Source of the DNA: Ancylomarina euxina | GTDB lineage: Bacteria > Bacteroidota > Bacteroidia > Bacteroidales > Marinifilaceae | DNA length: 64,000 nt | NCBI RefSeq assembly: GCF_003863355.1 | Contig: NZ_QQWG01000010.1 | Coordinates: forward strand, 62,001-126,000 | Reading direction: 5' to 3' | Part shown: piece after piece, positions 1 through 64,000 of the stretch | How positions within the stretch are numbered: position 1 is the stretch's first letter | Layout of the letters: every line of letters starts with the position of its first letter | Position numbers and translations under genes: made by a program | The notes under the pieces: model-generated | The model's database searches: none | What the model was told of the DNA's origin: nothing | What the model saw: the letters and a program-made list of their open reading frames with translations, nothing else

Positions 1-216
1 ATTGACAAAAGCAAAAATGCCTGGAAAAAAGCAATGAGCCAGGAAAATATGACTTGGCCACAAATTCAAGCCCCAGGAGCTGGTAAGGATATTATGAAAG
101 AATATCAGTTTAGTGGTATTCCTTATATCATCCTGTTGGATAAAGAAGGTAAGATTGTTGGGAAACAATTGCGTGGAAAATCTTTAACAGAGAAGTTGGA
201 ATCAATTTTTAAATAA
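1..216 (+). CDS. Thioredoxin-like (TlpA/DUF4369-type) protein, C-terminal fragment
   Basis: The frame is open from base 1, so this is the 3' end of a gene that starts outside the window; the ATG at 34 is internal. The residues read as the last third of a thioredoxin fold: a segment ending in 'YQFSGIPYIILLDKEGKIV', which carries the cis-proline (G-I-P) and the strand-turn-strand 'ILLDKEGKIV' typical of TlpA/ResA-like Bacteroidota proteins. The catalytic CxxC would lie upstream and cannot be seen. These proteins are usually exported thiol-disulfide proteins or lipoproteins. The stop is 5 bases before the next ATG, so it is probably cotranscribed with the SRPBCC gene. Confidence 0.75.
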   Translation: MDKSKNAWKKAMSQENMTWPQIQAPGAGKDIMKEYQFSGIPYIILLDKEGKIVGKQLRGKSLTEKLESIFK

Positions 217-221
217 GAGAG

Positions 222-746
222 ATGAAGAATACAAAACTAAAAATTGTTGTTCTCTTTTTGATGGTTTGTGGTATGTTTGGAAGTGTTTCGGCACAAATGA
301 AACCTGCTAAGATGTCACCCCCAAATACAAAGAGAGAAGTAACAATAAAGGCTTCAGCTGATGTTGTGTTTAAGCTTTTAGCTTCGCTTGAAAAAGTAGA
401 AGAATATGTACCAAGCTTGGTGAAATCTTCATTAGCCGATGGTCATGGTCTTGAAGCGGTTCGCGAAATGGTAATGGCAGATGGAAAGCCAAGGTTAGAG
501 GAGGTTCAAATTTATGATCCTGCTAACAAAACAATTGCGTTTAAGCCCTTCGATGAGTATTTACCTACAAAATACTTGTCGGTTTATTATAGAATAATAG
601 CACAAGGCCCTAATAAATGTAAGGTAAGTATGTCGGGTTATTTCAAGGCCAAAGAAGGGGAGTCTGAAGGTAAAATTATTAAGCAATTAGGTTCTGAGTT
701 TTCTCAGACATTAAATGGCTTAAAAGCTTATCTGGAAGCCAAATAA
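222..746 (+). CDS. Exported SRPBCC-family protein
   Basis: The 174-residue product begins with a clear signal peptide (positively charged MKNTKLK, hydrophobic stretch, cleavage near VSA-Q at residues 23-25). The mature part, with 'REVTIKASADVVFKLLASLEKVEEYVPSLVKS' split over residues 38-70, looks like the START/polyketide-cyclase (SRPBCC) helix-grip fold, which binds hydrophobic ligands. No catalytic residues can be assigned and no ligand can be predicted. It follows the thioredoxin-like gene by 5 bases and is followed by a strong hairpin terminator, so the two probably form the end of one transcript. Confidence 0.6.
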   Translation: MKNTKLKIVVLFLMVCGMFGSVSAQMKPAKMSPPNTKREVTIKASADVVFKLLASLEKVEEYVPSLVKSSLADGHGLEAVREMVMADGKPRLEEVQIYDPANKTIAFKPFDEYLPTKYLSVYYRIIAQGPNKCKVSMSGYFKAKEGESEGKIIKQLGSEFSQTLNGLKAYLEAK

Positions 747-764
747 AATTGACTAACTAAGAAT

Positions 765-812
765 AAAAGGTGAGAGTTCAATTATGAAGTTTTCACCTTT
801 TTTTATTTTTTT
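765..812 (+). terminator. Rho-independent terminator after SRPBCC gene
   Basis: Arms AAAAGGTGA (765-773) and TCACCTTTT (793-801) pair around a 19-base loop and run into a T-rich tract to about 812. It closes the plus-strand transcript ending at 746. Confidence 0.75.
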
Positions 813-986
813 ATGGTTCTCGCCGACTTTTAATCTAAAGAAGCAATCCCGATACTAGTTCCTCCCGTTCCCAGATCGTAATCGAAGGACAGTTTACATG
901 CCTACCTAATACAGCTTGCTTGTCATGCTCTGACTATATGCAAGCTGCTCATGTCGGGGTATGACTAGGTGATGAGAAGCTATTGA

Positions 987-1001
987 TCCCGATTTTCGGG
1001 A
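987..1001. repeat. Short palindrome TCCCGA-ttt-TCGGGA
   Basis: A perfect 6-bp inverted repeat in the 285-base gap between the SRPBCC and DUF6122 genes. A longer relative (TCCCGAAA/TTTCGGGA) occurs at 40509-40526. The rest of the gap (813-1031) shows no ORF or RNA gene that I can support. Confidence 0.4.
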
Positions 1002-1031
1002 ACAAAAATAGTGAGAGCCTAAAAGTAAAGC

Positions 1032-1373
1032 TTATTGACCTAAGAAACTGGTCCACAAACAATCTTGAAAATCGGTAAGCATATGCAGCAGTAAGCCAAT
1101 GGCTACGATTCTGACTTTGGGGAAGAAAACCATGATAAAATAGATTGCGATGGCGTAATAGGAGTGAAGGGGATGAAAACCAATACTGCATCGTCCTGCT
1201 TCAAATATGGGCGTCGCCAATAAATGATCTAAATCGACCAGCATGGTTGCCAGCATAATGAGCCATGCTTTTTTCCAGCTCTCTCTGAAGAAAGACCATG
1301 CTATAGCTCCTGGAAATAGAAGATGTAGGCTATAATGCGTTATAGTTTGAAGAATCTGTAGCAGTTCAGTCAT
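1032..1373 (-). CDS. DUF6122-family integral membrane protein
   Basis: The 113-residue protein has about three to four hydrophobic segments and the conserved polar features of the DUF6122 family: 'VDLDHLLATPIF' near residues 46-57, 'IGFHPLHSYYAI' near 64-75 and 'LLLHMLTDFQDC' near 94-105. The arrangement of buried Asp and His residues resembles membrane metal-dependent hydrolases of the YdjM/DUF457 type, so metal binding is plausible but inferred. The product is small and alone on the minus strand; the next minus gene upstream ends at 1467. A reading in the other minus frame (949-1191) is a shadow. Confidence 0.65.
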   Translation of the reverse strand: MTELLQILQTITHYSLHLLFPGAIAWSFFRESWKKAWLIMLATMLVDLDHLLATPIFEAGRCSIGFHPLHSYYAIAIYFIMVFFPKVRIVAIGLLLHMLTDFQDCLWTSFLGQ

Positions 1374-1412
1374 GTTTCCCCTTAGTTATTCATTTTAAGT
1401 TGAGTTTTGAGT

Positions 1413-1443
1413 CAAAAAAAAGCTATCCATTTTAGGATAGCTC
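1413..1443 (-). terminator. Terminator for the minus-strand TlpA-like gene
   Basis: On the minus strand AGCTATCC and GGATAGCT pair around a 6-base loop and are followed by eight Ts. It lies 24 bases past the stop of the gene at 1467-2909. Confidence 0.8.
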
Positions 1444-1466
1444 TTGTGTCGTAATTGATACGCTGT

Positions 1467-2909
1467 TTATGATTTTTCAGCTTTGCGCTTTCTTTCGTGA
1501 TCTAAAAAGCCTTTCAGATTTTCAATGTCCAAGCGTTTCGCAATTATCTTTTTATCCTTATCGAGCAGGTAGATGGTTGGGGTTGAATACACATCGTAGT
1601 ATATTCTAAAATTCGAATGATAATTTGGATCGTAACAGTTTACGAAATCGAACAGTTCATTCTCCTCTATATATTTTTGCCAAGCCTCTTTTTCTTGTTG
1701 CGTATAAATAGCCATGATTTGCACACCTAAATCTTTATAAGCATCGAGTATCTCAGGCTTTAAACGAGGTGTTACTTTCTTACAGTGTCCACAATCAGTC
1801 TCAAAGAAATACAGAACTGTATAGTTGGCATCTAACTCATGTAATTTTACAAACTCACCATCTATGGTTTCCAAAGCTAAATCCTGAGCTTTCATATCAA
1901 GTAAATTGTACTGAAGTTTAATAACTCGCTCTTTAATATTTGCCATTAGTGTTGAGTCAGCCCAAGTAGCCTGTCCACTTAAATAATATTTTCTTGCCAA
2001 ATCGACAAAGGCTGCATCTATGCCCATAATCTTCGATTTAATGGCATAGTTGAGTGCATATTGGGTGTAATATTGGAAACATTTTTTGTTAGGGCGAGCC
2101 TGCTCAATCAATTTAACGGATTCTTTTACAATGGAATCACGTGACTGGATCAGTATGTTTTCGAAGAAAAATTTCAATTTATCCTTTAGTAAAGGTGTGC
2201 GAAGAAACCTATCGTCAGCAGGAGTCAGATTCGATAGAAAGTGATCCTTTGTCCAAAGGTAATTTCTGAGTTTAATTTCTTTATCACGATCAGGAAAATC
2301 TGACGCAATAGAATCATTGAAGTCTGGTGCTTCAGGTGAAAGTGTAAAGTTGGCAAATTCGGAAACAAAGCTAGGCTTGGGAAATTTTTCGTTTAAAGTC
2401 TTGATATAGGCTTTAACTTCAAGATCTGCTTTCTTGAAAAGTTCTCGATATTCTGCCTTGGCTTTTTCATCCTTAAGCTTATCCTTATATTCTTCCTGAA
2501 GTTTTTTACTCGTCTCTGTTTTAGCTTTCATGAATTTCTGGAAATCGGCAAAAGCTTCACTCTCTTTCGAACCATTAATCACAAGCTTATTCACAAAATC
2601 GTTAGAATCAGATTTGATTGAGAACTCTTGATCCTCACCTATCAAAAGGTCGAAGTATTTTTGTGAAGGAAGATAGACCACATAGATGCCTTGATCTAAT
2701 AAGCTATCTTTCTTAAACAAACCAACACCATTGATGAGTTTAGTGGTATCATCGGCAAAAATTCGTCCGTCCAGATAGTGAGCAAGGTATGCAGAGCTGT
2801 CACTTACATTCTCAAGCTTAATATCAATTCTTAAATTTTGAGATTGTCCGTTTAAATTTCCTAAAACAATTGCTGAAAGCAGAATGAGAGATCTGTAAAA
2901 TAGTTTCAT
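1467..2909 (-). CDS. Exported TlpA-like thioredoxin-fold protein (DUF4369/DUF5106 type)
   Basis: The 480-residue product starts at the ATG at 2909, which directly begins a signal peptide (MKLFYRSLILLSAIVLG); an in-frame ATG at 2936 would add nine residues in front of it and is less likely. The N-terminal ~330 residues form a mostly helical and beta region like DUF4369/DUF5106, and the C-terminal ~150 residues form a thioredoxin domain with the redox pair C373-G-H-C376 and the cis-proline region 'YSTPTIYLLDKDKKII'. Family members are periplasmic or outer-membrane-anchored thiol-disulfide oxidoreductases in Bacteroidota. Their substrates are usually unknown. It is transcribed alone and followed by its own terminator. 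Confidence 0.75.
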   Translation of the reverse strand: MKLFYRSLILLSAIVLGNLNGQSQNLRIDIKLENVSDSSAYLAHYLDGRIFADDTTKLINGVGLFKKDSLLDQGIYVVYLPSQKYFDLLIGEDQEFSIKSDSNDFVNKLVINGSKESEAFADFQKFMKAKTETSKKLQEEYKDKLKDEKAKAEYRELFKKADLEVKAYIKTLNEKFPKPSFVSEFANFTLSPEAPDFNDSIASDFPDRDKEIKLRNYLWTKDHFLSNLTPADDRFLRTPLLKDKLKFFFENILIQSRDSIVKESVKLIEQARPNKKCFQYYTQYALNYAIKSKIMGIDAAFVDLARKYYLSGQATWADSTLMANIKERVIKLQYNLLDMKAQDLALETIDGEFVKLHELDANYTVLYFFETDCGHCKKVTPRLKPEILDAYKDLGVQIMAIYTQQEKEAWQKYIEENELFDFVNCYDPNYHSNFRIYYDVYSTPTIYLLDKDKKIIAKRLDIENLKGFLDHERKRKAEKS

Positions 2910-3176
2910 GTTTATTTTGATAGATGTAAATTTCAAAGTGGAAAATTACAAAATATTGAAATTAAAACAGCCATTCCAATGAATTGAAACGTCAATAATT
3001 GTTAATTGAATCATAAATTTGTGAGTCTGGCCTTACTTTGATGTCTCGAAAGTGCTAATTAGGCGGGTATTTACTTGCTTTTATTTTTTCATTTCATAGA
3101 TTATGCTGAGTCTTATTGATATCTAATAATCAATTGCTATTTTTAGGCTTTCAAAAAAACAAAACAATATTATAGC

Positions 3177-4466
3177 ATGACAAAAGAATTTCAAGCTACC
3201 CAATATAAACTGGAATCTGTAAAATCAGGAAAACGATTTGATGACGAAGGTTGGACTTTGGATGCACCAGGTGAATGTGATCCTTCATTGATTAGAGCAA
3301 TCTATGAGAAGAAACAATTGGAAGTTAAAGACAATTCAATGGGGATTTATAAGTTTTCTGACTGGTTGCCTATTCATAAAACTTTAGAAGGATCTTCAGC
3401 TCCAGCAACCTATAAAAGCGAAGGATTAGCCAAGTATTTAGGTTTGAATAATCTGTATATCACTTTTAGTGGCTACTGGCCAGAGAAAGGGGCCAATTTC
3501 CGCACTTGCTCTTTTAAGGAGACCGAAGCATATGCTGTTGGTGGACGTTTGAATTCAACTGATCAGGTTTTGGTTGTTGCTTCAGCCGGTAATACGGCCA
3601 GAGCTTTTGCTCGTGTTTGTTCCGATAATAATATTCCATTGCTATTATCTGTGCCTGAGGATAATTTGTCTGCACTTTGGTTCGATGAACCTATCAAAGA
3701 GAATGTTCGTTTAATTGCCACTAAATCGGGTAGCGATTACTTCGATGCGATTCACTTATCAAACTTAGCTTGTGCTTTGGAAGGCTTTGTGGCCGAAGGT
3801 GGCGCAAAAAATGTGGCTCGCCGCGATGGTATGGGAACAACCGTTCTTTCAGCGGTAAGTGAAATAGGTCAGATTCCTGATTATTACTTTCAAGCTGTAG
3901 GTAGTGGAACAGGGGCAATTGCAGCTTGGGAAGCTAACCTAAGATTTTTAGAAGATGGTCGTTACGGACAGAATAAGATGAAATTGATGGTTTCTCAAAA
4001 TGCGCCATTCCTTCCCATTCATGATGCCTGGAAAGCTGATTCTCGTGCCATGTTGCCTTTAGAGGATGAATTAGCTCGTAAACAAGTTGAGGAGATTGAT
4101 GCCAAAGTATTGTCGAATCGTAAACCTCCATATCCAATTGCTGGTGGTTTGTTCGACGCGATGAAAGATGCTGGAGGTGACGTTTTGGTTGCAAGCAATG
4201 AGGAATCTATTGAAGCTGGTAAACTTTTCCTTGAAACTGAAGGAAACGATATTCATCCAGCAGCAGCAGTGGCAGTGGCTACCTTGATTAAACAAGCCAA
4301 AGAAGGTAAGCTTGATAAAGATGCCTGCATCATGCTAAATATTACTGGTGGTGGTGAAGAGCGTATTAAAAGAGAAAAAGAGGTAACCTATCTGAAGCCT
4401 TCACATATTTTCGATATCGATGCAGATATGGAAACTGTAAAAGAGGTGCTGGAAAAGTTATTCTAG
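3177..4466 (+). CDS. Cysteate synthase-like PLP enzyme (threonine synthase superfamily)
   Basis: A 429-residue fold-type II PLP enzyme. The PLP lysine is probably K114 in 'TCSFKETEA', and the phosphate-binding loop is 'SAGNTARAFA' near residues 136-145, with a Gly-rich 'VGSGTGAIAAWE' loop further on. The N-terminal region (residues 1-70, 'DEGWTLDAPGECDPSLIRA') matches proteins I know as cysteate synthase in Bacteroidota, which make L-cysteate from phosphoserine and sulfite. In this phylum cysteate feeds capnine (sulfonolipid) synthesis by a cysteate fatty-acyltransferase and a reductase. No other capnine genes are visible in the window. A diverged threonine synthase is the alternative. Confidence 0.65.
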   Translation: MTKEFQATQYKLESVKSGKRFDDEGWTLDAPGECDPSLIRAIYEKKQLEVKDNSMGIYKFSDWLPIHKTLEGSSAPATYKSEGLAKYLGLNNLYITFSGYWPEKGANFRTCSFKETEAYAVGGRLNSTDQVLVVASAGNTARAFARVCSDNNIPLLLSVPEDNLSALWFDEPIKENVRLIATKSGSDYFDAIHLSNLACALEGFVAEGGAKNVARRDGMGTTVLSAVSEIGQIPDYYFQAVGSGTGAIAAWEANLRFLEDGRYGQNKMKLMVSQNAPFLPIHDAWKADSRAMLPLEDELARKQVEEIDAKVLSNRKPPYPIAGGLFDAMKDAGGDVLVASNEESIEAGKLFLETEGNDIHPAAAVAVATLIKQAKEGKLDKDACIMLNITGGGEERIKREKEVTYLKPSHIFDIDADMETVKEVLEKLF

Positions 4467-4521
4467 TCTTAAAAAGTTATTAAGGCTGAGTGAAACGAAG
4501 TCCGCCTCAGGCGGAATAAAG

Positions 4522-4551
4522 CCGCGAATCAAAAATATGATTCGCGGTTTT
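4522..4551 (+). terminator. Terminator after cysteate synthase-like gene
   Basis: A perfect 10-bp stem, CCGCGAATCA (4522-4531) with TGATTCGCGG (4538-4547), followed by Ts. A second perfect palindrome, TCCGCC-tca-GGCGGA, lies just upstream at 4501-4515. The stem can also serve the convergent minus gene ending at 4572. Confidence 0.75.
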
Positions 4552-4571
4552 ATTATAAGGTGATATCTGTG

Positions 4572-4949
4572 CTAAATTAATATTGAAATTTTCGGAATAA
4601 AGATAATTAGTCCAATAACTAAGGCCGTTAAGGCGCTCATCAATACGCCGGCAGCAGCTAAATCTTTTATTTTCTTGATTGAATCATTTTTCTCAGGAGA
4701 AATAAAGTCTGAAATATTTTCTATGGCTGAATTTATGATTTCGATTGTAATGACGAAGCCAATAGCAAAGCTTACGGCAAGCCATTCCATCATGGTTATA
4801 TCAAAGTATAATCCAGCTAGTATAACAGAAATCGCTGCGATTAAATGAACTCTGGCATTGTGTTCTTCTTTGATTAGTATTTTTAAACCATTGAAAGCGA
4901 AACCAAAGCTTTTGATTCTTTTCAAAATTGAGAACTTATTTTGTTTCAT
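4572..4949 (-). CDS. dgkA: Diacylglycerol/undecaprenol kinase family protein
   Basis: A 125-residue membrane protein with three hydrophobic helices and the DagK signature: 'EHNARVHLIAA' in the N-terminal amphipathic region, then 'EIINSAIENISDFIS' near residues 69-83 with the conserved Glu/Asn catalytic set, and 'KDLAAAGVL' near 95-103. These enzymes phosphorylate diacylglycerol or undecaprenol at the inner membrane and recycle lipid carriers for the cell envelope. The gene lies 22 bases beyond the glutaminase stop side (glutaminase starts upstream at 5886 and ends at 4972), so the start at 4949 is close to the end of glsA and cotranscription is likely. Confidence 0.9.
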   Translation of the reverse strand: MKQNKFSILKRIKSFGFAFNGLKILIKEEHNARVHLIAAISVILAGLYFDITMMEWLAVSFAIGFVITIEIINSAIENISDFISPEKNDSIKKIKDLAAAGVLMSALTALVIGLIIFIPKISILI

Positions 4950-4971
4950 ATGATTTAGATTTAATGCATTT

Positions 4972-5886
4972 CTAGAATATTGACAATTCTGACTTGGTTG
5001 TTAGCATTTCCAAAGCTAATATACCTTTATAGGAGTTTCCTTTTTTATTTAAACGAGGACTCCAGACAGCGACCGAGTATTTTCCCGGGTGGATAGCTAC
5101 AATACCGCCTCCAACGCCTGATTTTCCTGGTAAGCCTACCTTGAAAGAAAACTCACCAGCTTCGTCGTAAAAACCACAGCATTGCATAATGGCATTGATA
5201 CGTTTCGATTGACTAGTTGTTATTATTCGTTCATTCGATGAAGGAATACAGCCGTTATTAGCGAAAAGCAGGAAGGTTTTAGCTAATTCCTCACAAGACA
5301 TTTCAATGGAACAGATATCGTAATAAAAATCCAATACCTCTTCAATAGGGTTTTCTATATTATCAAAAGACTTCATCATATTGATGAGTGCAGCATTTCT
5401 ATAGCCATGAGCCTTTTCTGATATCGCTATTTTGGAATCGCAATTTATTTCCGAATTATCAGCGATGTGTCTAATAAAGTCTAGGAATTCTTCCTTTGGC
5501 TTATCAAGATGGCTTATTAGAATATCGCAGATAACAATGGCACCTGCATTTATAAAAGGATTACGAGGTATCCCCTTTTCGTATTCAAGCTGAACTAATG
5601 AATTGAATGGTGTGCCGGAAGGCTCGACGCCAACACGTTCCCATATTCTCACCCCTACGGTTTTAAAGGCCAAACATAAGGACAGCACTTTGATGATACT
5701 TTGGCAGGAAAATTTCTCCTGATGATCGCCCATACCGTAATGAATACCATCAATAGAGAAAAAGTGAATGCCGAATTTATCAGGATTGATATTTGCTAAC
5801 TCAGGTATATATGAGGCTAGCTGACCTTTGTCTTCTGTTTGCGATAGGTCATTGTAAACCTCTTGCAGAATTGTTTTGAAATCCAT
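4972..5886 (-). CDS. glsA: Glutaminase A
   Basis: A 304-residue serine-dependent beta-lactamase-fold glutaminase, the normal length for the family. The S-x-x-K catalytic motif is in 'SCQSIIKVLSL' near residue 63, followed by 'GIPRNPFINAGAIV' (substrate-binding Asn/Ala) and 'GLPGKSGVGGGIVAI' near residues 252-266. It hydrolyses L-glutamine to glutamate and ammonia in the cytoplasm. It probably shares a transcript with the diacylglycerol kinase gene 22 bases downstream. The upstream 172-base gap contains a low-complexity GATG/GTGG-rich stretch discussed in the findings. Confidence 0.92.
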   Translation of the reverse strand: MDFKTILQEVYNDLSQTEDKGQLASYIPELANINPDKFGIHFFSIDGIHYGMGDHQEKFSCQSIIKVLSLCLAFKTVGVRIWERVGVEPSGTPFNSLVQLEYEKGIPRNPFINAGAIVICDILISHLDKPKEEFLDFIRHIADNSEINCDSKIAISEKAHGYRNAALINMMKSFDNIENPIEEVLDFYYDICSIEMSCEELAKTFLLFANNGCIPSSNERIITTSQSKRINAIMQCCGFYDEAGEFSFKVGLPGKSGVGGGIVAIHPGKYSVAVWSPRLNKKGNSYKGILALEMLTTKSELSIF

Positions 5887-5924
5887 TTTATATTGAATAA
5901 TGTACAGGGTAAAAGTAATGAATT

Positions 5925-6002
5925 AGTTGATGCGGTGGTGAGAGGATGTGTAGATATGATGATGTGCGGATTTGGTGGTGTGTTAATGTGATGACGGGGT
6001 GA
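5925..6002. repeat. GATG/GTGG-rich low-complexity repeat, copy 1
   Basis: A purine- and TG-rich stretch between the glsA start and the MFS gene end, containing 'GTGAGAGGATGTGT' followed by 'AGATATGATGATGTG'. Nearly the same two blocks recur on the opposite strand at 12005-12064. Confidence 0.4.
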
Positions 6003-6058
6003 TTTAATTCGCAAGTAGCATATTGCTTCGACTTTCTTACTTTTCAACCTTTTGACTT

Positions 6059-7288
6059 TTATTCCTTTTTTCGATAACTAATAAAGCTTGCAAGTAGCAG
6101 GAGAGTAGACGAGACTATAACCAGAGCAATACCAATTCCCCAGATATCAGCAAAAATGCCAAATACGAAGGCTATAGCAGCTGAAAAAAGCGTTCGTAGT
6201 TGCGACTGTGATGAATATACTGAGGTGAGAAGTTCATTTGGCACATTATCAGCAACAAATGCTGTTAATATGGGTTTTCTAATATTTTCGATGATAAATA
6301 TAAAAGTGAATGCGACAAAAGCCCAAATCCATATTTCGTAGATAAAGAAAACACCGCAAGCCAAACCAAAGAATAAACCTAAAAGGAGTGTCTTTCTGGT
6401 AAGATTTGTAGGTGCTTTTTTTAGAATAACAGATGAATACTGCGAGGCATACGCTGTGAGCAAATAAATAAGGAAGTAAAGCATTCCAATGACAATTCCA
6501 TTTTGGTTTTCTATTCCAATACCTTTAATATTAGGAAGAAGTAATGCAATCCCCAGCATGATAGCTTGAATATAATCCTTTAGAGCTTTAAGATAGGCGG
6601 TGTGAAAAGCAGAGGTACTAACTAGTTTTAAAACCGATTTCTGCTTCAATACACGATATAAAGCCTGAAAGTTATTAACGAATGATCTTTCGTCCTTATT
6701 CTTCTTTTTCTCTGATCGATCAATCTCCGATGGATAACTTAAAATAAGAAGGAAGTTAATGGCGTATGGAATAACAGAATAGATGAATATATTCTGATAG
6801 TTACCATCAATAAAAATTAACATACCCGCTATAAGAGCAGATATAGCCGATCCTCGTTGTGACCATGAGCGGGTATGTCCATAGTATTCCGATTTAAAAT
6901 TTGCCCAATTGTTCAACTTCAAATAATCCATCATCATGCCTTTATGAGAGCCAGAACGGAAAGCATCAGCTATTCCGAATATGATAAAGGCGAATAGATA
7001 AAGCCAGAAATTGATAGAAAGCCAAAAGATAAGAAAAGAGAGTATGAAGATGAAAAGTGCAGCGGCAAGTGATTTTTTCCTACCATATATATCTGCAATT
7101 AAGCCAGATGGGATTTCGAAAAAATTAGTGAGAATTTCTCTTGCGGCATATAGTATTCCGATTTGAGTATAGGTCATCCCTTTATCTATTAGAAACAGAA
7201 TTAAAAAGGCATCGAAAAATCTTAGATTTTTAAGAAATCCATAGGCACAAAACTTTCTATACTGACTGTCTTTTATTTGAGGATTCAT
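6059..7288 (-). CDS. Major facilitator superfamily transporter
   Basis: About 12 hydrophobic helices over 409 residues, starting from the ATG at 7288 ('MNPQIKDSQYRKF'), which leads straight into the first membrane helix 'LRFFDAFLILFLIDKG'; an ATG at 7342 would add 18 residues and cannot be excluded. The MFS signature loop between helices 2 and 3 reads 'GLIADIYGRKKSL', and the conserved 'PSGLIAD' precedes it. The family spans drug, sugar and peptide transport, so the substrate cannot be inferred. The neighbours (glutaminase, carboxyltransferase) give no clear hint. The gene is transcribed alone, divergent from the tandem carboxyltransferase gene. Confidence 0.8.
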   Translation of the reverse strand: MNPQIKDSQYRKFCAYGFLKNLRFFDAFLILFLIDKGMTYTQIGILYAAREILTNFFEIPSGLIADIYGRKKSLAAALFIFILSFLIFWLSINFWLYLFAFIIFGIADAFRSGSHKGMMMDYLKLNNWANFKSEYYGHTRSWSQRGSAISALIAGMLIFIDGNYQNIFIYSVIPYAINFLLILSYPSEIDRSEKKKNKDERSFVNNFQALYRVLKQKSVLKLVSTSAFHTAYLKALKDYIQAIMLGIALLLPNIKGIGIENQNGIVIGMLYFLIYLLTAYASQYSSVILKKAPTNLTRKTLLLGLFFGLACGVFFIYEIWIWAFVAFTFIFIIENIRKPILTAFVADNVPNELLTSVYSSQSQLRTLFSAAIAFVFGIFADIWGIGIALVIVSSTLLLLASFISYRKKE

Positions 7289-7342
7289 GAGGATCGGATA
7301 CAAATTGTCTTTATGGAGTACAAAATAGGGAATGATTTTCAT

Positions 7343-7808
7343 TTCAACTATTAGGATTTTTGAGAAAGAGAGAATTGTGAATATTTTTTCAATATGTTCT
7401 TGAACATTCTTCAGAATCTCTTCACGAATATAATACTAAAGCGACCAGTGATTGTATTAACAATATGTAGAAGTGGTTAAGTATGTATTTATGTTCTTAA
7501 ATACAGATGATATTAAACTGTTTATGAACCATTTGAGTTGAATTACTGTAAAACCACATGTTTGTCGATATCGATTGCAATAAATAGTCTTTATTAATGA
7601 AAAAAATCATTAATGATAAAAGTCATGAAAATCCCTATTAGCAGGTATTGTACAACATAGAGTGATTAATGCTGAATTATTTCTTCAATACGAAAATGTT
7701 TATAAATTTGAATTCGAAATTCAAACAGGATATGCTGTTTTGATATCACGAACGGACATAATATAATTAAGCGCAGTGTTTTTTGCGTTTATAATCAAGT
7801 TTAGGGAT
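7343..7808. other. Intergenic region between divergent genes
   Basis: An AT-rich 466-base divergent control region between the MFS gene and the tandem carboxyltransferase gene. I see no ORF, RNA gene or exact TTG-N19-TAnnTTTG promoter in it; promoters for both genes must lie here. Confidence 0.4.
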
Positions 7809-10800
7809 ATGATTAAGAATAGAAAATTATTAGTTAGAGATCTTACCTTAAGAGATGGACAACAATCGCTTTTTGCGACTAGAATGCCTCAGTCAGAAAT
7901 TGAGAAGGTTCTTCCTCTATACAAAAAAGCGGGTTTTTATGCTTTGGAAGTATGGGGTGGTGCAGTACCTGACTCGGTGATGCGTTATTTGAATGAGGAT
8001 CCATGGTATCGTCTTGAATCAATCAAAAAAGAGATTGGTGATGTTTCTAAACTAACCGCATTATCACGTGGTCGTAATCTTTTCGGATATAGCCCTTACC
8101 CCGAATCTGTCATTGAGAAGTTTAATACTCAATCAGTAAAATCGGGACTTGGTATCATGCGTATTTTCGATTGCTTGAATGATATCGAGAACATGAAATC
8201 AACGATTAAGTATGTAAAAGCGGCTGGCGGTATTGCCGACTGTGCTGTTTGTTATACAGTTGATTCAAAATTCCCTGAGAAACAAGAAGATCGTGATAGA
8301 ATGACGATTAAGAATCTTCCTAATCAGATTTTCGACCTTGAATACTTTGTTGACTTAGCAAAGAAGTTAGAGGCAATGGGTGCTGATATGATTTCTTTAA
8401 AAGATATGGCTGGTTTAGCTTCACCTTCGCGTGCAGGACAAATTATCCGTCGTTTCAAAGAGGAGTTAAGTGTGCCAGTTGACTTTCACTCTCATTCTAC
8501 TCCTGGTTATGGTTTAGCTTCAGCCTTAACTGCTATTATAAATGGTGTTGATATTATTGATACAAACATCATGAATTTTGCAGGTGGATCAGCAGCACCA
8601 GCTTACGAGTTAATCTATCTATTCTGCCAGAAGTTAGGCATTGAATTGGATGGTGATGCTAAAACTGTAGTTGAGATTAATAAAATTCTAAAAGAAATTC
8701 GGCTGGGTGCTTTAGCTGAAGTTGATAGTTACAAGCAATTCCCTATCGAATTCGATATAACTAAAGATAAGTTGCCAGCTGAAATTGACAAGTTATTTGT
8801 TGATGCAATTGAGTATGCTAAAGCTGATAAAGAAGACGAGCTTTTAGTAGCTTGTCATGCTATCGAAAAATATTTTAATTTCCCGGCTCCTAACGAAATG
8901 GTTAAGAAAGCCGAGATACCTGGCGGTATGTACACAAACATGCTAAACCAGTTGAAGTCTTTAGGTTTGGAAACCCTACTCGAGAGAGTGTTGGAAGTTG
9001 TACCAGTGGTGCGCCTGGATGCAGGTTGTCCGCCATTGGTAACTCCTTCTTCCCAAATTATTGGGGTACAGGCCGTAAATTGTGTGATCGATGAGAATTC
9101 GGGTCGCCCATTCTACACCAATGTAAATAATCAGTTTTTTAATCTTGTAAAAGGAGAGTACGGGACAACGCCTATTGAAATTGCACCAGAATTCCGCAAA
9201 AGAATTACAGGAAAAGCTGAGGAAGCGGCTTATGATATGGATAAATATCAAGCTCCTGAAAACCCAATATTGTCTAAGTTTGGTGATGTGAAATTGGCTA
9301 TCGACGATAAGGAATTCATGTTGCTTGAATTATTTCCTCTGGTAGCTAAAGGTTATTTGGAAGGCAAGCGTAAAGTTGAATTCGAAGCTAAGCGCGAAGC
9401 AAACAAAAAAGCCATTGCCGCTGATAGATCAAAAATCAAGCGTACAGCTCAGCTTAAGATTCGAGATTTAACCTTACGAGATGGTCAGCAGTCTTTATTT
9501 GCGACTCGAGTACCTCAGCACGAAATTGAGAAAGTATTGCCTTTCTATAAGGATGCTAAGTTTTACGCCATGGAAGTTTGGGGTGGTGCCATTCCAGATT
9601 CAGTGATGCGTTACCTTAATGAAGATCCTTGGTACCGATTGGAATCAATTAAAGAAGTTATTGGAGACGTTTCATACTTAACGGCTCTATCTCGTGGTCG
9701 TAACCTATTTGGATACAGTCCATATCCTGAGTCAGTGATTGAAGGTTTCAATAAAAATGCTGTGAAGAGTGGTTTGGGTATCATGCGTATTTTCGACTGT
9801 CTGAATGACGTGAAAAATATGGAAACCACCATTAAATACATTAAGGAAGCAGGCGGTATTGCTGACTGTGCCGTTTGTTACACTGTGGATCCTAAGTTCA
9901 CTCGTAAGCAACGTATACAGGCTGTGTTATCGGGTAAGAAGTTACCTAAGAAAATATTCGATGTCGATTATTTCCTAAACAAAGCTAAGCAAATGGAAGC
10001 CTTGGGTGCTGATATGATTTCTGTAAAGGATATGGCAGGATTGATTCCTCCATCACTTTCAGGACAAATTATTAAGCGTCTTAAGAAAGAGGTTAAAGTA
10101 CCTATCGATTTTCATACACATTGTACACCAGGTTACGGTTTAGGTGCTGTCTTGATGGCTATTATAAATGGCGTTGATATTGTAGATACTAATATCCTAA
10201 ACTTTGCTGGTGGACCAGCTGCTCCAGCATTCGAAATTATTCAGATTTTTGCAGATAAGCTTGGTTTGGATACTGGTGTTGATTTAGATGCTGTGGTGAA
10301 AATCAATGCTGAATTGAAAGGTATTCGTGAGAGAATCGCAGAATTTGATTCATACAAAATGTTCCCTCGTGAGTTTGATATTACAGCTGATTATTTACCA
10401 GCTGATATTGATGCTCTTTTTGATAAAGCAATTGTATTGGCTAAGGCTGATAAGGAAGCTGAGTTGTTAGAGGTATGTAATGCAATTGATGTATGGTTCA
10501 ATTTCCCTGCTCCAAATGAGGAGGTAAAAGCTGCTGAGATCCCAGGTGGTATGTATACCAATATGTTGGCTCAGTTGAAAGGTTTAGGCCTTGAAGATTT
10601 ATTGCCAACTGTACTTAAGAAAGTACCTGAAGTTCGTGTCGCTGCTGGTTGTCCTCCATTGGTAACACCATCATCACAAATTATTGGTGTTCAGGCTGTG
10701 AATTACGTTTTAGATGTGAATAGCGGAAAAGCACCATATACCAATGTGAACAATCAGTTCTACAACCTTGTAAAAGGGGAATATGGTGAAACACCAATTG

Positions 10801-11252
10801 ATATCGATCCTGATTATCGTCAGAAGATTTGTGGACAGCGTGAAGCAACGGCTTACGATGTCAGCAAGTATAAAGCTCCTGAAAATCTAACACTAGAAGA
10901 GTTTGGTGGCGTTAAGCTGGCTCAGAATGAGAAAGAGATGTTGTTGTTGGAATTATTCCCAACGGTAGCCCTTCCTTATCTTAAGAATTTAAGAGCTGAA
11001 GCTTATTATAACGAGCAAGCTGAGATCGAAGAACAGAAGCAGAGAGAAGCGGCTGAGCGTCGTGCCGCTTTCGATGGTATGACTGCTGAACAAAAGGAAG
11101 AAAAGGTTCTGAAAGCCTTGTATAACTTTGAGTGGTTATCTGCACAAGAAAGCTCAGAAATTAAGCAACCAGAATGGAAAGTATCGAAACTCGACCAAAA
11201 AACCATCGATATGCTTAATCGTGAAAAACCAAAAAGCACATTAGGAGACTAA
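7809..11252 (+). CDS. Tandem-duplicated biotin-dependent carboxyltransferase (OadA/PycB/5S-like), no biotinyl domain
   Basis: A 1147-residue protein made of two full carboxyltransferase modules. The ATG at 7809 is preferred over 7776 because 'MIKNRKLLVRDLTLRDGQQSL' starts at the conserved edge of the domain. Copy 1 spans about residues 8-545 and copy 2 starts near residue 549 with the same 'RDLTLRDGQQSLFATR'. Each has the family's metal and catalytic set: the carbamylated-lysine motif 'KDMAGL' (K198 and K740) and HxH (H227/H229 and H769/H771), plus the conserved C-terminal 'PGGMYTNM' helix. The last ~80 residues are charged and helical. There is no MKM biotin-attachment motif, so the biotinyl carrier must be a separate protein. 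The role is oxaloacetate/pyruvate or methylmalonyl-CoA transcarboxylation by inference. Confidence 0.8.
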   Translation: MIKNRKLLVRDLTLRDGQQSLFATRMPQSEIEKVLPLYKKAGFYALEVWGGAVPDSVMRYLNEDPWYRLESIKKEIGDVSKLTALSRGRNLFGYSPYPESVIEKFNTQSVKSGLGIMRIFDCLNDIENMKSTIKYVKAAGGIADCAVCYTVDSKFPEKQEDRDRMTIKNLPNQIFDLEYFVDLAKKLEAMGADMISLKDMAGLASPSRAGQIIRRFKEELSVPVDFHSHSTPGYGLASALTAIINGVDIIDTNIMNFAGGSAAPAYELIYLFCQKLGIELDGDAKTVVEINKILKEIRLGALAEVDSYKQFPIEFDITKDKLPAEIDKLFVDAIEYAKADKEDELLVACHAIEKYFNFPAPNEMVKKAEIPGGMYTNMLNQLKSLGLETLLERVLEVVPVVRLDAGCPPLVTPSSQIIGVQAVNCVIDENSGRPFYTNVNNQFFNLVKGEYGTTPIEIAPEFRKRITGKAEEAAYDMDKYQAPENPILSKFGDVKLAIDDKEFMLLELFPLVAKGYLEGKRKVEFEAKREANKKAIAADRSKIKRTAQLKIRDLTLRDGQQSLFATRVPQHEIEKVLPFYKDAKFYAMEVWGGAIPDSVMRYLNEDPWYRLESIKEVIGDVSYLTALSRGRNLFGYSPYPESVIEGFNKNAVKSGLGIMRIFDCLNDVKNMETTIKYIKEAGGIADCAVCYTVDPKFTRKQRIQAVLSGKKLPKKIFDVDYFLNKAKQMEALGADMISVKDMAGLIPPSLSGQIIKRLKKEVKVPIDFHTHCTPGYGLGAVLMAIINGVDIVDTNILNFAGGPAAPAFEIIQIFADKLGLDTGVDLDAVVKINAELKGIRERIAEFDSYKMFPREFDITADYLPADIDALFDKAIVLAKADKEAELLEVCNAIDVWFNFPAPNEEVKAAEIPGGMYTNMLAQLKGLGLEDLLPTVLKKVPEVRVAAGCPPLVTPSSQIIGVQAVNYVLDVNSGKAPYTNVNNQFYNLVKGEYGETPIDIDPDYRQKICGQREATAYDVSKYKAPENLTLEEFGGVKLAQNEKEMLLLELFPTVALPYLKNLRAEAYYNEQAEIEEQKQREAAERRAAFDGMTAEQKEEKVLKALYNFEWLSAQESSEIKQPEWKVSKLDQKTIDMLNREKPKSTLGD

Positions 11253-11275
11253 GCCTCCTAATTTGAAAATAATAT

Positions 11276-11307
11276 AAAAGCTCCAGCCAAATAGGTTGGA
11301 GCTTTTT
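11276..11307 (+). terminator. Terminator after tandem carboxyltransferase gene
   Basis: AAAAGCTCCA (11276-11285) pairs with TGGAGCTTTTT (11297-11307), with an inner CC/GG pair; the T tract follows directly. Another inverted repeat, TTAGGAG/CTCCTAA, overlaps the stop codon at 11241-11261. Confidence 0.8.
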
Positions 11308-11342
11308 GTTTATCTTCCAAAGAGTATAAGTGAATTATTGAT

Positions 11343-11921
11343 TTACCAAGTTAAAAAGACGGAAGTCCAAAAAGCTAATGGAACTACTGTGTTCCAAATA
11401 ACATTTTCTCGGTGTCTGGCTCTTTCCAATCGGCGAGATTCAGCTTGATATCTCAAGATATTAATTCTCTCTTGTTCTTTATAGCGTAATAACTCTTTTT
11501 CTTTATTAATACTCTCCAGGTAATATTCAGCTTCAAAATTTTTATCAGGTCTTGCTTTCCTAATACTTAGAAGATCTCTTTCAGCATCATCCAGATAGTT
11601 TAAATGATATAGAGCCATACCTCTTTGTAATTTCACTTCATCTAGGTAGGGTTGCTTTTTTAAGACGTGATCAAAATCACGTAGTGCTAGTTTGTATTTT
11701 TTAAGCTGCATATACGCATAACCTCTGTCTTGAAAGATTCGGGCGTAATAAGGCATAATTTGAATAGCTGTATCCAATTGCGCAACGGCTTCCTGATATT
11801 TACCTTCCAGAATCAGCATTCTGCCCTTGTCGTGATAATCTTTATAACGCTCAACATTTTGTGCTTTTATAGAAGCAAGAGATATTGTCAAGAGAATGAT
11901 TAGGGTGATAAGTTTGTTCAT
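11343..11921 (-). CDS. Exported tetratricopeptide-repeat protein
   Basis: A 192-residue protein with a signal peptide (MNKLITLIILLTISLASIKA), then about three TPR units between residues 26 and 130; 'GKYQEAVAQLDTAI' and 'KKYKLALRDFDHVL' show the alternating Ala/Leu/Tyr spacing. A basic, coiled segment follows (residues 135-170, rich in Glu/Arg), and the protein ends in a hydrophobic 'VVPLAFWTSVFLTW' helix that may anchor it in a membrane. TPRs mediate protein-protein contacts, and no partner can be named. It lies 121 bases from the msrA stop side but has no obvious functional link to it. Confidence 0.75.
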   Translation of the reverse strand: MNKLITLIILLTISLASIKAQNVERYKDYHDKGRMLILEGKYQEAVAQLDTAIQIMPYYARIFQDRGYAYMQLKKYKLALRDFDHVLKKQPYLDEVKLQRGMALYHLNYLDDAERDLLSIRKARPDKNFEAEYYLESINKEKELLRYKEQERINILRYQAESRRLERARHRENVIWNTVVPLAFWTSVFLTW

Positions 11922-12004
11922 GATGTTCTGTTTAGATCGTTTTGCTAATTAATTTGTCCGTACAGATTTTAGCAAGTATTGTGCCATTGTCTATTCATAA
12001 GATA

Positions 12005-12064
12005 CACTTTATTTCATTAATCATCACGTCATCATATCTCCACATTAACACATCCTCTCATCAC
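12005..12064. repeat. GATG/GTGG-rich low-complexity repeat, copy 2
   Basis: On the minus strand it contains 'GATGAGAGGATGTGT' and 'AGATATGATGACGTGATG', closely matching the stretch at 5925-6002 in opposite orientation. It overlaps the msrA stop codon by a few bases. Confidence 0.4.
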
Positions 12065-12675
12065 TTCTTCAGTTTGTTCTTAAAAGCTTTTCTGAATTTT
12101 TCTTGCTTTGGTTTTATAACGAAGCTACAGTAGGGCTGACTTTTGTTTTGATTGAAATAGTTTTGGTGATAATTTTCAGCAATATAGAATTTCTCCACAG
12201 CAGATATTTCAGTGACGATAGGATCATCCCAGGCACCGGATTTATCAAGCTCCGTCATTAGATTTTCTGCAATTTGTTTTTGCTTTTCGCTGTGATAGAA
12301 AATCACTGAACGGTACTGTGTTCCCACATCAGCTCCTTGTCTGTTCAAAGTCGTTGGATTGTGAACTTGCCAAAAAACTTCAAGCAGATCGGTAAAACTG
12401 ATGACTTTAGGATTAAATGTGATTTGGCAAACTTCGGCATGTCCCGTTTCTCCTGTGCAAATATCCTTGTAAGTAGGGTTAAGCATCTGTCCACCCATAT
12501 AGCCTGATTCAACCTTTTCAACACCTTCTAATTCTTGGAATATAGCTTCTGTACACCAAAAACAGCCTGTTCCTAGTGTCGCGATTTCTCTATTCTCTTT
12601 ATCCATTTGTTTTGTTTGCTTTGCTTGAACAACACTAAATAAGAGTAGTCCAATTATTAATAATTTTAGTTTCAT
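12061..12675 (-). CDS. msrA: Peptide-methionine (S)-S-oxide reductase MsrA, exported
   Basis: A 204-residue protein with the MsrA core. The catalytic motif is 'GTGCFWCTEAIF' with the nucleophile C38, followed by 'GYMGG' and the 'GETGHAEVCQITFNP' segment with the conserved E/H. A signal peptide (residues 1-18) precedes the core, so it probably repairs oxidised methionines in the periplasm. The C-terminal 'NYHQNYFNQNKSQPYCSF' contains a further Cys that could act as resolving residue. It is a single gene; the methionine-R-sulfoxide reductase partner (MsrB) is not fused or adjacent. Length and motif order are normal apart from the leader. Confidence 0.92.
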   Translation of the reverse strand: MKLKLLIIGLLLFSVVQAKQTKQMDKENREIATLGTGCFWCTEAIFQELEGVEKVESGYMGGQMLNPTYKDICTGETGHAEVCQITFNPKVISFTDLLEVFWQVHNPTTLNRQGADVGTQYRSVIFYHSEKQKQIAENLMTELDKSGAWDDPIVTEISAVEKFYIAENYHQNYFNQNKSQPYCSFVIKPKQEKFRKAFKNKLKK

Positions 12676-12904
12676 AACTTCTGTTTTTTAAGTTCATGTT
12701 GTGTTTGATTAATCACGACATGTTCTTATTTGAAATCATTCTAAAGATACGCGATTGAGTAAGAAAATAAAAATAAAGAGATGTTAATATCTGGTTAAAT
12801 TGTGATTGTAAAAGATGGGCTTAAGAATTGCAATAGATCTGAATTTTCTAAATAAATTGTTTCGTTCATATTAATTTGAATAGATATTTTATCTAGTTTT
12901 AAGC

Positions 12905-13480
12905 ATGCTAAAAAAGGAAACTAAAATTGTAGGAATCGTATTGTCTGGCGGAAAAAGTAGTCGAATGGGGCAGGAGAAAGGCTTGGTTAAATATCAGGGT
13001 AAAGCTCTAATCGAATATGCTATTGAAACCCTAAAACCACTTTGTCATGAAATGGTGATTAGTACAGCTAATGACGACTATTCTTACCTCGGTTTACCCA
13101 TGATTGCAGATGAAATACCTGATTGTGGTCCGATTGGTGGTATAAGTACCTGCATGAAAGCAATTGAGGCTGATATATATCTTGTTATTTCTTGCGATGT
13201 ACCACATGTACCGACCCAATTGTTTGTCGATTTATTAGCAGAACTCAATGGTAATGCAATCATACCTATTGATGAAACGGGACGTAAGCAACCTCTGGTT
13301 GCTTGTTACGCTTCATCAGCTTCAGCTTATTTTCATGAGGCTCTCGAGACCGGTCATTTGAAAATGATGAGCCTTCTTTCCAAAATTCACCCCCTCTATA
13401 TTGAGCCCTCAATCGATCTGGATTATTATAAGCAAAATCTATTTTCAAACTTAAACAGTATGGGTGATATATCAGACTAA
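12905..13480 (+). CDS. mobA: Molybdenum cofactor guanylyltransferase
   Basis: A 191-residue nucleotidyltransferase with the MobA P-loop-like signature 'VLSGGKSSRMGQEKGLVKY' at residues 12-30 and the Mg-binding 'ISCDVPHVP' near residue 98. MobA attaches GMP to molybdopterin to make the bis-MGD cofactor used by DMSO-reductase-family enzymes. Its position 372 bases upstream of a Tat-exported molybdopterin oxidoreductase in the same direction fits with dedicated cofactor supply. Whether it shares a promoter with that operon is uncertain because the gap is large. Confidence 0.9.
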   Translation: MLKKETKIVGIVLSGGKSSRMGQEKGLVKYQGKALIEYAIETLKPLCHEMVISTANDDYSYLGLPMIADEIPDCGPIGGISTCMKAIEADIYLVISCDVPHVPTQLFVDLLAELNGNAIIPIDETGRKQPLVACYASSASAYFHEALETGHLKMMSLLSKIHPLYIEPSIDLDYYKQNLFSNLNSMGDISD

Positions 13481-13852
13481 AAAGTATGAATACATTCTAT
13501 TTATTTGAAATCTAAATAGTCTCGTTTGTGCTTAATTTTGAGGTGATTGGTGTGATTTATTCTTTAGAATTGATCTAAAAAGAAACGTGCTATTTTAAAA
13601 CATTTTTTGGATTGGTGTTTTTATATATGTTTACATGCATAAATGTAAGTTTCTAGATGTATTGATGTGTAGAGATCTTAATGTTTATAGCTTGTTTTAT
13701 ATCTGAAAAAGGATTTTTGAAGTGAAAAACACAAAAATATAAAACCTAATTCTATGAAGCGTTCACAAAAAAAAATAGCTCTAACTCATTCTGAAGATGA
13801 CTGTTTTTTTACTGAAAGTAGCATACGACCTAAATATGAAAACTAGTATCAT
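13481..13852. promoter_or_regulatory. Intergenic control region upstream of the sulfur operon
   Basis: This AT-rich gap holds no ORF. A perfect inverted repeat, TTACAT (13631-13636) and ATGTAA (13643-13648), is a candidate regulator site about 205 bases before the first gene. I see no FNR-type TTGAT-N4-ATCAA site and no exact Bacteroidota promoter. Confidence 0.3.
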
Positions 13853-16087
13853 ATGAACAGCAGAAGACAATTTTTAAAAATTAGTTCTTTAAGCGCTGCC
13901 GGATTAATATTTGGAGGAGGCCTTTTGGATGCTTTCGCCAATAATCTGGTTAAAACCAATCCATCCCATTTTAAGGGACCTTTTGACTTTACACGCACTC
14001 CTACTTACTGTGAAGTATGCTTTTGGAAGTGTGCTGGTTGGGTTTATAAAGATGAGAATGGTCGCATAAAGAAAATCATTGGTAACAATGATGACCCTAA
14101 CTGTAATGGGCGTTTTTGTCCTCGTGGTACCGGCGGTGTTGGTATGTATAATGATGAGGATAGACTAAAGACTCCCTTGATTAGAACTGAAGAGAGAGGT
14201 AAGCAAACTTTTCGTGAAGCAACATGGGATGAGGCTTTCGAATATATTGCTCAGAAACTTAAGAAGGTTAAATCAGAACATGGAGCTGAAGCGATCACTT
14301 TGTTTTCGCATGGTTCGGGTGGTAAATATTTTGGGAACTTGCTAAAAGCAATGGGTTCTAATAATATTACAGCGCCTTCCTATGCACAATGTCGTGGTCC
14401 TCGTGAGGTGGCTTTTATTTCTACCTTCGGGCAAGGGATTAACTCTCCTGAGAATACTGATATTCGTGATACTAAATGCTTGGTGTTGATTGGAGCTCAT
14501 ATTGGTGAGAACATGCACAACGGTCAGGTTCAGGAAATGTCCGATGCTATTGATAAAGGGGCTACTATTATTACGGTTGATCCTCGTTTTTCAACAGCCG
14601 CAAGTAAATCTAAATTCTGGTTACCTATTAAGCCAGCTACTGATATGGCTTTGCTTCTTACATGGATGAATGTGATTATCAACGAGAAGCTTTACGATAA
14701 AGAATACGTTGAGCGTCATTGCTATGGTTTCGATCAACTAAAAGAGCATGTTCAACAATATACTCCAGAGTGGGCTTATGGTGTTACAACTCTAAAGCCT
14801 CAACAGATTAGAGAAACGGCACGTGCTATGGCTAATGCAGCTCCTGCTGTTATTGTTCACCCTGGAAGACATGTAACTTGGTATGGTGACGACACTCAGC
14901 GATTGAGAGCGGTTGCGATTCTAAATGCTTTATTGGGCAGTTGGGGACGACGCGGAGGTTATTACAACCCTGACAAAGCTCATGTGCCTCACTATAAGCT
15001 ACCAGATTTTCCAAAGCCTAATAAATCATGGCGTGATGCTCTGGGAGGTAAGTATAATCTTGCTGACCTTGCTTTGGCTTCAGGTCTTTGCGATGCATCA
15101 ATGCCAAGTCATGAATTGGGGCATAAGATTAAAGCCTGGATTGTTAACGGAACGAATTTGATTAATACCCTTCCTAATCAGGCTAAAACCATAGAGGCTA
15201 TTCAGGCACTCGATCTAATTGCTGTGGTTGATACCATGCCAATGGAAATTACGGGTTATGCTGATGTTGTACTGCCTGAGTGTACTTATCTGGAGCGTTA
15301 CGATTCTCTAAGAGTATCGCAGGGACGTGAGCCTAGTGTTGCTTTAAGAATGCCTGCTGTTGAGCCCCAATATAACACGAAGCCAGCTTACTGGATGGCA
15401 AGAGAATTGGCAAAAAAACTAGACTTGTTGGATTATTTCCCATTTGAGACTCTTGAAGAGGAAATTGATTGGGAGTTGCAACAAATTGGCAGCTCATTGG
15501 AAGAGATGCAAAAAATTGGTGTGAAGCGCATGCCACGTGAAGAAGATGATTTGTATTTCACAGAAGGTGAAAATGTAGAATTCGGAACCAATACAGGTAA
15601 AATCGAGCTTTACTCAACCGCCTTAGCCGAAGAGGGATTCGAACCGATGCCTGTATATACACAACACCCGGAACCTCAGGAGGGTTTCTATCGTTTGATT
15701 TACGGTCGTGCACCTATGCATACTTTTAGTCGTACGGCTAATAATCCTAACCTGACTGATTTAATGGATGAGAATACCCTATGGGTTAATCCTAAAGTTG
15801 CTAAGGAGTGGGGCTTGAAGAATGATCAATATGTTTATCTGGAAAATCAAGATGGCATTATTTCCGATTTCTCAATTAAGGTAAGAGTCACCGAGCGTAT
15901 CCGATTCGATTCCGTTTATATGGTTCATGGTTTTGGACATACAGATAAGCGTATGAAGCGTTGTTTCGGAAAAGGTGTTAGTGATACTCAGCTTATCTCC
16001 AATGTCATGACCGACCCAATTATGGGTGGTACTGGAATGAGAGGAAATTTTGTGACATTTAGATTTGATAATAAAAAGGAGGCCTAA
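13853..16087 (+). CDS. Tat-exported molybdopterin oxidoreductase, polysulfide/thiosulfate reductase-type catalytic subunit
   Basis: A 744-residue DMSO-reductase-family enzyme. It starts with a perfect twin-arginine motif 'SRRQFLK' (R4-R5) and hydrophobic leader, so it is folded in the cytoplasm and exported. The N-terminal [4Fe-4S] site uses C53, C56, C60 and C89 ('CP-R-G'). C180 in 'SYAQCRGPRE' is the likely Mo ligand, which is the ligand type of PsrA/PhsA and periplasmic nitrate reductase. The C-terminal MGD-binding domain includes 'LWVNPKVAKEWGL'. The 4Fe-4S and NrfD/PsrC subunits directly downstream form the standard three-subunit complex, and the YeeE and rhodanese genes point to a sulfur substrate (polysulfide, thiosulfate or tetrathionate). 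The exact substrate is not proven. Confidence 0.85.
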   Translation: MNSRRQFLKISSLSAAGLIFGGGLLDAFANNLVKTNPSHFKGPFDFTRTPTYCEVCFWKCAGWVYKDENGRIKKIIGNNDDPNCNGRFCPRGTGGVGMYNDEDRLKTPLIRTEERGKQTFREATWDEAFEYIAQKLKKVKSEHGAEAITLFSHGSGGKYFGNLLKAMGSNNITAPSYAQCRGPREVAFISTFGQGINSPENTDIRDTKCLVLIGAHIGENMHNGQVQEMSDAIDKGATIITVDPRFSTAASKSKFWLPIKPATDMALLLTWMNVIINEKLYDKEYVERHCYGFDQLKEHVQQYTPEWAYGVTTLKPQQIRETARAMANAAPAVIVHPGRHVTWYGDDTQRLRAVAILNALLGSWGRRGGYYNPDKAHVPHYKLPDFPKPNKSWRDALGGKYNLADLALASGLCDASMPSHELGHKIKAWIVNGTNLINTLPNQAKTIEAIQALDLIAVVDTMPMEITGYADVVLPECTYLERYDSLRVSQGREPSVALRMPAVEPQYNTKPAYWMARELAKKLDLLDYFPFETLEEEIDWELQQIGSSLEEMQKIGVKRMPREEDDLYFTEGENVEFGTNTGKIELYSTALAEEGFEPMPVYTQHPEPQEGFYRLIYGRAPMHTFSRTANNPNLTDLMDENTLWVNPKVAKEWGLKNDQYVYLENQDGIISDFSIKVRVTERIRFDSVYMVHGFGHTDKRMKRCFGKGVSDTQLISNVMTDPIMGGTGMRGNFVTFRFDNKKEA

Positions 16088-16090
16088 ACT

Positions 16091-16624
16091 ATGAGATATG
16101 CAATGGCTATCGATACCAAAAAGTGTGTAGGCTGCAGCGACTGTGTGGTGGCTTGTCAAACAGAAAATGATGTTCCTATTGGTTACTGCCGCGATTGGGT
16201 CGTAGAAGTAATGGATGGAACCTATCCACAGCTTGAACTGGAAATTCGTTCAGAGCGATGCAACCACTGTGAGAATTCTCCATGTGTACGTTGTTGCCCT
16301 ACAGGTGCCAGTCATTATAATGAAGGTGGTATCGTTTTGGTTGAAAAAAATAAGTGTATAGGTTGTAGTGCTTGTATCACATCTTGTCCTTACGATGCGC
16401 GTTTTGTTCATCCTGAAGGCTATGTCGATAAGTGTACGTTTTGCTTACACCGTGTTAAGAAAGGCATGCAACCTTCTTGTGTTGCGGTTTGTCCAACTAA
16501 GTGTATGTATTTTGGCGATTTGGATGATCCAAGATCTGACGTTTCAATGGTTCTTAAGAAAAGGAAATGGAAGACTTTAATTCCAGAAGCTGGAACAAAA
16601 CCACACCTATATTTTTTAATCTAA
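16091..16624 (+). CDS. Four-cluster ferredoxin electron-transfer subunit (PsrB/PhsB/NrfC-like)
   Basis: A 177-residue protein with 16 cysteines in four [4Fe-4S] motifs: 'CVGCSDCVVAC' (residues 13-23), 'CNHCENSPCVRCCP', 'CIGCSACITSCP', and 'CTFC' paired with a distal 'CVAVCP'. This is the normal layout of the B subunit of polysulfide, thiosulfate, DMSO and formate enzymes, and it passes electrons between the membrane subunit and the Mo subunit. It lacks its own signal and would be co-exported with the catalytic subunit. The start is 3 bases after the catalytic subunit's stop, so the two are translationally close. Confidence 0.9.
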   Translation: MRYAMAIDTKKCVGCSDCVVACQTENDVPIGYCRDWVVEVMDGTYPQLELEIRSERCNHCENSPCVRCCPTGASHYNEGGIVLVEKNKCIGCSACITSCPYDARFVHPEGYVDKCTFCLHRVKKGMQPSCVAVCPTKCMYFGDLDDPRSDVSMVLKKRKWKTLIPEAGTKPHLYFLI

Positions 16625-16722
16625 TTATAGATAATGAGATAATAGACTTGAGATATGAGTGAATTTTAATCTTATATTTTTTTCAAATCTAGAAACTCAA
16701 ATCTTAAATCTAATTTTAAGTT

Positions 16723-17664
16723 ATGCGTGAAGAAATAATTGTTAGTGGAAGAAACAATCCGCTTATCGATCCTCAGCTTCATATTTGGCACTGGGAAATT
16801 CCCCTGTACCTATTTTTAGGAGGATTGGCAGCTGGTGTTTTGTTTTTTGCTGCTTTATATACCATCAGAAATAGAGAGAATGATTACCGTACTGCTGTGA
16901 AAATTGCTCCTTTTGTGGCTCCTATTGCATTGGTTATTGGTTTAATTGCTTTGTTTTTAGATTTGCATCACAAGCTCTATTTTTGGAGACTTTATACGAC
17001 TATTAGATTGGATTCACCCATGTCGTGGGGTGCTTGGACCTTAATGTTGGTTACGCCACTATCTATGTTGTGGTGTGCCCTGCATATCAAAGAACTATTT
17101 CCTAAATGGGATTGGAAATTTGATATCATTAAAGATGTTCTGGCTTTTTTCGAAAAGAATAAAAAAGTATTGGCCTGGATCATGCTGGTTTCATCTGCAG
17201 TCTTGGGTATCTATACAGGGATTTTATTCTCGGCATTTAATGCTCGTCCGCTTTGGAATACATCGATTTTAGGACCTTTGTTTCTGGCATCTGGTTTATC
17301 TGCTGGTTCAGCAATTACTATTTGGTTGTCGAAAGATCATGCTGAGAAAAAGCGATTTGCACAACTTGATTTAATGATCATTGGCGTTGAATTATTTTTA
17401 ATTATTCACATGTTCATGGGATTTTTGGCTAGCACGCAAGTTCAGATCGAAGCAGCTAACTTATTTTTAGGGGGTGCTTATACGGCTCCTTTCTGGATCT
17501 TCGTTGTTATCATGGGGATGATTGTTCCCGCGATATTGGAAATCCTTGAATTGAGAAAATTTAAAATACCTGTAGTTATTCCTGTAGTCCTGGTTCTATT
17601 TGGTAGTTTAATGTTACGTTTCATTATTGCTTATGCAGGTCAAGCTAGTCGCTGGCTTTATTAA
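16723..17664 (+). CDS. NrfD/PsrC-family membrane anchor and quinol-oxidising subunit
   Basis: A 313-residue protein with eight or so hydrophobic helices. The early 'HIWHWEIPLYLFLGGLAAG' (residues 21-39, split at H) is the NrfD/PsrC hallmark of the first helix. The family takes electrons from menaquinol and delivers them to the ferredoxin subunit. It is the third gene of the operon, after a 98-base gap. No haem ligands are conserved, which fits NrfD/PsrC rather than a cytochrome b subunit. Confidence 0.88.
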   Translation: MREEIIVSGRNNPLIDPQLHIWHWEIPLYLFLGGLAAGVLFFAALYTIRNRENDYRTAVKIAPFVAPIALVIGLIALFLDLHHKLYFWRLYTTIRLDSPMSWGAWTLMLVTPLSMLWCALHIKELFPKWDWKFDIIKDVLAFFEKNKKVLAWIMLVSSAVLGIYTGILFSAFNARPLWNTSILGPLFLASGLSAGSAITIWLSKDHAEKKRFAQLDLMIIGVELFLIIHMFMGFLASTQVQIEAANLFLGGAYTAPFWIFVVIMGMIVPAILEILELRKFKIPVVIPVVLVLFGSLMLRFIIAYAGQASRWLY

Positions 17665-17729
17665 AAATAACAAATCAAGAATTTATAATCGTTTCTCAGC
17701 GTAGGTTGAGATGGTAAAATATAAATCAT

Positions 17730-18251
17730 ATGAACGAAGTAAAGAAAACTAAATATTGGAATCCATACATCGGAGGTGTCATGTTGGGTTTGGTACTATT
17801 ATCTGCCAATTTTATTTCTGGTAGAGGATTAGGAGCTAGTGGCGCTTTAAAATCTGTTATCGTAAGTACTGTGAATACAGTTGCTCCAGATCATGCTGAG
17901 AATGCCGCATTTTATAAGAATTATAACGAAACTCACGAAAATCCAATGAAATCATGGTTGGTTTTTCAGGTCTTTGGTGTTTTAGTTGGTGGATTCTTAT
18001 CAGGAACATTTGCTAAAAGATTAAAATTTAAGGTTGAGCATTCGCCTAAAATTTCGTCTAAGCGAAGATTGGTTTTTGCTCTGATAGGTGGTGCTTTTTT
18101 TGGGTTTGGTTCCCAGTTAGGACGAGGTTGTACCTCTGGCTCTGCTTTGAGTGGAATGGCCGTTTTATCTCTCGGCGGATTTATAACAATGGCATGTATT
18201 TTCGGAACGGCATTCGGCTTGGCCTATTTCTTCCGTAAAAACTGGATCTAG
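17730..18251 (+). CDS. YeeE/YedE-family sulfur (thiosulfate) transporter half, first copy
   Basis: A 173-residue membrane protein with 4-5 helices. The conserved cysteine motif 'GRGCTSGSALSG' lies near residues 130-141; in YeeE such in-membrane cysteines contact thiosulfate as it passes. Bacteroidota often encode YeeE/YedE as two half-length proteins, and the second half follows here at 18386. It lies 65 bases after the NrfD/PsrC gene in the same direction, so it is probably part of the sulfur operon and brings in or sends out a sulfur compound handled by the oxidoreductase. Confidence 0.85.
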   Translation: MNEVKKTKYWNPYIGGVMLGLVLLSANFISGRGLGASGALKSVIVSTVNTVAPDHAENAAFYKNYNETHENPMKSWLVFQVFGVLVGGFLSGTFAKRLKFKVEHSPKISSKRRLVFALIGGAFFGFGSQLGRGCTSGSALSGMAVLSLGGFITMACIFGTAFGLAYFFRKNWI

Positions 18252-18385
18252 TTTTATGGTTATATTGTTATAGGGCTAAATGGATATAGTGAAAATCATA
18301 TTTGGAATAGCTGATATACTCTAGCAATTATACAATCTAACAATCCAATAATTAAACAATATTCACAACTCATAAATAGTATACT

Positions 18386-18976
18386 ATGGGACCATTAGTA
18401 GTAAATGAAATAATTTCTCCGGATACCAATTTGTTCTTAGCCTTCTTAATAGGTATTGGTTTCGGATTTGTATTAGAATCAAGTGGCTTTTCGTCTAGCA
18501 GAAAATTGGCTGGTATGTTTTATGGCTACGACACAACAGTATTGAAAGTCTTTTTTACGGCTGCAATCACCGCATTATTAGGTATGTTATTCTTTAGCCT
18601 ATTTGGGTGGGTAGATTTAAGCCTTATTTATATTAATCCAACTTTCCTTCATTCTGCAATTGTAGGTGGTGTTATCATGGGTGCTGGTTTTATTATGGGT
18701 GGTTTTTGCCCAGGTACAGCATTCTGTGCCATCTCAATAGGTAAGCTTGATGCTTTGGCCTTTATCGGTGGTTTATTCTTAGGAATCGTTGCTTTTACCG
18801 AAGGCTATCCATTGTTCGAAGAGCTTTATAAAGCTGAATTTATGGGAACGCCTACAATTAATGAATTCTTAGGTTTATCTCGTGGCTTATTTTCTTTTGG
18901 TTTAATTGCTGCTGCTTTTGGTATGTTTTGGGTAGGCGATTGGGCTGAAAAGAAATTCCCTAGAGAAGAGTATTAA
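18386..18976 (+). CDS. YeeE/YedE-family sulfur transporter half, second copy
   Basis: A 196-residue membrane protein with the YeeE motif 'GGFCPGTAFCAISIGKLDA' around residues 111-129, containing two closely spaced cysteines, and an N-terminal 'GIGFGFVLESSGFSS'. Together with the preceding 173-residue gene it should make up a full two-lobed YeeE/YedE channel. The gap of 134 bases between the two genes contains AT-rich sequence without an ORF. Its downstream neighbour is the exported rhodanese-like protein, consistent with sulfur handling across the inner membrane. Confidence 0.85.
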   Translation: MGPLVVNEIISPDTNLFLAFLIGIGFGFVLESSGFSSSRKLAGMFYGYDTTVLKVFFTAAITALLGMLFFSLFGWVDLSLIYINPTFLHSAIVGGVIMGAGFIMGGFCPGTAFCAISIGKLDALAFIGGLFLGIVAFTEGYPLFEELYKAEFMGTPTINEFLGLSRGLFSFGLIAAAFGMFWVGDWAEKKFPREEY

Positions 18977-19045
18977 AATCAATTAGGAATTACGAATTGA
19001 TGCTAAAATCATAATTCGTAATTTAAAATTTGTAATTCTACAATC

Positions 19046-19666
19046 ATGAATATAAGATTAAAATTAGCAGCTATTTTTCTTCCTCTGGGATTGATTATTG
19101 CAGCTGTTCCCGAAAATACAACAAAGGTTTATAAGTTAACCGCAGCGCAGTTACTTGTAGAAGTTCAAGAAGGTGCTCAGTTTATGAGTACTGATGAAAT
19201 AGCTGATATGGTGGTTCAAAAAGATCCATCATTTCAACTGATTGATGTGAGAGCACAGGATGAATTCGAAAAATTCCATTTACCCAATGCCATTAATATT
19301 CCTTTAACTGATATTTTAGCGGAAGATTGGGCTGATGTTTTAGATCAGGATGTAAAGATGAATGTTTTCTATTCTAATGGGAATCTAAAAGCTAACGAGG
19401 CTTGGATGATTACCCGTCAGTTGGGATTCGCAAATAATTACGTCATGCAAGGTGGGTTGAATCATTGGGCAGAAACGATTATGGATCCTAAGTCTCCAGC
19501 TTCAACAAGCCCTGACGATGAAATTGCTAAATACGATTTTCGTAAGGGCGCGAGTATGGCTCTTGGTGGTGGCGCAGTAAGTACGACTAAATCGAATAGT
19601 GATAGTTCACCTAAGCCAGAAATTAAAAAGAAGAAGAAAAAGAAACGAGCTGCAGGAGGATGTTAA
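19046..19666 (+). CDS. Exported rhodanese-fold protein without active-site Cys, C-terminal Lys tail ending Gly-Gly-Cys
   Basis: A 206-residue protein. Residues 1-20 form a signal peptide or N-terminal anchor, and residues ~45-145 form a rhodanese domain ('LIDVRAQDEFEKFHLPNAIN' at 65-84, then the active-site loop at 106-117). Normal rhodaneses have Cys at the start of that loop; here it is S110 in 'FYSNGNLKA', so ordinary persulfide transfer from this site is unlikely. The only cysteine in the whole protein is the last residue, C206, after a run of seven lysines and 'RAAGGC'. This resembles in form the mobile C-terminal Gly-Gly-Cys sulfur carrier of SoxY, though the folds differ. It is the last gene of the sulfur operon and is followed by a strong terminator. 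Confidence 0.8.
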   Translation: MNIRLKLAAIFLPLGLIIAAVPENTTKVYKLTAAQLLVEVQEGAQFMSTDEIADMVVQKDPSFQLIDVRAQDEFEKFHLPNAINIPLTDILAEDWADVLDQDVKMNVFYSNGNLKANEAWMITRQLGFANNYVMQGGLNHWAETIMDPKSPASTSPDDEIAKYDFRKGASMALGGGAVSTTKSNSDSSPKPEIKKKKKKKRAAGGC

Positions 19667-19692
19667 TTCCTTTTAAGTTTTTTTTTAGATAA

Positions 19693-19726
19693 AAAAAAGT
19701 GCTTATCATTCGATAAGCACTTTTTT
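19693..19726. terminator. Bidirectional terminator between convergent genes
   Basis: AAAAAAGTGCTTATC (19693-19707) pairs perfectly with GATAAGCACTTTTTT (19712-19726) around a 4-base loop. Runs of A and T on both sides let it serve the sulfur operon (plus) and the Cys-rich gene (minus). Confidence 0.9.
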
Positions 19727-19744
19727 GTTTAAGTCAGTTGTGAC

Positions 19745-20119
19745 TTATTTTTTAGTCTCTTTTTTACAAGGCTTTGCACAGTCTGCAGGACAAGCTTTTG
19801 CTTCTTTCTTGCAACAATCTTTTGTGCAATCAGCTTTACATTCTTTTTTTGCAGTTTTTGAACAACAAGCTTTTTTGTCAGCTTTTGTACAAGCTGCTTT
19901 ATCGGCCTTTGAACAACAAGCTTTTTTGTCAGCTTTTGTACAAGCTTTCTTTTCAGCTTTTTTACAACAAGCTTTCTTTTCGGTTTTCTTGGTGTCTTTT
20001 TTCTGATCTTGCTCCTGAGTTAAAGTAATACCATTGTCAGTAGTAATAATATTGTTAGCTGCTACACTTACTAAACTCATTGAGAAAACAAACAGAAGTC
20101 CGAATACTAATCTTTTCAT
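19745..20119 (-). CDS. Exported Cys/Lys-rich repeat protein
   Basis: A 124-residue protein with a clear signal peptide (MKRLVFGLLFVFSMSLVSVA-A). The mature part has 15 cysteines and many lysines, arranged as imperfect repeats of about 12 residues, such as 'KKACCSKADKAACTKAD' and 'KKACCSK', with spaced CC and single C. No known fold or enzyme motif is recognisable. By composition it could bind metal ions or carry persulfide or polysulfide sulfur in the periplasm, which is inference. It converges on the sulfur operon with a shared terminator. The plus-strand reading of the same bases is a low-complexity shadow. The repeat and signal peptide make the minus-strand gene the real one. Confidence 0.75.
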   Translation of the reverse strand: MKRLVFGLLFVFSMSLVSVAANNIITTDNGITLTQEQDQKKDTKKTEKKACCKKAEKKACTKADKKACCSKADKAACTKADKKACCSKTAKKECKADCTKDCCKKEAKACPADCAKPCKKETKK

Positions 20120-20366
20120 AACTATTAAATTAAACGTTTAAAAAATATGTTTCTAATCAAAAATTGTATGCTAAAGGTAATAAAAAGATGATCGTGTCTT
20201 CTGTTAATGAATTGTTAATGGCTGAAATTTTCCATAAATAAAGCTTATTTTTGAACAGTAATTAAGTTGACTAGAAGTGCTTTATACGACTTGTTAAATC
20301 AGCGTTTTGTTATTTTTTTCTTTATCAACTTCCAAACTTCTTTAAATTATACCTTCATTATAATAT

Positions 20367-21599
20367 ATGACACAATATAAATCTCAAATATTTATTGGTG
20401 TATCTATTCTGGTTTTAATCATTCTTTTAATGATTCAAGTTCAGTGGATTAATCAAGCCCGTAAACTAAACGAAGAACAATTCAGACATTTGGTCGGTCT
20501 GGCTTTGCATGAATCTGTAAGTGAATTTATGGAAGATCAGCAGTCTTGTTATGAGATGAGTGAATGTATGAAAAAACTCAAATCTAAAACGGATAGTGCT
20601 AGGTTGAAATCTGAGATTAAGCGTTTGAATTTAATTATTGAGAATAAATTTAAACAGCATCAGATTAACTCAAATTATACCATTGAAGTTCTCTCAAAAG
20701 CAGATAAGCAACCCCGTAGCAGATGTTTTTATTATAGTATGCAGAAAGCCTTAAGCGATGATAAGGCCATGTTGAACGTTTATTTCGATAAGCGTGAAAA
20801 AAATATACTAGATAGTATGGGCACCATGTTTATTGCATCCTTGGTGGCTATTATTATTTTGTTTTCCCTTTTCGGAATTACTGTTTTATCTCTGCTTAGA
20901 GATAAAAAGATATTGGGCAGAACGACTGATTTGATCAATAATATTGCACATGAATTTAAAACACCCATGGCAAGCATAGGTCTGGCCTGTGGTATGCTTA
21001 AAAGAGATAGAGTTCTTTCAAGTCCTGATAATGTTATACACTATTCTGATATTATTCATACTGAGAATAACAGATTACGTCAACAAGTTGAGCAGTTATT
21101 AAAATTGGCCTGTATTGAACGAGGTGAATTGAAATTAAATGTTGATGAGCTTTCTATACATTCATTACTGTCTGAATGTGCCTCTTGTCTAGATATTCAT
21201 CTTAAAGAGAGAAATGGAACTATTGAGTTTGATCTTAAGGCTACTCGTGATTATGTGAAAGTTGATCAAGATCTTTTACAGAATGTTTTCAAAAATTTGA
21301 TTGATAATGCGCTTAAATATTCTCCAGAAAGTCCTAAAATTAAAATAAGCACCGAAACGAAGAATAATGAACTCTGCATTTCAATTAGTGATCAAGGTAT
21401 TGGAATGACAAGAGAAGAGCAAAAACTTGTTTTCGATCGTTATTATAGGGCTCATACGGGTGATATTCACAACGTAAAAGGCTTTGGTATTGGTTTATCT
21501 TATTGTAAGATGATTATAGATGCCCACAAAGGCAGCATTAAAGTTTGGAGTAAAAAGAATATTGGTAGTACATTTACAGTAGTATTACCTTTAAGCTAA
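20367..21599 (+). CDS. Membrane sensor histidine kinase
   Basis: A 410-residue kinase. The first membrane helix is at residues ~7-27, a ~120-residue periplasmic sensor region with three cysteines follows, and the second helix is at ~151-173. The cytoplasmic part has a HisKA H-box 'NNIAHEFKTPMASIGLA' near residue 190 and HATPase motifs 'NLIDNALKYSP' (N-box) and 'GIGMTREEQ'/'GFGIGLSYCKMI' (G-boxes). There is no HAMP or PAS domain. The gene is 4 bases from its response regulator, so they are a cognate pair. The stimulus is unknown; adjacency to the sulfur locus is suggestive only. Confidence 0.92.
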   Translation: MTQYKSQIFIGVSILVLIILLMIQVQWINQARKLNEEQFRHLVGLALHESVSEFMEDQQSCYEMSECMKKLKSKTDSARLKSEIKRLNLIIENKFKQHQINSNYTIEVLSKADKQPRSRCFYYSMQKALSDDKAMLNVYFDKREKNILDSMGTMFIASLVAIIILFSLFGITVLSLLRDKKILGRTTDLINNIAHEFKTPMASIGLACGMLKRDRVLSSPDNVIHYSDIIHTENNRLRQQVEQLLKLACIERGELKLNVDELSIHSLLSECASCLDIHLKERNGTIEFDLKATRDYVKVDQDLLQNVFKNLIDNALKYSPESPKIKISTETKNNELCISISDQGIGMTREEQKLVFDRYYRAHTGDIHNVKGFGIGLSYCKMIIDAHKGSIKVWSKKNIGSTFTVVLPLS

Positions 21600-21603
21600 A
21601 ACT

Positions 21604-22305
21604 ATGAGTACTGGAAAACCCCCAAAAATTCTTCTTGTGGAAGATGACCCAAGTTTGGGTATGTTAATGAAAGACTTCCTTGGAATGGAAGGTTTCGATG
21701 TAACGCTTGCAAAAGATGGTGTTGAAGGACTTTCTTCTTATACATCTGGGCATTTTGATCTCTGTATTTTGGATGTCATGATGCCATTGATGGATGGTTT
21801 TACTTTGGCTAAAAAGATCAGAAAGAAAAACGAAGAGATACCGATTATTTTTTTGACAGCTAAATCTCTCAAAGAAGATAAATTGAACGGGTTTGATTTA
21901 GGAGGTGATGATTATATTACTAAACCCTTCGATGAGGATGAGTTAGTCAGACGAATTAATGCCATTCTAAAACGCTCCTTTAAACTTATAGATGAAACCG
22001 ATTGTAAATGTAAGATCGGGATGTTTGATTTTGATCATTCAAATCTTGAACTGTTATTGAATGGAGAGCTTACTCGTATTACGAAAAAAGAGGCCGACGT
22101 GTTAATATTACTGTGTAATAGCCGGAATTCGCTGGTTAAAAGAGAAGATATTCTTGTAAAAGTCTGGGGTGAAAATGATTACTTTATGGGACGCAGTTTG
22201 GATGTGTTTATTACCAAATTAAGAAAGCATTTAAAGCCAGATCCAGCAATTAAAATTGAGAATGTACATGGTGTTGGTTTTATTCTGACTGACGGAAAGA
22301 AGTAG
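21604..22305 (+). CDS. OmpR/PhoB-family response regulator
   Basis: A 233-residue regulator. The receiver domain (residues ~8-125) has the acidic pair in 'LVEDDPSLG', phosphoacceptor Asp in 'LCILDVMMPLMDGF' near residue 58, the switch Thr/Ser region 'PIIFLTAKS' and Lys in 'YITKPFDEDEL'. The C-terminal ~100 residues are a winged-helix DNA-binding domain with the recognition region 'GRSLDVFITKLRKHL'. It starts 4 bases after the histidine kinase stop, so the two are cotranscribed and coupled. Its targets cannot be read from the sequence. Confidence 0.93.
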   Translation: MSTGKPPKILLVEDDPSLGMLMKDFLGMEGFDVTLAKDGVEGLSSYTSGHFDLCILDVMMPLMDGFTLAKKIRKKNEEIPIIFLTAKSLKEDKLNGFDLGGDDYITKPFDEDELVRRINAILKRSFKLIDETDCKCKIGMFDFDHSNLELLLNGELTRITKKEADVLILLCNSRNSLVKREDILVKVWGENDYFMGRSLDVFITKLRKHLKPDPAIKIENVHGVGFILTDGKK

Positions 22306-22460
22306 GGGGGCATAAATCCTTCCATCATCTAGACATTGATTCTATTCTTATAAATAAATTCTATCCAGCCATGGATAAATGAAATTCTAATAATTCTTAA
22401 CTAAGTTTCGATATCCTTTCTAAAATTGTAATTTTGGGAAGGATTTTTAAAATATAACTG

Positions 22461-23123
22461 ATGAGTATTTCACAAAATATAGATAAGATATTAAAAAGCA
22501 TACCCGAAAACGTAAAGCTAATTGCTGTTTCTAAAACCAAACCTCAAGAAGATATTATTGAGGCATACGAGGGTGGGTATAAGATCTTTGGGGAGAATAA
22601 ACCTCAGGAATTAAAACAGAAGTACGAAGCTCTTCCAAAGGATATTGAATGGCATTTTATTGGTCACCTTCAGACGAATAAAGTCAAATATATTGCGGGA
22701 TTTGTTCAGCTTATTCACGCAGTGGACAGTATGAAGCTTTTGCAAGAAATAAACAAACAGGCATTAAAACACAATCGTGTTATCAATTGTTTATTGCAAT
22801 TTCATATCGCACAGGAAGAAAGTAAATTTGGTTATGATTTAGCTGAAGCGAAGGGCATGTTGAATTCTGAAGAGTTTGAGAATTTGGAAGGAATCAATAT
22901 TATTGGTGTTATGGGGATGGCAACCTTCACGGATGATCAGGATCAGGTGCGAGCTGAGTTTAAGCAGCTTAAAACAAGCTACGAAGCTTTAAAGTCAGAA
23001 TTTTTTAATGATAAAGATGACTTCTCTGAGATTTCGATGGGCATGTCAGGCGATTATCAATTGGCAATTGAAGAGGGTAGTACCATGGTTCGAGTAGGTA
23101 GTTCTATTTTTGGTTCCCGATAG
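22461..23123 (+). CDS. yggS: YggS-family PLP homeostasis protein (PLPBP)
   Basis: A 220-residue alanine-racemase-like TIM-barrel protein of normal family length. The PLP-binding lysine is in 'LIAVSKTKPQEDI' (K25 region), followed by 'GENKPQEL', 'WHFIGHLQTNKVKYI' and the C-terminal 'SMGMSGDYQLAIEEGSTMVRVG', the family fingerprint. These proteins bind pyridoxal phosphate without catalysing a reaction and keep free PLP and amino-acid pools in balance. It is transcribed alone after a 155-base gap from the response regulator. Confidence 0.93.
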   Translation: MSISQNIDKILKSIPENVKLIAVSKTKPQEDIIEAYEGGYKIFGENKPQELKQKYEALPKDIEWHFIGHLQTNKVKYIAGFVQLIHAVDSMKLLQEINKQALKHNRVINCLLQFHIAQEESKFGYDLAEAKGMLNSEEFENLEGINIIGVMGMATFTDDQDQVRAEFKQLKTSYEALKSEFFNDKDDFSEISMGMSGDYQLAIEEGSTMVRVGSSIFGSR

Positions 23124-23220
23124 TTTTTTATAAAGTAACTGGCGATTAATAGTTAAAGCAAATAAGCCGATTGAATTATTAATAAGTTACTTTAAATGTT
23201 AATTGATTCCTCTAATTAAT

Positions 23221-23228
23221 TATATTTG
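23221..23228 (+). promoter_or_regulatory. Candidate -7 box (TATATTTG) for the downstream gene
   Basis: Exact match to the Bacteroidota -7 consensus TAnnTTTG, 33 bases before the ATG at 23261. The nearest TTG upstream (23203-23205) is at a short 15-base spacing, so support is partial. Confidence 0.4.
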
Positions 23229-23260
23229 TTTGAATCAAAATAAAATCAAAGAATACTAGC

Positions 23261-24265
23261 ATGATAAATCTTGAAACCACCTATATGGGATTGATATTAA
23301 AAAATCCCATTGTAGTTAGCAGTTCTGGTTTAACCAACTCTGTTCGTAAAATTAAAATATTAGAAGAAAAAGGTGCTGGCGCTGTTGTTTTGAAGTCTCT
23401 ATTCGAGGAACAAATTACCAATGAAGCGTCTCATTTAATTTCGTCTGACCCTAAGAATTCGGCATATCCTGAAGCTGAGGATTACATTGTAAATTATGTG
23501 AAAGGCAATTCGATTTCGAACTATCTTGAGCTAATCCGTGAGGCTAAAAAGGCTGTTTCTATTCCTGTAATTGCTAGTATAAATTGTGTCTCATCTAAAG
23601 ATTGGACATCCTTTGCAAAAGAAATTGAGAAAGCTGGAGCTGATGCTATCGAGTTGAATGTTTTTATTGTACCTAATGATAAGAACAAATCTTCAGAAGC
23701 ATACGAAAAACTTTATTATGATGTGTTTGCGGCTGTGAAAAAACAAGTGGATATTCCTATTGCAATGAAATTAGGAAGCTATTTTACTAATATGATGGCA
23801 GTTGCTAATCGTTTAAATGCAGATGGAGCAGATGCTTTAGTTTTGTTTAACCGTTTTTATGAGCCAGATATCGATATCGATAGGATGGAAATGACTTCAG
23901 CAGATGTATTGAGTTCTCCAGCTGATATCCGTAAATCATTGCGATTTGTTGGAATGATTAGCGATAAAATTAGAGGTATCGACATTTCTGCATCTACAGG
24001 TATTCATGATGGCGAGGCAGCAATTAAGCAGTTGTTGGCTGGTGCAAAAACAGTTCAACTTTGTTCAACAATCTACGAAAATGGGTTCGATAGAGTTTCT
24101 GATATTTTAGCTGATATCACGAAATGGATGGAGAAGAAGAAATTTAAAACCGTTAATGAATTTAGAGGCAAATTAAGTTATGGTCAAGTTGAAGATTCAG
24201 CGATGTATGAAAGAGCTCAGTTTATGAAGTATTTTTCGGATAATAAAAAAGAGGTTCTGCAGTAG
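23261..24265 (+). CDS. Dihydroorotate dehydrogenase-like FMN protein
   Basis: A 334-residue class-1 DHODH-like TIM barrel. 'TTYMGLILKNPIVVSSSGLTNS' (residues 4-25, split) is the N-terminal flavin region, 'ELNVFIVPND' corresponds to the catalytic-loop strand and 'AKTVQLCSTIYENGF' to the phosphate-binding end. Bacteroidota genomes carry this paralogue alongside the real PyrD; the catalytic Cys/Ser loop of PyrD is not evident here, so true pyrimidine synthesis activity is doubtful. It is probably an FMN-dependent reductase of unknown substrate. A terminator follows directly. Confidence 0.8.
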   Translation: MINLETTYMGLILKNPIVVSSSGLTNSVRKIKILEEKGAGAVVLKSLFEEQITNEASHLISSDPKNSAYPEAEDYIVNYVKGNSISNYLELIREAKKAVSIPVIASINCVSSKDWTSFAKEIEKAGADAIELNVFIVPNDKNKSSEAYEKLYYDVFAAVKKQVDIPIAMKLGSYFTNMMAVANRLNADGADALVLFNRFYEPDIDIDRMEMTSADVLSSPADIRKSLRFVGMISDKIRGIDISASTGIHDGEAAIKQLLAGAKTVQLCSTIYENGFDRVSDILADITKWMEKKKFKTVNEFRGKLSYGQVEDSAMYERAQFMKYFSDNKKEVLQ

Positions 24266-24288
24266 AACCTTCAATTCTATGATATTTT

Positions 24289-24318
24289 AGTCCGAATTTA
24301 TATTCGGACTTTTTTTTG
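24289..24318 (+). terminator. Terminator after the dihydroorotate dehydrogenase-like gene
   Basis: AGTCCGAAT (24289-24297) pairs with ATTCGGACT (24302-24310), followed by eight Ts. A smaller inverted repeat, AGGTTCT/AGAACCT, overlaps the stop codon at 24252-24270. Confidence 0.85.
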
Positions 24319-24351
24319 CTACCGGTTGTTAAGTTTGTGTTGATAATTTTC

Positions 24352-24381
24352 TTGTTGATTGAAAAATAATCCTTACATTTG
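24352..24381 (+). promoter_or_regulatory. Bacteroidota sigma-A type promoter of rplS
   Basis: TTG at 24352-24354, then exactly 19 bases, then TACATTTG at 24374-24381, a perfect match to TTG-N19-TAnnTTTG. It implies an untranslated leader of about 75 bases before the L19 start codon. Confidence 0.75.
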
Positions 24382-24463
24382 CGGCGAATTCGTGCGTAAT
24401 CTCTGGCATCAAGACAGTTATATGTTTACATTGCGTTCGTGAATCTAAAAAAAAATCAATACG

Positions 24464-24811
24464 ATGGATTTAATTAAAGTTGCTGAGCAAGCATTTGCTA
24501 CTGGCGTTGAGCTTCCAGCTTTCGGAGCTGGTGACACAATTAGTGTTTCTTACAAGATTAAAGAGGGTGCTAAAGAAAGAATTCAGCTTTTTAGAGGAGT
24601 TGTTATTCAAATCAAAGGTACTGGTACAACCAAAACTTTTACTATTCGTAAAATGTCTGGTAATGTTGGTGTAGAAAGAATTATCCCAATGTTTTCTCCA
24701 TTTATCGACAAGATTGAAGTGAACAAAAGAGGTCGTGTACGTAGAGCTAGAATTTACTACTTACGTGCTCTTACTGGTAAGAAAGCTAGAATCAAAGAAA
24801 GAAGATTCTAA
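24464..24811 (+). CDS. rplS: 50S ribosomal protein L19
   Basis: A 115-residue protein of normal length with the L19 core '[24 protein letters not shown]' (split near residues 40-63) and the closing '[20 protein letters not shown]' region. L19 sits at the interface of the two ribosomal subunits. Here it is a single-gene unit with its own promoter and terminator and not the usual rpsP-rimM-trmD-rplS operon of Proteobacteria, which is normal in Bacteroidota. Confidence 0.97.
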
Positions 24812-24830
24812 TCAGCTTTTAAGAATATTG

Positions 24831-24862
24831 AAAAAAGCCTTCCCATTTGGAAGGCTTTTTTT
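24831..24862 (+). terminator. Terminator after rplS
   Basis: AAAAAAGCCTTCC (24831-24843) pairs with GGAAGGCTTTTTT around a short loop. It may also act on the convergent minus-strand patatin gene ending at 24876. Confidence 0.9.
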
Positions 24863-24875
24863 ATGCATGATATTT

Positions 24876-25730
24876 TTATTTTATTAAGCTGTTTTGTTTA
24901 AATTTTTCAATGGCAACTTTCCCCATTTCTTTTCCCGTTTTATAGTCATCAAGTAGGGTTTGATAATCTTGAGTAAACCGACTGGTCTTGAAATATTCTG
25001 GAGGGCAGATCTCGATTATCTCAACACCTTCAGGCGGATTGTGTATAAAATTGATAGATTGGTTGTAGACCTGATATCGATTTCTAATTGCTTTCACTAA
25101 ACCTTTATGTTTTGAGAAAATAAAGTTTGCAATTTTAAACTCCAGTCCATTGTTCATTCTGTATGATTCTGGGCGCGATCGTAAAACCATGATACGTGTT
25201 GCTCCTTTTTCATAAGCTCTTTCAACCGGAATGGGCGCGGCAACACCACCATCAGAAACAACTTGTCCTTCAATTTCAAGGAAATTACGATAGAAAAGGG
25301 GAATGGTGCACGAGGCTTTTAGGTAATGGCTTAGGTTTTCGGCATTGGGATTAAGAAAGAAAGCTTCGCCATTGTCATTACGAGTGAAGCCAATTTCAAA
25401 ATCGATATTTTTCTCAAAAAGAAGATCCGTATTTATGGGAAGGTTCTTTTCTGTCACATTCCAAAGCCAGTCCAGATCTATAAAGTGATTGCCTTTTATA
25501 AAATTAGTGAAGCTGATATAGCCAGGTTGAAGAGAATAGTTGGTGTAGACCTCAAAATTTCGTCCCATATGATCGGCAAGATAGGCTGCAGCATTTATCG
25601 ACCCCGCAGAAACACCAATAACCATATCGAAGGGATTGAAACCCTCTTCAAGAAATTGATCCATAATACCCGCAGAAAATATGCCACGCATGGCACCGCC
25701 TTCGATCACTAATGCTATTTTTCCGGCCAT
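24876..25730 (-). CDS. Patatin-like phospholipase (YjjU-type)
   Basis: A 284-residue patatin-domain hydrolase. The oxyanion hole is 'EGGAMRGIFSAG' (residues 10-21), the nucleophile elbow is 'GVSAGS' (Ser near residue 41) and the catalytic Asp is in 'VSDGGVAAPIPVERA' near residue 160. The Ser/Asp dyad is thus complete. There is no signal peptide, so it acts in the cytoplasm or on the inner leaflet. It lies 17 bases downstream of a PlsC-like acyltransferase on the same strand, so the pair could form a phospholipid-remodelling operon. Confidence 0.88.
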   Translation of the reverse strand: MAGKIALVIEGGAMRGIFSAGIMDQFLEEGFNPFDMVIGVSAGSINAAAYLADHMGRNFEVYTNYSLQPGYISFTNFIKGNHFIDLDWLWNVTEKNLPINTDLLFEKNIDFEIGFTRNDNGEAFFLNPNAENLSHYLKASCTIPLFYRNFLEIEGQVVSDGGVAAPIPVERAYEKGATRIMVLRSRPESYRMNNGLEFKIANFIFSKHKGLVKAIRNRYQVYNQSINFIHNPPEGVEIIEICPPEYFKTSRFTQDYQTLLDDYKTGKEMGKVAIEKFKQNSLIK

Positions 25731-25747
25731 ATGTTTTTAATTTATAA

Positions 25748-26479
25748 CTATTTCAACTCTTCACGAATTAAGTTTTCAATTTTAGTGCATAATTCTTCTG
25801 CGCTGTAACCTTTGGGTTCAATGGGATCCAGAATAGAATAGCTTCCTTTTTCTCCGAAAGAAAGAGGGAATCGGCCTTCTCTCTCAATTTTGTAATTCCC
25901 ATCCACAACAAAAGGAACTATCAGTGAATTAGGTGCTTCTTCCAATAGGGTTGCAAGTCCTCCTGATTTAAATTGTTTTAGCTTGCCGGTTTTACTTCGG
26001 GTTCCTTCCGCGAAGATACAAGCACAATAGTTATTATCAGCAATTAATTTTCCAAGTTTGCGAATTTCAGCAAGGGCTTGATTTCTGTTTTTACGGTTGA
26101 TTAAGGCTGCCCCCGAATGACGGAGATTATAGGAGATGCTGGGGAATCCTTTAGCTAATTCTATTTTAGAAATAAATTTAGGATGGTGTTTTCTAAACAT
26201 CCAAACAATGGGAGGGATGTCGTAAGTCCCTTGGTGATTTGAAACCACAATAATTGGACGATCGGTAGGTAAATTAGCCTTATTTTTGAATTTAATTCTA
26301 AAACCAATAACCAATACCAATCGCATTAAAATATAGTTTAGAATGTCAACCGATACCTTATGAGCCTGATAGCCGAAAAGAGTTCGACAAATAACTTGAA
26401 TAGGATGAAAGATAATTAAGGCAAGAATAAACAGGAAATAAAATAAAGGTGTTGTAATATATGATAGTATCTTTTTCAT
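25748..26479 (-). CDS. plsC: 1-acyl-sn-glycerol-3-phosphate acyltransferase family (PlsC)
   Basis: A 243-residue acyltransferase with an N-terminal membrane helix or two (residues ~5-30), the H-x4-D motif in 'SNHQGTYDIPP' near residue 81, and the substrate motif 'FAEGTRSKTGKL' near residues 154-165. It makes phosphatidic acid from lysophosphatidic acid at the inner membrane. It is followed within 17 bases by the patatin gene, so the two are probably cotranscribed. Bacteroidota often have several PlsC paralogues, and which is the main one cannot be decided here. Confidence 0.88.
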   Translation of the reverse strand: MKKILSYITTPLFYFLFILALIIFHPIQVICRTLFGYQAHKVSVDILNYILMRLVLVIGFRIKFKNKANLPTDRPIIVVSNHQGTYDIPPIVWMFRKHHPKFISKIELAKGFPSISYNLRHSGAALINRKNRNQALAEIRKLGKLIADNNYCACIFAEGTRSKTGKLKQFKSGGLATLLEEAPNSLIVPFVVDGNYKIEREGRFPLSFGEKGSYSILDPIEPKGYSAEELCTKIENLIREELK

Positions 26480-26609
26480 AGGGGATAATTAAATTTTCAA
26501 TAGTTCATTAGAATCTCTCACAATATATATCAGCTTCACGTTTCATTAATAATAAGTATTACTATGAATGAATTTAATGATCTGTTGATTTTAAACAGCA
26601 CAAAAATAA

Positions 26610-26641
26610 AAAACGATAGTTGATTTTCAACTATCGTTTTT
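26610..26641 (-). terminator. Terminator after the SIMPL-domain gene
   Basis: AAAACGATAGTTG pairs with CAACTATCGTTTT around a 5-base loop, with T/A runs on both sides. It lies downstream (minus strand) of the gene ending at 26694, and upstream of plsC. Confidence 0.8.
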
Positions 26642-26693
26642 AAATATACGACGATTACTTACTATTAAATGTGTTTTTCTTATCCTCAATAAT

Positions 26694-27398
26694 TTATTTG
26701 AGTTCAAAACGAACCATAATTTTGTTTTCCAGTTCAATTTTCTGAAATTCGATTTGTGGAGCTGCATCTTCCATTGCTATGCTGGCCATACCTCTTATCA
26801 TCATTCTTTTGTCTTGTGGACGTGCTTGATACGTATTGTATGAGCCTTCGTTAATGTAAATGGCTTTCCCTATTTCCTGGTTAAGTGCTGCTGTTAGAGC
26901 CTTGGCTTTGGCCTTAGCATCCTTAATCGCTTTCACCTTAACTTCAAGTTTGAATTCTTCAATCTTTGAATGATCAACCTTTTCGATTTGAATATTCGAA
27001 ATGCCAATTTTTTCCAAAGAAGAAAATAAGCTCGAAAGCGTTTTTGTATCGTGAACAATCACCTGAAAATCTTTCGATTTCATGATGTCTTTTTTCTTTA
27101 GAAAATAAGTTTGAAAATTACTGGTAAAATCCTGAACAGAAAGCTGTTTTTCAAGATCAATACCAATTTGCTTTAAAGCCTTAAACATCTTATTTTCTAG
27201 TTGATCAACGCTTTCTTTGTTTTTTGTATCGCGTTCACTCAAGTTAATGTTTAGGTAGATTTCATCAGGAATGATTTCCATTTTGGCATTACCATTGACT
27301 TCAATATAATGCTGATCTATGAAATTCTTTGTTCCAGACTGTGCTGAAGAGAATTGTGTGATTAAAAGGGCAAATCCCAATAGAATAAATTGTTTCAT
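26694..27398 (-). CDS. Exported SIMPL (DUF541) domain protein
   Basis: A 234-residue protein with a signal peptide (cleavage near 'SSAQS', residues 18-20) and one SIMPL/DUF541 domain starting at 'YIEVNGNAKMEIIPDEIYL' (residues 31-49). The family forms periplasmic oligomers, and BP26 of Brucella is the best-known member, but its molecular function is not settled. The alternating Lys/Glu segment 'VKAIKDAKAKAKALTAAL' is the family's central helix. It is a single-gene unit with a terminator. Confidence 0.85.
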   Translation of the reverse strand: MKQFILLGFALLITQFSSAQSGTKNFIDQHYIEVNGNAKMEIIPDEIYLNINLSERDTKNKESVDQLENKMFKALKQIGIDLEKQLSVQDFTSNFQTYFLKKKDIMKSKDFQVIVHDTKTLSSLFSSLEKIGISNIQIEKVDHSKIEEFKLEVKVKAIKDAKAKAKALTAALNQEIGKAIYINEGSYNTYQARPQDKRMMIRGMASIAMEDAAPQIEFQKIELENKIMVRFELK

Positions 27399-27737
27399 AC
27401 TGATATCTTTTAAAGTTTAATTTTAATTATGACTCTAATAATGCAGATTGGTTGCGTCGCGTTTATAAGTTTCTAATATTTTGTCTGTGATATGAGATCA
27501 ATTCTAAACAATTACTGTGCCATTTCCTTTGGGGTATAATGTCTGCTTGGGCTTGCAGACCATCTTTTTTTTAAAATTCAATTTAAAATTCAGACTAGAG
27601 AATTACATTTTTATCCTTGCGAACACTGATAATATCCTGAGAGACATAAGTTACAACTAAAATTTACATAAGGAAGGAATAATTTTGTTAGGTTATCAAT
27701 AATTATAGTTACTTTCATAACCCAAAACGATATAACT
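27399..27737. other. Divergent intergenic region with an orphan hairpin-plus-T-tract
   Basis: This 339-base gap separates the minus-strand SIMPL gene from the plus-strand NfeD-like gene. A plus-strand terminator-like hairpin sits at 27541-27572: GTCTGC (27541-27546), GCAGAC (27555-27560), then 'CATCTTTTTTTT'. No plus-strand gene precedes it, so it could end a small transcript or be an attenuator. Confidence 0.35.
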
Positions 27738-28328
27738 ATGACACTATTTATTCTAAATGATTGGGCTTCGATGAGCTTGACTGCACAATTTTTCTGGGGA
27801 ATTGCGATCCTCTTTTCAGTTTTATTTATTCTACAACTAATCTCCAGTTTTATTGGTGGTGATGTAGATGGTATGAGTGCCGAAGGCGATGCTGATGTTG
27901 CAGTGGAAGGGGATATGGGAATCGATTTCCAATTCTTTTCACTGAAGAACCTTGTGGCATTTTTCACCATTTTTGGATGGACGGGCATTATTTGTGTTGG
28001 TTCAAATCTTAGTCCACTTGTGTCGACATTGATAGCCACACTTGCCGGATTGATCATGATGTTAATTATGGCTTTCATCATGTATTTTATGGGAAAATTA
28101 ACAGAAGATGGCAGTCTGAAATTGAAAAATGCCATTGGTAAATCAGGTATGGTTTATCTTCCAATTCCAGCAAAAAGAGCTGGCATGGGACAAGTTCAGG
28201 TCCAGGTTCAAGGACTTCAAACTTTGGATGCTTATACAGATTCAGATCAGGACATTCCTACTGGTGCCCTGGTTGAGGTAGTCGATGTTTTAAATGATCA
28301 AATATTAATCGTTAAACCTTGTGTCTAA
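27738..28328 (+). CDS. NfeD-like membrane protein with OB-fold (YuaF/YqiJ type)
   Basis: A 196-residue protein with three membrane helices at about residues 17-40, 73-90 and 95-118, separated by an acidic loop ('GGDVDGMSAEGDADV'), and a C-terminal beta-rich OB-fold of about 65 residues ('GALVEVVDVLNDQILIVKP'). This is the build of the NfeD-family partner of flotillins. The flotillin gene follows after 23 bases, which supports the assignment. The complex is thought to organise membrane microdomains. An opposite-strand ORF at 27611-28135 is a shadow. Confidence 0.8.
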   Translation: MTLFILNDWASMSLTAQFFWGIAILFSVLFILQLISSFIGGDVDGMSAEGDADVAVEGDMGIDFQFFSLKNLVAFFTIFGWTGIICVGSNLSPLVSTLIATLAGLIMMLIMAFIMYFMGKLTEDGSLKLKNAIGKSGMVYLPIPAKRAGMGQVQVQVQGLQTLDAYTDSDQDIPTGALVEVVDVLNDQILIVKPCV

Positions 28329-28351
28329 TTACTAAATTATAATAATAAAAA

Positions 28352-29770
28352 ATGGGAGAGTATATTTTAATTTTGTTTGCCGCTGTGGCACTTTTTGTTT
28401 TCATCTTAATTGTTTCGCTTATTAAGCGATATAAAAGGTGTCCTTCTGACCGTATTTTGGTTGTTTATGGTAAAGTTGGTAAGGGTGTAGAGTCCGAATC
28501 CCGTTCTGCCAAGTGTATTCACGGGGGTGCGGCCTTTATCTGGCCAATTATTCAGGATTATGCATTTCTTGATTTAACGCCTATTTCCATCGAAATTAAT
28601 CTGACCAATGCCCTAAGTAAGCAGAATATTCGTGTGGATGTACCATCTCGTTTTACTGTTGGTATCTCTACTGAATCGGGTGTAATGACCAATGCTGCTG
28701 AGCGTTTATTAGGATTATCTCAGACCGATATTAGTAACTTAGCAAAAGATATCATCTTTGGTCAGTTGCGTTTGGTTGTCGCGACAATGGATATCGAAGA
28801 GATTAACTGTAACCGTGATAAGTTTTTGGCTGCTGTTTCGTCTAATGTCGAGGCTGAATTGAAAAAGATTGGTTTGAAGCTGATCAATGTGAACGTGACG
28901 GATATTAACGACGAATCGGGTTATATTGAGGCTTTGGGTAAGGAAGCTGCTGCTAAGGCGATAAATGATGCTAAGCAATCTGTGGCTGAGAAAAACCGTG
29001 ATGGTTCTATTGGTGAGGCAAATGCACATCAGGATCAACGTGTAAAAGTTGCAAAAGCTGATGCGAGCGCTGTTGAGGGTGAAAATACAGCTAAAATTAC
29101 CATTGCTAATTCGGATGCCCTTCGTAGAGAGAAGGAAGCTGAAGCTGAGCGTTTAGCTTCTGCTGCTGAGAAAGTAACTCAGGCGCGTGCTCTTGAAGAG
29201 GCTTATGCTGCTGAGCAAAAGGCTGAAGATGCTCGTGCGACTCGTGATAAGGCTTCTCAAACTGCCGATATCGTGATCCCTGCTCAAATCGACAAGCAGA
29301 AAATTGAAATTGCTGCTGAAGCGATTGCAGAACAAACCCGTCGTCATGCTAAGGGGGAGGCTGATGCGATTTTCATGAAAATGGAAGCTGAAGCGAAGGG
29401 TATCTATGAGATTTTGAGCAAGCAAGCTGAAGGTTTCGATAAGATTGTGAACGCTGCAGGTAGCGATGCCAAAGATGCTGTGATGTTGATGATTGCTGAC
29501 AAATTACCAGAATTGGTTAAAACTCAGGTTGAAGCTATCAAGAATATTAAGATTGATAAAGTAACTGTTTGGGAAAATGGTGGCGGAAAAGATGGTAAGA
29601 CATCTACTGCTAATTTTATGCAAGGTATGATGGGATCTATTCCTCCAATGGAAGAGCTTTTCAAAATGGCGGGAATGGAACTACCAACTTATCTGGGTAA
29701 AAAGGTTGAAGACGCTGAGGCCGTTGCCTTTGAAGACGTTTCGAATGATGATAGCAAGAAAGTTGAATAA
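28352..29770 (+). CDS. Flotillin-family SPFH protein
   Basis: A 472-residue protein with one N-terminal membrane helix (residues 3-24), an SPFH domain (about residues 30-190, 'VPSRFTVGISTES'), a long Ala/Glu-rich coiled coil (about 200-370, with the flotillin signature of repeated EA/AE pairs), and a C-terminal oligomerisation segment. It has normal flotillin/YqiK length. It sits at the inner membrane and scaffolds lipid microdomains. It forms an operon with the NfeD-like gene and is followed by a strong terminator. Confidence 0.92.
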   Translation: MGEYILILFAAVALFVFILIVSLIKRYKRCPSDRILVVYGKVGKGVESESRSAKCIHGGAAFIWPIIQDYAFLDLTPISIEINLTNALSKQNIRVDVPSRFTVGISTESGVMTNAAERLLGLSQTDISNLAKDIIFGQLRLVVATMDIEEINCNRDKFLAAVSSNVEAELKKIGLKLINVNVTDINDESGYIEALGKEAAAKAINDAKQSVAEKNRDGSIGEANAHQDQRVKVAKADASAVEGENTAKITIANSDALRREKEAEAERLASAAEKVTQARALEEAYAAEQKAEDARATRDKASQTADIVIPAQIDKQKIEIAAEAIAEQTRRHAKGEADAIFMKMEAEAKGIYEILSKQAEGFDKIVNAAGSDAKDAVMLMIADKLPELVKTQVEAIKNIKIDKVTVWENGGGKDGKTSTANFMQGMMGSIPPMEELFKMAGMELPTYLGKKVEDAEAVAFEDVSNDDSKKVE

Positions 29771-29795
29771 TAAGCGATAGGCTATTAGATATTGA

Positions 29796-29835
29796 AAAGG
29801 GCTGTTGAAAATTTGTTTTCAACAGCCCTTTTTTT
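29796..29835 (+). terminator. Terminator after flotillin gene
   Basis: AAAAGGGCTGTTGAAAA pairs perfectly with TTTTCAACAGCCCTTTT around a 4-base loop and runs into Ts. It resembles in its outer arm the hairpin family found at 39-55 kb (AAAGGCTG/CAGCCTTT). Confidence 0.9.
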
Positions 29836-29928
29836 GATTTAAAACTCAGGAATTAATCAGAAAGATAAAAGCTGTTTATGAAAGGTTGAACTACAATTTA
29901 AAAACCTTTTTCATTTAAAAACAAAAGT

Positions 29929-29956
29929 AAAAGCCACCCTTTGCAGGATGGCTTTA
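29929..29956 (-). terminator. Terminator of the arsenic operon
   Basis: On the minus strand AAGCCATCCT pairs with AGGGTGGCTT (one T-G wobble) and is followed by a T-rich stretch. On the plus strand the same position is a C-A mismatch, so the minus strand is the functional one. It lies about 62 bases after the acr3 stop. Confidence 0.7.
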
Positions 29957-30017
29957 AGCATATTAATTTTTGGTTTAGTTGTAAATAAACATTCAATAAA
30001 ATAAGTAATATGCTATT

Positions 30018-31097
30018 CTAGTTTAGATCATTTGCACACTTCACTTCAGCAGCTTTATCTCCGAAATATTTCTTCTTGAATCGTAGTGATAAGTTGACAA
30101 GAGCAATTAAAACAGGGACCTCAACCAATGGGCCAATAACGGCAGCAAAGGCAACGCCTGAATCGATACCAAAAACTGCAATGGCTACTGCTATGGCTAA
30201 TTCGAAATTATTACTAGCTGCAGTGAAAGATAATGTCGCTGTTTTAGCATAGCCAGCATTGATCTTTTTTCCCATAAAGAAGGATACCAGGAACATGATT
30301 ACAAAATAGATCAATAAAGGAATTGCAATTTTAATGACATCAAAAGGGAGCTGAACAATGTGTTCTCCCTTAAGTGAGAACATCACAAAAATGGTAAATA
30401 AAAGAGCGACCAGAGTTAGTGGACTAATTTTAGGAATAAACTTTTCCTGATACCATTGCTTGCTCTTTCTTTTTAAAAGCAGGTAACGTGTCAACATCCC
30501 GGCCAGAAAAGGAATTCCCAGGTAGATGAAAACAGATTCAGCTACTTCACTCATTGTGATGTTCACAACAGAACCTTCTAAACCAAAATATTGAGGTAGT
30601 AGGGTAATGAAAACATAGGCATAGATAGAAAAGAAAAAGACCTGGAAGATACTGTTGAATGCCACCAAGCCTGCAGCGTATTCCGTATCCCCTTTTGCCA
30701 AATCGTTCCAAACAATGACCATGGCAATACAACGAGCCAATCCAATTAGAATAAGACCAGTCATGTACTCAGGGTAGTCTCTTAGAAATAAGATGGCTAG
30801 TCCAAACATCAAAGTAGGTCCAAGAACCCAATTCTGAACCAAAGAGAGAAGAAGAACTTTTCTATTTTTAAAAACGTCTTTTAGATCTTCATATTTTACT
30901 TTTGCAAGAGGAGGATACATCATGATGATCAAACCAATTGCAATTGGAATGTTGGTACTGCCGTATGACATGGAGTTCCAGAAGTTGGCGATATTAGGAA
31001 ATAAGAATCCTGATGCAACACCAACGGCCATGGCTACAAAAATCCAGAGAGTTAAATACCTGTCCAGAAATGATAATTTTTTAGTTAAGCTTCCCAT
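30018..31097 (-). CDS. acr3: ACR3-family arsenite efflux transporter
   Basis: A 359-residue membrane protein with ten hydrophobic helices and the ACR3 hallmarks: '[17 protein letters not shown]' (residues 11-27), '[16 protein letters not shown]' near residues 122-137 with the conserved Cys that contacts arsenite, and '[18 protein letters not shown]' near 288-305. It exports As(III) across the inner membrane using the proton gradient. It is the third gene of the arsR-arsC-acr3 operon. Confidence 0.93.
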
Positions 31098-31183
31098 ATT
31101 ATTAATGTGGTTTTTCTTGGTTAAGGTTTGTATGTAGTCTTTATCAAAAACTGTTTTTTTTGACTCTTCGACTTTTATACTTT

Positions 31184-31606
31184 TTATTTCTTTAGAATAT
31201 ATTCTTCGTTAAACTTGGCAAAGTCACGACGAATTTCATCTCTTACTCTTCTGAAAACATTCATCACTTCTTCTTCGTTTCCTGGAGCATAAGCCGGATC
31301 GTCGAAACCAATGTGTAAGCGTTTTCCAACCGGTCCAGTAAATGCAGGACATGCGTCTTTTGCACCACCACAAACTGAAATTAAAAAGTCAACACCTTCT
31401 TCAAGAAATACATCAACCATTTTAGGTCTTAAATCACTAATGTCGATGCCGATTTCAGCCATTGCTTTAACTGCTTTGGGGTGTACTTCATTGGCAATTT
31501 TGGTTCCTGCTGAAACCACAGTTAATTCTGGATTGATATCTCTTAAAATGGCTTCACCCATTTGGCTGCGGCAAGAATTGCCTGTGCATAAAATAAGGAC
31601 TTTCAT
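31184..31606 (-). CDS. arsC: Arsenate reductase, thioredoxin-coupled (LMW-phosphatase type)
   Basis: A 140-residue protein beginning at the ATG at 31606 ('[15 protein letters not shown]'); an in-frame ATG at 31627 would add seven residues without family match. The phosphatase-loop nucleophile is C7 and C12 in 'CTGNSCRS', and the resolving pair C79/C86 lies in '[13 protein letters not shown]', matching the three-Cys relay of Staphylococcus aureus ArsC. It reduces As(V) to As(III) for export by the downstream Acr3. It lies 91 bases after arsR and 86 bases before acr3. Confidence 0.93.
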
Positions 31607-31697
31607 AGTTTTATTAATAATTATCAATTAATGATTAACAATTGTGTTTTGTCGTGTTATCATGTTATCGTTTTATCAGAAACGAAGAAAAATAAGT

Positions 31698-32024
31698 TTA
31701 ACAGCATTCTTCATTTTGAGGCTGAATAGCTCCAAAGAAAGTATTGAATGTTGAACCCAAACTTTCAATAGCTGGTTTATCAAGACAATATCTCATCTTT
31801 AAACCTTCAACTTCACCTTTTATTAATCCTATAGCTTTTAATTCTTTTAAATGTTGTGAAACCGTTGTTCGGCTAAGGGGTAGGTGATCAGATATATCGC
31901 CTGATATACAGGTGTTGCAAGACGCCAGATATTGCAAGATCGCAATTCGAGCTGGATGCGACAGGGCTTTAGCTAAATTTGCTAATTCTTGTTGCTGATC
32001 GTTAAAAAGGTCTAGTTTTTTCAT
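31698..32024 (-). CDS. arsR: ArsR-family arsenic-responsive repressor
   Basis: A 108-residue winged-helix protein; the ATG at 32024 ('MKKLDLFNDQQQEL') is right for the family, and the longer frame up to 32153 runs over the promoter. The recognition helix is in 'PLSRTTVSQHLKELKAIGLI'. Candidate As(III)-binding cysteines occur in 'SCNTC' (near residues 40-44) and at the C-terminal end 'NEECC'. It would repress its own operon until arsenite binds. An operator candidate overlaps its promoter. Confidence 0.9.
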   Translation of the reverse strand: MKKLDLFNDQQQELANLAKALSHPARIAILQYLASCNTCISGDISDHLPLSRTTVSQHLKELKAIGLIKGEVEGLKMRYCLDKPAIESLGSTFNTFFGAIQPQNEECC

Positions 32025-32027
32025 TCT

Positions 32028-32060
32028 ACAATGTTTAATGACGCAAACATACGACATTGT
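32028..32060 (-). promoter_or_regulatory. arsR: Promoter and candidate ArsR operator of the ars operon
   Basis: On the minus strand TATGTTTG (plus-strand bases 32044-32051) is an exact TAnnTTTG -7 box. It is flanked by a perfect 7-bp inverted repeat, ACAATGT (32028-32034) and ACATTGT (32054-32060), so a repressor bound there would cover the -7 box and start site. The -33 element has one mismatch (GTG) at 19-base spacing. Confidence 0.55.
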
Positions 32061-32204
32061 TTTGGGATTACACATTAAGGAATTGTTAATTTTATTACTT
32101 GTTATATATTTCAAGCTAAAAAAGCAAGGTCTTATAAGTGCTTGCATTGCCATTTAAAGAAAAGCAAGTATCTTATGCATCTTAATAAATCTTATCGATT
32201 CAGA

Positions 32205-35200
32205 ATGAAGTATATTTTCTCTTTTATATTGCTGATTTTAATGTCATCAGTCTCTTCTGCTCAGTATTATAGCACGGGACAAGATCCTGCAAATACCAAA
32301 TGGAAACAGATTAATACAACTGATTTTCGGATTGTCTTTCCAGCAGAATATGAAGCAAAGGCCAGGTATTTAGCTGCTTTATTTCAAGATTTAAAGAATA
32401 AAGGAGGAAAGGATTTAAATCATATACCCAAGAAATTTTCGGTGATATTGCATACTCAATCAGCGACCTCGAATGGCATGGTGGCCTGGGCGCCTAAACG
32501 AATGGAGCTTTATGGAACACCTCCTCAAAATGATGAAACTCAAGCTTGGCTTGATCATCTAGCAACGCATGAATACCGTCATATTATTCAAATAGATAAA
32601 TTAGAGCGTGGTTTCACTCGCGTATTGAATGCCTTTTTAGGTCAGCAGGCCACAGCATTGGTTCTGGGTTTGTATTTACCAGCCTGGTTTATGGAGGGCG
32701 ATGCGGTTTGTTCTGAAACAGCTTTGAGTGAATCTGGAAGAGGACGAAGTGCTGAATTTGAGCAAGAATTGAGAGCTCAATTACTTGAAAAAGGTGCTTA
32801 TACTTACGATAAAGCTGCCTTGGGTTCATACAAAGATTTTGTACCCAATAGATACACCTTAGGCTATTATTTGGTTGGGAAATCGCGTGTTCATTATGGT
32901 GACGATTTATGGAATACCGCTTTAAAAAAGATTGGCGAAGCACCGATGAAAGTTAATTGTCTTTCGACCAGCTTAAAACGGGGGCTGTTGAATAAGCGAG
33001 AGGCCTTCTTCCAGGAAATGAAGAAAAAGCAGGCTGCTTATTTGCAGGCTGGTTTTAAGATTGAAAGTCTGGATTGGACTGAGGTAAAGGAATTGAATAC
33101 GTATAGGGACGGTAAACTGATGCTTTATGCCGACGTGATGTCAGAATTGCAATGGGAATGGCAAGTTCAGGACTCTATTATTGAGAAAACTCAGGCAGAT
33201 GCTCTGATTGAAAAGAAAGTAATTTTTACGAATTACCGTTACCCTCATCTTGATGATCAGGCTGACTTATTGTTGATGAAAAATGGCTTGGCGGATGCTT
33301 TGACCATTGTTAAGCTTGATGCTAAAGGGAATGAAGAGGATGTTTTTATGCCTGGTTTTGATTATGGAACGGGTTTCGATTATAAGAATAATAAACTATT
33401 GTGGTCTGAATATCAAGCTCACCTGCGTTGGCAACATGCAGATAAAGCCGTGATTGTTAGTTACGACATGCAAACAGGGAATCAAAAGAAATATAAGTTA
33501 GAGAACAATTGTTTCGCACCTGTTTTTTCAGCTGATGGAAAAAAGATACTAACTGTTGAAGTAGATTCAAATGGGGAGAGTACTCTTTTGATTATTGATG
33601 AAGCAAGCGCTAAGCCTATCAGTCGAATTGCAGCGAAAGAGCAGGAGTTTTTTATGACACCACAATGGGCTAAAAAGGATCAGTCAATTGTTTTAATTAT
33701 TCAAGCGAAGGGGGCAAAAAGTCTCGTTAAAATAGATATAACAAACGAGAAAAGGGAATTGTTGTATCAGGCGGGAACAACCAATATTTCACAGCTACAA
33801 GTCAGTGATCAGTATGTATTCTTTACATCATCGCATACAGGGATTGATAATATATTTGCTTATAAGTGGGAGAATAGACAGGTCTCACAATTGACATCCT
33901 CTCGTTTTGGAGCCAGAGATCCTTTTTATCTCCCTTCTGAAAACAAGTTGTATTACTCCGATTATTCTTCTGATGGTTATCAGCCTGTAAAGCTCGATTT
34001 AAATAGCTGTATGTGGAAAGTGCAGGAGGGTGATGCGGCTAAATTTGCTTTGGCTGAACAATTATCCGATCAGTTGGGTGAAAAGCTACAGCCCGATACG
34101 ACTAAGCTGGATCATTGGCAAGTTGAACCTTATTCACGATTGGCACATACTTTTAATTTTCATTCCTGGGCACCTTTATTTGTTTCTCCAGACGAGGGAA
34201 GCATAGACGTTGGGATTTCCGCCTCAAGTCAGAATCTACTGAATACGCTTTTTACGACCCTAGGTTATAAAAAGGAAGAAGGATTTGATAATGGGCAATT
34301 CTATTTGAATTTATCTTATCAGCGTTTCTTTCCTATCTTCAATTCAAAATTGGAATATGGTAAAGCCTCTTTTGCTTATTTTGGGAAGCGTGAAAATACC
34401 AATACGGAAGAGGATGATACATTGCCCCTTGATACAGAATGGAGACAGTTGGAGTGGGAAAATTCGGTGACTTTACCTTTTAATCTGTCGTCGGGCAAGC
34501 ATGCTACATTTCTAAGACCCAAATTTTCATATACTATTTATCAGTTTGCGAATTATCAAACTCGAATTACGAGCCCAGAATTCAATCCTCAGTTATATAA
34601 TTTGAATATTGCGGATAGAACGATAGAAGAATTGGAATACCAGCTGTTTTTTTCACATTCAATAAAGGCTTCACAAAGAGATTTGCAATCGCCTTGGGCT
34701 CAATTTCTGCAATTCGATTACCGAACAAGTCCTTCGAAGGATTCAAATGCAGGAAATGTATGGTCGGGGATAGGTCAGTTTAATTTTCCTGGTTTAGCCA
34801 AGCATCATGGTATTAGTCTTTATGCGGGTTATCAACAACGTTCCAAATTTAATAAGGGTTTTGGAAATGCGATTAAGTCACCTCGTGGCGTATCTGATTT
34901 GTTTGGATTAGATTGTTCGACCATAAGTTTAGATTACCGACTGCCTATAGCTTATCCTGACTGGAATATGGGGGCATTGGCTTATATCAAGCGCGTTAAA
35001 ATGGCTGCCTTTATTGATTATGGTATGGAGAAAGGCGAGTTTGTGAGTGATGAAAATTTATTTCAATATGATAATCGAATCACATCGGCAGGACTTGAGT
35101 TTACGGCCGATATGCATGTCTTGCGTTTGCCTGTTCCTTTGAATCTGGGATTCAGATTGGGTTACGAGAATGAAACCAATGCGGTGTTTGGAAACTTCCT

Positions 35201-35225
35201 GTTATCATATAGCTTCGATTTTTAA
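32205..35225 (+). CDS. HExxH metallopeptidase-like outer-membrane protein with beta-propeller and C-terminal barrel
   Basis: A 1006-residue protein from the ATG at 32205 (signal peptide 'MKYIFSFILLILMSSVSSA'); upstream ATGs at 32142 and 32175 only add basic residues before the signal. It carries a gluzincin-like zinc motif H122-E-Y-R-H126 with the third ligand E164 in 'WFMEGDA', as in peptidase-MA-like and M1-type enzymes. A WD40/TolB-like propeller region follows (about residues 270-640), then a beta-rich C-terminal part ending in 'LLSYSFDF', with the terminal Phe typical of outer-membrane barrels. I infer a periplasm- or surface-facing peptidase anchored in the outer membrane. No substrate can be named. 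Confidence 0.7.
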   Translation: MKYIFSFILLILMSSVSSAQYYSTGQDPANTKWKQINTTDFRIVFPAEYEAKARYLAALFQDLKNKGGKDLNHIPKKFSVILHTQSATSNGMVAWAPKRMELYGTPPQNDETQAWLDHLATHEYRHIIQIDKLERGFTRVLNAFLGQQATALVLGLYLPAWFMEGDAVCSETALSESGRGRSAEFEQELRAQLLEKGAYTYDKAALGSYKDFVPNRYTLGYYLVGKSRVHYGDDLWNTALKKIGEAPMKVNCLSTSLKRGLLNKREAFFQEMKKKQAAYLQAGFKIESLDWTEVKELNTYRDGKLMLYADVMSELQWEWQVQDSIIEKTQADALIEKKVIFTNYRYPHLDDQADLLLMKNGLADALTIVKLDAKGNEEDVFMPGFDYGTGFDYKNNKLLWSEYQAHLRWQHADKAVIVSYDMQTGNQKKYKLENNCFAPVFSADGKKILTVEVDSNGESTLLIIDEASAKPISRIAAKEQEFFMTPQWAKKDQSIVLIIQAKGAKSLVKIDITNEKRELLYQAGTTNISQLQVSDQYVFFTSSHTGIDNIFAYKWENRQVSQLTSSRFGARDPFYLPSENKLYYSDYSSDGYQPVKLDLNSCMWKVQEGDAAKFALAEQLSDQLGEKLQPDTTKLDHWQVEPYSRLAHTFNFHSWAPLFVSPDEGSIDVGISASSQNLLNTLFTTLGYKKEEGFDNGQFYLNLSYQRFFPIFNSKLEYGKASFAYFGKRENTNTEEDDTLPLDTEWRQLEWENSVTLPFNLSSGKHATFLRPKFSYTIYQFANYQTRITSPEFNPQLYNLNIADRTIEELEYQLFFSHSIKASQRDLQSPWAQFLQFDYRTSPSKDSNAGNVWSGIGQFNFPGLAKHHGISLYAGYQQRSKFNKGFGNAIKSPRGVSDLFGLDCSTISLDYRLPIAYPDWNMGALAYIKRVKMAAFIDYGMEKGEFVSDENLFQYDNRITSAGLEFTADMHVLRLPVPLNLGFRLGYENETNAVFGNFLLSYSFDF

Positions 35226-35325
35226 GGTCGAAAGGAATAAAAGTCGAAGGAGGTGATTTTAACCTGTCAGAGCCAGAAGAATGAAGTCCTGACAGATACT
35301 GTGTTAGAATCCAAATTAAAAAGAA

Positions 35326-35353
35326 AGCCATCTCAATTTGGATTGAGATGGCT
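35326..35353 (-). terminator. Terminator between convergent genes
   Basis: AGCCATCTCAA pairs with TTGAGATGGCT around a short loop. On the minus strand it is followed by 'TTCTTTTT', so it mainly serves the gene at 35376-36539; it may also stop the plus-strand gene ending at 35225. Confidence 0.75.
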
Positions 35354-35375
35354 AGGATTATTATTTTAAGATGTG

Positions 35376-36539
35376 TTATTCGCTACGTGTATAAGTGAAT
35401 TTATCACTTTTTTGCCAGGTCTTTCCCTGATCATGAGAAATCTTCTTTGTCAGAATAAAACCCTTATCCGTTTTATTACTAATTGTGAATTGTATGTAGG
35501 TTTCTTTTTTCTCAACTGAATTATCAAAAACAAAATCCTGACCTGAGAAATCACCCTCGAAAACTTCAAAACTTGATGTGTAATCATCTAAAAGGGAGAT
35601 GCGATATTTCCCAGTGGTCTCATTAAAGGTATAGGATATGGTGACATCGATAGGGAATGTAAGTTCAAACTTGATCTTTTCCTGAAGAATATTAGTTGCC
35701 GTGAAATCGATATTTGAATCCGTCTGTCCTATCTCGCGCCAAGTTCCTCTTCGTGACCATGTTTCCATTTTAACATCCCACTTCCCTTCCAAAAAGGCTA
35801 GCTTCTTAATTTCTTCACGTTTAGGCATTATAAGCCATGTGTTATCAAAAGTAGGATTGATCTCTATGTTTTCAATTTGCATTACTCTATCACGTTGCCA
35901 AAAAGTACGCTCTACAAAGAAGGGGATAAGCAGTCCGTCAACGCTTCTAAAATCGTCGAAGAAGGTTTCAGAAGGCATTTCCGAGGCAAAATCGACCCAT
36001 TTGGATTCGTACTTAGTTTCCAGATAGGTGTTGGCATCCAGATACCACTTTTCTGTTTTACCATTGGAACGTGTCAGGTTCAGAACAAAAACATCCAGAC
36101 CTTCAAGCTTTTCTTTACCTATGAATTCCACCTGATGACCTTTTTCTTTATAGTTGAAAAAGGGTGTGGTGAATTCAGCCTTCTGAGCGAAAACATTTTC
36201 TTCACCTGTGTTAATTCTTCTGGCATAAGAGATTTCCTGCCATGGATCTATCGTCCAGCCTTTTTTACCATCGAAAGCTTCAATGACCCGATGTTGTCCC
36301 AATTGTAAATCGGCATAATATTCACCAGAACGTGTTTTCCAGGCCATAAAATCCTTTTCGATACTAAAGGCGGTAAATTGACCTGTGATTTTCATTGTTT
36401 CAACCTTGTTCCACTTTTCGAGTCCGCCGTGTGCCTCTATATGTTTGGCAATGATTGTCTCCACATTTTCTGCTATAAGCAGGTTTGGTAAACAAAGTGA
36501 AAAGCAAAATAAGACGAGTTGATATATTTTTTTAGTCAT
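35376..36539 (-). CDS. Exported two-domain protein (LolA-like + lipocalin-like/DUF1579-type)
   Basis: A 387-residue protein with a signal peptide (residues 1-23, 'LLIAE'). Residues ~25-235 resemble the outer-membrane lipoprotein-sorting fold: 'IEAHGGLEKWNKVETMKITG' is the usual opening of this Bacteroidota family. Residues ~240-387 form a second beta-rich domain starting 'FLEGKWDVKMETWSRRGTW', similar to DUF1579/lipocalin-like proteins. There are no catalytic motifs. It ends or begins 38 bases from a PQQ-propeller gene upstream on the same strand, so the two are probably cotranscribed; a shared periplasmic role is possible. Confidence 0.55.
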   Translation of the reverse strand: MTKKIYQLVLFCFSLCLPNLLIAENVETIIAKHIEAHGGLEKWNKVETMKITGQFTAFSIEKDFMAWKTRSGEYYADLQLGQHRVIEAFDGKKGWTIDPWQEISYARRINTGEENVFAQKAEFTTPFFNYKEKGHQVEFIGKEKLEGLDVFVLNLTRSNGKTEKWYLDANTYLETKYESKWVDFASEMPSETFFDDFRSVDGLLIPFFVERTFWQRDRVMQIENIEINPTFDNTWLIMPKREEIKKLAFLEGKWDVKMETWSRRGTWREIGQTDSNIDFTATNILQEKIKFELTFPIDVTISYTFNETTGKYRISLLDDYTSSFEVFEGDFSGQDFVFDNSVEKKETYIQFTISNKTDKGFILTKKISHDQGKTWQKSDKFTYTRSE

Positions 36540-36577
36540 TGTTCGAATATTTAAATCGTAATAAATTACTTATTCAA

Positions 36578-37807
36578 TTAATTGAATTTGTAACAAGCCA
36601 TTTCTGTTTGGTTTCTCAGGTAGATCTTTCCATTAACAAAGGAAGGAGCTGTCCACGATTTCCCTTCAATGGCCTGAAAGCGTCTTTGTTCTGCGTAGGC
36701 TGTCGGATCGGCTTTAATCTGAGCGAGTAGACCTTTGTCCGATAGCACAAGAAGTTTATCTCCAACCAGAATTAAACTCCCTTTTCCAAAGCCTCTTTTG
36801 GTCCATTTTTTCTCACCGGTTTCAGCAGATATGCATTGGAGAGCAGCCACATTAAAACCATAAAAATGACCTTCGTAATAAAGTGTCGAGCTGTAGTCAT
36901 TTTTCATTGTAGGAGCCTGTAGAACTTCAGTAACCGTATTGTTTTTAACTTCTACGATTTCGAAACCCGAGCTACGAACTGTACAAATAAATATCTTATT
37001 GGAGTCAAACAATGTAGGCATAGCCGTAGGAGCGTTCATTTTCATGGCATAAGTCCAAAGTGTTTCACCTTTGCTATTGTATGATGATAAGGTTTTCTGA
37101 TTAGCGAATATAATTTGCGTTTGCCCCTCTATTTCTGCCACAAGTGGTGAGCAGTACGAGGCATTGCCTTTGCCATTAGCCCAAAGCAATTTGCCAGTAT
37201 TCGGATCGAAGGCTACAAAAGCTCTCGATTCGGTACCACCAGCTTCCATAATAAGTACACCGTCGACTAAAACAGGAGACGATGAGAATCCCCATCGAGG
37301 TAGTGTGCTGCCAAACTCTTTTATAAAGTCGATTTGCCACAAGTGTTTGCCATCAGTTTTAGAATGTGCGGTTAGTTTACCATAGCTGCTAAAGCTGAAA
37401 ATTAAGTTTTCACCTATGGCAGGTGTTGATCTTGGACCATCTCCAAAACCATCTTTGTCGATAAAGATAGAATCGATTTTGTTTCTCCAGATTTCCTTAC
37501 CAGTTTTAGCATCGAAGGCAGCCATATACTCCCAGCCTGAAAGGCTATCTGTTTTTTCGCTTAGCGTGGTGTAGAGTTTGTCTCCCGATAGGGTAATTTC
37601 TGAAAAGGCACAGCCAATTTCTTTTTTCCAGATAAGCTCTGGTGCAGGATCGCTTATTTGGCTGTCAGTAATATTTTCAGTAGAGATACCAGAGTGGTAA
37701 GGCCCCCTAAATTGTGTCCAGCCTTCACTTTCCTGAGCGAAAGTTATGGGCGCTTGTAGCAATAGGAAAACTGCTAACATACTTGAATAGATTGTTACTT
37801 GCTTCAT
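36578..37807 (-). CDS. Exported PQQ-type beta-propeller protein
   Basis: A 409-residue protein with a signal peptide (cleavage near 'ITFAQE', residues 20-26) and seven or eight propeller blades with the PQQ-repeat signature 'AFDAKTGKEIWRNK', 'AFDPNTGKLLWANG' and 'CISAETGEKKWTKR'. This fold is used by BamB, alcohol dehydrogenases and many periplasmic scaffold proteins. The PQQ-binding and catalytic Asp/Glu of the dehydrogenases are not evident, so a structural or binding role is more likely. It is followed by the two-domain exported protein 38 bases downstream. Confidence 0.8.
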   Translation of the reverse strand: MKQVTIYSSMLAVFLLLQAPITFAQESEGWTQFRGPYHSGISTENITDSQISDPAPELIWKKEIGCAFSEITLSGDKLYTTLSEKTDSLSGWEYMAAFDAKTGKEIWRNKIDSIFIDKDGFGDGPRSTPAIGENLIFSFSSYGKLTAHSKTDGKHLWQIDFIKEFGSTLPRWGFSSSPVLVDGVLIMEAGGTESRAFVAFDPNTGKLLWANGKGNASYCSPLVAEIEGQTQIIFANQKTLSSYNSKGETLWTYAMKMNAPTAMPTLFDSNKIFICTVRSSGFEIVEVKNNTVTEVLQAPTMKNDYSSTLYYEGHFYGFNVAALQCISAETGEKKWTKRGFGKGSLILVGDKLLVLSDKGLLAQIKADPTAYAEQRRFQAIEGKSWTAPSFVNGKIYLRNQTEMACYKFN

Positions 37808-38078
37808 TTTGGGTGTTTCTTCGGGTTTAGAATTGTTTTGTTTTTTCAGTACCTAAGATAAGCATGTTTACCCTTATGTGGCAGTAACAAAAAGAGAATT
37901 AGATGAAAGTATATTTTGGCTCGTTTTATCTGAAAGTCTATAGGTTGAATTAATTAAGAGTTGATAATTACGAAAAACAAAATAATCAAAAAGATAACTC
38001 GTTATTAGTAACTGAGCGGTATATATTAATGACTCATTTTTCATCGTAAATTATTAATCTTAATTCCTAACTCATTAT

Positions 38079-38492
38079 TCATTTAGTTCTGGCTTCCACC
38101 ATTTTATCATACTCCTCGTCAAAGGCTTCCCAAAGCTGAATTTTATTGCCTTCAGGATCTAAAATGTGGGCAAACTTTCCGTATTCCAAACTTTCAATTT
38201 CATCCAAAATCTCCACACCTTCTTTCTTGAGTTCTTCCAGCAGCCATTCCAGGTTTTCAACTCTGTAGTTCATCATGAAATCCTTATGTGAGGGCTCAAA
38301 GTATTTGGTGTTTTTATCGAAAGGACTCCAGACAGAAAAGGCTTGCTTATTGCCGTCATCAGCTTGTCGCCATTCAAACGAAGTGCCGTAATCGTCAATA
38401 TTAAAGCCTAAATGTTTGCCGTACCAGTCTTTCATTGATTTTGTATCCTGACATTTAAAAAAGATGCCGCCTATACCTGTTACCCGCTTCAT
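38079..38492 (-). CDS. VOC-family (glyoxalase/bleomycin-resistance-like) protein
   Basis: A 137-residue protein; the ATG at 38492 ('MKRVTGIGGIFFKCQD') is the natural start, since the 20 extra residues from 38552 lack family similarity. It has the two beta-alpha-beta-beta-beta halves of the vicinal-oxygen-chelate fold, with 'DWYGKHLGFNIDDYG' in the first and 'AHILDPEGNKIQLWEA' in the second, where E in 'IQLWE' is the usual metal ligand. The substrate is unknown. The family includes dioxygenases, isomerases and resistance proteins. Confidence 0.85.
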   Translation of the reverse strand: MKRVTGIGGIFFKCQDTKSMKDWYGKHLGFNIDDYGTSFEWRQADDGNKQAFSVWSPFDKNTKYFEPSHKDFMMNYRVENLEWLLEELKKEGVEILDEIESLEYGKFAHILDPEGNKIQLWEAFDEEYDKMVEARTK

Positions 38493-38816
38493 AATTCTAA
38501 GTTTTAATTTGTCATATAGCCTGTCCAATCTTTCTGGAGGTGATCCCAGCATTGAGAGGGCTGCTAAAAAAAGGTCAAAAAGTCAGAAAAGTCGAAAAAA
38601 ATAGCCGCCTGCTTAGAATTCCGTGAAATTTACATTTAAGGATCTCGTAATTCGTCACTAATCGACCATTATTAATTATAATTGCTTATTGAAGATAAAA
38701 AATATTGAGCAATCATCATAAATTACTTTATTGAGAAAGACGCCTATCCATTTTTTTCTATTTTTGTGGGAGAAGAGATTTTTTGACTTTTAAACAAACC
38801 CTAAAAAAGATTACAT
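38493..38816 (+). promoter_or_regulatory. Intergenic region with candidate ridA -7 box
   Basis: This 324-base gap between the divergent VOC and ridA genes has no supportable ORF. A TATTTTTG -7 box at 38759-38766 lies 50 bases before the ridA start; the best TTG upstream is at a 25-base spacing, longer than ideal. Confidence 0.4.
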
Positions 38817-39194
38817 ATGAAACGTTTTATCAATTCAGAGAAAGCACCTAAGGCTATTGGCCCATACTCACAAGCTGTAGAAGCTAACGGAACACTTTAT
38901 ATTTCGGGACAGATTCCAGTTGACGTGACCACAGGTAAATTTGTTGAAGGTGGTGTAAGAGAACAAGCTGAGCAGGTGATGAAAAACATTGGTTACATTC
39001 TCGAAGAAGCAGGTTATAGCTTTAAAGATGTGGTTAAATCAACTTGTTTGTTGAGCGATATGTCTGGTTTTGCTGTGATGAACGAAGTTTATGGCGAGTA
39101 TTATAAGGAAGATTGCCCGGCTCGTGCGGCTTTCGCCGTAAAAGACCTGCCTATGGGTGCTTTGGTTGAAATTGAAACTATTGCTGTAAAATAA
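38817..39194 (+). CDS. ridA: RidA-family reactive imine/enamine deaminase
   Basis: A 125-residue protein of normal length with the RidA pattern: 'KAPKAIGPYSQAVEANG' at residues 9-25, 'SGQIP' at 30-34, the catalytic Arg in 'CPARAAFAVKDLP' near residue 105 and the terminal 'VEIETIAVK'. It forms trimers that hydrolyse 2-aminoacrylate released by PLP enzymes, protecting the cell. It is transcribed alone and followed by a hairpin of the family listed at 39216-39249. Confidence 0.95.
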   Translation: MKRFINSEKAPKAIGPYSQAVEANGTLYISGQIPVDVTTGKFVEGGVREQAEQVMKNIGYILEEAGYSFKDVVKSTCLLSDMSGFAVMNEVYGEYYKEDCPARAAFAVKDLPMGALVEIETIAVK

Positions 39195-39215
39195 GCTGTT
39201 AAGGCTATCATATTT

Positions 39216-39249
39216 AAAAGGGCTGTTAATTTGAGATTGGCAGCCTTTT
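39216..39249 (+). terminator. Family hairpin R1, terminator after ridA
   Basis: AAAAGGGCTG (39216-39225) with CAGCCTTTT (39241-39249); the inner part pairs by U-G wobbles only on the plus-strand RNA. It is a member of the dispersed hairpin family between 39 and 55 kb. Confidence 0.7.
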
Positions 39250-39306
39250 GTTTCAGCAAATATCCCTTGCCACTAAAGCTGAACATTCTTTAAAACAATG
39301 CCCTCA

Positions 39307-40215
39307 ATGAAACTCAAAATCTACTTCTTACTCCTCATTAACTTTGCTTTTGTCACAAGTTCTGTTGCACAAGATTTATTCAAGAAACAACAGATCTCTT
39401 TGCTCGAACAATGGGATCTTGCCGATACTCTCAAGAATCAGTCAGGCTTGTTTCATATAAAGCAATACAAACCGGTTTATATCTTATTGGGTAACTATAC
39501 CACCAATATCAATCAACAACCACAAAGTGATAATCCTAATAATTCAGTACCCGATAATATGCCGCTTAATCAGGTTGAAGTTAAGTTTCAAATCAGTTTT
39601 AAAACAAAAGTTTTTAATGACCTAATGGGAGCAAAACTGGGTGGTGATATCTGGATGGGCTATACTCAAACATCCAGATGGCAAGTGTACAACCCCGACT
39701 TATCCCGTCCATTTCGCGAGACGAATTATGAGCCCGAACTCATGTATATTATGGCGACACCCTATGAATTATTTGGCCGCAAGGGTCTCTTTGCAGGGAT
39801 TGGATTAAATCATCAATCTAACGGACGTTCCGATCCTATGTCTCGTAGTTGGAATAGGATTATTGCGCAAATCGCATGGGAAAGTAAAGACTTAAGCATC
39901 ATATTTAAACCCTGGTTGCGCTTAAAAGAGCCTGCCGACAAGGATAATAATCCGGGTATAGAAAATTATATGGGTAGGGGAGAGCTCATGGCTGCTTATG
40001 GCAAAGGGCGGCACGACATTAGTCTGATTGCCCGACATTCCATGCGCTTGGGTAAGAATAACAGGGGAAGCTTTCAAATTGATTATGCCTTACAGATCTG
40101 GGATAATTTGAAACTCAATGCTCAAATATTTCACGGCTATGGCGAGAGTCTGATTGATTATAACCACAAACAAACCACTATAGGCATTGGTCTTTCGCTG
40201 ACTCAGTGGCGATAA
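39307..40215 (+). CDS. pldA: Outer-membrane phospholipase A (PldA)
   Basis: A 302-residue protein starting from the ATG at 39307 with a signal peptide ('LLINFAFVTSSVAQ'); an ATG three codons upstream is possible. The PldA active site is complete: H169 and S171 in 'GLNHQSNGRSD' and N183 in 'SRSWNRI', with the same 12-residue Ser-Asn spacing as E. coli OmplA (S144-N156). The alternating beta-strand pattern and the ending 'GLSLTQWR' fit a 12-strand barrel. It hydrolyses phospholipids in the outer leaflet when the envelope is disturbed. Confidence 0.93.
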   Translation: MKLKIYFLLLINFAFVTSSVAQDLFKKQQISLLEQWDLADTLKNQSGLFHIKQYKPVYILLGNYTTNINQQPQSDNPNNSVPDNMPLNQVEVKFQISFKTKVFNDLMGAKLGGDIWMGYTQTSRWQVYNPDLSRPFRETNYEPELMYIMATPYELFGRKGLFAGIGLNHQSNGRSDPMSRSWNRIIAQIAWESKDLSIIFKPWLRLKEPADKDNNPGIENYMGRGELMAAYGKGRHDISLIARHSMRLGKNNRGSFQIDYALQIWDNLKLNAQIFHGYGESLIDYNHKQTTIGIGLSLTQWR

Positions 40216-40247
40216 AAGCATTGAATAGAAAATAGAAGACAATAAAG

Positions 40248-40277
40248 AAAGGCTGCTAATCGTTGATTGGCAGCCTT
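40248..40277 (+). terminator. Family hairpin R2, terminator after pldA
   Basis: AAAGGCTGCTAAT and ATTGGCAGCCTT at 40248-40277, with a U-G wobble in the stem on the plus-strand RNA. Confidence 0.7.
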
Positions 40278-40553
40278 CACTGTTTTTTTCAGAACAATGT
40301 TTCATGAGTTGGAGTTTGTTTCCATTTATCGTGAAATTCTAAATATAGCTATGCAGCTCAATCCTGATCTCTCGACTTTGCATTTTAACATGTTTTAAAA
40401 GCATGATGTTATTCTTTTATCTATCTTCCTGATATTTTTAAAACGAATGATATAAAACGAGCCAAAAGTATACGAACAATGGGGATACTGAGGCTAATGA
40501 TTATTTCTCCCGAAATCTTTCGGGATAACAATTGAAAATTAAATTATAAACAT
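40278..40553. other. Intergenic region with TCCCGAAA palindrome
   Basis: No ORF is supported here. A perfect inverted repeat, TCCCGAAA-TC-TTTCGGGA, lies at 40509-40526, about 28 bases before the ATG at 40554, and could be a regulator site or an inserted repeat. Confidence 0.35.
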
Positions 40554-41123
40554 ATGAAAAGATTAAGCATACTGCTTTTATTGAGTTTTGTGATTGTAAG
40601 CGGATTTAGTCAGAAACATCTACAAGCACATTTCGAGAAAGATTTAATCAACTATACTAATGCGTTTAATAACAAGCAATGGCATACCGTAACCCAAATG
40701 ATGTATCCCCGGGTTTTCGAAATGATGAGCAAGAGTAATATGCTCCTGTTTTTGGAACAAATGGATAATCTTGGTGTAAAAATGACGACAGATTTTAGGT
40801 CGATAGATCATATCTCCAAAGTGGTGAAAACGGGGACCGAAAAGTATTGTAAGATTCAATACTATGGGGTTATCCGTGTTAAACTATCCGGACTCATGTC
40901 GCAGGGAAGTGCTTTGATGCAGCCTCAGTTTGAGCAGGAATTTGGGAAAGAGAATGTAACATACCATGAAACAAGCAATTCCTTTACCATACAGGCCCAC
41001 CGATCTATGGTTGCTGTTGCCAATAAACAATCGGAAAACTGGAAGTATATTGATATTAATTCATCCATGGCCAAAGGTTTAAAAAAACTCATTCCTGTCC
41101 ATGTTCAGCAAGCGTTGAATTAA
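40554..41123 (+). CDS. Exported protein of unknown function
   Basis: A 189-residue protein with a signal peptide ('RLSILLLLSFVIVSGFSQ', residues 3-20). The mature part looks like a small alpha+beta fold with an initial helix ('FEKDLINYTNAFNNKQW') resembling NTF2-like proteins, but no motif clinches this. There is no Cys in catalytic position, no lipobox and no metal ligands in a recognisable pattern. I do not recognise a family. It is a single-gene unit closed by hairpin R3. Confidence 0.55.
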   Translation: MKRLSILLLLSFVIVSGFSQKHLQAHFEKDLINYTNAFNNKQWHTVTQMMYPRVFEMMSKSNMLLFLEQMDNLGVKMTTDFRSIDHISKVVKTGTEKYCKIQYYGVIRVKLSGLMSQGSALMQPQFEQEFGKENVTYHETSNSFTIQAHRSMVAVANKQSENWKYIDINSSMAKGLKKLIPVHVQQALN

Positions 41124-41306
41124 ATGATTTTGTCTTAAGTGCAGATCTCAACAGGCCTCTTAATGGTAACAGCACATCGGTCATAATTCGGGCTTGTTTA
41201 GATTTGAACTGTTTCGAAGATATAAGTCTCGAAGAAGCCAAATTAATTATTAAAGGGCAGTTCTAAGCCTGATAAATTGAGAGAGATTTTCATGATATGA
41301 CCTAAG

Positions 41307-41338
41307 AAAGGCTGCCAATATGTAATTGGTAGCCTTTT
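41307..41338 (+). terminator. Family hairpin R3
   Basis: AAAGGCTGCCAAT (41307-41319) with ATTGGTAGCCTTTT; a 13-bp stem with one G-U wobble on the plus-strand RNA. It lies about 184 bases after the 40554-41123 gene, and the minus-strand amidohydrolase ends 29 bases further on. Confidence 0.7.
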
Positions 41339-41366
41339 AAATGATTCTTTAGTCGTTAACTGGCGT

Positions 41367-42788
41367 TTAGCCGATGCCTGCATAATCAGACTCTTTCAGG
41401 CTTGTGTTTTTAGCTGAGTCGGCTAGCCTCGTCTCAAATAGGAATTGCTCTGGATTAATAGAACAGAGCTGATGCTTTTTTGCTTCGCCCAAATGTGTAT
41501 CATCTATATATCTTTTAAGGTAACCATTGTATGATTTTTCATTTTCGTTTGCAAATAAGTTGATTGAGAAATCCGTTCCAAATAAAATTTTATCCTTCAG
41601 GTGAGTTTGTCCTTCTTTATCGATATCTGCATTTAATGCCTTATAGTATTCGTCTCCTTCGCTACAAGAAAAATCGGTGTAGGTATAATCGTATTGATGA
41701 GTGAGTTCAATTATTGTTTTTCGCCAATCACCCAATGGCTTATGGTCTTCATCCTTTAGGCTTCCAAAGTGGGCAAAGCATAACTTGAGAGTGGGGTATT
41801 TGTTCAAAACCTCAGACCAGCCCTTGGCCGGATTGCTGAGCTCTCTGGCTTTTTCCTTTGTGAAAACAGAAAAGCCACCTCCGCTACAATGTGTTATAAT
41901 CGGAATCCTTTTTTGGACACACATTTTGTACAGATTTTCAACTTTTCTGAGCTCTTCACCATCTTCTTTTGGCCAGGGCTTAAAACCTAGTGGCGGATAA
42001 ACCTTTATACCAGCAAAAAAGTAAGTGAAATCCTGAGTCTCATCATCAAGATTATTTTTGAAATGCCCCAGTTTCTTTTTCAAATTTGCTTGTCGCGAGT
42101 CTGGCGTATCGTTTTCGTAGCCCGAGAAAAATTTATCCAATAAGGCTTTCAATTTCTCGGCGGTGTAATTCGCTGTATTTAATCCCATAAAAGGGTATAT
42201 CTCGAAAAGCTTAGCTTTTACGATATCATCTTTCACCAGTTGCATTTTGTTTTCCTCATTCTTAAGCAAGGAATGTGTGTAGTAAATGCGGATGGCATTC
42301 AAAACATCTTCGACCTGCTTTTTTATGGGTTTTTGAGGGGTTTGGTCGTAAAAGACATCTTTACCGAGTTCGATATTTTTTTTTCCAAAGTCCATAAGTA
42401 GTGGGCAAAGCACCATACTATCGTATACCTCCTTCTCAATTTTGAGTTGATTATCAGAATTGACGAGGGCTTCCTTATTTTTTAGAAAATAGTCAAGAAT
42501 AAGAAATTGGTATTCAATTGGGTTCTCAAAAATGGAGAGGGTGTTTGCGATTCGGGGCAGATAACCCTGAATAAGCTCTTTGTCAATTTTCTCTTCAATA
42601 AGCCTTCTAATATAGCCTGGGAACAACCACCTAAATGAATAACCCAGTCCCATATGCCATTTAAAATTATTGAAAATGGCATCGCTTATGGTCTTTTTGT
42701 CGAGCAGACCTTCTCGTTTAATAAAAGCCAATAAATTAGGATGGCTTAAATCAAAAGCATGCATATGGATGTCGTAGAATTTTTTCAT
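41367..42788 (-). CDS. Amidohydrolase-family metal-dependent hydrolase
   Basis: A 473-residue protein that begins with the metal-binding 'YDIHMHAFD' (HxH at residues 7-9), has 'PIITHCSGGGFS' (His) near residue 300, 'KLCFAHFGSL' and 'ILFGTDFSINL' (Asp) near residue 405: the ligand set of the amidohydrolase_2 TIM barrel. Members decarboxylate or hydrolyse aromatic or lactone substrates. The insert between residues 60 and 240 is long and helical and not typical of small decarboxylases. There is no signal peptide. The substrate is not predictable. It is transcribed alone on the minus strand. Confidence 0.75.
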   Translation of the reverse strand: MKKFYDIHMHAFDLSHPNLLAFIKREGLLDKKTISDAIFNNFKWHMGLGYSFRWLFPGYIRRLIEEKIDKELIQGYLPRIANTLSIFENPIEYQFLILDYFLKNKEALVNSDNQLKIEKEVYDSMVLCPLLMDFGKKNIELGKDVFYDQTPQKPIKKQVEDVLNAIRIYYTHSLLKNEENKMQLVKDDIVKAKLFEIYPFMGLNTANYTAEKLKALLDKFFSGYENDTPDSRQANLKKKLGHFKNNLDDETQDFTYFFAGIKVYPPLGFKPWPKEDGEELRKVENLYKMCVQKRIPIITHCSGGGFSVFTKEKARELSNPAKGWSEVLNKYPTLKLCFAHFGSLKDEDHKPLGDWRKTIIELTHQYDYTYTDFSCSEGDEYYKALNADIDKEGQTHLKDKILFGTDFSINLFANENEKSYNGYLKRYIDDTHLGEAKKHQLCSINPEQFLFETRLADSAKNTSLKESDYAGIG

Positions 42789-42829
42789 GGGATCAATACG
42801 TTTTTTAATAGTGGGCTAAGACTAAGGTT

Positions 42830-42857
42830 AAGGCTGTCAATTGGGGAAGACCGCCTT
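42830..42857. repeat. Family hairpin R9, degenerate
   Basis: AAGGCTGTCAATTGGGG followed by AAGACCGCCTT: the outer arms and the GGGG loop match the family but the inner stem is broken. It sits in the 107-base gap between the amidohydrolase gene and the next minus gene. Confidence 0.4.
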
Positions 42858-42895
42858 TCGTCTTTTTGATGTGTTAAGCTATGTTTTGTATGGTT

Positions 42896-43414
42896 TTACT
42901 GGTGCAGATTATCAGTCTTTTCCTTAAGTTTTAAACGCTTTGACAGGGCACTATAATTTGTAAGAATTAGGGTGCCAACTAACACTTTAATTCCGCTTGC
43001 TATAAAATTGTAATAATCGTTTGGATGAAATTCGGTTCCCATTGAATCTCTTTTAAAGGCAAATAATATTTGACTTAAAAAGACAGGAATATTATTTATA
43101 ATCATCAAACCACCGATAATAATTAGGGCAAGTTTTACGATGCTACTTGGATTCAGATTACCAATTTCAACTCGCTCATCATCGAAATTCTTATCGAGCT
43201 TTAATAAGTTAACCAGCTTGTGCGACTTGAAAATGAGGAGTACAAATAGGCCCACCATTATTGCAAGTGCTATCACCATCCAAAGAATAGAGAACAGATC
43301 TATATTGCGCATGGCAAATGAGAAGTTGAAGGTTATCCAATTAAAAAGTGAGTTAGCTATCATATACAGTCCGAATAATTTGATAATTAAAACGAAGAGA
43401 TCTCTTTTTGTCAT
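42896..43414 (-). CDS. Membrane protein of unknown function
   Basis: A 172-residue protein with four hydrophobic helices, at about residues 7-25, 42-62, 92-115 and 145-165, and a charged cytoplasmic loop 'LLKLDKNFDDERVEIGNLN'. No family motif is recognised. The short termini and even helix spacing suggest an integral inner-membrane protein. It is separated from its neighbours by family hairpins at both ends (R9 and R4), so it seems to be an independent unit. Confidence 0.55.
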   Translation of the reverse strand: MTKRDLFVLIIKLFGLYMIANSLFNWITFNFSFAMRNIDLFSILWMVIALAIMVGLFVLLIFKSHKLVNLLKLDKNFDDERVEIGNLNPSSIVKLALIIIGGLMIINNIPVFLSQILFAFKRDSMGTEFHPNDYYNFIASGIKVLVGTLILTNYSALSKRLKLKEKTDNLHQ

Positions 43415-43599
43415 GTTTTTGTCTTTGGGTTTATTGTATGGGTAATATATGCTTGTTTTATATTTCTGTATATCGGAGTTTTAGTTCGCTCTTTACTTAA
43501 ATAAACGAGCATGAAAAATAATTTTTGAATTTAACAATTATATATTGATTCGTGTAAGATATACTGATATAATTATGATAGGGGAGTTAAACATATAAG

Positions 43600-43630
43600 A
43601 AAGGCCACCAATATCTAATTGGCAGCCTTT
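43600..43630. repeat. Family hairpin R4
   Basis: AAAGGCCACCAAT and ATTGGCAGCCTTT around an ATCTA loop. The outer and inner arms pair, with a mismatch at CA/CA. It lies 39 bases beyond the stop side of the small PspC gene and could terminate it on the minus strand. Confidence 0.6.
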
Positions 43631-43668
43631 TATTTTTCTTTAAGAATGAATCGTTTTGAGCTGGGGCC

Positions 43669-43818
43669 TTATTTTGAAAACATTTTTACAAGCCACAAAA
43701 TTAGGTAGAGCCCTATTCCGGCACCAAAAAATAAGACGGACACAACAAAGGCTATTCTGATCAGTTTCACATCCCAACCTAATTTCCCACTCAGCCATTC
43801 GGCAACTCCTAAAACCAT
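43669..43818 (-). CDS. 49-residue PspC-domain protein
   Basis: A short gene not caught by a 60-residue cutoff. The product 'MVLGVAEWLSGKLGWDVKL' continues into a second half, 'IRIAFVVSVLFFGAG' and 'GLYLILWLVK', which is the core of the PspC fold (usual pattern: G.A.wlg.D...vRi.fvl...g.gi..YlilWl). PspC proteins are inner-membrane partners of the phage-shock stress response, with a hydrophobic second half. At 49 residues it is close to a minimal PspC domain, without the extra cytoplasmic region of E. coli PspC. No pspA is nearby. The start at 43818 is the first Met of the frame with this match. Confidence 0.75.
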   Translation of the reverse strand: MVLGVAEWLSGKLGWDVKLIRIAFVVSVLFFGAGIGLYLILWLVKMFSK

Positions 43819-44293
43819 AATTTCGAATTTTTAGATTTAAACAATAAACTAAAAATACGAAATATTTCCTTGTCTAAGATAGGGCTTGCTCCCGTAAAGT
43901 GTCTTTACGCTCTTTTAAACAGATTTTCCCTCATCTCACAAACAGGAAAGGCTATTGAGAAAGGCCACTCATCGCGAATAAGCTAGTTGGTGATCCGTTT
44001 TTTTTTTCGGAAGCGCACGAGCTACAAGCGAAACTAAACTCGCCTTGGCTGGGCTTTGGCAGGCTAAGTAAGCAACCCCGAAGGGCTCATGAGCACCCGA
44101 AATTATATTTAGCGAATAAAAAACCATCGGTCTGTTTATTCTCTGTATAGATTACTCACTAAGCTTTTAGTAATCTATGTGTTGTATTTCTTGATTAGCC
44201 TTTTTTTTGTAACTTACTAGGAGTCCTCACTCCCTTATAAAGTGTAGTCTTATACACTGTCTTATAGATTTGTGTTTTAAACGTAATAATTAA
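43819..44293 (+). promoter_or_regulatory. Intergenic region upstream of citrate synthase
   Basis: This 475-base gap has no supportable gene. TAGATTTG at 44265-44272 is an exact -7 box 21 bases before the citrate synthase ATG. Just before it a perfect palindrome, AGTGTA (44241-44246) and TACACT (44253-44258), may be a regulator site. A GC-richer patch at 44010-44100 shares 'CGAGCTACAAGC' with 45832-45843 and looks like decayed repeat sequence. Confidence 0.4.
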
Positions 44294-45586
44294 ATGAATA
44301 TGACTGATCTAAAAAAAGGAATTCAAAATCATCTACTTGAATTACAGTTAGAAATTGACGATATTTTTGCTAAAGGTCGTGATTCTGTTGTTTCGGAAGT
44401 TAACATTGGGCAAATTTATGGTGGAATGCGTGGAGTGGTTGCATTGGCTTGTAACACATCCTATGTTGATCCTTATTCGGGACTTTATATTGGTGAGTAT
44501 ACCACAGATGAATTTTCGAATAAATTGCCCGAGGAAATATTTTTTCTCCTGTCTACGGGGAAATTTCCAGACAAGAAATCGCTCCTTAATTTTCAGAGTG
44601 AATTGAATCAACGTGCCCAAATTCCACAATATGTTTGGGATGTCTTGCGCAGTCTGCCGAAAGATACACATCCAATGACCATGTTGAGCCTGGGCATTTT
44701 ATCCATGGAAAATGAGTCTGTTTTTAAGAAGGCCTATCAAAAAGGGATGAAAAAATCTGACTATTGGAAATATAGCCTGGAGGATTCGATGAATATTCTT
44801 GCCAAATTACCTGCACTGGCAGGAGGGATTTATCGAATAAGATTTGGCGATGGTCATTTAATTCCACACGATCCCAGTTTAGATTGGTCGGGTAATTTGG
44901 CACATATGCTGGGTGTGAATGATGATAAGGGCTTTGCCGATTTAATGCGTCTGTATTTGGTTTTGCATTGCGATCATGAAGGAGGGAATGTCAGTGCTTT
45001 TACATCAAGGGTGGTTAATTCGGCTCTTTCGGATTTGTATTATGCCGTATCTGCCGGACTTAACGGTTTGGCCGGCCCATTGCATGGATTAGCCAACCAG
45101 GAATGTTTACGATTTATTCTGGAAATTCACGACAAATTGGGAGCCGATCCCGACGAGCAGGTGTTGAGAGCCTATATTTTAGATGTGCTTAATTCAGGTC
45201 ATGTGATTCCGGGCTATGGGCATGCGGTATTACGCGTTACCGACCCTCGATTTACGGCTTTTATGAATTTTGGTGAGACCAATTGTGCCACTAATCCTTG
45301 TTTTAAGATTGCAAAGAAACTTTTCTCAATTGTACCTGATATTTTAATGCATTATAAGGAAGGTAAAGTCGCAAATCCTTGGCCAAATGTAGATGCCATG
45401 TCGGGTTCACTTCTGAATCATTATGGCGTGAATGAGTTCGATTTTTATACCGTTTTATTTGGGGTGTCAAGAGTCATGGGATTTTGTGCTCAGAATATCC
45501 TTGCACAGGGATTGGGACAGCCCATTATTCGACCTAAAAGTGTGACCAATAAGTGGGTACTTGAAAGACTTAGGGCTAAAGGTTAA
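44294..45586 (+). CDS. gltA: Citrate synthase, type I (mitochondrial-like)
   Basis: A 430-residue enzyme that resembles eukaryotic mitochondrial citrate synthase more than E. coli GltA: 'GGMRGVVALACNTSYVDP', 'HPMTMLSLGILSM', 'DHEGGNVSAFTSRVV' and 'SAGLNGLAGPLHGLANQE'. The catalytic residues are present: His in 'GPLHGLANQE' and 'GYGHAVLR', Asp in 'NVDAMSG'. It condenses oxaloacetate and acetyl-CoA to citrate as entry to the TCA or partial TCA cycle. The start at 44294 or the Met two codons on are equally possible. It is a single-gene unit, followed by family hairpin R5. Confidence 0.93.
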   Translation: MNMTDLKKGIQNHLLELQLEIDDIFAKGRDSVVSEVNIGQIYGGMRGVVALACNTSYVDPYSGLYIGEYTTDEFSNKLPEEIFFLLSTGKFPDKKSLLNFQSELNQRAQIPQYVWDVLRSLPKDTHPMTMLSLGILSMENESVFKKAYQKGMKKSDYWKYSLEDSMNILAKLPALAGGIYRIRFGDGHLIPHDPSLDWSGNLAHMLGVNDDKGFADLMRLYLVLHCDHEGGNVSAFTSRVVNSALSDLYYAVSAGLNGLAGPLHGLANQECLRFILEIHDKLGADPDEQVLRAYILDVLNSGHVIPGYGHAVLRVTDPRFTAFMNFGETNCATNPCFKIAKKLFSIVPDILMHYKEGKVANPWPNVDAMSGSLLNHYGVNEFDFYTVLFGVSRVMGFCAQNILAQGLGQPIIRPKSVTNKWVLERLRAKG

Positions 45587-45687
45587 GAGAATTTTGCCTG
45601 ATCGGGATTTAATGCATCAAGATGTGTTTTGATCGAATTTGAACAAAAAATGCATTGTCTCGTTAGCTAATTCTGATGATACAAATA

Positions 45688-45717
45688 AAGGCTGCCAATT
45701 GGGGATTGGTAGCCTTT
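45688..45717 (+). terminator. Family hairpin R5
   Basis: AAAGGCTGCCAAT (45688-45700) with ATTGGTAGCCTTT around a GGG-containing loop, about 100 bases after the citrate synthase stop. Confidence 0.65.
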
Positions 45718-45728
45718 ACTGTTTTATT

Positions 45729-45762
45729 GTCATTACGAGGAGGCACGACGAAGTCATCTCAT
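45729..45762. repeat. Fragment of a dispersed 'CATTACGAGGAGGCACGACG' type repeat
   Basis: The sequence resembles the well-known GTCATTGCGAGGAGC...GACGAAGCAATC repeat seen in many bacterial genomes, whose translation gives spurious 'SLRG(T)TKQSH'-like peptides. The plus-strand frame 45676-45993 across it is such an artefact. Confidence 0.45.
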
Positions 45763-45860
45763 CCTAATAGATCTGTTCTCCTCAAGCCCACTTGCAATTC
45801 GTATAGTTTTTTGTTTCTGCATGCGCAGAGTACGAGCTACAAGCTCGCGGGGATAGAAAG

Positions 45861-45891
45861 AAAGACTGCCAATCGGGGAGTGGCAGCCTTT
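45861..45891. repeat. Family hairpin R6
   Basis: AAAGACTGCCAATCGGGG followed by AGTGGCAGCCTTT: a slightly degenerate member of the same family, 144 bases after R5. The remaining bases up to 46030 show nothing I can support. Confidence 0.55.
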
Positions 45892-46030
45892 ATTTTCAAC
45901 GTGCCGCATATGAATAGTTGCCGATTGCGGGATATTTCGCTTTCAAATCACACTGAATTGAAAGCGGGAGCTAATGCTCCAATAAACCACTAAACGGCAA
46001 TTATTTATGATGCATTGTTAGCAAATGTTT

Positions 46031-47329
46031 TTACTTCTTAATTCTGTTATAAAGATTACCACTTATATTTTTAGCTCTCAATGAATCACGTTTTAATATT
46101 GATTCAAATAGTTTCTGATTGTCTTTTGGTAAATGTAGAATCTCAGTAATTCCATTTGATTCAAGTAAATGAGCAAAACGATTAACAATGTTCTGCCCCC
46201 ATAATTTTCTTAAAATTATATCATCATCATGAATAACTTTTTCAAAATAGTATATCCATCTTTCTACCGTAAGTTCTCCAAGTTTTTGTTCTGCAATTTC
46301 CGCAGCATCAGTAGAAACACCATAAGGATTCCCTAAATAAACTGCAAGATATGCTTGAATACACTCACTTAAAGCAGGGCTTGGAATAGTTGAACCTAAG
46401 TTTGCTAATTTTCTAACCACAGAAGGTTCATTGTAAAAGTTATTAAATGCAAAATGAGTTTCAATAACTTGTTTTGCCGCATTTTTAAACGTTACAGACC
46501 TTAAGTTTTCTGGGACATAATCAAAGCCACCAACTTTGAGTAATGCATTTTTCAATCCAGAAGCTGCTATTGTATTTCCTGCAGCAGTTACATCTCTATA
46601 AGCAGTTCCTATGTTCCATTTATCTTTTTCACCTAAGTGTTCCCAAATATTAATAATCAATAAGTTCAAATTAGCCAAAGAATGTTCAAGTCTTGCGCCT
46701 TTATCACTTTTGATAGAGGACATTAAAATTGAAATTACTGTTCTTAAATAGAATAATGGAGAGTTAATTAACTGGTCTACCTGTGGGTCTTTTAGACTTA
46801 GAGTCTCATTTAGTAATCTTTCTCTGAACTGAGAAAACTCAATTGCAATTGAAATATCTTCCTCTCCTAAAATATATTGAACACTAGACTTTATTATCTG
46901 AACAGCAGAAATATTATCAATTTCCTCTTCGGAATCTTTTGAAAAATAGTGCGTTATAAGTTCATTTGCTTGTTTTAACTTTAAGGCTGCTGTATTACCT
47001 ATAACACCGAGTTGTTCTGCAAGTTGAATAGTAGAATAATCGGTAAGAGCAGTATCAATAGTTGAAAACTCATCGATATCAGGTCTACCTAACATTTCAC
47101 CAATAAACTTCATGCCTAAGGTGGAAATCGTTTCTTTAAGTTTTACCATTGCTTTTTTCCAAGCATATTCCGATGCCATATCATATGCTTCTATCTGAAA
47201 AGCAGCAACAATCTGATTCTTTTGTTTTTCAGATAAATAATTCGCATAAGAAACAATAGCATTCGTATCATTGACATTTGCTGGAATATTAACACCGTTT
47301 GGACCTTGCCATATTTGAATATTACTCAT
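46031..47329 (-). CDS. Predicted all-helical protein, second gene of DAC-like two-gene operon
   Basis: A 432-residue protein starting from the ATG at 47329 ('MSNIQIWQGPNGVNIP'). This start overlaps the end of the upstream DAC-like gene by 8 bases (ATGAGTAA), a translational-coupling arrangement; the ATG at 47356 would give a longer overlap. The sequence is rich in Leu, Ile, Ala and Lys, is predicted nearly all alpha-helical and has no membrane helix, Cys cluster, nuclease or nucleotide motif that I recognise. I do not recognise its family. Being coupled to a nucleotide-cyclase-fold protein, it may be its effector or regulatory partner, which is inference. The operon looks more AT-rich than its neighbours, which fits with transfer. 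Confidence 0.6.
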   Translation of the reverse strand: MSNIQIWQGPNGVNIPANVNDTNAIVSYANYLSEKQKNQIVAAFQIEAYDMASEYAWKKAMVKLKETISTLGMKFIGEMLGRPDIDEFSTIDTALTDYSTIQLAEQLGVIGNTAALKLKQANELITHYFSKDSEEEIDNISAVQIIKSSVQYILGEEDISIAIEFSQFRERLLNETLSLKDPQVDQLINSPLFYLRTVISILMSSIKSDKGARLEHSLANLNLLIINIWEHLGEKDKWNIGTAYRDVTAAGNTIAASGLKNALLKVGGFDYVPENLRSVTFKNAAKQVIETHFAFNNFYNEPSVVRKLANLGSTIPSPALSECIQAYLAVYLGNPYGVSTDAAEIAEQKLGELTVERWIYYFEKVIHDDDIILRKLWGQNIVNRFAHLLESNGITEILHLPKDNQKLFESILKRDSLRAKNISGNLYNRIKK

Positions 47330-48395
47330 CTTCTTTCCAATTTTTCGTATTACCATCTTGTGACTTGTAAAAACAAGCTTTAAAAAGCTTTGAGTTTACC
47401 ATAGAATGAAATGCTCTTGTTCTTGCACCTCCAACTAATTGAACTCCATCTTTTTTAATGTCCTTAATGAACATATGATAACCAATGATTCGACATTTAT
47501 TTGTTAAAACTGTAATACCATCATGATTAAGCATTGATATTAACAGTGAGCTATGTGCTTTTAAGGTAACCGAGGATTCATTTGTTTTTTCTATTTCTGC
47601 TTGACTTACCAGCTCTACAATATCGATTGGTTTTTCTAGGTATGTACAATCATTCAGTTCTTCCTTAATCTTTGATATCGCAACTTCACTATCTTCAACT
47701 ATTCCAATTAAATTTCCATGACCAATCTTTATTGCTTCATTAATTGTTTTTTCAAGAAACGATGTAATATGTGTTGTATAATCTGAATCACATAGTTTTG
47801 TTGCTAAAATAGCAATATCTCCAATTTCATTATTTGAAACTTCAAGAGGCTTGTCAAGCGTTAATGAAATAGTAAGCTTTTTTTTGAGTCCAGTTAATTC
47901 AACTGTTTTACTTCCAATATTTCTAATATATGCAATCGTAGTTTTTTCTAAGTCTTTATCTTTAACTCCTTCAAGCTCAATGCCGAGTTTACCAACCGTC
48001 TGCTCATAAATAGATGGACTTGTTTCTGTCATTTCTGCACTTACTAAACCATATTTCACGTTTTCACCATTCACTTCAATAAATATAATCCAGTTATTTA
48101 TTGCAAGTGGAGCACAAAGTTTAATTGCATTTTTAAACTCATCGACTTCAAGAGGTTTATTGTCAATAATAACCTCTCGATTTGAAATAGTCTTAAAGAA
48201 GGTTAAACTATTGGTAATTATAACTTCAGGGTATAAATGCACACCTTCCTCATAGTAATCTGAAATAAGATTAATTACTTCAAGGATTCCTTCTTGAGTT
48301 TTCTCACATGGGTTGAACCTTTCCGCAAATAGAAAGTTGCCAACTGATTCATATGTGCTATCTCTTAATGATGAATATTTTTCTTCTTGTTTCAT
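47322..48395 (-). CDS. Protein with C-terminal DisA/CdaA-like (diadenylate cyclase-fold) domain
   Basis: A 357-residue protein. Residues ~1-220 are an unassigned alpha/beta region. From about residue 275 the pattern follows DisA_N/CdaA: 'LLISMLNHDGITVLTNKCRI' aligns with the DGA-containing strand-turn of diadenylate cyclases (DGI at 292-294 here), and 'VGGARTRAFHSM' aligns with the RHR loop (R325-T-R327 here), then 'FKACFYKSQDGNTK' like the '...VVSEETGT' strand. The changes DGA to DGI and RHR to RTR suggest a binding or sensor variant and not a full c-di-AMP synthase. Such degraded DAC domains have been described as sensor modules in nucleotide-linked conflict systems. The first gene of a coupled two-gene operon. 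Confidence 0.6.
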   Translation of the reverse strand: MKQEEKYSSLRDSTYESVGNFLFAERFNPCEKTQEGILEVINLISDYYEEGVHLYPEVIITNSLTFFKTISNREVIIDNKPLEVDEFKNAIKLCAPLAINNWIIFIEVNGENVKYGLVSAEMTETSPSIYEQTVGKLGIELEGVKDKDLEKTTIAYIRNIGSKTVELTGLKKKLTISLTLDKPLEVSNNEIGDIAILATKLCDSDYTTHITSFLEKTINEAIKIGHGNLIGIVEDSEVAISKIKEELNDCTYLEKPIDIVELVSQAEIEKTNESSVTLKAHSSLLISMLNHDGITVLTNKCRIIGYHMFIKDIKKDGVQLVGGARTRAFHSMVNSKLFKACFYKSQDGNTKNWKEDE

Positions 48396-48444
48396 TATCT
48401 ATAATTCAGTGCACTACTGTTTCTTTAAATATTTGCTAACGTAT

Positions 48445-48540
48445 GTGTAACATCCATATTGATGTTATTTCTCTTATATCTTTCTAAAAGGTGATGTTAT
48501 CACTCTATATGGGAGGGATAACAACACCTTTTCCATAAAC
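48445..48540. repeat. Two-hairpin element, copy A
   Basis: First part: near-perfect palindrome TAACATC-CATATT-GATGTTA (48448-48467). Second part: a long hairpin from AAAAGGTGATGTTATC (48486) to GATAACAACACCTTTT (ending 48532). The same two-part element, with similar spacing, recurs at 55549-55645. It lies 50 bases upstream of the DAC-like gene's start on the minus strand. Confidence 0.65.
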
Positions 48541-48952
48541 CAACGTTCTTAATTGATGCGGCTTTATTTTTTTGAATGCTAAAAGTAAGCATAATCCCCA
48601 GAAATCGTTCTTTGGGTTTCTATAACTATGATCCTTTTTATTAATTATTTATGAACACCTACACTTTAGGGTAGGGTTGTTTTAATAAAGGAGTTTATGA
48701 TCTTATTTTGTTTTGTGGGTAGTTGTCTATTGGTTTCTTATGGCTCCATATTATCAGATGGTTTACTCATTTACTCTGTGGTGCCTATATCTTGCGATGT
48801 TAAGCTTGTGTGTTACCATTAGGGACTGCTGTTTTGGCCGTGTTTACTCTCATTTTGTTTCTCTGTTTTAATGTATTGTTAATTGTTTTGTCTGCATTTA
48901 TCAGTGGATTCTATGAGTTGCTTTTAGGCGGCACACAAAAGCCTTTCTGTGA
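48541..48952. other. Intergenic region before the minisatellite
   Basis: No gene is supported. A GTG-started plus-strand frame at 48810 runs into the minisatellite and would give a short hydrophobic stretch followed by Gly-Gly repeats; I regard it as fortuitous. Confidence 0.35.
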
Positions 48953-49183
48953 TGGCGGAATGCTTCAACTCGATGGCGGAATGAGTCAACTGAGTGGCGG
49001 AACGCTTCAACTCGATGGCGGAACGTGTCAACTGAGTGGCGGAACGTTTCAACTCGATGGCGGAAGCTGTCAACTGAGTGGCGGAATGTTTCAACTCGAT
49101 GGCGGAACGTGTTAACTGAGTGGCGGAACGCTTCAACTCGATAGCGGAGAATTGCAACTGACTGGCAGAAGGTTTCAACTGAC
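48953..49183. repeat. 21-bp minisatellite, 11 units in a 42-bp alternating pattern
   Basis: Eleven head-to-tail 21-base units. Most start TGGCGGAA and alternate between a form ending TTCAACTCGA and one ending GTCAACTGAG, so the true period is 42 bases; the last two units (49142-49183) are degenerate. Because 21 is a multiple of three, no stop is fixed and several frames are open on both strands (for example 48901-49185 minus). No direct evidence favours translation of any of them. Confidence 0.9.
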
Positions 49184-49448
49184 AATAGGAAGATGTTTAT
49201 TGTCTAGATATGAAAATCATAATAATTGTGATAAGTAGTTTTTGTTTGGTCGTGCTTGCTCACTTTAAAACTTATTGTGCTTTTGTATTGCCCTATTTAT
49301 AATGCTTGTGTGGTGGTTTGGTGTTTATTCTTATAATATGCCTTTTGTGTTCGAGTTGACATAAAATTTAATCGTGTGAATTTGCATTTAAACATAAGTT
49401 TTAGTAGTTTCAGTCTTCTGTTTAGTAATAACTTAAATTTATTGTAAA

Positions 49449-50156
49449 ATGAACTGTTCCAGATTGTACGCTTGCTCCGATGCCGTTTTTATGAGCTGGG
49501 TGAGCCAAAGCATTAATTTAATTAAAGAGGAGGAAGCAAGGTTTACGTCTTTCTCTGTTTTTTTCAAACCTGAAAGAATACAGGAAGTCGCGGCTCTTTT
49601 TGTTGAGGCTAACAATATTCCATCCGATAAGGTTTATGTCGATATTCAGGCTCAGGCCACTGAGAATATTAATACTTGTGTAGAGGCTTGTGCAAAGTTT
49701 TATCAGGCTTGTAAGTTCGATATCGAAACTGTATTTCCTAACAAGAAACACATTTGGAATCAGTTTGGTTTTAACGATTATGAAGCGGCAAGAAAATCGG
49801 GTAGGGCTATGTTCATGTTCTATTCCGACTTTATACTGATTGCCAATCTTCATAAGGAGGCCATGACCGCAGCGGCCTGGACTGAAGCAACCTTTACCAA
49901 AATTGCTGAGCTAAAGGATAAGTTAAAGATCAATATGGATCAGCAAACCAAGTGTCGTGTTGACCGAGGCAGAGCAACCGATGAGCGTGTTGTTTGCTTG
50001 AATAATATCTACGAAAAGCTGTCGAAGTATATGAAAGCGGCCAAAATTATTTATGCGAATAACGAGGAAATGCTACGATGGTTTAAGTTTCCGGTTAGCA
50101 GTAAAGGTTCTAAAGAGGAGTCTACTGAATTTGAGACTCAGGAAGATATGGCTTAA
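49449..50156 (+). CDS. Helical protein of unknown function downstream of the minisatellite
   Basis: A 235-residue protein with no signal peptide or membrane helix. It is rich in Ala, Lys, Glu and aromatic residues and predicted mostly helical. Features are 'CVEACAKFYQACKFDIETVFP' (residues 78-98, with three Cys) and 'FGFNDYEAARKSGRAMFMFY' (106-125). A three-helix bundle-like arrangement is plausible. I do not recognise the family. It lies 265 bases downstream of the 21-bp minisatellite. A weak hairpin at about 50179-50215 follows. Confidence 0.6.
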   Translation: MNCSRLYACSDAVFMSWVSQSINLIKEEEARFTSFSVFFKPERIQEVAALFVEANNIPSDKVYVDIQAQATENINTCVEACAKFYQACKFDIETVFPNKKHIWNQFGFNDYEAARKSGRAMFMFYSDFILIANLHKEAMTAAAWTEATFTKIAELKDKLKINMDQQTKCRVDRGRATDERVVCLNNIYEKLSKYMKAAKIIYANNEEMLRWFKFPVSSKGSKEESTEFETQEDMA

Positions 50157-50178
50157 GTATTTTTTTGTAGCGATTAGG

Positions 50179-50215
50179 GTTAAAAGGCCTCTTATCATGG
50201 TGATAGGGGGCTTTT
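50179..50215 (+). terminator. Imperfect terminator after the helical unknown gene
   Basis: AAAAGGCCTCTTATC pairs imperfectly with GATAGGGGGCTTTT, followed by 'CTTTTTTA'. AT-rich repeats of TTATGA/ATTATGAATT follow to about 50270. Confidence 0.5.
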
Positions 50216-50401
50216 CTTTTTTAATTATGAGTTATGAATTTTTAATTATGAATTACGAGTTATGAATGATGATGATTGAAGCTATCCCTATGTCCCCTAA
50301 AGGGGATCTTAAAAAAAGAGCAAGCATTTAAGCGCCTTCAGGGGTTTGGGCTGTTGCTATCCTGGCAAAGTCTGGTCAAAATAGTAAAAACACTTAATGG
50401 C

Positions 50402-51601
50402 TTATAAGCCTTTGAGTACGCTTTGAAGAGTATTCTTAAAGCTCACAGGTGTGGTTTTGTGCACTTGTATCGAAGTACAGGCATTAAACTGCATAAAGGC
50501 CGATAGTTCTTTGCTGAGAGCAAGGGCAAAGGCCTCGGTTTTAACAAGATTAGTCTCCAGCACCAGATGTTTGATATGCATCACGGCTGTTTTTCTATCA
50601 GCCTTGCAGTCCATTCGAGCAAGCAATTGTCCATCCCATAAAATAGGCAGAGAGAAGTAACCATATTGGCGTTTTGCCTCGGGCACATAGCACTCTATCT
50701 GATAATCGAAATTGAAGAGTGCCTGCATACGCTTGCGTTGAATCAGCAGATTATCGAAAGGGGAGAGTATTTTGAGCTTGCTGCGTGAGAGCGGTTTGTT
50801 CAAAAGCTCCAGAGAGTCTTCTAGGGCATAATAGAGCTTACCCGCAAGCTCGATTTGTAATAACTGGCCACTGGCAAGCATATTCTGCAAGCTCGAAGCA
50901 AGCAGGGCTTTGGTATTTTTAAGTAAGTAGGCTATTTCGGCAGCCTGTCCTAGTCCATTGCTTTGCAGGTATCGGCTAATCAGAAATCGAGTATATTCTT
51001 CGCTGCTAGGTAGGCGGGTATCTATACCTTTGGGTAAGACGCGCTCGGTTAGATCATACAGCTTGTGAAAATTCTGTCGGGAAGGAATCATCAATTCACC
51101 CTGCATAAAGAGCTGTTCCAGGGCACGCTTGGCGGGTTTGCTTCCCCAATCCGTACTCTTTTTACCCGTATGTTCAAAGTCTTTAGCCATTAAGGGGCCT
51201 TCAAGGCGAATGCGATTAAGAACCTCTTTCATCATCTTCTCATCGCGAGTGTACCAGTGGTTTTGCTCACCGCTTGCTATGGCTTGCTTGCGAATAAGGC
51301 TGTAACGGTAATCGCGCATGGGTAGGTAGGCCGCCGCATGCGACCAGTATTCAAACACCTGCTTGCTGGCAACCAACTGATCGAGATGGGCATTTTCGTA
51401 GCGAGGGTTACGTGTCCACAAGGTATGGTGATGGGCCCGCTGAACCACAGAGATGGTATCAATCTGTATGTAACCAAGCTGCTCGATAGCGGATAGAGTG
51501 GCGTCTATGGCTGTTCCTGTCGGCTTGGCAGCTGGTAATCCCTGCGAGAGGAGGACTAGTTTTCTGGCTTGCTGGGGTGAAAGGCTTTCTGTTCTCGTCA
51601 T
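50402..51601 (-). CDS. YcaQ/AlkX-family winged-helix DNA glycosylase
   Basis: A 399-residue protein of the HTH_42/YcaQ family (E. coli YcaQ unhooks DNA interstrand crosslinks). The N-terminal 'SPQQARKLVLLSQGL' and 'IEQLGYIQIDTISVVQRAHH' (residues 43-62) include the Q-x-D motif (Q-I-D) thought to be catalytic, followed by 'HTLWTRNPRY', 'WSHAAAYLPM' and the winged-helix region around residue 170. It repairs alkylated or crosslinked DNA in the cytoplasm. Base composition looks somewhat more GC-rich than the neighbouring genes, a hint of transfer. It is transcribed alone. Confidence 0.85.
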   Translation of the reverse strand: MTRTESLSPQQARKLVLLSQGLPAAKPTGTAIDATLSAIEQLGYIQIDTISVVQRAHHHTLWTRNPRYENAHLDQLVASKQVFEYWSHAAAYLPMRDYRYSLIRKQAIASGEQNHWYTRDEKMMKEVLNRIRLEGPLMAKDFEHTGKKSTDWGSKPAKRALEQLFMQGELMIPSRQNFHKLYDLTERVLPKGIDTRLPSSEEYTRFLISRYLQSNGLGQAAEIAYLLKNTKALLASSLQNMLASGQLLQIELAGKLYYALEDSLELLNKPLSRSKLKILSPFDNLLIQRKRMQALFNFDYQIECYVPEAKRQYGYFSLPILWDGQLLARMDCKADRKTAVMHIKHLVLETNLVKTEAFALALSKELSAFMQFNACTSIQVHKTTPVSFKNTLQSVLKGL

Positions 51602-51734
51602 AGCTTTTTTTTGCTCTTGGGCTTAAATCATGTTTTGATGCTCTTACTGGTTCCGACTCGTCGGGATTGATTGTTTCAGAATCTCAGTTTGAGTTTAAAT
51701 AAGTCTGAATTGATCTGTTTATTGAGTCTTGGCT

Positions 51735-52220
51735 TTACGGTATTTGGGGGTTCTTTTCATTATTGTGAAGTTGGCTTATTAATTTTTCAATGTTCTTTTG
51801 TAAAGTTTTTTCCGTTTTAATAAAGCTCAGATATTTTAAGATGTTCTTTCTTCTTGATGGGGTTAAATGGTTAAAATCTTCAATAAGTTTTGCTTTTGTT
51901 AATTGTTCGGTCAACATTTCTGGAACAGGATACTCTTTAATAATCATCTCAAAATCCTGCTCGATTTCAAAATCTGCGGTTTTGCCCAAGGCTGTATTAG
52001 CTCCTTTAAGTGTTGGCATGTTGACGAACAATCTAAAAAGTCCATTTTTGATAGGAACAAGTGATTTTTTGAACAGAAATTGATTTACCCTTCCTTTAAT
52101 TTTAATATAGCCTTTTGTTGCAGTCATTTTAGAGGTAACCTGCGCAGGTACATCAACGCAATAATTGATGCCTGTCTTATAAATTTCTGCCTTAAAACGA
52201 TATGTTTTTGCTTTCTTCAT
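51735..52220 (-). CDS. DUF1905/YdeI-like protein
   Basis: A 161-residue protein; the ATG at 52220 is chosen because GAGG lies just upstream and it starts the conserved 'YRFKAEIYKTG' domain, while the ATG at 52265 would overlap the preceding gene by 23 bases. The N-terminal ~90 residues match DUF1905 ('GYIKIKGRVNQFLF'), and the rest matches the YdeI/OmpD-associated helical domain ('LTPSRRKNILKYLSFIKT'). Its role is not established; the family is linked by name to bacteriocin protection. It follows the LUD-domain gene by 22 bases, so the pair is probably cotranscribed. Confidence 0.75.
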   Translation of the reverse strand: MKKAKTYRFKAEIYKTGINYCVDVPAQVTSKMTATKGYIKIKGRVNQFLFKKSLVPIKNGLFRLFVNMPTLKGANTALGKTADFEIEQDFEMIIKEYPVPEMLTEQLTKAKLIEDFNHLTPSRRKNILKYLSFIKTEKTLQKNIEKLISQLHNNEKNPQIP

Positions 52221-52242
52221 CGCCTCAAACTCTTTTAGTTTA

Positions 52243-52878
52243 TTAATATCCCAGGTCTTGATCAATTAATATAATTTTAATCCGATTTTTTGGATAGGAT
52301 TTTTCAGTTATCGTCCAGGTATTACAAATTCGTTGAGGACTTTTGCAATCATAACAAATACCTGTCTTTTGACATGGCGTCTTTAAATCGTCATGACGTT
52401 TGGCATTTAATGGAGCTGAAATTGTTCTTATTCTGTTAAAGGCTTCGTCCAGATTTTTAACAATTTTATTTGTCCCAATAAACAAAACAACATGTCGAGG
52501 ACCAAAAGCTAATGGAGCTACCCTGTTGCCTATCATATCCAGATTAACTAATTGGCCTTTTTCTGTAAGTGCATTTGTTCCTGTCACAAATAAATCGGCT
52601 GTTAATGCTTTTTTCCGTTTGTCGATTTGTTCTTTCCAGCTATCATCATGATTAAAAGTGTCAATAAACTCAAGTGAATCGATATTTCTTAATAAATCAA
52701 GAATTCCCGTCTTATGCATTGTTATAGAGTCTGCATACGAAACGCTTGAGTATTTTATCCCCTTCAGTATTTCGTTTTCAAATACATTTCTAGCGCTTTG
52801 GATGTTTTCTGTAAGGAATACTTCAAAATTATTAAGTTCGAGCTGTTTGATGACATTATGAAGATCTGTTTTATCCAT
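52243..52878 (-). CDS. LUD-domain protein (LutC-like)
   Basis: A 211-residue protein with the LUD signature: 'VTGTNALTEKGQLVNLDMIG' (residues 98-117), 'GNRVAPLAFGPRHVVLFIGTN' (117-137, split), 'RIRTISAPLNAKR' and a C-terminal Cys cluster 'PCQKTGICYDCKSPQRIC', probably binding iron-sulfur or zinc. LUD proteins take part in lactate utilisation in operons with LutA/LutB, which are absent here, so this is an orphan LutC-like form that is common in anaerobes and of unknown substrate. It begins at 52878 and is followed by the YdeI-like gene. Confidence 0.85.
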   Translation of the reverse strand: MDKTDLHNVIKQLELNNFEVFLTENIQSARNVFENEILKGIKYSSVSYADSITMHKTGILDLLRNIDSLEFIDTFNHDDSWKEQIDKRKKALTADLFVTGTNALTEKGQLVNLDMIGNRVAPLAFGPRHVVLFIGTNKIVKNLDEAFNRIRTISAPLNAKRHDDLKTPCQKTGICYDCKSPQRICNTWTITEKSYPKNRIKIILIDQDLGY

Positions 52879-53050
52879 AAATAGTAATTTGTAGAGGTGT
52901 GAAAGTTAACTTACATTCTAACTCCAATAGGTATTGATTTTCTTATTTGTTTTTTTTGTTTATCAAAATCAAATCTAAGCAAAATTGGATCATATCAAAT
53001 TCGTTTTATTTGAAATGATGATTCGAAGGGTTTATCGGTTTCTCCAAAAT

Positions 53051-53080
53051 AAAGGCTGCTAATCTGGGATTGGCAGCCTA
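53051..53080. repeat. Family hairpin R7
   Basis: AAAGGCTGCTAAT and GATTGGCAGCCTA, loop CTGG. It lies 31 bases before the stop side of the small gene at 53111-53314. Confidence 0.6.
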
Positions 53081-53110
53081 TTACGAGCGCATTTAAATCG
53101 AAAGAGAAAA

Positions 53111-53314
53111 TTAGGGCTTATTTTTTTTCTGTATCAATCCTTTCACAAAGCGATACACCACACTGCCGATATTATTTTGAATGAATTTCTCGGGGCTCCA
53201 ATTGCGTTTAGCATTTCGTACAAAATAGCTCAATTTGTAAGCAGCCAATTCCCTTTCCAGGTACAGGCGGTACTTTTCTTTTTCAATATCTTTAAGTGAT
53301 CGATATCTGTTCAT
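53111..53314 (-). CDS. Small basic protein, last gene of YtxH/membrane-protein cassette
   Basis: A 67-residue protein from the ATG at 53314 ('MNRYRSLKDIEKEKYRLYLE'); a GTG at 53338 would add eight basic residues. It has two predicted amphipathic helices and a basic C-terminus ('FVKGLIQKKNKP'). I do not recognise a family. It follows the small membrane protein gene at 53417-53773 by about 100 bases and the YtxH gene before it, and similar three-gene groups are common in Bacteroidota, so it is likely a real small gene of the same operon. Confidence 0.6.
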   Translation of the reverse strand: MNRYRSLKDIEKEKYRLYLERELAAYKLSYFVRNAKRNWSPEKFIQNNIGSVVYRFVKGLIQKKNKP

Positions 53315-53416
53315 CCGAAAATCTTTTTTTTTTACCACAAATACTTTGTGGTTGTGATCATAGCAAGTTTTCCCTCATTCAATTGTTGATAAGAACCCGA
53401 TTGAGAATCAACGGCC

Positions 53417-53773
53417 TTAATTTTTAGGTCTTTTGCTGTATAATATCCGATAAAACAGTTTGATGAATGGACGTTCAATCAAAGGCTTTTTAAGCAGATA
53501 AATCAGGCATATAAGTATCAGGTATATGGTTCCTGTTCCCATATATCCAAGTATTTCGTTTCCCAATAAATCGCTTAGCCATACCGCCGTTCCAAAGCCA
53601 AAAAAGAGCAGAGCAAACATAGCCAGCATGAAAAATAGAGCGGTTAAACTAAGGGCTATCGTTATGCGAATCAGTTTTTCGAAACCAGAAAACTTGTAAT
53701 ATTCAAGATTGGAGTCGAAATACTCAGTCAGTAATTCTTTCAGTTGAGCGAATTGTTCCGGGATATTTTCCAA
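53417..53773 (-). CDS. Holin-like small membrane protein (superfamily III/PF07332-type)
   Basis: A 118-residue protein. The N-terminal ~35 residues form an amphipathic helix ('FAQLKELLTEYFDSNLEYYKF'; shown in part), followed by two membrane helices (about residues 35-58 and 75-95) and a basic tail ('YRILYSKRPKN'). This is the layout of the phage-holin-like/YqjE family often placed beside YtxH and YqjD-type genes, where it is not a lysis protein but part of an envelope-stress set. It is downstream of the YtxH gene by 70 bases. Confidence 0.7.
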   Translation of the reverse strand: MENIPEQFAQLKELLTEYFDSNLEYYKFSGFEKLIRITIALSLTALFFMLAMFALLFFGFGTAVWLSDLLGNEILGYMGTGTIYLILICLIYLLKKPLIERPFIKLFYRILYSKRPKN

Positions 53774-53842
53774 TACGGTATTTTTTTATGAACTGATTGT
53801 TGAATTGTCTGTTTATTGGGCGAACAGTGCTGACCATTAGAC

Positions 53843-54115
53843 TTAAGCCTTTTGCTCTTGTTCTTCCTCTTTCTCTTTTCTTTTGAAAGAGTCAATTTTC
53901 TTCTCTAGAGCGTCAATTAAATCATCGATTTTGTCACGCACTTTATCCATATTCTTATCGAATGCGACTTCGAATTCCTCAGCTTTTTCTTTTGCCTTTT
54001 TCTTCATTTTTTCTCGAGTCACTTCCCCTTTGTCGGGAGCATAAAGAACTCCTAGTCCAACACCTATAGCACAACCTGCTAATAAAGCTGCAATAATCCC
54101 ACCTGAATTTGACAT
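53843..54115 (-). CDS. YtxH-domain membrane-anchored protein
   Basis: A 90-residue protein from the ATG at 54115 ('MSNSGGIIAALLAGCAIGVG'); the ATG at 54139 adds a poorly conserved stretch. A glycine-rich membrane helix (residues 5-28) with the YtxH hallmark 'GLGVLYAPDKGEVTREKMK' is followed by a long charged coiled coil (Lys/Glu repeats) to the end. YtxH proteins are stress-induced and abundant, with no enzyme activity known. It is the first gene of a three-gene minus-strand cassette. Confidence 0.85.
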   Translation of the reverse strand: MSNSGGIIAALLAGCAIGVGLGVLYAPDKGEVTREKMKKKAKEKAEEFEVAFDKNMDKVRDKIDDLIDALEKKIDSFKRKEKEEEQEQKA

Positions 54116-54347
54116 AGTTTTAAGTTTTAAATGAAACAATAAGAAGTATAGAATAAATTGATTCGTAATGCCTTACATAAAATTAGTGAATTATAAGAAA
54201 GGAGTCAATTTTTTTTTTTACAACTGATTAAAGTGTTCTTTTAGATTCAATTGATGTGCAGACCCGTTAGCGATTGTGCTGTTTCTATCAATTTAAAGAC
54301 TACCTTACTTAACTACCGTTATTTTACGTGTAGTATAATTCAAGGAG

Positions 54348-54941
54348 ATGCAAAAAGCATATGAGGAAATCGTCAATAGTTTTATCGACGATAAGCTTGG
54401 TTTAAGTCAAAGCTTTTTGAGCGATGCACTGGCAACACAGCTGAGAGAAAATTTGAGAGCTTTAAATTCCGGAGAACGACTTCAGGCAGCCAGTATAGGT
54501 AATCAAGCAAAACGAGTCACCGACCTATCCAACAGGGGAGATAAGATTTATTGGCTGGATAGGAGCCATAATGATAAACACGAGAATCTTTTCTTCGATT
54601 TAATGGACGAATTCGTAAGCTATTTAAATAGCAGTTGCTATACGGGAATTACGGGTTACGAGTTTCATTATGCTTTATACGAAAAGGGGACCTTTTATAA
54701 AAAGCATCTCGATCAGTTTCAGGATAATAAAAGCAGGGCATTTACCATGATCATGTATTTAAACCTGGACTGGAAGGAAGAAGACGGTGGGAACTTATGC
54801 ATCTTTCACGAAAACCGCACACAAATTATTAATCCGGTTAATGGTTCCTGTGTTTTCTTTAAAAGTTCTGAATTGGAACATGAAGTCTTGCCTTGTAATC
54901 GGCAACGATTAAGTATTACAGGCTGGTTGAAAACAAATTAG
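54348..54941 (+). CDS. 2-oxoglutarate/Fe(II)-dependent prolyl-4-hydroxylase-like oxygenase
   Basis: A 197-residue P4Hc-fold protein. The iron ligands are H120 and D122 in 'KKHLDQF' and H178 in 'ELEHEVLP', and R187 ('NRQRLSITGW') would bind 2-oxoglutarate. The central double-stranded beta-helix is 'AFTMIMYLNLDWKEEDGGNL'. Such enzymes hydroxylate protein side chains or small molecules, and in bacteria the substrate is often an EF-Tu residue or unknown. It is a single-gene unit closed by hairpin R8. Confidence 0.88.
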   Translation: MQKAYEEIVNSFIDDKLGLSQSFLSDALATQLRENLRALNSGERLQAASIGNQAKRVTDLSNRGDKIYWLDRSHNDKHENLFFDLMDEFVSYLNSSCYTGITGYEFHYALYEKGTFYKKHLDQFQDNKSRAFTMIMYLNLDWKEEDGGNLCIFHENRTQIINPVNGSCVFFKSSELEHEVLPCNRQRLSITGWLKTN

Positions 54942-54960
54942 TTACTTCCCTGATGATAAA

Positions 54961-54995
54961 ACAATGGCTGCTAATTCGGGATTGGCAGCCATTGT
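54961..54995 (+). terminator. Family hairpin R8
   Basis: ACAATGGCTGC (54961-54971) pairs with GCAGCCATTGT (54985-54995). Compared with the family (AAAGG/CCTTT) both arms changed together, so the stem has been kept by compensating changes. It lies 20 bases after the oxygenase stop. Confidence 0.75.
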
Positions 54996-55021
54996 TTTCT
55001 TTAGGATTTTGTGCTAAAGAT

Positions 55022-55510
55022 TTATTTTTTGTCCTGTTTAGGGCTCTCTTTATACGACCAGTTTAACTCTATTTTTAAAAGCTCTAAAACATTAAAAACG
55101 TGAGGGCATATTTCATAGTTTTGAATCGTACTGTAAGTCTTCTTTATAAAATGATCTTCGCCCAGATATGGATACAATCGACATTCCTCAGGACGGTTTA
55201 GATAGTCAGTACATTTCTTGTCTTTATGATGCATGCAAGGTATACTCTTAAGATACATAAAGGCCTCAATGTTTTCGTCTGCAACAAATTTGCTAAGTTC
55301 CTTGCGCGAGGCTATGGGTCTAAGGTTTTGACAGCAATTTCCACAATCACGACAGTCAATTTCACTCATAACCTCTTGGTAAAGTCGATGAACAATTTGA
55401 TCTATCTTTTCAGAATCCTGATCTTTAAGATAGCTATTGAAAGAGATGTTTTCAGCTTCTTTTTGTTTAGCGATTTGCTCTATTTTTTTTAGGTCTATTT
55501 CTAATTTCAT
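55022..55510 (-). CDS. YkgJ-family cysteine cluster protein
   Basis: A 162-residue protein with the family's Cys/Asp pattern: 'CRDCGNCCQNL' (four Cys in residues 57-65, counting by motif), 'IPCMHHKDKKCTDYLNRPEEC' (three Cys, shown in part) and 'LYPY'. The cysteines are thought to bind zinc or iron. The N-terminal 50 residues form a charged helix. Its role is unknown. It is divergent from the hydrogenase-like genes at 56006, but separated by 495 bases and by two-hairpin element B. Confidence 0.85.
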   Translation of the reverse strand: MKLEIDLKKIEQIAKQKEAENISFNSYLKDQDSEKIDQIVHRLYQEVMSEIDCRDCGNCCQNLRPIASRKELSKFVADENIEAFMYLKSIPCMHHKDKKCTDYLNRPEECRLYPYLGEDHFIKKTYSTIQNYEICPHVFNVLELLKIELNWSYKESPKQDKK

Positions 55511-55548
55511 CGTCGTTATCGTTTGAGCAAGGCTGCTGCACAGTCTGT

Positions 55549-55645
55549 GTTATAACATCAATATCGATGTTATTTTTCTAGATCAATGAAAAAAGGTGTT
55601 TTATCACCCCCAATATGGCGGGATAACAACACCTTTTCATATAAA
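55549..55645. repeat. Two-hairpin element, copy B
   Basis: Palindrome ATAACATC-AATATC-GATGTTAT (55552-55573), then a hairpin from AAAAGGTGTTTTATC (55591) to GATAACAACACCTTTT (55637). It matches copy A (48445-48540) in both parts and in spacing, and lies 39 bases upstream of the YkgJ gene start on the minus strand. Confidence 0.65.
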
Positions 55646-56005
55646 CCCAGGACTTAATCGTCTGATGAATTTATATCATTGAGGCGCAAATGTAGTCATT
55701 GTAATACGAAGAATGCTTAATACGATATTTTAATTTTATTTTAAATATATGTAAAAAGCGTGTGGGTTAATATGGCTATGTGTTTCTCCGACTTTTGAAA
55801 CGTCTAACAAGAGATCTCTCATATTTAGATTTATTTGGGTTTTGGATAGATGCTTCGACTCGTTCGGGATGAGGGTTTTATGAGGCTTATTTAAACCCCA
55901 TCTGAATAGATGGGATGTGTTTTAGAATATCTGAATATGGATGTAAAAAATAACATAAATACGGAGCTTTGATATGAAATTTATCACAAGTAAGATCTGT
56001 AGCAA
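55646..56005 (+). promoter_or_regulatory. Intergenic region upstream of the [FeFe]-hydrogenase-like locus
   Basis: No ORF is supported. GGCTTATTTAAAC at 55884-55896 recurs at 57802-57814, just upstream of the first phosphatase gene. A CCCATC-tgaata-GATGGG hairpin sits at about 55897-55914. No exact TTG-N19-TAnnTTTG promoter is seen. Confidence 0.35.
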
Positions 56006-57724
56006 ATGGATATTTTTAAACCCGTATATACCGAACAAAACGATTGTCAGGATTGTTATAAATGCATACGTGAATGCCAGTTAAAAGCCATTAAGGTGAT
56101 TAATAATGCAGCGCAAATTTTGCATGAGGATTGTATTTACTGTGGAATTTGCACGCAAGTTTGCCCCGTAAAAGCTAAGAAGGTTCGCAACGATTTAACC
56201 CGGGTTAAATCCCTATTGAAGCGAAACAATAAGGTGATCGTTTCGTTGGCTCCCTCATATATGTCTGAATTCCCAAACTTGAAAGATGAGCAGCTGGTAG
56301 CCGCCATCAAGGAATTGGGCTTCGCTCATGTTTCTGAAACAGCCCTGGGAGCCGAATTGGTATCACAAAAGGTGAATACTTTTCTGGAGGAAAAACAGTC
56401 GGGCATTTATATTTCATCAGCTTGTCCATCGGTGGTTGAAATGATTTGCAAGCATTTTCCTCAATACAAGGATCATATCACACCTTTTTTATCACCCCTT
56501 TTAACGCATTGTAAAATGTTGAAACAGGAGTATGGTGAGGATTACAAGATTGTATTTATAGGGCCGTGTATTGCGAAAAAAGCTGAAAGTGATGCTTTTG
56601 GCGATTTATTGGAAGCTTCTTTGTCCTTTAAGGATTTGGCCGAATGGTTCAATGAGGAAGGTCTGGAGCCAGACTTGTTTTATGAGTCGGATACAGAATC
56701 GGGTTTTGTGCCTCGTCGTGCCGGAAAAGGGAGTTTATATCCTATAGATGGCGGGATGATTGCGGGAATTAAAAATAATGCCAGCACGACTGATGCTGTT
56801 TTTATGACCTTTTCAGGTATCAGCAGTATCAACGATGTGTTAAAGGATTTGAATTATTATAGGAAACCTGGTTTGTTGTTTCTGGAACTTTTGGCCTGTG
56901 AGGGGGGATGTGTGAATGGCCCGGGAACAAAAAAAACTTACTCCCGAGCGCTTAAACGTTTAGAAATCATCAATAGAAGTGAGGAGGAAGTTGTTGGGTA
57001 TCAGGCTGACTTTTCTATTCTTCGCAACTTCGACAATATTGATGTCGCACACAAACCAGAACATCCAGAGACTAAAATTAAGGAAGCTCTGAATATGATT
57101 GGGAAATACTCCGATAAGGATGAGATCAATTGTGGAGGCTGTGGTTATAATTCATGTCGGGAGTTTGCTAAGGCTTACCTGGAAGATAAATCGGAACCCA
57201 ACATGTGTGTGTCATATATGCGAAAGATTGCTCACGATAAATCAACGGCTCTTCTAGGAAAAATACCTTCAGGTGTCTTAATTGTGAATGAAGATTTGAA
57301 GGTGGTTGAAGCCAATCAGAGTTTTGCCCGAATTATGGGAGAGGAGATGGAACAACTGTTTGATACTATTCCGGGCTTGAAAGATGCCGATTTGAAGAAA
57401 ATAGCGCCTTTCTACAAATTATTTTCATCCGTATTATCAACCGGCGAAGATAATTTAGAACGAGATTTCCGTTTGGGTAATAAAATGTTGCATTTGAGCC
57501 TTTTTACGATTCAGAGGAATAAGATTGTTGGCGCTATCTTAAGAGATATGTCTCAACCTTTTATTCAGCAAGAAGAAGTCATCAATCGGGCCAAAGCGGT
57601 TAATCAAAAGAACCTTGAAACAGTGCAGAAAATTGCATATCTGCTGGGGGAAAATGCCTCAGAAACAGAGGATATGCTGAACTCTATTGTTGAGTTTTAT
57701 ACACTGGCTGAGGAAAAGAATTAG
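56006..57724 (+). CDS. Sensory-type [FeFe]-hydrogenase (HydS-like), first copy
   Basis: A 572-residue multidomain protein. In order: a 2[4Fe-4S] ferredoxin domain (C14, C17, C20, C24 and C43, C46, C49, C53); an H-cluster domain (residues ~70-350); an added 4Fe-4S domain (C376, C379, C384, C401); a PAS domain (about 412-530); and a helical tail. H-cluster motifs: 'SSACPSVV' (C140), 'GPCIAKKAE' (C188) and 'LLACEGGCVNGPG' (C298, C302). The proton-relay Cys of catalytic enzymes (TSCCP) is Ala here, as in sensory group C enzymes. With the PAS domain and phosphatase neighbour this fits a phosphatase-linked H2/redox sensor. No signal peptide, so cytoplasmic. Confidence 0.85.
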   Translation: MDIFKPVYTEQNDCQDCYKCIRECQLKAIKVINNAAQILHEDCIYCGICTQVCPVKAKKVRNDLTRVKSLLKRNNKVIVSLAPSYMSEFPNLKDEQLVAAIKELGFAHVSETALGAELVSQKVNTFLEEKQSGIYISSACPSVVEMICKHFPQYKDHITPFLSPLLTHCKMLKQEYGEDYKIVFIGPCIAKKAESDAFGDLLEASLSFKDLAEWFNEEGLEPDLFYESDTESGFVPRRAGKGSLYPIDGGMIAGIKNNASTTDAVFMTFSGISSINDVLKDLNYYRKPGLLFLELLACEGGCVNGPGTKKTYSRALKRLEIINRSEEEVVGYQADFSILRNFDNIDVAHKPEHPETKIKEALNMIGKYSDKDEINCGGCGYNSCREFAKAYLEDKSEPNMCVSYMRKIAHDKSTALLGKIPSGVLIVNEDLKVVEANQSFARIMGEEMEQLFDTIPGLKDADLKKIAPFYKLFSSVLSTGEDNLERDFRLGNKMLHLSLFTIQRNKIVGAILRDMSQPFIQQEEVINRAKAVNQKNLETVQKIAYLLGENASETEDMLNSIVEFYTLAEEKN

Positions 57725-57754
57725 TTGATGAGATGATTTGTTGAAAAGTTAACG

Positions 57755-57926
57755 CACTTCGGGGTTCTTGATTTGATTTATCATACCCCGCATTTCATGC
57801 AGGCTTATTTAAACTTAATCCCCTCGGGATTTATATATCTTACTTAAACCACAAAGTGGTTTAATTTTAATTACCACGGGAGAAGCCCGTGGTGTCTACT
57901 GAATCTTACAGGAGAACCCCGAAGTG
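57755..57926. repeat. Hairpin cluster enclosed by a 13-bp inverted repeat
   Basis: CACTTCGGGGTTC (57755-57767) and GAACCCCGAAGTG (57914-57926) form a perfect long-range inverted repeat. Inside are TTAAACCAC-aaa-GTGGTTTAA (57844-57864) and ACCACGGG-agaag-CCCGTGGT (57873-57893). The element fills the 252-base gap between the sensor and phosphatase genes. It could be an RNA structure in the transcript or an inserted repeat. Confidence 0.55.
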
Positions 57927-57976
57927 GGTTCAACCTATTGAAACAGAATTATAAAATTAATAGCTGAAATTAAACG

Positions 57977-59161
57977 ATGCAATCCGATTATTATATAGAA
58001 GTTGAGTGCCTACAGAAGAATCCTGGGAAACAGGTGATTTGTGGGGATGTGTTTATGTCGGAGAAAATTAAGGAGGAGGGAAGAACGCTTCTGGTGCTTT
58101 CTGATGGATTAGGCAGTGGCGTTAAAGCCAATGTTCTGGCAACTTTAACCGCATCAATGGTTTTAAACTATATGCGGGTGAATAAGGATATCCGTAAAGC
58201 AGCTGAGGTAATCATGCAAACCCTACCCATTTGCAGCAAGCGTAAAGCCAGTTATTCAACTTTTACTATTGTTGATATTGAGTGTGATGGAGAAACTCGT
58301 ATTATCCGTTACGATAGTCCGGAGTGTTTGGTCTTGCGTGGTCTGGAATTATTTCAGCCCAAATGCGAAGCCTTGAGCATTGAGGGAGCTAATAATTTAG
58401 GGAAGATCTTATATTCTTATCGTTTTAAAGCTGAGAAAGAAGATCGTATTGTATTTTGTTCCGATGGCGTGACCAATTCGGGTATGGGCACAAAGCGTTT
58501 CCCTTTTGGATGGGGAATTGAGAATTTGAATGAATTTATAAGAGGCATGATCAGACGTCAGCCTTATCTATCGGCTAAGCAATTGGGGCGAGCCGTGGTG
58601 GATAGAGCGGCTGCCAATTATGGCGATGTGCCTAAAGATGATACTTCTTGTGCTGTTGTTTATTTGCGTGAACCAAGAGATCTCTTACTTTGCACAGGAC
58701 CTCCGTACAGCAAATCAAAAGATGCTCAACTTGCCCGTCAGGTAAGCGAATTTAAGGGGAAGAAGATAGCCTGTGGTGGCACTACAGCTTGTATCCTATC
58801 CAGAGAATTTGCTGAAGAGTTGAAAATAAGCATGACCATTACAGATCCGGAATTGCCTCCTATTTCATTTTTAAAAGGAGTCGATCTACTCACAGAAGGC
58901 ATATTAACTTTGGGTAAAGTTCAACGCATCCTAAAGGACTACAATCAGAATACGGTTTTAAGACAGGGGCCTGCCGATCAGATTGTGAAGCTTCTTTTGG
59001 AGAGTGATAGAATTGAGATTATCAATGGGACTAAGATTAATGAGGCACATCAGGATCCTAATTTGCCAGTTGAGCTTGAAATCCGACGAACCGTTGTGAA
59101 GAACATCGCTGCGCTTTTGGAGGAAAAGTTTTTGAAAGATGTAGATCTTAGTTATATTTAA
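57977..59161 (+). CDS. PP2C/SpoIIE-family phosphatase with extra C-terminal domain, first copy
   Basis: A 394-residue protein. Residues ~20-230 form a PP2C/SpoIIE phosphatase: 'GDVF' (D24), 'LSDGLGSGVKANVLA' (D43), 'FCSDGVTNSGMG' (D163) and 'KDDTSCAVVYL' (D221-D222), the metal-binding acid set. The C-terminal ~160 residues form a further domain with 'KGKKIACGGTTACI' and a distal 'HQDPNLPVELEIRRTVVK' that I cannot assign. It probably removes phosphate from Ser/Thr of an anti-sigma-factor antagonist or similar switch. It follows the hydrogenase-like sensor, so hydrogen or redox input is inferred. It lacks a kinase or PAS part of its own. Confidence 0.8.
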   Translation: MQSDYYIEVECLQKNPGKQVICGDVFMSEKIKEEGRTLLVLSDGLGSGVKANVLATLTASMVLNYMRVNKDIRKAAEVIMQTLPICSKRKASYSTFTIVDIECDGETRIIRYDSPECLVLRGLELFQPKCEALSIEGANNLGKILYSYRFKAEKEDRIVFCSDGVTNSGMGTKRFPFGWGIENLNEFIRGMIRRQPYLSAKQLGRAVVDRAAANYGDVPKDDTSCAVVYLREPRDLLLCTGPPYSKSKDAQLARQVSEFKGKKIACGGTTACILSREFAEELKISMTITDPELPPISFLKGVDLLTEGILTLGKVQRILKDYNQNTVLRQGPADQIVKLLLESDRIEIINGTKINEAHQDPNLPVELEIRRTVVKNIAALLEEKFLKDVDLSYI

Positions 59162-59315
59162 AAGGTTTAAAAAGTCAAAAGATTGAAAGGTTTAAGTAGA
59201 TATACTTAAAGGATAGGTCATCTGAGCTGGAAGGTCGAATCGTTTACAATCGAAAAAACCGACAACTGATAACCGGTTGATCATAAACAATAAACAAAAC
59301 AAATAAATAATAACC

Positions 59316-59567
59316 ATGAGTGATAAAAAGGATGTGACCATCTGTTTGGGAAGTTCTTGCTTTTCAAGAGGCAATGGTAAAACCTTACAGGCTGTTAAAG
59401 AATTCTTTGATAAGAATAATTTAAATAATTCAGTTTTTTTTCATGGTGAACTTTGTACAGGAAACTGTTCCAAAGGACCAATTTTAAAGATAGAAAAGGA
59501 CTTGTACCAGGAGGTTGATTCGGAAGGTGCGCTTGATATTCTTAAAAAGGTATTCGAAGACGCCTGA
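59316..59567 (+). CDS. Thioredoxin-like [2Fe-2S] ferredoxin (NuoE/HoxE C-terminal type)
   Basis: An 83-residue protein with the thioredoxin-fold [2Fe-2S] pattern: 'ICLGSSCFSRG' (two Cys, residues 10 and 15 by motif) and 'GELCTGNCSKGP' (two Cys, near residues 46-50). These small ferredoxins accompany NuoE/HoxE-type and [FeFe]-hydrogenase systems and pass electrons between the cluster enzymes. Its location between the two sensor-phosphatase pairs makes it a likely electron donor or acceptor for the sensors. It begins 155 bases after the first phosphatase and 52 bases before the second sensor. Confidence 0.85.
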   Translation: MSDKKDVTICLGSSCFSRGNGKTLQAVKEFFDKNNLNNSVFFHGELCTGNCSKGPILKIEKDLYQEVDSEGALDILKKVFEDA

Positions 59568-59618
59568 GAATATAATATGTGTCTAGCCTTTTAATCTTCA
59601 CCCTAAATTCGCAGCCCC

Positions 59619-61457
59619 ATGCAACTGATTACCACAAATAAGGATAAATGTAACCTGAGTTATACCTGTATACGAGTTTGTCCAGCCAAAGCCATTAAAA
59701 TTAAAGATAATTACGCTCATATTATTGCCAACCGTTGCATTGGTTGTGGTAATTGTGTGACTATGTGTGCTCAGAATGCGATTGAATATCGTAACGAGGA
59801 AGATTACGTGATGGAACTTCTTAAGCGCGACGAAAGAGTGGTGGCTATCTGTGATCCGAGTATTTCTGGAGAGTTCGACGATATCAATGATTATCGAAAC
59901 TTTGTTGGTATGATTCGTGAATTGGGTTTCGATTATGTGGTAGAGGCAGCATTTGGAGCTGATTTAGTGGCTTACAAGTATAAAGAGCTTTTTAATAATT
60001 TTCACGGCAAATATTATCTGTCAACCAAATGCCCAGCTTTGGTGAACCATGTTGAGCGATATTATCCTGATTTGGTGGATAATCTGGCACCTATTGTTAA
60101 TCCGATTATCGCCATGGCGAAGGTTGTGCGCGAAAAGTACGGAAAAGATGTGAAGATCGTTTCGCTCTCACCTTGTGTTGCCAGTAAGGATGATGTGAAG
60201 TTTTTCAATAAGAGCGATGGAGAAATTCAGGCTGTTCTTAGTTTTGTTGAGTTGAGAAAGCTCTTTAAAGAAAAAGGGGTGACGGAAACCCGGGTAGAAT
60301 TTTCGGAATTCGATCCGCCATTTGCCCGAATAGGGGGCTTATTCCCCGTAAGTCATGGCTTGTTTCAGGCTGCTGAGATTGATAACAGCATGTTGCGTGG
60401 TAATATTATTAGCACCGAAGGTCGCAATAATTTTTTGCGTTCTCTTGAAGAATTTCAACGAAACAGTGACCTGAACCAGCATCTCGATCTTTTTTATTGT
60501 GACGGTTGTATTATGGGACATGGTACCTCTAAAGGTGGCCGAAAGTTCTCTCGTCGTTCTCAGGTTGTGCGATATGTTCGCAAACGCCTGAAGACCTTTG
60601 ATGAGCTGCAATGGCAAAAGGAAATCGATGCCTATCAGCATATCGATTTAACCCGAAAATTCTCAATCAAAGATAATCGTTTGCCTATCCCTACAGAGAA
60701 AGAAGTGCAGGAAGTGCTTGATAAGATGGGTAAGGGGAAAATTGAAGATCAGCTTGGTTGTGGTTCATGTGGTTACGAAACCTGTAGAAAATTTGCTGAG
60801 GCTACCGTTCAGGGGATTGCAAAGTTTGAGCAATGCTCTTCGGTAACGATCAAGAATATGAATGCCTATATCAAGAAATTGGGCGAGACCAATGAGAAGT
60901 TAATTCAGACAGAAGTCGCTCTTAAGGAATCGGAAGCTCAAGCCAAAGAGGAACATCGAATGGCAGTTGAAGCCAGTGAAACAACTTCGGCTATGCTTCA
61001 GAAACTCCCAACTGGCGTAGTCATTGTTGATGAGGATCTCAAAATAATTGAATCGAATAATAGCTTTGTTAATCTATTAGGCGAAGAAACAAAGCTGTTG
61101 AATGAGATTATTCCAGGTTTGGTTGATGCCGATTTAACTAAGGTGATTCCTTTTTACCGTTTGTTTTCAACCGTATTAATGAATGGTGAAGATATACTGA
61201 AAAAGGATGTGCATTTTGGGAGTCGATTGTTTAATGTCTCAGTTTTTACAATTAAAAAGAATAAGGTTGTTGGGGGGATCATTCGGGATTTGTATGCGCC
61301 AGAGGTTAGAACCGAAGAGGTGATTGGTCGTGCTCGCGATGTGATTAAGGAGAATCTGCAAACGGTGCAGCAAATTGCCTTCTTATTGGGCGAATCGGCT
61401 TCCAAGACCGAAAAAATTCTGACCTCGATCATTAAATCCCATTCGAAGGAAGAGTAA
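59619..61457 (+). CDS. Sensory-type [FeFe]-hydrogenase (HydS-like), second, diverged copy
   Basis: A 612-residue paralogue of the sensor at 56006 with the same domain order. Differences: in the first ferredoxin site the second Cys is S14 ('DKCNLSYTCIRVC': C11, S14, C17, C21), while the second site is complete (C40, C43, C46, C50). The H-cluster motifs read 'STKCPALV' (C138), 'SPCVASKDD' (C186) and 'FYCDGCIMGHG' (C294, C297), so the third motif is C-x2-C, one residue shorter than in copy 1 and in catalytic enzymes. The later 4Fe-4S domain is intact (C381, C384, C389, C406). A coiled segment (about 420-455) precedes the PAS domain. Hydrogenase chemistry is doubtful; sensing or electron relay is more likely. 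Confidence 0.82.
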   Translation: MQLITTNKDKCNLSYTCIRVCPAKAIKIKDNYAHIIANRCIGCGNCVTMCAQNAIEYRNEEDYVMELLKRDERVVAICDPSISGEFDDINDYRNFVGMIRELGFDYVVEAAFGADLVAYKYKELFNNFHGKYYLSTKCPALVNHVERYYPDLVDNLAPIVNPIIAMAKVVREKYGKDVKIVSLSPCVASKDDVKFFNKSDGEIQAVLSFVELRKLFKEKGVTETRVEFSEFDPPFARIGGLFPVSHGLFQAAEIDNSMLRGNIISTEGRNNFLRSLEEFQRNSDLNQHLDLFYCDGCIMGHGTSKGGRKFSRRSQVVRYVRKRLKTFDELQWQKEIDAYQHIDLTRKFSIKDNRLPIPTEKEVQEVLDKMGKGKIEDQLGCGSCGYETCRKFAEATVQGIAKFEQCSSVTIKNMNAYIKKLGETNEKLIQTEVALKESEAQAKEEHRMAVEASETTSAMLQKLPTGVVIVDEDLKIIESNNSFVNLLGEETKLLNEIIPGLVDADLTKVIPFYRLFSTVLMNGEDILKKDVHFGSRLFNVSVFTIKKNKVVGGIIRDLYAPEVRTEEVIGRARDVIKENLQTVQQIAFLLGESASKTEKILTSIIKSHSKEE

Positions 61458-61552
61458 GCAGTTCTGATTTTGTTTGGTGATTATAATTAGTGATTTAAAG
61501 CTTGAGCAGCCAGAGGCTTTGCATGCTTTATTGGATAAGTTAAAACATTACC

Positions 61553-62737
61553 ATGGAAGAAAAATTTCATTTAGATATTGATTGCCCACAGCTGTTTCAT
61601 CATGGCGAATTGATTTGTGGAGACGTGTTTTTGTCTCGACGTATTAAGGAAGAGAATCGAACGATTGTTATTTTGAGCGATGGAATGGGCAGTGGTGTTA
61701 AGGCTAATGTTTTGGCTACACTTACGGCATCCATGGCCATAAATTTCACCATTGAGCATAAGAATTTTAAAACCATTGCCGATATCATCATGAACACGCT
61801 GCCTGTATGTAGTGTGCGCAAGGTAAGCTATTCAACTTTTACTATTGTCGATATTGAATACGATGGGACTACTCGTATTATGGAGTTCGATAATCCAGAC
61901 TGTGTGATTATGCGAGGCGCTTCTTTCTTCGACCCGGGGTGGGAGAATATAGAGCTGGATAGTGAAGAGAATAAAGGAAAAATCCTGAGAGCCTGTCAGT
62001 TTAATGCGCGTAAAGAGGATCGCATCCTATTTTGGTCTGATGGTATTATGCAATCGGGTATGGGAAGTCCAGCCTATCCCTTTGGTTGGGGGCTCGATAA
62101 TGTGGTTGAATTTGTCAAGCAAAACATCAAAGCCTCGCCTTATATTTCTTCGAATGCACTAGGTAAAAAAATTGTGAAACGTGCTTCCAGAAACGATCAG
62201 GATGAACCTAAGGATGATACCAGTGCGGGTGTTGTTTATTTTAGAGAGCCTAGAAAATTATTGCTTTGCACAGGACCTCCATTCGAAATGGATAAGGACT
62301 CTGAGTTAGCTATGAGAATCTATCATTTTAAAGGGAAGAAAATCATTTGTGGAGGATCTACAGCTGAAATCGTTTCTCGTGAATTGGGACTGAAATTTGC
62401 TCCAGGTATGACAATGACTGATCCTGAATTACCACCGGTTGCTTATATGGAAGGCATTAATTTGGTTACGGAAGGGATTCTAACCATTGGTAAAGTTGCG
62501 CGTATTCTTGAAGACTACGATAATAATTATCAATTGGGTGAAGGTCCTGCCGATCAGATTGTACATTATTTGTTGCAAAGCGATCAGATCTCAATAATCA
62601 ACGGAACACGTATCAATTTAGCACATCAGGATCCAAATTTGCCTGTTGAGTTAGAAATACGCCGTACAGTTGTGAAGCGAGTTGTTCGTCTACTCGAAGA
62701 AAAATTTCTGAAGGATGTGAATTTGAGTTTTTTGTAA
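61553..62737 (+). CDS. PP2C/SpoIIE-family phosphatase with extra C-terminal domain, second copy
   Basis: A 394-residue paralogue of the phosphatase at 57977, identical in length and domain layout. The metal-binding set is conserved: 'ICGDVFLS' (D24), 'LSDGMGSGVK' (D43), 'FWSDGIMQSGMG' and 'PKDDTSAGVVYF'. The C-terminal domain keeps 'FKGKKIICGGSTAEIVSRE' and 'AHQDPNLPVELEIRRTVVK', so this unassigned region is under strong constraint. It lies 95 bases after the second sensor gene, so the second sensor and phosphatase form a second matched pair. Its likely substrate is a phosphorylated switch protein not present in the window. Confidence 0.8.
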   Translation: MEEKFHLDIDCPQLFHHGELICGDVFLSRRIKEENRTIVILSDGMGSGVKANVLATLTASMAINFTIEHKNFKTIADIIMNTLPVCSVRKVSYSTFTIVDIEYDGTTRIMEFDNPDCVIMRGASFFDPGWENIELDSEENKGKILRACQFNARKEDRILFWSDGIMQSGMGSPAYPFGWGLDNVVEFVKQNIKASPYISSNALGKKIVKRASRNDQDEPKDDTSAGVVYFREPRKLLLCTGPPFEMDKDSELAMRIYHFKGKKIICGGSTAEIVSRELGLKFAPGMTMTDPELPPVAYMEGINLVTEGILTIGKVARILEDYDNNYQLGEGPADQIVHYLLQSDQISIINGTRINLAHQDPNLPVELEIRRTVVKRVVRLLEEKFLKDVNLSFL

Positions 62738-62825
62738 GGTCTTTAAAGTCTTAAAAGCCAAAAGGTATAAAGGTCAACCGTTTTTAAGTTATTTCCTTTT
62801 GAACTTTAATCTTTATCCTTATGCA

Positions 62826-64000
62826 CTAGTTGAGTTCGATTAAGGTGATTTCTGGTGGCATACCAATTCTGCCTGGAAAACCAATATAACCAAAACCACG
62901 ATTCACATATAAAAACTGCTTCCCTTTATTGTACAAGCCTCCCCAACGTGGATATTTATATTGGACCGGGCTCCATTTGATACCTGCACGTTCAATTCCA
63001 AACTGCATACCATGTGTATGACCAGCAAAAGTAAGGTCTATATCTGTGCCTAAAACTTTTTCATCCCAATGTGATGGATCATGACTCATAAGCAATTTAA
63101 AGCTTAAATCTTCATTGTCTTTCATCGCTGCATCCAAATCTCCGTGCTGAGGGAAAGGCGGTTTTCCCCAATTCTCAACACCGATAAGTGCAATTTCATC
63201 ATCTTCAATTTTAAGACGTTCTGTTTCATTCAATAACAGCTTAAAACCCGCTTCCTGATGAAAATCTTTAATTCCTTTTAAGTTTTTAGCTTTTGCTTCA
63301 GCTGATGGCCAGTGTGAATAATCGCCATAATCATGATTGCCCAATATGGAATATTTTCCCATCGAAGCATTCATTTTGCTAAGCACTGGAGCCCAGCCTT
63401 CGGTTTCTTCAGCAAAATTATTGACTAAGTCGCCTGTAAACAGGATGATATCTGGCTTTTGTTCATTGATCAGCTCAACGGCCTTATCGATCTTTTCGAA
63501 GTTTTTATTAAAGCTGCCTAAATGCATATCCGATATTTGGACGATTCTAAGTCCTTGAAAAGCTTTAGGTAAATTTGGGAAGCTTAAGCTTTCCTGCATA
63601 ATTCGAAACTTGAACTTCCCTTTTGTAACCCCATAAAGAATTGAGGCAAAGGGGATGGCAGCAAGCATTAAGCCCATTTGATATAAAAATTCGGAACGCT
63701 CCATTTTTTTTTTTGATTTTGATTCAAACTTATTTTCCTTCTTCACACTTGCAAGAGCTCCTATGAGCCAACTTACAATCTTCTGCACATCTTTAAGCAA
63801 TACGAAAAGAATCAGAACAAACTTGGGTATATAAAATAGGGCAAAAGCACCTATCAGATAACTAAAATACACGTAGGCATCAGCTCTTTGTACATGTTCA
63901 ATTCTAAAGAAAAATAGAACAAATGCAGCAAACATGAATACCGATATCAACCAGTAGAATAGCTTTAAAGCCTTTCTTATATATAGGTTTTGGATTTTAT
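62826..64000 (-). CDS. Membrane-anchored metallophosphoesterase, 5' end beyond the window
   Basis: The frame is open to base 64000, so the start is uncertain; a TTG at 63950 and ATG at 63935 are internal candidates, and upstream codons remain hydrophobic. The visible part has N-terminal membrane helices (two within the first ~60 residues), then a linker, then a calcineurin-like phosphoesterase: 'RIVQISDMHLGS' (D, H), 'ILFTGDLVNN' (D), 'ILGNHDYGD' (N, H), 'LLMSHDPSHWD' (H) and 'FAGHTHGMQFG' (H). The full metal-binding set is present. YkuE/YaeI-like enzymes of this type hydrolyse phosphodiesters at the membrane, often UDP-sugar or lipid intermediates. The exact substrate is unknown. Confidence 0.85.
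   Translation of the reverse strand, partial: KIQNLYIRKALKLFYWLISVFMFAAFVLFFFRIEHVQRADAYVYFSYLIGAFALFYIPKFVLILFVLLKDVQKIVSWLIGALASVKKENKFESKSKKKMERSEFLYQMGLMLAAIPFASILYGVTKGKFKFRIMQESLSFPNLPKAFQGLRIVQISDMHLGSFNKNFEKIDKAVELINEQKPDIILFTGDLVNNFAEETEGWAPVLSKMNASMGKYSILGNHDYGDYSHWPSAEAKAKNLKGIKDFHQEAGFKLLLNETERLKIEDDEIALIGVENWGKPPFPQHGDLDAAMKDNEDLSFKLLMSHDPSHWDEKVLGTDIDLTFAGHTHGMQFGIERAGIKWSPVQYKYPRWGGLYNKGKQFLYVNRGFGYIGFPGRIGMPPEITLIELN

Follow-up and report, generated by a model that had tools for sequence, protein, structure and literature searches.

Sensory [FeFe]-hydrogenases encoded beside a Ser/Thr phosphatase make up group C3 of HydDB, where they carry the label "phosphatase-linked (putative)" (PMC5037454). 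Groups C and D have a Cx2Cx4Cx16C motif, and a hydroxyl residue before the Pro-Cys of L2 is described as the mark of group D (PMC8163306); reviews continue to describe H2 sensing by group C proteins as "putative" or "theorised" (PMC8924675, PMC11376134). The hfsABCD genes of Thermoanaerobacterium saccharolyticum encode, according to the published accounts, a PAS hydrogenase (HfsB), a serine phosphatase (HfsC) and a hydrogenase (HfsD) (PMC11837493, PMC5707799, PMC8924675). Deletion of hfsA or hfsB is reported to raise ethanol and adhE, and hfsC and hfsD are reported to be needed (PMC5707799). HfsD has been called a group B enzyme (PMC8924675), but it has also been likened to HydA2 of Ruminococcus albus (PMC11837493), itself placed in group A1 (PMC6776011), so that its group is not beyond question. 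R. albus also has HydS, a group C sensor whose cluster of eight genes is described as responsive to H2 and includes a putative Ser/Thr phosphatase (PMC6776011).

The locus studied here lies in the window, a stretch of 64,000 nucleotides of Ancylomarina euxina DNA on contig C4, and consists of two sensor-phosphatase pairs in series with a ferredoxin gene between them:

56006..57724, + strand: Sensor 1 (S1), a 572-aa ORF with Fe_hyd_lg_C and FeS domains (Pfam)
57725..57976, no strand: S1-P1 gap of 252 nt, with a foldback element inside
57977..59161, + strand: Phosphatase 1 (P1), a 394-aa ORF with a SpoIIE/PP2C domain (Pfam)
59316..59567, + strand: ferredoxin (Fd), an 83-aa ORF with a thioredoxin-like [2Fe-2S] domain (Pfam)
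59619..61457, + strand: Sensor 2 (S2), a 612-aa ORF with Fe_hyd_lg_C and FeS domains (Pfam)
61553..62737, + strand: Phosphatase 2 (P2), a 394-aa ORF with a SpoIIE/PP2C domain (Pfam)

The ORF listing agrees exactly with the five sizes and positions given in the initial annotation, and the gene order and Pfam domains bear out its two pairs (Fe_hyd_lg_C E-values of 1.3e-43 for S1 and 3.2e-36 for S2; 1.1e-8 for the ferredoxin domain). The five-gene locus is not a product of chance, since its proteins have full-length matches in relatives and the gene order recurs.

S1 comprises two N-terminal [4Fe-4S] motifs, the H-domain, a Cx2Cx4Cx16C motif (C376/379/384/401), a PAS domain and a C-terminal tail. 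As first annotated, all three H-cluster motifs are present (SSACP, GPC and CEGGC, containing the four H-cluster cysteines C140, C188, C298 and C302), and Ala occupies the proton-relay position. The PAS domain also stands: PAS_9 and PAS_8 fall below the Pfam cut-off at full length, and PAS_8 rises above it when the C-terminal piece is searched alone. The residue before the L2 Pro-Cys is Gly, so the group D-type hydroxyl residue is absent, and the missing relay Cys, the Cx2Cx4Cx16C motif, the PAS domain and the adjoining Ser/Thr phosphatase gene are all traits of group C/C3. By its published description, TmHydS of Thermotoga maritima is S1-like, in that its relay residue is Ala, its M353 position is Gly and a PAS domain is present, but it has Ser at M497 where S1 has Leu (PMC10055695, PMC8163306).

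S2 is built from N-terminal clusters (with Ser in place of one Cys in the first), an H-domain, a Cx2Cx4Cx16C motif (C381/384/389/406), a long helix and a PAS-like region. Lys stands at the proton-relay position, the residue before the L2 Pro-Cys is Ser (the hydroxyl type that marks group D), and the L3 loop is one residue short (CDGC, or CxGC); all four H-cluster cysteines are retained. Pfam gives no PAS match for full-length S2 at E <= 0.001 and only sub-cut-off matches for its C-terminal piece (PAS_8, 20.8 bits against a cut-off of 21.8), and the region is called PAS-like on the basis of its alignment to S1 and of the mixed strand/helix region at residues 466-557 of the model. Group D is expected to have no PAS domain, which sets S1 apart from it; S2 departs from it only by its PAS-like region.

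By appearance, S1 and S2 are putative sensory [FeFe]-hydrogenases of the phosphatase-linked HydDB group C3, and not catalytic enzymes of group A or B. They score 91.7 and 102.1 bits with TIGR02512 (group A; cut-off 405.95), and 188.9 and 157.3 bits with TIGR04105 (group B; cut-off 450), a model that the genome's own group B gene, on contig C36, matches with 518 bits. A sensor tree confined to local sequences separates S1, S2 and the further sensor type S3 from HydA, group B and Sx rows. These scores, the tree placement and the adjoining PP2C genes sustain the sensory, phosphatase-linked class first proposed; the outcome named as contrary to it, both sensors in group A, is not observed, as both sensors stand apart from the local group A rows and score below the cut-off for that group. 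It is extremely improbable that S1 and S2 are catalytic hydrogenases with unusual tails, a reading that would suit their four H-cluster cysteines but not the replacement of the relay Cys in 33 of 37 S1 rows and 83 of 88 S2 rows, nor scores so far under both cut-offs, nor a PAS-like tail and a phosphatase partner.

P1 and P2 have the features of SpoIIE-type PP2Cs and are predicted to be phosphatases. P1 combines a SpoIIE-type PP2C (about residues 1-230) with a C-terminal alpha/beta domain of ~160 aa, and P2 has the same architecture and is 58% identical; PF07228 scores 47.2 bits (3.3e-12) and 32.1 bits (1.4e-7), respectively, against a cut-off of 25. D24, D43, D163 and D222, which we take to be the PP2C metal-site residues, are invariant in 48 aligned phosphatases. 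In Foldseek, the P1 model matches the SpoIIE phosphatase domain (5mqh, 5.3e-14) and the RsbU-RsbW part of Rv1364c (3ke6, 1.1e-11), and the 50 matches listed are all PP2C-type phosphatases. No Pfam match was found for the C-terminal domain, and a profile search of solved structures matched the PP2C part, its single other match, to a phosphoheptose isomerase, being insignificant (E 0.36). This domain distinguishes P1 from SpoIIE, RsbU, RsbP and RsbX, and the placement of the sensor on a separate polypeptide distinguishes the locus from partner-switching PP2Cs.

The two pairs have different counterparts in other genomes, where each ORF was assigned to whichever of 17 query proteins, taken from the window and its own genome, scored highest (phmmer, at least 30 bits). 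Members of the S1 clade occur in Fd-sensor-PP2C-group B hydrogenase operons, which is the HfsB-HfsC-HfsD arrangement, and members of the S2 clade in Fd-sensor-PP2C triads that have group A hydrogenase genes nearby. Counted over unfused pairs with enough downstream sequence, 28 of 40 S1 pairs and 0 of 63 S2 pairs have a group B gene within the next 3 kb, while group A genes are present in the locus for 45 of the 63 S2 pairs and 7 of the 40 S1 pairs. A PP2C gene was counted only if a sensor ORF lay within 900 nt, and each phosphatase only once; short "S1" assignments of 308-354 aa (L090, L138, L154, L162) are among the 12 S1 pairs that no group B gene follows. The locus sets come partly from the same genomes (e.g., the same Marinifilum contigs), only identical phosphatases having been dropped, and one set holds the best 80 of 576 relatives, where near kin of the window may be missing; as the relatives are not independent, the Fisher values (4e-16 and 9e-5) overstate significance.

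The S1-P1 relatives thus share with hfsABCD the order of PAS sensor, phosphatase and group B hydrogenase, a likeness of arrangement and not of alignment. These three genes adjoin in the 28 S1 pairs just counted but not in the window, where the unit is without a catalytic hydrogenase and has a second, different triad joined on. The R. albus cluster likewise contains a group A1 hydrogenase, whereas none adjoins here. Relative to HydDB C3 as described, the S2 clade differs by its shortened L3 and repeated ligand loss, and the unit by holding two such modules.

S1 is placed in the group B-linked sensor clade (support of 99 in the first tree and 100/100 in a later one), and S2 in a group of 11 with loci L188, L042, L066 and L103 (99/96). 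The initial annotation had seen a duplicated module with one diverged sensor; instead, the sensors belong to two deep clades with different catalytic neighbours, and a more recent common origin is possible for the phosphatases alone. An AU test that was set after the first sensor tree had been seen rejects a clade made up of fused S1, fused S2 and the nearest kin of the latter (log-likelihood 332 lower, p-AU 2.8e-83), and for the sensors tandem duplication of the whole module was discarded on this ground. With this result and the unlike genomic neighbours, we regard duplication of one module in tandem followed by divergence of one sensor as very unlikely, even though P1 and P2 are so similar and the tree places fused P1 beside the phosphatases of the group A side (95/99; 100/99 without the outgroup), so that the phosphatases themselves may stem from a duplication. 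The alternative that joins fused P1 to the group B-linked phosphatases is, however, not rejected (p-AU 0.188), and the first phosphatase tree left P1 unresolved (82/24); P1 and P2 may be closer kin than their sensors, but not conclusively. Recent gene conversion between the two was considered and discarded, the DNA identity of 90-nt segments in six loci being 42 to 78%, with no near-identical tract.

The ferredoxin goes with the second triad, Fd-S2-P2: its gene lies ahead of S2 in all 14 of the 14 fused S2 pairs, but ahead of S1 in 0 of the 13 fused S1 pairs (L180, with an S1-P1 gap of 1068 nt, falls outside the latter count), and its inclusion in the unit is supported. The five-gene order was read gene by gene at 12 loci in 12 genomes (the window and 11 others), and is inferred in 22 of 56 family genomes from the spacing of two full-length PP2C genes 3.36-3.58 kb apart. 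The joined unit is found in bacteria related to Marinifilum, which are part of one family, and its flanking genes vary between genera. Linkage of the two halves, on which the initial annotation had staked its reading, accordingly holds in that part of the family, but they lie apart in genome G172 of the same family. All 22 genomes with the joined order also have a group B hydrogenase; in 17 of them it lies on a different contig, and in the other 5 it shares the contig but is far off. The group B hydrogenase often occurs without the module, with a family phosphatase adjoining in 8 of 19 order genomes that have a group B match (the underlying search has matches in 55 genomes, 3 of them weak at 21-26 bits). 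Conversely, a check of eight of the phosphatase-only loci found the family phosphatase and no hydrogenase-like sensor, which indicates that the phosphatase can do without the sensor.

The sensor clades also differ in how they keep the H-cluster ligands. All four cysteines are kept in 37 of 37 distinct S1-clade proteins aligned, while at least one is lost in 23 of 83 distinct S2 proteins (60 keep all four). In six of the 83 all four are lost, and these six keep the eight accessory-cluster cysteines checked and still have an adjoining phosphatase gene. The counts take each distinct sequence once and are limited to sensors of 480 aa or more, drawn from the window and from L040-L178; the alignment leaves out L179-L198 and represents Sx by 8 selected rows. 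In a quick S2/S3 tree (96 rows), the fewest changes for any ligand loss number 7, counted irrespective of direction. The parts that hold the H-cluster thus appear to have been lost several times in the S2 clade, and this loss, set against uniform retention in S1, is a new observation here.

A possible, though not the probable, interpretation is that proteins of the S2 type act as "pseudo-hydrogenase" redox sensors, H2-blind or H2-blunted, whose H-cluster site is being lost but whose wiring clusters and phosphatase partner stay. The S2 of the window would then have been joined to an H2-competent, group B-linked sensor, with phosphatases that are perhaps related copies, and this one locus could compare H2 with the ferredoxin/NADH load and control both hydrogenase types through a common phospho-switch.

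Alternatively, S1 and S2 might form one sensor, a heterodimer held by helix and PAS in which S1 takes the H2 input, S2 the redox input, and the phosphatases act as one pool. S2 genes often lie near a ligand-intact sensor, with an opposite-strand S3 (by position) in 33 of 37 group A-side loci that have a full divergent HydA and room beyond, and the 13 S3 rows aligned all keep four ligands. None of the six Fe_hyd_lg_C genes of the window's own genome is an S3, so that S1 might fill its place, and the HfsA and HfsB deletions are reported to share a phenotype (PMC5707799). S3, however, is a histidine kinase-linked sensor without a PAS match in ten extended loci and need not work with S2, and each sensor in the window has its own PP2C. 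A tie between S2 ligand loss and an S3 neighbour was likewise rejected (11 of 13 vs. 22 of 24, p 0.60). We consider the heterodimer quite improbable.

Well-studied SpoIIE-type PP2Cs act on phosphorylated STAS proteins, and the initial annotation had suggested a search for partner anti-sigma or STAS genes by the unit. The Rsb-type arrangement, in which the phosphatase gene adjoins genes for a HATPase kinase and a STAS antagonist, does not occur on contig C4, where no STAS or HATPase_c_2 match was found; no kinase or antagonist gene thus accompanies the unit. Three STAS matches exist genome-wide, on C6 and C14, an RsbW-like ATPase and DRTGG proteins are encoded beside hydABC on C25, and other HATPase_c_2 genes lie on C14 and C36. 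In L042, L066 and L103, which are the sister group of the family's Fd-S2-P2 triads, an RsbW-like gene follows on the same strand 600-1336 nt from P2. None was found in the 11.3 kb of L188, the closest unjoined Fd-S2-P2 locus, and in 7 of 10 loci having both, a PP2C gene and an RsbW-like gene are on opposite strands, 1.4-7.8 kb apart. The phosphatases could instead act directly on metabolic enzymes or hydrogenase subunits, as might be suggested by the scarcity of STAS genes, by the family phosphatases that occur without a sensor, and by a reported activity change that adhE expression does not fully explain (PMC5707799). The RsbW-like genes behind P2 and the STAS substrates of this PP2C type speak against direct targets, which we hold to be unlikely.

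We lean, with moderate confidence, towards a joined regulatory unit in which two different group C3-type sensor/phosphatase modules serve both hydrogenase types of the cell from one locus. S1-P1 would be the counterpart of the sensor-phosphatase pair found in group B hydrogenase operons (by arrangement, the HfsB-HfsC type), and Fd-S2-P2 that of the triad of group A hydrogenase loci. S1 would bind H2 at its H-cluster without the usual proton relay, and so report H2 or redox state and not support fast turnover. S2, for which H2 binding is doubtful, would use its accessory clusters to report how heavily the ferredoxin/NADH pool is loaded with electrons, with the [2Fe-2S] ferredoxin as a possible donor. 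In both sensors the signal would start at the C-terminal cluster, run along helix and PAS and reach the adjacent PP2C; the PP2Cs would in turn determine the phosphorylation state of a regulator that is phosphorylated on Ser/Thr. As partners, the strongest candidates are the RsbW-like ATPase and DRTGG proteins of C25, which have relatives immediately downstream of P2 in the three sister loci. Hydrogenase and fermentation genes would be tuned to H2 and redox load, and the two modules may cross-talk. The anatomy, clade membership, linkage and conservation of the unit are shown here, and the two-channel phosphorylation switch of the initial annotation remains an inference.

The S2 clade offers a natural experiment, with proteins that have four, some or zero H-cluster ligands, and by comparing these variants one could tell the sensing of H2 from that of redox state. 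Common control of the group A enzymes and the group B hydrogenase is a further suggestion of the joined locus; in the human gut, H2 production is reported to be driven by the group B hydrogenase (PMC12578642).

The S1-P1 gap contains a foldback element with 18-nt terminal inverted repeats (57751-57768 and 57913-57930) that form a strong hairpin. A conserved regulatory role was rejected for it, as the gap in 14 other fused loci (3-97 nt) is too short to hold it and it is single-copy in its own genome; it looks like an inserted element outside the conserved unit. With this hairpin in a 252-nt gap, S1 and P1 may not be tightly co-expressed in the window. An Rfam search of 55000-63000 gave zero structured-RNA matches up to E 0.1, and a promoter scan was uninformative (26 matches vs. 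a mean of 21.2 in shuffles). Terminator-like sites number 12, compared with 5.6 in shuffles.

The five genes form a real, conserved unit, but one that we read otherwise than the initial annotation, which took the locus for a duplicated sensor/phosphatase module with one diverged sensor. The ORF listing bore out five ORFs on one strand, with the lengths first given for them (572, 394, 83, 612 and 394 aa).

56006-62737, one strand: sensor 1 (S1), phosphatase 1 (P1), ferredoxin (Fd), sensor 2 (S2) and phosphatase 2 (P2), in this order
57725-57976: gap between S1 and P1, with a foldback element
57977-59161, same strand: P1
61553-62737, same strand: P2

In Pfam searches, S1 and S2 both have a [FeFe]-hydrogenase H-domain, an FeS domain and N-terminal ferredoxin motifs, both 394-aa proteins have a SpoIIE-type PP2C domain, and the 83-aa protein has a thioredoxin-like [2Fe-2S] domain. 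The genome itself (4.40 Mb on 77 contigs, completeness 99.99%) carries six Fe_hyd_lg_C genes, namely S1, S2, two of HydA type (contigs C25 and C9), one of group B (C36) and a 452-aa group D-like gene, Sx (C25), and four SpoIIE-type genes, P1 and P2 being two. On C25 (locus L007, 6194-14586), DRTGG, RsbW-like HATPase, Sx, DRTGG, PHP and second HATPase genes are followed by a hydABC cluster, while C9 (L008, 6329-9970) holds the second HydA-type operon, with a shorter HydB, a NuoE-like gene, and TSCSPG in HydA where the C25 protein has TSCCPG. The foldback element has 18-nt terminal inverted repeats and an RNA fold z-score of -6.2, and occurs once in the genome. Elsewhere the S1-P1 gap is 3-97 nt (14 other fused loci) or 1068 nt (L180), and given these lengths and the foldback element, we regard it as a spot that takes insertions.

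Searching 149 genomes of the order with a profile of P1 and P2 gave matches in 55, three of them weak, and gene order was read in 59 stretches from matching order genomes and in 80 named loci (the best 80 of 576 relatives). Two types of unit were found. In the first, a group B hydrogenase comes after Fd-S1-P1; the second, Fd-S2-P2, is often divergent from a NuoE-HydB-HydA operon or near a hydABC cluster. In a set of 149 sensor/phosphatase pairs, 28 of 40 unfused S1 pairs (counted with at least 2.2 kb downstream) have a group B gene downstream, versus none of 63 unfused S2 pairs, and the loci of 7/40 and 45/63, respectively, include group A genes. The sensor tree agrees, with S1 in a group B-linked and S2 in a group A-linked clade (100/100 on either side). 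Duplication of a single module was therefore not borne out, since the sensors fall in separate clades and have different hydrogenase neighbors; a tree constrained to group the fused sensors with the closest S2 relatives was 332 log-likelihood units worse (p-AU 2.8e-83).

The phosphatases differ from the sensors in this respect. In a first tree the placement of P1 was unresolved (82/24), but a larger tree puts fused P1 with the group A-side phosphatases (95/99; 100/99 without outgroup), and in the tree with more of the family its nearest relatives are fused P2 and kin. Because this tree differs from the sensor tree, and the alternative topology is not rejected (p-AU 0.188), a chimaeric pair, in which S1 and P1 differ in ancestry, is favored by the sequences but not proven.

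Of 56 family genomes, 39 gave a phosphatase match. Two full-length copies lie 3.36-3.58 kb apart in 22 of the 56, 16 have one copy, and in one genome (G172) the two copies sit on different contigs. Gene-by-gene reading gave the order S1-P1-Fd-S2-P2 in the window, in 11 fetched loci and in four named-record Marinifilum loci, partly of the same genomes (among the best 80 of 576 relatives, in which the nearest named kin of P1 are Marinifilum species, 74-75% identical to it). The genes on either side are not the same in the window's genus as in Marinifilum-like genera, which argues that the five genes are the unit. G172 has Fd-S2-P2 and Fd-S1-P1-group B at separate sites, as expected of the unjoined state, and all eight single-copy genomes fetched have S1-P1-group B. 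A group B hydrogenase scored above cut-off in all 22 genomes with paired phosphatases; in 17 it is on a different contig, and in 5 it shares the contig but lies far away. Partial parallels are S1-P1-Fd-S1-P followed by group B (L083) and, in Candidatus Riflebacteria (L163, 1210-13810), a single run in which NuoE-HydB-HydA-Fd-S1-P1-group B precedes a second sensor/phosphatase pair. In eight loci (L046, L061, L086, L143, L149, L151, L156 and L160) no hydrogenase-like sensor was found with the family phosphatase; the ORF directly upstream in L160 resembles, by eye, a radical SAM protein.

S1 and S2 each have two N-terminal cluster motifs, the H-domain and an exact Cx2Cx4Cx16C motif, and each has all four H-cluster cysteines. 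The alignment confirmed Ala at the proton-relay position of S1, which also has Gly at the M353 position. In S2 the relay residue is Lys, M353 corresponds to Ser and M497 to Phe, one Cys of the first ferredoxin motif is replaced by Ser, and the third loop lacks one residue (CDGC vs CxGGC). Only the C-terminal piece of S1 matched PAS above the Pfam cut-off, the S2 matches (full length and C-terminal piece) all being below. The AlphaFold2 model of S2 (mean pLDDT 84.8, lower over the last 50 residues) predicts a long helix (residues 407-461) followed by a PAS-like region, and its hydrogenase part matches solved [FeFe]-hydrogenases. The phosphatase model (pLDDT 88.0) shows a PP2C domain that matches SpoIIE and RsbU and, beyond it, a C-terminal alpha/beta domain (residues about 235-394 of P1 and P2) that is conserved in aligned family members and had no Pfam match. 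Across 48 aligned phosphatases, D24, D43, D163 and D222 do not vary.

All four H-cluster ligands are kept in 37/37 distinct aligned S1 proteins, 8/8 Sx and 13/13 of S3 (a third kind of sensor, beside group A operons), versus 60/83 of S2, where fifteen keep three, one two, one a single ligand and six none; window S2 has lost none. With the ligand loops left out of the tree, loss of any ligand requires at least 7 changes, and with these counts this indicates that the S2 line gave up the site several times. In the six ligand-less proteins, none of the eight cysteines that make up the second ferredoxin motif and the C-terminal motif is missing, and each of the six has an adjoining phosphatase gene, so that the H-cluster site appears from the sequences to have been abandoned repeatedly with electron wiring and phosphatase partner retained. 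The third-loop deletion (79/83 distinct S2 proteins) does not alone mean cluster loss, since it also occurs in 13/13 S3 rows, all with four ligands.

The NuoE-HydB-HydA operon facing Fd-S2-P2 continues into S3, whose gene is directly 3' of HydA in the ten loci L200-L209 (extended from L041, L054, L047, L050, L070, L075, L071, L076, L057 and L045). S3 has 661-682 aa and a histidine kinase end (HisKA and HATPase_c, without PAS, in the two proteins put to Pfam), and its relay residue is Asp in 12 of 13 aligned rows. Judged by eye from similarity, it is followed by a receiver-type ORF (10/10), a second receiver/kinase ORF (9/10) and a Rex-like ORF (10/10). In L201, where these ORFs were checked by Pfam, the last has DNA-binding and CoA-binding domains, which we take to be Rex. 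Group A loci of these bacteria thus often hold a kinase-linked and a phosphatase-linked sensor together.

Both kinds are named classes in the sections available of PMC5037454 (C3, phosphatase-linked; C1, histidine kinase-linked), and S3, by its kinase end, corresponds to C1. Excerpts of PMC8924675 assign HfsD to group B, so that S1-P1-group B is the known HfsB-HfsC-HfsD arrangement. Deleting hfsA or hfsB raised ethanol yield and adhE, and hfsC and hfsD were required (PMC5707799, in part); the hfs operon gives a genetic precedent for the S1-P1 unit, by likeness of gene arrangement. Full-text searches of openly licensed papers, by listings and passages, gave no description of two sensors and two phosphatases joined in one unit, of a division of the two phosphatase-linked sensor clades between group A and group B, or of ligand loss in the S2 line. 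Doubt over the H-cluster in sensory hydrogenases is as such not new, since PMC11406978, in the portion available, discusses the H-cluster motifs of Hydrogenedentota group C1 proteins and calls hydrogen sensing unclear.

The unit may sense H2 or redox state, act on a phosphatase target and allow cross-talk. RsbP has PAS and PP2C within one chain; here PP2C is on a chain of its own, and the sensor helix and PAS would be the likely route by which output reaches it. The best candidate partner would be the RsbW-like HATPase with the DRTGG proteins, upstream of hydABC on C25, because in L042, L066 and L103, which the sensor tree places as sister group to the Fd-S2-P2 triads of the family, P2 has an RsbW-like gene on its own strand at a distance of 600-1336 nt. 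Against this partner speak L188, with no RsbW-like gene within its 11.3 kb, and seven other loci with the gene on the opposite strand. The motifs SDLMSDV of the first DRTGG protein (10/10 aligned) and SDLLSDV of the second (12/12) are invariant and might, speculatively, be a phosphorylation site.
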